From an uncultured Collinsella sp. (lineage in GTDB: Bacteria; Actinomycetota; Coriobacteriia; Coriobacteriales; Coriobacteriaceae), in the NCBI GenBank assembly GCA_900759435.1, contig CAAEVD010000227.1:1-10720 (forward strand): a stretch of 10,720 nt of DNA. The letters run 5' to 3'. The notes under the pieces are model-generated. The model was not told the origin of the DNA. It did not search any database and was given only the letters and a program-made list of their open reading frames with translations. A program made the position numbers and the translations under genes. This document shows, piece after piece, positions 1-10,720 of the stretch (position 1 is its first letter; each line of letters begins with the position of its first letter).

Positions 1-2
1 CC

Positions 3-116
3 ACTTCCAAAACCAAGCACCCCGCCCTCGCCCTTGTCCGTAAAATCTTCCGCTGGGCGAGCGGGGCCTCGGACGTTTTCCGGATGGGCTGCCGGTGCCC
101 TTCGCCGTGGAGGTGA
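3..116 (+). CDS. Possible 3' end of an upstream gene (partial)
   Basis: From base 3 the plus strand stays open for 37 codons to a TGA at 114-116. Nearly all of these codons end in G or C, as in the real genes downstream, whereas the other frames here do not. The fragment is basic with several aromatic residues (for example VRKIFRW), and I recognise no family. An open minus-strand frame also crosses this stretch (from about 200 down past 1, with a GTG at 191), but its third-position composition is much less biased. The fragment may therefore be the tail of a plus-strand gene, or part of a repeat with no coding role. Confidence is low because only a short tail is visible. Confidence 0.25.
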   Translation, partial: TSKTKHPALALVRKIFRWASGASDVFRMGCRCPSPWR

Positions 117-193
117 GCCGTGGGCAATCCGCTCTAATGTTTCCAAATGAATACGGTGTGAGCCGAGAAGGACGATTCTCCCCGCAAACACTC

Positions 194-207
194 TAGTATG
201 CTAAAGT
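194..207 (+). promoter_or_regulatory. Candidate -10 region of the his operon promoter
   Basis: The AT-rich stretch around TAGTATGCTAAAGT stands out in GC-rich surroundings about 75-85 bases before the hisZG start. TATGCT at 197-202 matches four of six positions of the sigma-70 -10 consensus. No convincing -35 hexamer lies 16-18 bases upstream. If this is the promoter, the hairpin at 214-239 would sit at the very 5' end of the his mRNA. This is inference only. Confidence 0.2.
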
Positions 208-213
208 ACCCAG

Positions 214-245
214 AAGACCGGCGGAGCTATGCCGGTCTTTCGTTC
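214..245 (+). terminator. Terminator-like hairpin in the his leader
   Basis: AAGACCGGC (214-222) pairs perfectly with GCCGGTCTT (231-239) across an 8-base loop, giving a 9-bp stem. The next bases are T-rich but interrupted (TCGTTCT). It resembles a rho-independent terminator and lies 38 bases before the hisZG start codon. It could end transcription from upstream, or it could be a leader structure of the his mRNA if transcription starts near 205-210. Which of these applies depends on where transcription starts. Confidence 0.5.
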
Positions 246-248
246 TAT

Positions 249-281
249 ATGAAACACAGCATGAGGAGGCTCACCAGATGA
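249..281 (+). CDS. Ten-codon upstream reading frame overlapping the hisZG start
   Basis: ATG at 249 opens the frame MKHSMRRLTR and ends at TGA 279-281, so its stop overlaps the hisZG start codon as ATGA. The frame contains the hisZG Shine-Dalgarno sequence. It has one His codon, far fewer than a classical his attenuator peptide. No clear ribosome binding site precedes the first ATG. The overlap would allow translational coupling if it is translated, but it may be chance. Confidence 0.15.
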   Translation: MKHSMRRLTR

Positions 282-1993
282 CGGCCACACCGTGGGGATT
301 CCGGGACATATTGCCCGAGGAGGCTCAGGCGCGCGAGGAGATTGCGCTGACGGTGAAGGGCTGCTTCAGGGGGCATCGTTACCTTCCGGTCGAGACGCCG
401 CTGCTCGAGGACAAGAGTTCGCTTGAGGAAGGCGGACGCATTGCGGACACGCCGTTTAAGCTCTTTGATGATGACGGTCGCCTGCTGGTGGTCCGTCCCG
501 ACAATACGTTGCCCATCGTGCGCCTGGTTTCGACCCGCATGCGCGCGGCCGATCTGCCCCTGCGCCTTCGCTACGAGGCGCCGGTGGTTCGCGAGTGCCA
601 GCGCAATGCCGGTGGCTCGCGCCAGTTTACACAGCTGGGCTTTGAGCTTATCGGTGCGGGCGATACCGCGGGCGATGTCGAGATCGTCTCGCTCGTGGCC
701 GAGGCCGTGCGCAAGCTGGCGCTGCCCGATGCGCGCATTATCGCAGGTAGCGTGCGTCCGTTTAAGGAGCTGCTCGCGGCGTGCGAGGATCGCGAGCTGG
801 CCGCCGAGGCCCTGCGCTGCGTGCACGCCAACGACTTTGTGGGCCTTGATGCCCGTGTGGCGGCAAGTGCGGAGTCCGAGGCCGTCAAGGCCGCCATTAG
901 CGAGCTGCCGCGCCTGCACGGTGGTGCCGAGGTGCTCGACCGCGTGGACGCGCTGCTGGAGGCTGCCGGTATCGCCGCGCCGCTCACGCGCGAGTTGCGT
1001 GCTCTGGTCGAGGGTCTGGCTCCCGAGGACGCCCAGGTGCTGTCGTTCGACTTCTCCATCATGAATTCTTTCGATTACTACACGGGCTTGGTATTTAAGG
1101 CCTATGCCGGTGGCCTGCCCGATCCGGTCGGTTCGGGCGGACGCTACGACTCCATCTTTACCGGCGCGTTCGGCGACGGCATCGAGGTGCCGGCGGCGGG
1201 CTTCGCCTTTTCGCTCGAGCGTCTGGAGGCCGCGCGCACCTCGGCCGAGGACGCCGCTTCCGACGGCGATCACGCCGTGGGCCGTGGCGCCGAGGGTCCG
1301 CTGCGCATTGCCGTGCCCAAGGGCTCGCTTAAGGCCGACACGCTTGACGTGCTCGAGGCAGCGGGCTTAGACGTCTCTGAGCTGCGCGATCCCGGTCGTC
1401 ACCTCATCGTGCGCGGCCGCGACACACACGCCGGTGAGGGTGTGGTCGGCGATATCGAGTTTGTCATCGTGCGTCCCAGCGACGCGCCCGCTTTTGTGGG
1501 CTGCGGCGGCGCCGACTGCGGCATCTGCGGCTGGGACTCGCTTATCGAGGCCGACCTCAACCTGCTGCAGCTGGTCGATCTGGGCTACGGCCTGTGCACC
1601 TTTATCGAGGCGGAGCCCGCATGGCGCGCCGGCCAGGCCGAGCGCAACTATGCCCGCCGTGGGTCGCTTCGCGTGGCCACCAAGTATCCGCGCATCGCGA
1701 GCGCCTGGTATGCCGAGCGCGGCGTGAACGCCGACATCGTTTCGCTGCACGGTAACATCGAGTTGGGCCCCATTGTCGGTATGACCGACCGTATCGTGGA
1801 CATCACCGCCACGGGCGCCACGCTGCGCGATAACGACCTGGTTATTACCGGTCGCATTATGGACTGCACGGCCCGCTTCTTTGTCAATCCGGGTGCTGCG
1901 CGCCTGGATCCGCGCGTACGCAATCTGGCAGATCGCTTGGCCGCGGCCGTTAAGGACAAGCATTTTGAGCCCGTCGCGGGCTCGGCACAATAG
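278..1993 (+). CDS. hisZG: Fused ATP phosphoribosyltransferase: HisZ regulatory plus HisG catalytic
   Basis: This enzyme condenses ATP with PRPP to N1-phosphoribosyl-ATP, the first step of histidine synthesis. The 571-residue protein joins two subunits that are normally separate. Residues 1 to about 322 are HisZ, a histidyl-tRNA synthetase catalytic-domain paralogue. Its class II motif 2 region is LRLRYEAPVVREC (95-107), followed by RQFTQLGFELIG, then DYYTGLVF (266-273), GSGGRYD (285-291) and motif 3-like AGFAFSLERL (to 316). After a low-complexity linker (about 323-340), short-form HisG runs from L342 (LRIAVPKGSL) to the end, with VATKYP and the PRPP loop VDITATGATLRDN. The HisG part is about 230 residues, the short-form length that needs HisZ for activity. 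AGGAGG at 264-269 lies 8 bases before the ATG, which supports this start. It is the first gene of the his operon. The stretch C409-C417, with three cysteines, departs from the usual GAADLGIVGKD-type motif. Family assignment is very secure, and the fusion is directly visible as one open frame. Confidence 0.95.
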   Translation: MTATPWGFRDILPEEAQAREEIALTVKGCFRGHRYLPVETPLLEDKSSLEEGGRIADTPFKLFDDDGRLLVVRPDNTLPIVRLVSTRMRAADLPLRLRYEAPVVRECQRNAGGSRQFTQLGFELIGAGDTAGDVEIVSLVAEAVRKLALPDARIIAGSVRPFKELLAACEDRELAAEALRCVHANDFVGLDARVAASAESEAVKAAISELPRLHGGAEVLDRVDALLEAAGIAAPLTRELRALVEGLAPEDAQVLSFDFSIMNSFDYYTGLVFKAYAGGLPDPVGSGGRYDSIFTGAFGDGIEVPAAGFAFSLERLEAARTSAEDAASDGDHAVGRGAEGPLRIAVPKGSLKADTLDVLEAAGLDVSELRDPGRHLIVRGRDTHAGEGVVGDIEFVIVRPSDAPAFVGCGGADCGICGWDSLIEADLNLLQLVDLGYGLCTFIEAEPAWRAGQAERNYARRGSLRVATKYPRIASAWYAERGVNADIVSLHGNIELGPIVGMTDRIVDITATGATLRDNDLVITGRIMDCTARFFVNPGAARLDPRVRNLADRLAAAVKDKHFEPVAGSAQ

Positions 1994-2030
1994 CGCGAGC
2001 GCGCACGGGCGTCCCAACGTACGGGCTGCG

Positions 2031-2065
2031 GGCCGATTGGCGCCGCCGCCCGGCCTCACGTTTTT
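2031..2065 (+). terminator. Weak hairpin with T-run between hisZG and hisD
   Basis: In the 105-bp gap, GGCCG (2031-2035) and GGCG (2039-2042) can pair with CGCC (2047-2050) and CGGCC (2051-2055). This gives a 9-bp GC stem with a 3-base bulge and a 4-base loop. Five T residues follow at 2061-2065. It could be a pause site, a partial internal terminator or an mRNA processing point. GC-rich sequence makes such stems by chance, so confidence is low. Confidence 0.25.
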
Positions 2066-2098
2066 CGAACACAACCTCGACCGATAGGGGATACCGAT

Positions 2099-3535
2099 AT
2101 GAAGACCATCAAGCTTGCTCCCGGTGAGCGCCTCGTTACCAACCAGCTCAACCGCAAGGGCGTGCTGCCGCAAAACATCGTCGACGCCGCCCGCGATATC
2201 GTGGCCAACGTGCGTGCCAACGGCGATGCCGCGGTGCGCGATTACTGTCAGCGTTTTGACGGTGTCGAGCTGCAGAGCTTCCGTCTGCCGCAGGAGCAGA
2301 TCGATGCCGCGCTCGAAGGCCTCGATCCCGCTTTTGTCGCGGCGCTCGAGAAGGCTGCACGCCAGATTCGTGAGTTCCACCAGCGCGAGGTCGAGCAGAG
2401 CTGGTTTACCACGCGCCCGGACGGCACGATACTCGGCGTTAAGGTGACCCCGCTCGCGGCGGCTGGCATCTATGTGCCGGGCGGTCGCGCGCAGTATCCC
2501 TCCACGGTGCTCATGAACGCCATTCCCGCCAAGGTCGCCGGCGTCAAGCGCGTGGTCATGGTGACCCCGCCGCAAAAAGACGGCCTGATCAGCCCCTACA
2601 CGCTCGCCGCGGCAAAGCTCGGCGGCGTGGACGAGATCTATATGGTGGGCGGCGCTCAGGCCGTGGCCGCGCTGGCTTACGGCACCGAGACCATTCCGCG
2701 CGTCGACAAAATCACCGGTCCGGGCAACGCTTTTGTTGCCGCTGCCAAGCAGATCGTCTCCGGCGACGTGGGCATCGACATGGTCGCCGGCCCGTCCGAG
2801 GTCTGCGTGCTGGCCGATGCTACGGCCAAGCCCATGGTGGTCGCGGCCGACCTGATGGCTCAGGCCGAGCACGATCCGCTGGCAGCCTGCTATCTGGTGA
2901 CCTGCGACGAGCAGTTTGCGCGCGAGGTCGAGGCGGGTATCGACATCCTGGTGGCGCAGTCGCCGCGTGCCGAGATCACGCGTGCCTCGCTCGATAACGA
3001 GGGCACCATCGTAGTGGCCGCCGACATGGCTGCCGCTGTCGAGGTCGTGAACACCGTGGCGCCCGAGCACCTTGAGTTGCACTGCAAGGACGCGATGGGT
3101 CTGCTCGGCGGTATTCGCAACGCCGGCGCCATCTTTGTGGGCGCTTGGAGCTCCGAGCCGCTCGGCGATTACGTCGCCGGCCCCAACCACACGCTGCCGA
3201 CCGGTGGCACGGCCATGTTCTCCAACCCGCTTTCGGTCGAAGAGTTCGTCAAGCGCTCGAGCGTTATCTGCTATACGCCCGAGGGCCTGCTCTCCGACGC
3301 TCCCGCTACGCAGCGCCTGGCCGAGGCCGAGGGCCTGTGGGCACACGCGCTTTCCGCCGCGCTGCGTCGCCGCGTGCTGGAGCAGGGCGAGGATGCCGTG
3401 AGCGCCGAGTCGCTCGCCGCGGCCGACCTGACCAAGGTCGCCTGGCCGGGCGACGCCGTGGCGACGGTCGCCGAGGGTGTGGACCTGGCGGCTGCAGGCT
3501 CGGATGGCGCTGGCGCGACCGGCGAGGAGGCCTAA
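2099..3535 (+). CDS. hisD: Histidinol dehydrogenase HisD
   Basis: HisD oxidises L-histidinol through histidinal to L-histidine with two NAD, the last two steps of the pathway, as a cytosolic zinc homodimer. The family signatures are all present: YVPGGRAQYPSTVLMNA, TGPGNAFVAAAKQIV, and AGPSEV leading to the QAEHDP motif. The zinc ligands are Q255, H258, D357 (LGDYVAGPNHTLPTGG) and H416 (GLWAHALS). The catalytic pair E323-H324 lies in APEHLEL. These match the E. coli pattern Q259, H262, D360, H419 and E326-H327 almost position for position. AGGGG at 2086-2090 lies 8 bases before the ATG. At 478 residues it is about 40-50 longer than typical, through an Ala/Gly/Asp-rich C-terminal tail whose last codons also provide the hisC ribosome binding site. 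It is in the operon 105 bases after hisZG and 1 base before hisC. Confidence 0.97.
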   Translation: MKTIKLAPGERLVTNQLNRKGVLPQNIVDAARDIVANVRANGDAAVRDYCQRFDGVELQSFRLPQEQIDAALEGLDPAFVAALEKAARQIREFHQREVEQSWFTTRPDGTILGVKVTPLAAAGIYVPGGRAQYPSTVLMNAIPAKVAGVKRVVMVTPPQKDGLISPYTLAAAKLGGVDEIYMVGGAQAVAALAYGTETIPRVDKITGPGNAFVAAAKQIVSGDVGIDMVAGPSEVCVLADATAKPMVVAADLMAQAEHDPLAACYLVTCDEQFAREVEAGIDILVAQSPRAEITRASLDNEGTIVVAADMAAAVEVVNTVAPEHLELHCKDAMGLLGGIRNAGAIFVGAWSSEPLGDYVAGPNHTLPTGGTAMFSNPLSVEEFVKRSSVICYTPEGLLSDAPATQRLAEAEGLWAHALSAALRRRVLEQGEDAVSAESLAAADLTKVAWPGDAVATVAEGVDLAAAGSDGAGATGEEA

Positions 3536-3536
3536 T

Positions 3537-4652
3537 ATGGCCGAGCTGACGCCCCGCATGAAGGAGCTCGTCCAGCCCTACCTGGCCGGTATCGAGCCCT
3601 ACGATCCCAACTTCACGCCCACACGCATCAACCTTTCGGCCAACGAGAACACCTATCCCGTGCCGGCTGGCGTGCGCAAGGCGGTCGACGCGGCCCTGGC
3701 TGCCACGCCGCTCAACCGCTACCCCGATCCCATGTCCAACGACCTGCGCGACGAGCTTGCCGCTTGGCATGGCGTGGCTCGCGAGAATATCTGCGTGGGC
3801 AACGGCGGCGACAAGCTGCTCTATAACTACCTGCTGGCGTTTGGCGGCGCGGGACGGACCCTGCTCAACTGCCCGCCGTGCTTCAGCGAGTATGCGTTCT
3901 TTGCATCGCTCTGTCAGACCGAGGTGCGCGACGTGTGGCGCGACCCGGCGACCTTTGAGCTCGACCAGGCGGCGGTGCTTGCGGCGGCTCCCGAGTGCGA
4001 TCTGGCGATCGTGACCTCGCCCAATAACCCCACGGGCGACGTGGCGCCGCTCGACTTTGTCGCGGCCCTGTGCGATGCCTGCCCCGGCATGGTGATGGTT
4101 GACGAGGCCTACGTGGAGTTTGCCGACGATTCGTTTGGCGCGGCTACCACGGCGCAGGGCCTTATCGCCGAGCATTCCAACCTGGTGATTCTGCATACGC
4201 TGTCCAAGGCGTTCGGCGCCGCCGGCACGCGCCTGGGCTATGTGATCGCGGCACCCGAGGTCATCGACGTGTTCGCGGCGATTCGTCAGATTTACTCGGT
4301 CAACGTGTTGAGCCAAGCGGCGGCGCTTGCCTGCGTGCGTGCCCGCGATGCGTACGCGCCCGTGGTGGCACAGGTCGCATCCGAGCGCGAGCGCGAGTTG
4401 TGCGCCCTGCGCGCAATGGCTGCCGAGGGCATGCCCGTGGAGACATGGCCGAGCGCGGCGAACTTTGTGCTCGTGCGCACGCCGCATGCCACGCGCGTGC
4501 GCGAGCGTCTGCGCGACGAGTATTCGATTTTGGTGCGCGACTTTAGTTACGCGCCGGGGCTCGCGGACTGTCTGCGCATTACCGTGGGTACCCCGCAGGA
4601 AAACGACGAGGTGCTGGCTGCGCTTGCCGCGCTGGTGAAGGAGGAGATGTAG
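3537..4652 (+). CDS. hisC: Histidinol-phosphate aminotransferase HisC
   Basis: This PLP-dependent fold type I aminotransferase converts imidazole-acetol phosphate and glutamate to histidinol phosphate and 2-oxoglutarate. The 371-residue protein shows INLSANENTYP (31-41), SPNNPTG (161-167), the PLP O3'-binding VDEAYVEF (D189, Y192) and the Schiff-base lysine K224 in LSKAFGAAGTRLGY, with phosphate-binding R232. The C-terminal DCLRITVGTPQEND motif is also present. I chose the ATG at 3537. GAGGAGG at 3524-3530 lies 6 bases upstream, and the N-terminus then begins just before the conserved region. An in-frame ATG at 3477 would lie deep inside hisD without a ribosome binding site. The gene starts 1 base after the hisD stop and abuts hisB, so translational coupling is likely. 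Confidence 0.96.
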   Translation: MAELTPRMKELVQPYLAGIEPYDPNFTPTRINLSANENTYPVPAGVRKAVDAALAATPLNRYPDPMSNDLRDELAAWHGVARENICVGNGGDKLLYNYLLAFGGAGRTLLNCPPCFSEYAFFASLCQTEVRDVWRDPATFELDQAAVLAAAPECDLAIVTSPNNPTGDVAPLDFVAALCDACPGMVMVDEAYVEFADDSFGAATTAQGLIAEHSNLVILHTLSKAFGAAGTRLGYVIAAPEVIDVFAAIRQIYSVNVLSQAAALACVRARDAYAPVVAQVASERERELCALRAMAAEGMPVETWPSAANFVLVRTPHATRVRERLRDEYSILVRDFSYAPGLADCLRITVGTPQENDEVLAALAALVKEEM

Positions 4653-5240
4653 ATGGACCGCTATGCCGAGGTAACCCGCAAGACGGGCGAGACCGACATT
4701 GTCGTAAAGCTCGACCTGGACGGATCTGGCGTGTGCGATATCTCGACCGGCGTGCCGTTTTTCGACCACATGCTCAACGCTTTTGGCCGCCATGGTCTGT
4801 TCGATCTGACGGTGCACGCGGTGGGCGACGTCGAGGTCGACGCACATCACACCGTCGAGGACACGGGTATTGTGCTGGGCGAGGCGTTTTGCCAGGCGCT
4901 GGGCGACAAGGCGGGCATTACGCGCTTTGCCGACGCGGCGATCGCCATGGACGAGACGCTTGTGATGGCTGCTGTTGATATTTCGGGCCGCGGGCAGGCC
5001 TACTGCGAGCTGCCCGTGCCGACTGAGCGCGTGGGCAGCTTCGATACCGAGCTGGCCGTCGAGTTCTTCTACGCCTTTGCGCGCGCCGCCAAACTTACGC
5101 TGCACGTGCGCGAGCTGGCGGGCGGCAACTCGCATCACATTATCGAGGCCGCCTTTAAGGCCGTGGGCCGCACGATGCGCCACGCCTGCGAGCTCGATCT
5201 CCGCGTGCAGGGCATCCCCAGCACCAAGGGTTCGCTGTAA
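4653..5240 (+). CDS. hisB: Imidazoleglycerol-phosphate dehydratase HisB (monofunctional)
   Basis: HisB dehydrates imidazole glycerol phosphate to imidazole-acetol phosphate. At 195 residues it has the normal monofunctional length and only the dehydratase domain. The N-terminal HAD phosphatase found in enterobacterial HisB is absent, so a separate phosphatase is needed. Diagnostic motifs are FFDHMLNAFGRHG, DAHHTVEDTGI (63-73, metal-binding H65/H66 and E69), MDET, SGRG, GGNSHHIIEAAFKA (157-170, metal-binding H161/H162) and the terminal STKGSL. The ATG directly follows the hisC stop with no gap. AAGGAGG at 4638-4644 lies 8 bases upstream inside the end of hisC. Confidence 0.97.
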   Translation: MDRYAEVTRKTGETDIVVKLDLDGSGVCDISTGVPFFDHMLNAFGRHGLFDLTVHAVGDVEVDAHHTVEDTGIVLGEAFCQALGDKAGITRFADAAIAMDETLVMAAVDISGRGQAYCELPVPTERVGSFDTELAVEFFYAFARAAKLTLHVRELAGGNSHHIIEAAFKAVGRTMRHACELDLRVQGIPSTKGSL

Positions 5241-5296
5241 CCGCCACAAAGGCAAAAACCACCACGAAGGTGCCTGTCCCCTTTGTGGTGGTTTTG
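5241..5296 (+). terminator. Strong hairpin with an alternative pairing arm between hisB and hisH
   Basis: Bases 5255-5270 (four A, then CCACCACGAAGG) pair with 5280-5295 (CCTTTGTGGTGG, then four T). This forms a 16-bp stem with one G-U pair and a 9-base loop. The flanking A and T runs give it the shape of a bidirectional intrinsic terminator. A second near-copy of the left arm, CCGCCACAAAGG at 5241-5252, can pair with the same right arm over all 12 positions, with one G-U. The two hairpins exclude each other. The loop side carries GGTGCCTGTCCCC (5269-5281), which looks like a dispersed-repeat motif. It lies inside the operon, 24 bases before the hisH start. It may reduce transcription into hisH, process the mRNA, or simply be an inserted repeat. 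Confidence 0.6.
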
Positions 5297-5319
5297 GATG
5301 ATGGAAAAAGGAGGGTCGC

Positions 5320-6021
5320 GTGGGCGAACCGAAGATCGTGGTGGTCGACTACCACAAGGGCAACTTGTCGAGCGTCGTGCGCGGGCTTGCGCGCGCCGGT
5401 GCCGCCGCCTGCACGTCGGACGATCCGGAGCAGATCCGCCGCGCCGACGGCTTGGTCATTCCGGGCGTGGGTGCGTTCTATGACGCGATTGCCTTTATGC
5501 GCCAAAGCGGCGAGGCGGACGCGGTACTCGATGCCATCGCCACCGGGACTCCGCTGCTCGGCATCTGCCTGGGCCTTCAGCTATTTTTTGAGCGCGGCAA
5601 CGAGGGCGTGCCTGCGGACGAGGGCGCGGTCGCCGACGGCAACGCCTCCGAGCAGGCTGGCGGTCCTTGGGTCGATGGCCTGGGTATTATGCGCGGTTCG
5701 TGCACGCGCCTGGAGTCGAGCCGCCTGAAGGTGCCGCACGTGGGCTGGGACCAGGTGCACATGACGCCCGCCGGTGCGGCCGATCCGCTGCTCGCCGGTT
5801 TTGCCGAGGGCGCCAACATGTACTTCACCCACAGCTATGCGGTGGCAGACGACGCCGATGCCGCCGATGTGCTGGCGCGCACGCACTACGCGCGGAGCTT
5901 CCCGTGCATCGTGCGCCATGGCAACGTGTGGGGCTGCCAGTTCCATCCCGAGAAATCCTCCGCGCTGGGTCAGCGCATCCTTAAGAACTTCGTCAACATC
6001 GTCGAGGAGGCCGGCCGATGA
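5320..6021 (+). CDS. hisH: Imidazole glycerol phosphate synthase glutaminase subunit HisH
   Basis: HisH is a class I (triad) glutamine amidotransferase. It supplies ammonia to HisF for conversion of PRFAR to imidazole glycerol phosphate and AICAR. The N-terminus KIVVVDYHKGNLSSV is typical, as are GVGAF and the nucleophile elbow LLGICLGLQLFF with C83. H209 and E211 in CQFHPEKS complete the triad. LKVPHVGWDQV and MYFTHSYA are further HisH signatures. At 233 residues it is somewhat long, through an insertion of about 20 residues after the nucleophile helix (residues ~95-115, acidic and Gly/Ala-rich). The start is GTG at 5320, with AAGGAGG at 5308-5314 five bases upstream; no better ATG fits. It follows hisB by 79 bases holding the strong hairpin and overlaps hisA by 4 bases (ATGA). 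Confidence 0.96.
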   Translation: MGEPKIVVVDYHKGNLSSVVRGLARAGAAACTSDDPEQIRRADGLVIPGVGAFYDAIAFMRQSGEADAVLDAIATGTPLLGICLGLQLFFERGNEGVPADEGAVADGNASEQAGGPWVDGLGIMRGSCTRLESSRLKVPHVGWDQVHMTPAGAADPLLAGFAEGANMYFTHSYAVADDADAADVLARTHYARSFPCIVRHGNVWGCQFHPEKSSALGQRILKNFVNIVEEAGR

Positions 6022-6761
6022 TTCTGTTTCCCGCAATCGATTTGATTGGCGGCAAGGTCGTGCGCCTGGAGCGCGGCGACCGGAGCCGCTGCAAGGTATA
6101 TTCCGACGACCCCGTGGCCGTCGCCCGCTCGTTTGCCGAGCAGGGCGCAAGCTGGGTGCACGTCGTCGATCTGTCCGCTGCCTTTGGCGAGGACGAGGAC
6201 GCATGCGCTGCCAACTCGGCGGCGATCAAGGCCATCTGCGGCGTCGACGGTCTGTCTGTGGACGTGGGCGGCGGCGTTCGCTCGCTCGCGCGCATCGACG
6301 AGTTGGCCGGCTACGGTGCGCGCCGCATTGCGCTGGGCACCGTGCTGGTGACCGAGCCGGGTTTTGCCGAGGTGGCGGCCAAAGGTTTTGGCGAGCTACT
6401 GGTGGCTGACATTGCCGCACGCGACGGTCAGGTCAAGGTGAACGGCTGGCGTGACGGCGCGGGCGTGGCGCTCGACGACGCCGTGGCGCAGCTTTCCGAG
6501 CTGGGTTTTAAGCATCTGGTGTATACCGACATTGCGCGCGATGGCATGCAGACGGGCATCGATGTGGCGGCGTATCGTCATGTGGCCGAGGTCGCGGGCT
6601 TTCCCGTCGTGGCTTCGGGCGGCATCTCGACGCTCGACGACATCCGCGCGCTGGCCGCGGTGGGTGAGGGCGCGATTGAAGGTGCCATTACCGGTCGCGC
6701 GCTCTACGAGGGCAACTTTACGCTGACCCAGGCGCTGGCCGCCGCCCGAGGGGAGGAGTAG
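6018..6761 (+). CDS. hisA: ProFAR isomerase HisA
   Basis: HisA is a (beta-alpha)8 barrel isomerase that converts ProFAR to PRFAR by an Amadori rearrangement. The 247-residue protein has D8 in LFPAIDLIGGKVVRL at the end of strand 1 and D171 in VYTDIARDGMQTG, both conserved catalytic-site positions. The two phosphate-binding glycine motifs, VGGGVRSL and VASGGIST, are present, and it ends with the usual GRALYEG segment. The start overlaps the hisH stop as ATGA, with GAGGAGG at 6004-6010 seven bases upstream. In some Actinobacteria the homologue PriA also performs the TrpF reaction. The sequence alone does not decide this here, so HisA is the conservative name. Confidence 0.95.
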   Translation: MILFPAIDLIGGKVVRLERGDRSRCKVYSDDPVAVARSFAEQGASWVHVVDLSAAFGEDEDACAANSAAIKAICGVDGLSVDVGGGVRSLARIDELAGYGARRIALGTVLVTEPGFAEVAAKGFGELLVADIAARDGQVKVNGWRDGAGVALDDAVAQLSELGFKHLVYTDIARDGMQTGIDVAAYRHVAEVAGFPVVASGGISTLDDIRALAAVGEGAIEGAITGRALYEGNFTLTQALAAARGEE

Positions 6762-6764
6762 TCC

Positions 6765-7547
6765 ATGCTTACCAAACGCTTAATTCCCTGCCTGGACGTC
6801 AAGGACGGCCGTGTGGTCAAGGGTGTCAACTTTGTGAGCCTGCGCGATGCAGGCGACCCGGTGGAGCTGGCGCGTGCCTACGACCGCGAGGGTGCGGACG
6901 AGGTCGTCTTCTTGGACATTACCGCCACGAGCGACAACCGTGCGACGACCATTGAGATGGCGGCGCATGCTGCCGAGGAGCTGGCCATTCCCTATACCGT
7001 GGGCGGCGGCTTTCGCGACCTGGCGGGCATGCTCACCATGGTTGCGGCCGGTGCCGACAAGGTATCGCTCAACTCGGCGGCCGTGCGCGACCCGTCGCTG
7101 ATCAGCCAAGCTGCCGCGGCGTTTGGCAGCCAGGCCGTGGTCGTGGCGATCGATGCCAAGCGCGTCGGTTTGCCCGGAGAGCCGGGTGCCGATAGGTGGG
7201 AGGTCTTTACCGCGGGAGGCCGCAACGCCACGGGTATCGACGCGGTGGCGTGGGCCGAGGAAGCGGCTCGTCGCGGCGCCGGCGAGATTTTGCTCACCAG
7301 TATGGACCGCGACGGCACCAAGGCCGGCTTTGACCTGGCGCTCACCCGCGCCGTGGCGCGCGCGGTGCCGATTCCGGTGATCGCAAGCGGCGGCGTGGGT
7401 ACGCTCGAGCATTTTGCCGAGGGCGTGATCGAGGGCGAGGCCGATGCCGTGCTGGCGGCGAGCGTCTTTCACTTTGGGACGTTCAGCATTCGCCAGGTGA
7501 AGGAGTATATGGCGTCGCAGGGCATTCCTGTCAGGTTGGACTTCTAG
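6765..7547 (+). CDS. hisF: Imidazole glycerol phosphate synthase cyclase subunit HisF
   Basis: HisF is the (beta-alpha)8 barrel partner of HisH. It takes ammonia through the barrel and cyclises PRFAR to imidazole glycerol phosphate, releasing AICAR for purine synthesis. The 260-residue protein opens with [20 protein letters not shown], in which D11 is catalytic. D130 in VVAIDAKR is the second catalytic aspartate, at the position known from Thermotoga His[51 protein letters not shown] and AASVFHFG are further signatures. The start is 3 bases after the hisA stop, preceded by GGGAGGAG at 6751-6758. It is the last tightly coupled gene; a 148-bp gap with a dyad element separates it from hisI. Confidence 0.97.
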
Positions 7548-7560
7548 CGCTGCGGCTTGC

Positions 7561-7647
7561 CCAGGCACCCGACCTTCTGGCTCCAACCCTCCTCGCGTAC
7601 TTAAGTACGCGTCGTCGGGCTTGTCGCTCGGAATCTCGGGCACCTGG
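7561..7647. repeat. Nested dyad element with an 18-bp perfect palindrome (hisF-hisI gap)
   Basis: CGCGTACTTAAGTACGCG at 7594-7611 is a perfect 18-bp palindrome. Around it, CCCGAC (7568-7573) is inverted as GTCGGG (7614-7619). Further out, CCAGGCACCCGA (7561-7572) faces TCGGGCACCTGG (7636-7647), complementary at 10 of 12 positions. The arms are nearly concentric, centred near 7603. The element fills most of the gap between hisF and hisI. It has no T-run on either side, so it is not a classical terminator. A REP-like dispersed repeat, a protein-binding site or an mRNA processing hairpin all fit. Confidence 0.55.
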
Positions 7648-7695
7648 ACAACCCTCGCCGACCTGTGGGATTTCGTTTGTTGCTTGGGAGAAATG

Positions 7696-8025
7696 ATGAC
7701 TGAGGTAATAGAAGCGTCTGATCTTACGTACGACGCCCGTGGGTTGATTCCTTGTGTGGTTCAGCAGTATGACACCGGCGAGGTGCTTATGGTTGCCTGG
7801 ATGAACGAGGAGTCGGTGGGGCTGACGCTCAAGACCGGCACCACGTGGTTTTGGAGCCGCAGCCGCCAGGAGCTCTGGAACAAGGGCGCGACGAGCGGCA
7901 ACATGCAGGCGGTCAAGGAGCTTTGGGCCGACTGCGATAGCGATACGCTGCTGGTCAAGGTCGACTCGCCAGGCCCGGCCTGCCATACCGGCAACCGTAC
8001 CTGCTTCTTTAAGAAACTCGCGTAG
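7696..8025 (+). CDS. hisI: Phosphoribosyl-AMP cyclohydrolase HisI
   Basis: HisI hydrolytically opens the purine ring of phosphoribosyl-AMP to give ProFAR. It is a separate enzyme here, not fused to HisE as in enterobacteria. Its 109 residues include [21 protein letters not shown], the [16 protein letters not shown] substrate loop, DCDSD (79-83) and [10 protein letters not shown]. The zinc cysteines C80, C96 and C103 have the +16, +7 spacing of the archaeal enzyme, with D79, D81 and D83 as likely Mg ligands. Two consecutive ATGs occur at 7693 and 7696. GGAG at 7687-7690 sits 5 bases before the second, which I prefer; the first would give only 2 bases. A further in-frame ATG at 7621 would fall in the dyad repeat and add 25 residues unlike the family. 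Confidence 0.95.
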
Positions 8026-8070
8026 GGCGGGCGCTCGATTAGACGCTCGGCCACCAGAAAGGATTGAACC

Positions 8071-8388
8071 ATGGGTGTGCGCACCGCAAACGTTCAGGAT
8101 GGAAATATCGGTGAGACGCTGACGGGGCTCGCCGAGGTGATTCACGGTCGTCGTGATGCATCGCCGCAGGAGAGCTATACCGCGCGTCTGCTGACCGACG
8201 TCGAGGATGAGCTGCTCAAGAAGCTTGCCGAGGAGGCAAGCGAGGTGATCATGGCCTGCAAGGATAACGATCACGATCACATCCGCTACGAGGCCGGCGA
8301 CCTGGTCTACCACCTGCTCGTGACGCTCGAGCGCTACGGTATCACCCTCGACGAACTGGCCGGTGAACTCAACGCCCGCCGCCACTAG
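8071..8388 (+). CDS. hisE: Phosphoribosyl-ATP pyrophosphatase HisE
   Basis: HisE removes pyrophosphate from phosphoribosyl-ATP to give phosphoribosyl-AMP, the HisI substrate. The 105-residue alpha-helical protein belongs to the MazG-like all-alpha NTP pyrophosphatases. It shows ESYTARLL, LLKKLAEEASEVIMACKD (the metal-binding EExxE-type helix) and YEAGDLVYHLLVTLERYGI (second metal-binding helix with E and D). AAAGGA at 8058-8063 lies 7 bases before the ATG. It is 45 bases after hisI and is the last plus-strand his gene. Its stop codon lies inside the first copy of a direct repeat (8384-8405), so the end of the gene may have been shaped by a repeat insertion. Confidence 0.95.
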   Translation: MGVRTANVQDGNIGETLTGLAEVIHGRRDASPQESYTARLLTDVEDELLKKLAEEASEVIMACKDNDHDHIRYEAGDLVYHLLVTLERYGITLDELAGELNARRH

Positions 8389-8432
8389 TCATTGGGGACG
8401 TTCTTAAACGACTAGTCGTTTGGGACAGTCTT
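8384..8432. repeat. Imperfect 22-bp direct repeat around a 16-bp palindrome
   Basis: A 22-bp unit beginning ACTAGTC and ending GGGAC plus six bases occurs at 8384-8405 and 8411-8432, with 18 of 22 positions identical and a 27-bp period. At the junction, AAACGACTAGTCGTTT (8406-8421) is a perfect palindrome. The first copy includes the hisE stop codon. The GGGGACG and GGGACAG motifs resemble dispersed REP-type elements. It sits in the convergent gap between hisE and the phosphatase gene. Confidence 0.5.
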
Positions 8433-8454
8433 TGTTGGTGTAACGGGGTCATGG

Positions 8455-8523
8455 AAGTTGCGGTGAAATAGGGACTGTTTAAGCGCTTCATCAGGCAAAA
8501 CAATCCCTATTCCACCGCAACTT
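8455..8523. repeat. Long inverted repeat (REP/MITE-like hairpin) between convergent genes
   Basis: The arm 8455-8474 (AAGTTGCGGTG, then AAATAGGGA) pairs with 8504-8523 (TCCCTATTC, then CACCGCAACTT) at 19 of 20 positions. A further five pairs follow after one mismatch: TGTTT at 8476-8480 with AAACA at 8498-8502. The result is a hairpin of about 25 bp with a loop of about 17 bases. It lies between the ends of convergent hisE and the PHP phosphatase, so it could act as a shared transcription barrier, although no clear T-run follows either arm. Confidence 0.6.
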
Positions 8524-8535
8524 ATGAAGGGATAG

Positions 8536-9447
8536 CTAGTCGAGGGGTGTGGATTCCCATTCTCCGGTGAGGTGGGGGATGTCGAAGGTTCGATAACCGC
8601 AGTCGTAGGCGTGGGCCTGAGCCTCGCGGATATTCCAGCAGATGTCGCAGGCGCGGTGTGCGTCCGAGCCAAAGGTGATGGGTACCTCGGCGTGGGCGAA
8701 GCAACGCAACAGCCCCGTCGAGGGGTAATAGTCGTCGAGGCCCTTGCGCGGCGCGGCGGTCGAAACCTCAACGCGGCGGCCTGTATCGTGTGCGCACTCT
8801 GCCATCTGCTCCCAAAACGGTGCCGGATCAAAATCGGGCGCAAAGCCCTCCTTCGAAAAGCGCATGAACAGGTCGGGGTGAGCCATCACATCAAAGTTAA
8901 GCGGGCTTTCGCAAGCGTGGCACCAGTCGTCGACGTAGCGCTCCCACACGCCGCGTACCCCCAGGTTTTCCCAAACGTGCAGGTTGGTGTCGTCGTCGAT
9001 CCAACCGCAAAGGGAATCGGGTGTATCGGGGCGAGCGACGTTTTCCGTTCCCGCCGCACCCGCGGCACCGGCCATGATATCGCCTGGGTTGCCAATCCAA
9101 TGCACACTGCCCAGGCGCACTATGGCACTCGCGGACCAGCGCTCAACCAGAGGCTCGCAACCTTCGTACCAGTCGCATTCAAAGCCATAGATAAGCTCGA
9201 GCTCCGGCGCAATCTGCGCGGCGAGTTTGCGGGCGTCCTCAAAGGCCAGACGATGTGCCGGCAGGTCGCCCTCGACAACCTGCACTTCGCAGTTGGCGTC
9301 CATGCTGGCGGGCAGGGTGAGATGGTCGGTCGAGACCATGACGCGGCAACCGGCCGCAGCAGCGGCGCGAACGTTGTCCTCAAACGAGGCATGTCCGTCC
9401 GAAAACGAGGTGTGGGTATGGCAATCGACCAGCGGGCACATGGGCAT
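8536..9447 (-). CDS. hisK: PHP-family phosphatase, probable histidinol-phosphatase
   Basis: It probably removes phosphate from L-histidinol phosphate, the step between HisC and HisD. The 303-residue protein has the full set of PHP metal ligands: H10, H12, D17 and H19 in DCHTHTSFSDGH, D41 and H42 in STDH, E90 in GFECDW, H116 in GSVHW, H190 in MAHPDLF, and D262 and H264 in GSDAH. This favours an active trinuclear-site hydrolase. Assignment to histidinol phosphate rests on context, since HisB here lacks a phosphatase domain and the gene adjoins the his operon. It could instead be another PHP phosphoesterase. It is slightly longer than B. subtilis HisJ (about 268 residues), partly through a Gly/Ala-rich segment at ~123-145. 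AAGGAG on the minus strand (9453-9458) lies 5 bases before the ATG. It is transcribed separately, convergent with hisE. Confidence 0.8.
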   Translation of the reverse strand: MPMCPLVDCHTHTSFSDGHASFEDNVRAAAAAGCRVMVSTDHLTLPASMDANCEVQVVEGDLPAHRLAFEDARKLAAQIAPELELIYGFECDWYEGCEPLVERWSASAIVRLGSVHWIGNPGDIMAGAAGAAGTENVARPDTPDSLCGWIDDDTNLHVWENLGVRGVWERYVDDWCHACESPLNFDVMAHPDLFMRFSKEGFAPDFDPAPFWEQMAECAHDTGRRVEVSTAAPRKGLDDYYPSTGLLRCFAHAEVPITFGSDAHRACDICWNIREAQAHAYDCGYRTFDIPHLTGEWESTPLD

Positions 9448-9479
9448 AGCGGCTCCTTTGCGTCAAGCGAATCCGCTTC

Positions 9480-9485
9480 ATTGTA
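9480..9485 (-). promoter_or_regulatory. Candidate -10 element of the phosphatase gene
   Basis: Read on the minus strand, this is TACAAT, five of six matches to the sigma-70 -10 consensus, 32 bases before the start codon. No good -35 lies at standard spacing; TTGAGA occurs only about 10 bases upstream. The inverted repeat AAGCG-N4-CGCTT between the -10 and the ribosome binding site could be an operator. This is inference only. Confidence 0.25.
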
Positions 9486-9578
9486 ATGGCGCAGCTCTCA
9501 ACACGCCGGGCACGCCGGGGGGTCGAAATCGATTGGAAAGGCTGCGCGGCGCGCGGTGCGGCCTCGCTTGCGCTCTCA

Positions 9579-9643
9579 AAACATGTACATCAGCCTCCAA
9601 AAGCTGCAGAAAATGACATGTTTGGAGGCTGATGTACATGTTT
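9579..9643. repeat. Perfect 23-bp inverted repeat in a divergent intergenic region
   Basis: Bases 9579-9601 (AAACATGTACATC ... CCTCCAAA) are the exact reverse complement of 9621-9643, with a 19-base spacer. The motif ACATGTTTGGA also occurs twice in direct orientation (9616-9626 and 9636-9646), so the right arm is preceded by a partial copy of its own end. Both flanking genes point away from it, so it is not a terminator of either. It could be a REP- or MITE-like element, a regulatory RNA hairpin, or a large binding site. Confidence 0.7.
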
Positions 9644-9779
9644 GGATGAGGCGGTGGAGTGTCGGTTTCTTGCGGGCGAGGAAAATCGCGCTCATCGCGC
9701 GCCGTCACATCCGCGCAGCCCGCGATGTGCTAGCGTTTGGGTGAACAAAACGAGCCCGTGCGGAAAGGAGCCGGACCGT

Positions 9780-10265
9780 ATGCCATGCGATAGCACATCT
9801 CCGCTGTCTTGCGAGACCGATGCGCCCGAGACCATCGTCAAGCTGGAATGCGACATCGACGACGCGTCGCCCGAGGTGCTCGCCTACGCTGCCGACCGCC
9901 TGCGCGAGGCGGGTGCGCGCGAGGTGCATTGGCTGCCCCTCTATTGCAAGAAAGGCCGCCCCAGCTGGCAGCTACAGGTAATCTGTGCTCACGAGGATAT
10001 CGAGCGTCTGCAGACGATCATCTTTTTGGAAACCACGACCAATGGTATCCGTCGCCAGGTTATGGAGCGCGTTTGCCTGCCACGCCGCTTTGAGCGCGTA
10101 ACGACGCCATGGGGCGAGGTGTCCGTCAAGGTGGCCACCCTGCCCGACGGCAGTGAGCGTGCGGCACCCGAGTACGAGGACTGCGCCCGCCTTGCCCGTG
10201 AGCACAACGTGCCGCTCCAGCGCGTGATGCAGGCGGCGCAAGCCGTGGCACTGCGATTTGAGTAA
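9780..10265 (+). CDS. Free-standing LarC C-terminal domain (LarC2-like) protein
   Basis: The 161-residue protein matches the C-terminal part of LarC, the CTP-dependent nickel insertase that completes the nickel-pincer nucleotide cofactor of lactate racemase and related enzymes. The recognisable family segments are VKLECDIDDASPEVLAYA, LYCKKGRPSWQLQVIC, FLETTTNGIRRQVMER and PEYEDCARLAREHNVPL. Full LarC proteins are about 400 residues. The N-terminal LarC1 part is absent, and nothing like it precedes this gene, whose upstream region is non-coding and carries an inverted repeat. The start at 9780 has AAAGGAG 9 bases upstream. An in-frame ATG at 9642 lies in the repeat and would add an unlikely N-terminus. 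LarC1 may be encoded elsewhere, or the domain may work alone in another metal or nucleotide role; this is not settled here. yfcE follows after 60 bases and may be co-transcribed. Confidence 0.8.
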   Translation: MPCDSTSPLSCETDAPETIVKLECDIDDASPEVLAYAADRLREAGAREVHWLPLYCKKGRPSWQLQVICAHEDIERLQTIIFLETTTNGIRRQVMERVCLPRRFERVTTPWGEVSVKVATLPDGSERAAPEYEDCARLAREHNVPLQRVMQAAQAVALRFE

Positions 10266-10325
10266 CGCGGCCGGTGGCGACATCCTGCGCCCAGCCATAT
10301 CAACCCCATTCGAAAGGATCTCCCC

Positions 10326-10720
10326 ATGAAATACCTCATCGCCTCCGACATCCATGGCTCGGCATATTGGACCGAGCGCCTGGTCGCCGCCATCGAATCC
10401 GAGCAGCCCGACCGCATTGTGCTGCTGGGCGACCTGCTCTACCACGGTCCGCGCAACGACCTGCCGCGCGATTACGCCCCCAAGCGCGTGATCCCGCTGC
10501 TCAACGCCCTGGCCGACCGCATCGTCGCGGTGCGCGGCAACTGCGACGCCGAGGTCGACCAGATGGTGCTCGACTTCCCCATCATGGCCGACTACGCCAC
10601 GCTGTTCGACGAGACCGGCCGCGAGCTGTTCCTGACGCACGGCCATGTCTTTGGCGCCGGCATGCACAACAGCGTCGACCACGCGCCCGCGCTGCCCGAG
10701 GGCTCCGCGCTCGTCTACGG
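10326..10720 (+). CDS. yfcE: YfcE-like phosphodiesterase (3' end beyond the window)
   Basis: This is a calcineurin-like metallophosphoesterase of the YfcE/MJ0936 family, cytosolic, with phosphodiesterase activity on artificial substrates in E. coli and unclear natural substrate. The visible 131 residues closely follow E. coli YfcE: MKYLIASDIHGS (D8, H10), LLGDLLYHGPRN (D36), YAPKRVI, VRGNCDAEVDQM (N72) and LFLTHGHVFG (H105, H107). The family's final GHTH motif would begin right at the window end, after LVYG. The ATG has AAAGGA at 10313-10318, 7 bases upstream. The protein lacks its last roughly 50 residues only because the window ends. Confidence 0.93.
   Translation, partial: MKYLIASDIHGSAYWTERLVAAIESEQPDRIVLLGDLLYHGPRNDLPRDYAPKRVIPLLNALADRIVAVRGNCDAEVDQMVLDFPIMADYATLFDETGRELFLTHGHVFGAGMHNSVDHAPALPEGSALVY

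Follow-up and report, generated by a model that had tools for sequence, protein, structure and literature searches.

The stretch of DNA analysed here, referred to as the window, is 10,720 nt long, comes from an uncultured Collinsella sp., and carries a histidine biosynthesis operon in the order hisZG-D-C-B-H-A-F-I-E, with a fused hisZG gene at the operon head. The features that concern us are as follows.

189..208, + strand: palindrome resembling a HisR operator (differs from cacTTTAnnnnnnTAAAgtg at 2 of 14 positions; 1 match, against 0 in 200 shuffles)
263..269, + strand: Shine-Dalgarno-like GAGGAGG, read off the sequence
278..1993, + strand: hisZG fusion gene (571 aa, ATG start, stop-free inside; 49 of 51 named loci share the frame)
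278..1237, + strand: HisZ half, residues 1-320, lacking the C-terminal region present in longer HisZ
1238..1300, + strand: variable linker, residues 321-341 (pLDDT <50 at 326-331; length varies among fused frames)
1301..1990, + strand: short-form HisG half, residues 342-571 (TIGR00070 above cut-off; PF01634)
2099..8388, + strand: rest of the his operon
2099-3535, + strand: hisD
to 4652, + strand: hisC
4653-5240, + strand: hisB
5320-6021, + strand: hisH
6018-6761, + strand: hisA
6765-7547, + strand: hisF
to 8025, + strand: hisI
8071-8388, + strand: hisE

Two further frames lie downstream. On the minus strand and facing the his operon, 8536-9447 encodes a PHP-domain protein that resembles HisJ-type histidinol-phosphatases, below the NCBIfam cut-offs, and that may be the phosphatase for which the operon showed no gene. 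In the frame at 9642-10265 (+), residues 65-182 match the LarC2 nickel-pincer-cofactor domain NF052512.

The 571-aa protein consists of HisZ and short-form HisG, both near full length against their profiles. In the Pfam profile search PF13393 covers residues 7-316 of the HisZ half (profile 1-308 of 308, 219.9 bits), and TIGR00443 aligns with residues 9-320 at 248 bits, under its cut-off of 271.65. The histidyl-tRNA synthetase model hisS (TIGR00442) reaches 149.3 bits, well under the score of TIGR00443, and covers residues 4-324 only (profile 2-316 of 406), after which HisG follows. PF01634 matches residues 399-555 of the HisG half (profile 1-157 of 158), TIGR00070 matches residues 342-535 (160.5 bits against a cut-off of 75.75), and PF01634 is the sole HisG family in the Pfam output, with no HisG C-terminal regulatory domain found in the protein at E 0.001. 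Structure comparison with VIA-align gave fold matches to HisZ chains for the HisZ half; no HisG chain stood among the matches listed, which the HisZ half fills, and the identity of HisG rests on sequence. The protein thus has neither the C-terminal regulatory domain of long-form HisG nor the best match to hisS and C-terminal anticodon-binding domain of a histidyl-tRNA synthetase. What it shares with the short-form enzyme is a short HisG lacking the regulatory domain and a HisZ that is a paralogue of histidyl-tRNA synthetase (with the TIGR00443 cut-off unreached), but the short-form enzyme is described in the excerpted text of PMC10795190 as two distinct polypeptide chains, and 278-1993 is one frame. 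The claim of the first-pass annotation that HisZ and HisG are joined in a single frame is therefore borne out by a 571-aa frame without a stop and by matches to both sets of profiles, and the short-form HisZG system that it chose for comparison is the right one.

Could such a frame be the product of an assembly or sequencing error that merged two adjacent genes? Relatives with separate genes often have hisZ next to hisG, their open frames overlapping, and an indel could merge these frames. Other assemblies, however, show the same fused frame at 49 of their 51 named loci, the remaining two being contig-end pieces from one genome; the fusion is also present in 108 of 197 genomes of the class, and the fused protein is missing a HisZ tail of ~100 aa, which a single-base error is incapable of removing; we regard such an error as practically negligible. 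Hence the frameshift or stop between the domains, named by the first-pass annotation as what resequencing might reveal, is contradicted by an intact frame in independent assemblies. The 571-aa fusion shares 97-98% identity with the proteins encoded at the named C. aerofaciens loci. Compared with four close relatives, third codon positions show 43-58 differences over HisZ and 47-52 over HisG, and first and second positions 2-8 differences each, a codon pattern indicating that purifying selection acts on both halves. In an alignment of the window's protein with 108 others (those of at least 540 aa among 120 matches listed), conservation is strong over the HisZ and HisG halves but not over the linker. 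The fusion is real and old, and neither chance nor sequencing error.

The fusion was then counted across its class, Coriobacteriia, to which G001 belongs (the C. aerofaciens genome that contains locus L001). Among 197 genomes, 108 have the fusion, 60 are split (HisG in a frame without HisZ), 3 are unjudgeable (G137 and G151 are absent from the listing and G133 is at a contig end), 7 have a weak HisG match only, and 19 have none. The fused genomes comprise 102 with a single alignment across both halves, 4 with pieces in one frame, and 2 (G018 and G030; loci L117 and L126) in which a fused HisZG has a shortened HisZ with a domain span of about 240 residues. A stop falls within the alignment in 8 of the 102; it was taken as the stop at the end of the frame, since these genomes retain open frames of 554 aa or more. 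The split state was checked on DNA in 36 of the 60 genomes and judged by frame length or coordinates in the others. In a larger sample HisG was found in 348 of 396 genomes, and the frames among the best rows listed are at least 538 aa, except in G291, where the contig ends within the gene. We rejected G291 as a re-split short HisG, given that its frame still bears part of HisZ, and likewise G379 and G252 as re-split members, both being fused. No second HisZ or HisG was seen in the genomes of four relatives (G001-G004); these gave just weak matches in frames of 446-490 aa, which were taken for HisRS.

The fused and split forms differ in what follows the HisZ domain. In the split HisZ of the class, the tail after the domain has a median length of 104 aa (range 52-109), and 11-44 nt separate the hisZ stop from the start of the HisG domain (36 distinct rows in both cases); in nine rows from the wider phylum, tails measure 89-108 aa, with -10 to 26 nt from hisZ stop to HisG domain. 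The 66 distinct fused frames have 7-96 aa between the domains, with a median of 21. These counts exclude L050, L051 and L100, which have one half only, and the HMMs were built from fused proteins. The tails of unfused HisZ are a real shared region: the tail of L093 matches 44 of 60 tails at E 0.001, itself and duplicates counted, and none of the seven fused linkers of at least 30 aa gave a tail match. The two longest linkers, of 96 aa in L115 (G180) and 52 aa in L116 (G179), are low in complexity and rich in Ala, Ser, Thr and Glu, and have no tail match either. Three split HisZ have tails of just 52-64 aa, so that the tail has been shortened in some unfused lines too. Because of these two long linkers and three short tails, tail length draws no clean divide between fused and split proteins. 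The hisS model aligns through the tail in 4 of 4 unfused HisZ, with profile ends at 378-397 of 406, and the Pfam anticodon-binding domain was not found in the same four at E up to 1. An extra C-terminal domain is known from HisZ of A. baumannii and P. arcticus, and is absent from those of L. lactis and T. maritima (PMC10795190, in the text available). HisG thus occupies the position where other HisZ have a C-terminal region. The description of the HisZ half as complete, given in the first-pass annotation, holds in the Lactococcus sense, but the half lacks the C-terminal region that longer HisZ possess, unfused ones of the class among them. The linker, at residues 321-341 or so, is variable both in sequence and in length, and its structure is predicted poorly.

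A quick tree of HisZ and HisG combined was based on 87 chosen rows (78 of them different; two loci were dropped as incomplete) and rooted on nine wider-phylum rows whose class is unstated. In this tree, 34 fused class rows lie on one side of a single branch with support 94, and the split rows of the class lie outside the fused group together with the nine wider-phylum rows. In a tree of HisG only, 17 class-fused rows need two changes, which the starred branches do not force. A single fusion in the ancestor of the fused Coriobacteriia, arising from neighbouring hisZ and hisG, would most likely account for this pattern. One event that deleted the HisZ C-terminal region of roughly 100 aa would have placed HisG there in frame; since the deletion would span the hisZ-hisG junction, loss of the tail and fusion may have occurred together, as one event.

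Fusions of this type are not limited to Coriobacteriia. A search with HisG against proteins of about 468 aa or more had 4380 candidates, of which 2992 matched at E 1e-10 or below, and the best 120 of the 2992 all have HisZ and HisG Pfam domains. The named ones belong to Gemmiger, Subdoligranulum and Oscillibacter, which we take to be Clostridia. Among these best 120, the clostridial fusions resemble those of Collinsella in having HisZ ahead of HisG within a single frame (471-553 aa, with a linker of 7-32 aa), but differ from those of the class in a median linker of 14, in a KGR motif, and in their distant position on the tree. At several of 11 clostridial junctions a Met stands just before the start of HisG, as if an old start codon had persisted. 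One may ask whether a single ancestral fusion, common to Coriobacteriia and Clostridia, was spread by gene transfer. The domain order is identical and the HisZ C-terminal region is absent in both groups, and a single grouping of the fused rows is not rejected: holding all fused rows together gives p-AU 0.46 without anchors and, with three unfused anchors, a tree 27.7 log units lower with p-AU 0.075. However, with these anchors the free tree needs two origins, and free trees join the fused rows of the class with its split rows (support 100 and 99). The motif also conflicts with a common fusion, KGR being present in HisG of all 120 of these best clostridial matches, versus A, S, V, K, T or E after KG in those short-form HisG of Actinomycetota, fused or split, whose motif was readable. 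We consider one shared fusion rather doubtful, and separate origins of the class and clostridial fusions are favoured, not proven. Tentatively, and with less than even confidence, we propose a broader reading in which HisG was swapped for the HisZ C-terminal domain at least twice, in Coriobacteriia and in Clostridia, giving a four-chain homomeric enzyme with intrachain feedback; the leftover end piece of the tRNA synthetase and the tethered HisG would then be alternatives at one place, and the same tentative confidence covers both parts of this reading jointly.

Residues in both halves bear on function. With numbering inferred from spacing, R374 (aligned with P. arcticus HisG Arg56) is kept in at least 90% of 122 aligned fused proteins and C440 (aligned with Cys115) in all 122, and S350 (1325-1327) stands at the position of Arg32, the arginine of KGR. 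In P. arcticus HisG, Arg32 is part of the leaving-group chemistry (PMC9734150, excerpt). Actinomycetota short-form HisG with a readable motif, fused or split, have A, S, V, K, T or E in place of this arginine. We rejected the idea that tethering to HisZ allowed the loss of Arg32, given that unfused HisG, both in the class and in the wider-phylum sample, also have a residue other than Arg after KG. In fused HisZ, R105, R115, Q119 and E123 are invariant, and Y267, Y268 and SGGRY at 286-290 nearly so; presumably these are motifs of the HisRS type. The AlphaFold model of the full single chain has pLDDT 89.5 and pTM 0.89, and suggests that the two halves would have a defined packing in the chain.

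Upstream of hisZG, the best HisR-like box within 260 nt has at most 3 mismatches in 45 of 49 named loci, and its shuffle fraction is at most 0.01 in 44 of the 49. The operator consensus was taken from PMC9413887, where, in the portion available, HisR is reported to control his operons in 20 Actinobacteria genomes. The window gave no Rfam match at gathering score for a riboswitch or T-box over its 10,720 nt. A terminator-like hairpin (213-240, 11 pairs, then T-rich) lies downstream of the HisR-like box and ahead of hisZG; similar stems are present in some close relatives (L001, L019, L020, L022) and not in many others. The HisR-like operator, with its similar box in most named loci, would also fit a fused HisZ whose regulation has been lost or changed, leaving a constitutive activator or tether, with feedback moved to transcription control by HisR, and the window's HisZ indeed scores under the TIGR00443 cut-off, as opposed to the unfused HisZ of the class (3 of 3 scanned above it). 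Control by HisR and feedback through HisZ are compatible, however, the fused HisZ of G013 is above the same cut-off at 279.5 bits, and the presumed HisRS-type motifs are kept in fused HisZ; lost regulation therefore appears improbable.

Instead, we consider it highly probable that hisZG encodes a single-chain short-form ATP phosphoribosyltransferase in which HisZ activates and provides feedback, with a four-chain core, and that it arose in the class through one fusion event with loss of the C-terminal region. Points that weigh against this reading are the TIGR00443 score under its curated cut-off, Ser350 at the place of P. arcticus Arg32, the two changes needed in the tree of HisG only, and the long linkers and short tails described above. 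By analogy with two-chain enzymes, the function of the fused protein is likely that of an ordinary histidine-inhibited ATP phosphoribosyltransferase on a single chain. The HisG half would make phosphoribosyl-ATP; it would be activated by the HisZ half, which is related to histidyl-tRNA synthetase and would bear the histidine feedback site. Four fused chains would assemble into the core seen in the two-chain complex, which has four copies each of HisZ and HisG and places a HisZ tetramer between two HisG dimers (PMC9734150, excerpt). Because that complex already pairs a HisZ tetramer with two HisG dimers, the 1:1 stoichiometry said in the first-pass annotation to be enforced by fusion is not created by it, and the altered feedback inhibition that the annotation also put forward is a conjecture. 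The annotation mentions neither the lost C-terminal region of HisZ nor the clostridial fusions.

HisZ-HisG fusions as such are already known, and the one described here is not a new kind of system. Phoenicibacter and Slackia proteins are called 'Multifunctional fusion' proteins among the UniRef matches listed, and a clause in the available text of PMC9413887 counts hisZ-hisG among fused his genes, with no species named there; hisZ does not occur in the main text of PMC1963479, one of the two references cited in that clause. Whether such fusions are already well described in this clade thus has a divided answer, as they are named in databases and in that one clause, but the sources, in the parts available, gave no description for this clade. 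Nor did the literature searched, which leaves most subscription journals outside its coverage, contain biochemistry of the fused enzyme or replacement of the HisZ C-terminal region. HisZ with HisG serves as a model of allostery between subunits, and natural fusions offer a one-gene version with the pairing fixed, useful for testing subunit exchange and the role of the HisZ C-terminal domain. Fused and unfused forms exist side by side in this class, and the event can hence be studied against close unfused relatives.

Compared with characterized systems, Collinsella HisZG is a single chain where HisZG of Lactococcus lactis (1z7m, 1z7n) is two. The ATP phosphoribosyltransferases of Psychrobacter arcticus and Acinetobacter baumannii (5m8h, 8oy0) likewise combine HisZ with short-form HisG, but they have separate chains and a HisZ with an extra C-terminal domain (PMC10795190, in part), neither of which is found in Collinsella, and P. 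arcticus HisG has Arg32 where Collinsella HisG has Ser. Long-form HisG (HisGL), like Collinsella HisZG, combines catalysis and regulation in a single chain (PMC10795190, same excerpt); its regulation, however, resides in a C-terminal domain, whereas that of Collinsella HisZG would reside in an N-terminal HisRS paralogue, with no such C-terminal domain at E 0.001. Finally, hisIE, hisNB, HIS4 and HIS7 are fused pathway genes (PMC1963479, abstract), as is hisZG, but while these join catalytic functions to one another, hisZG joins a catalyst to its regulator.
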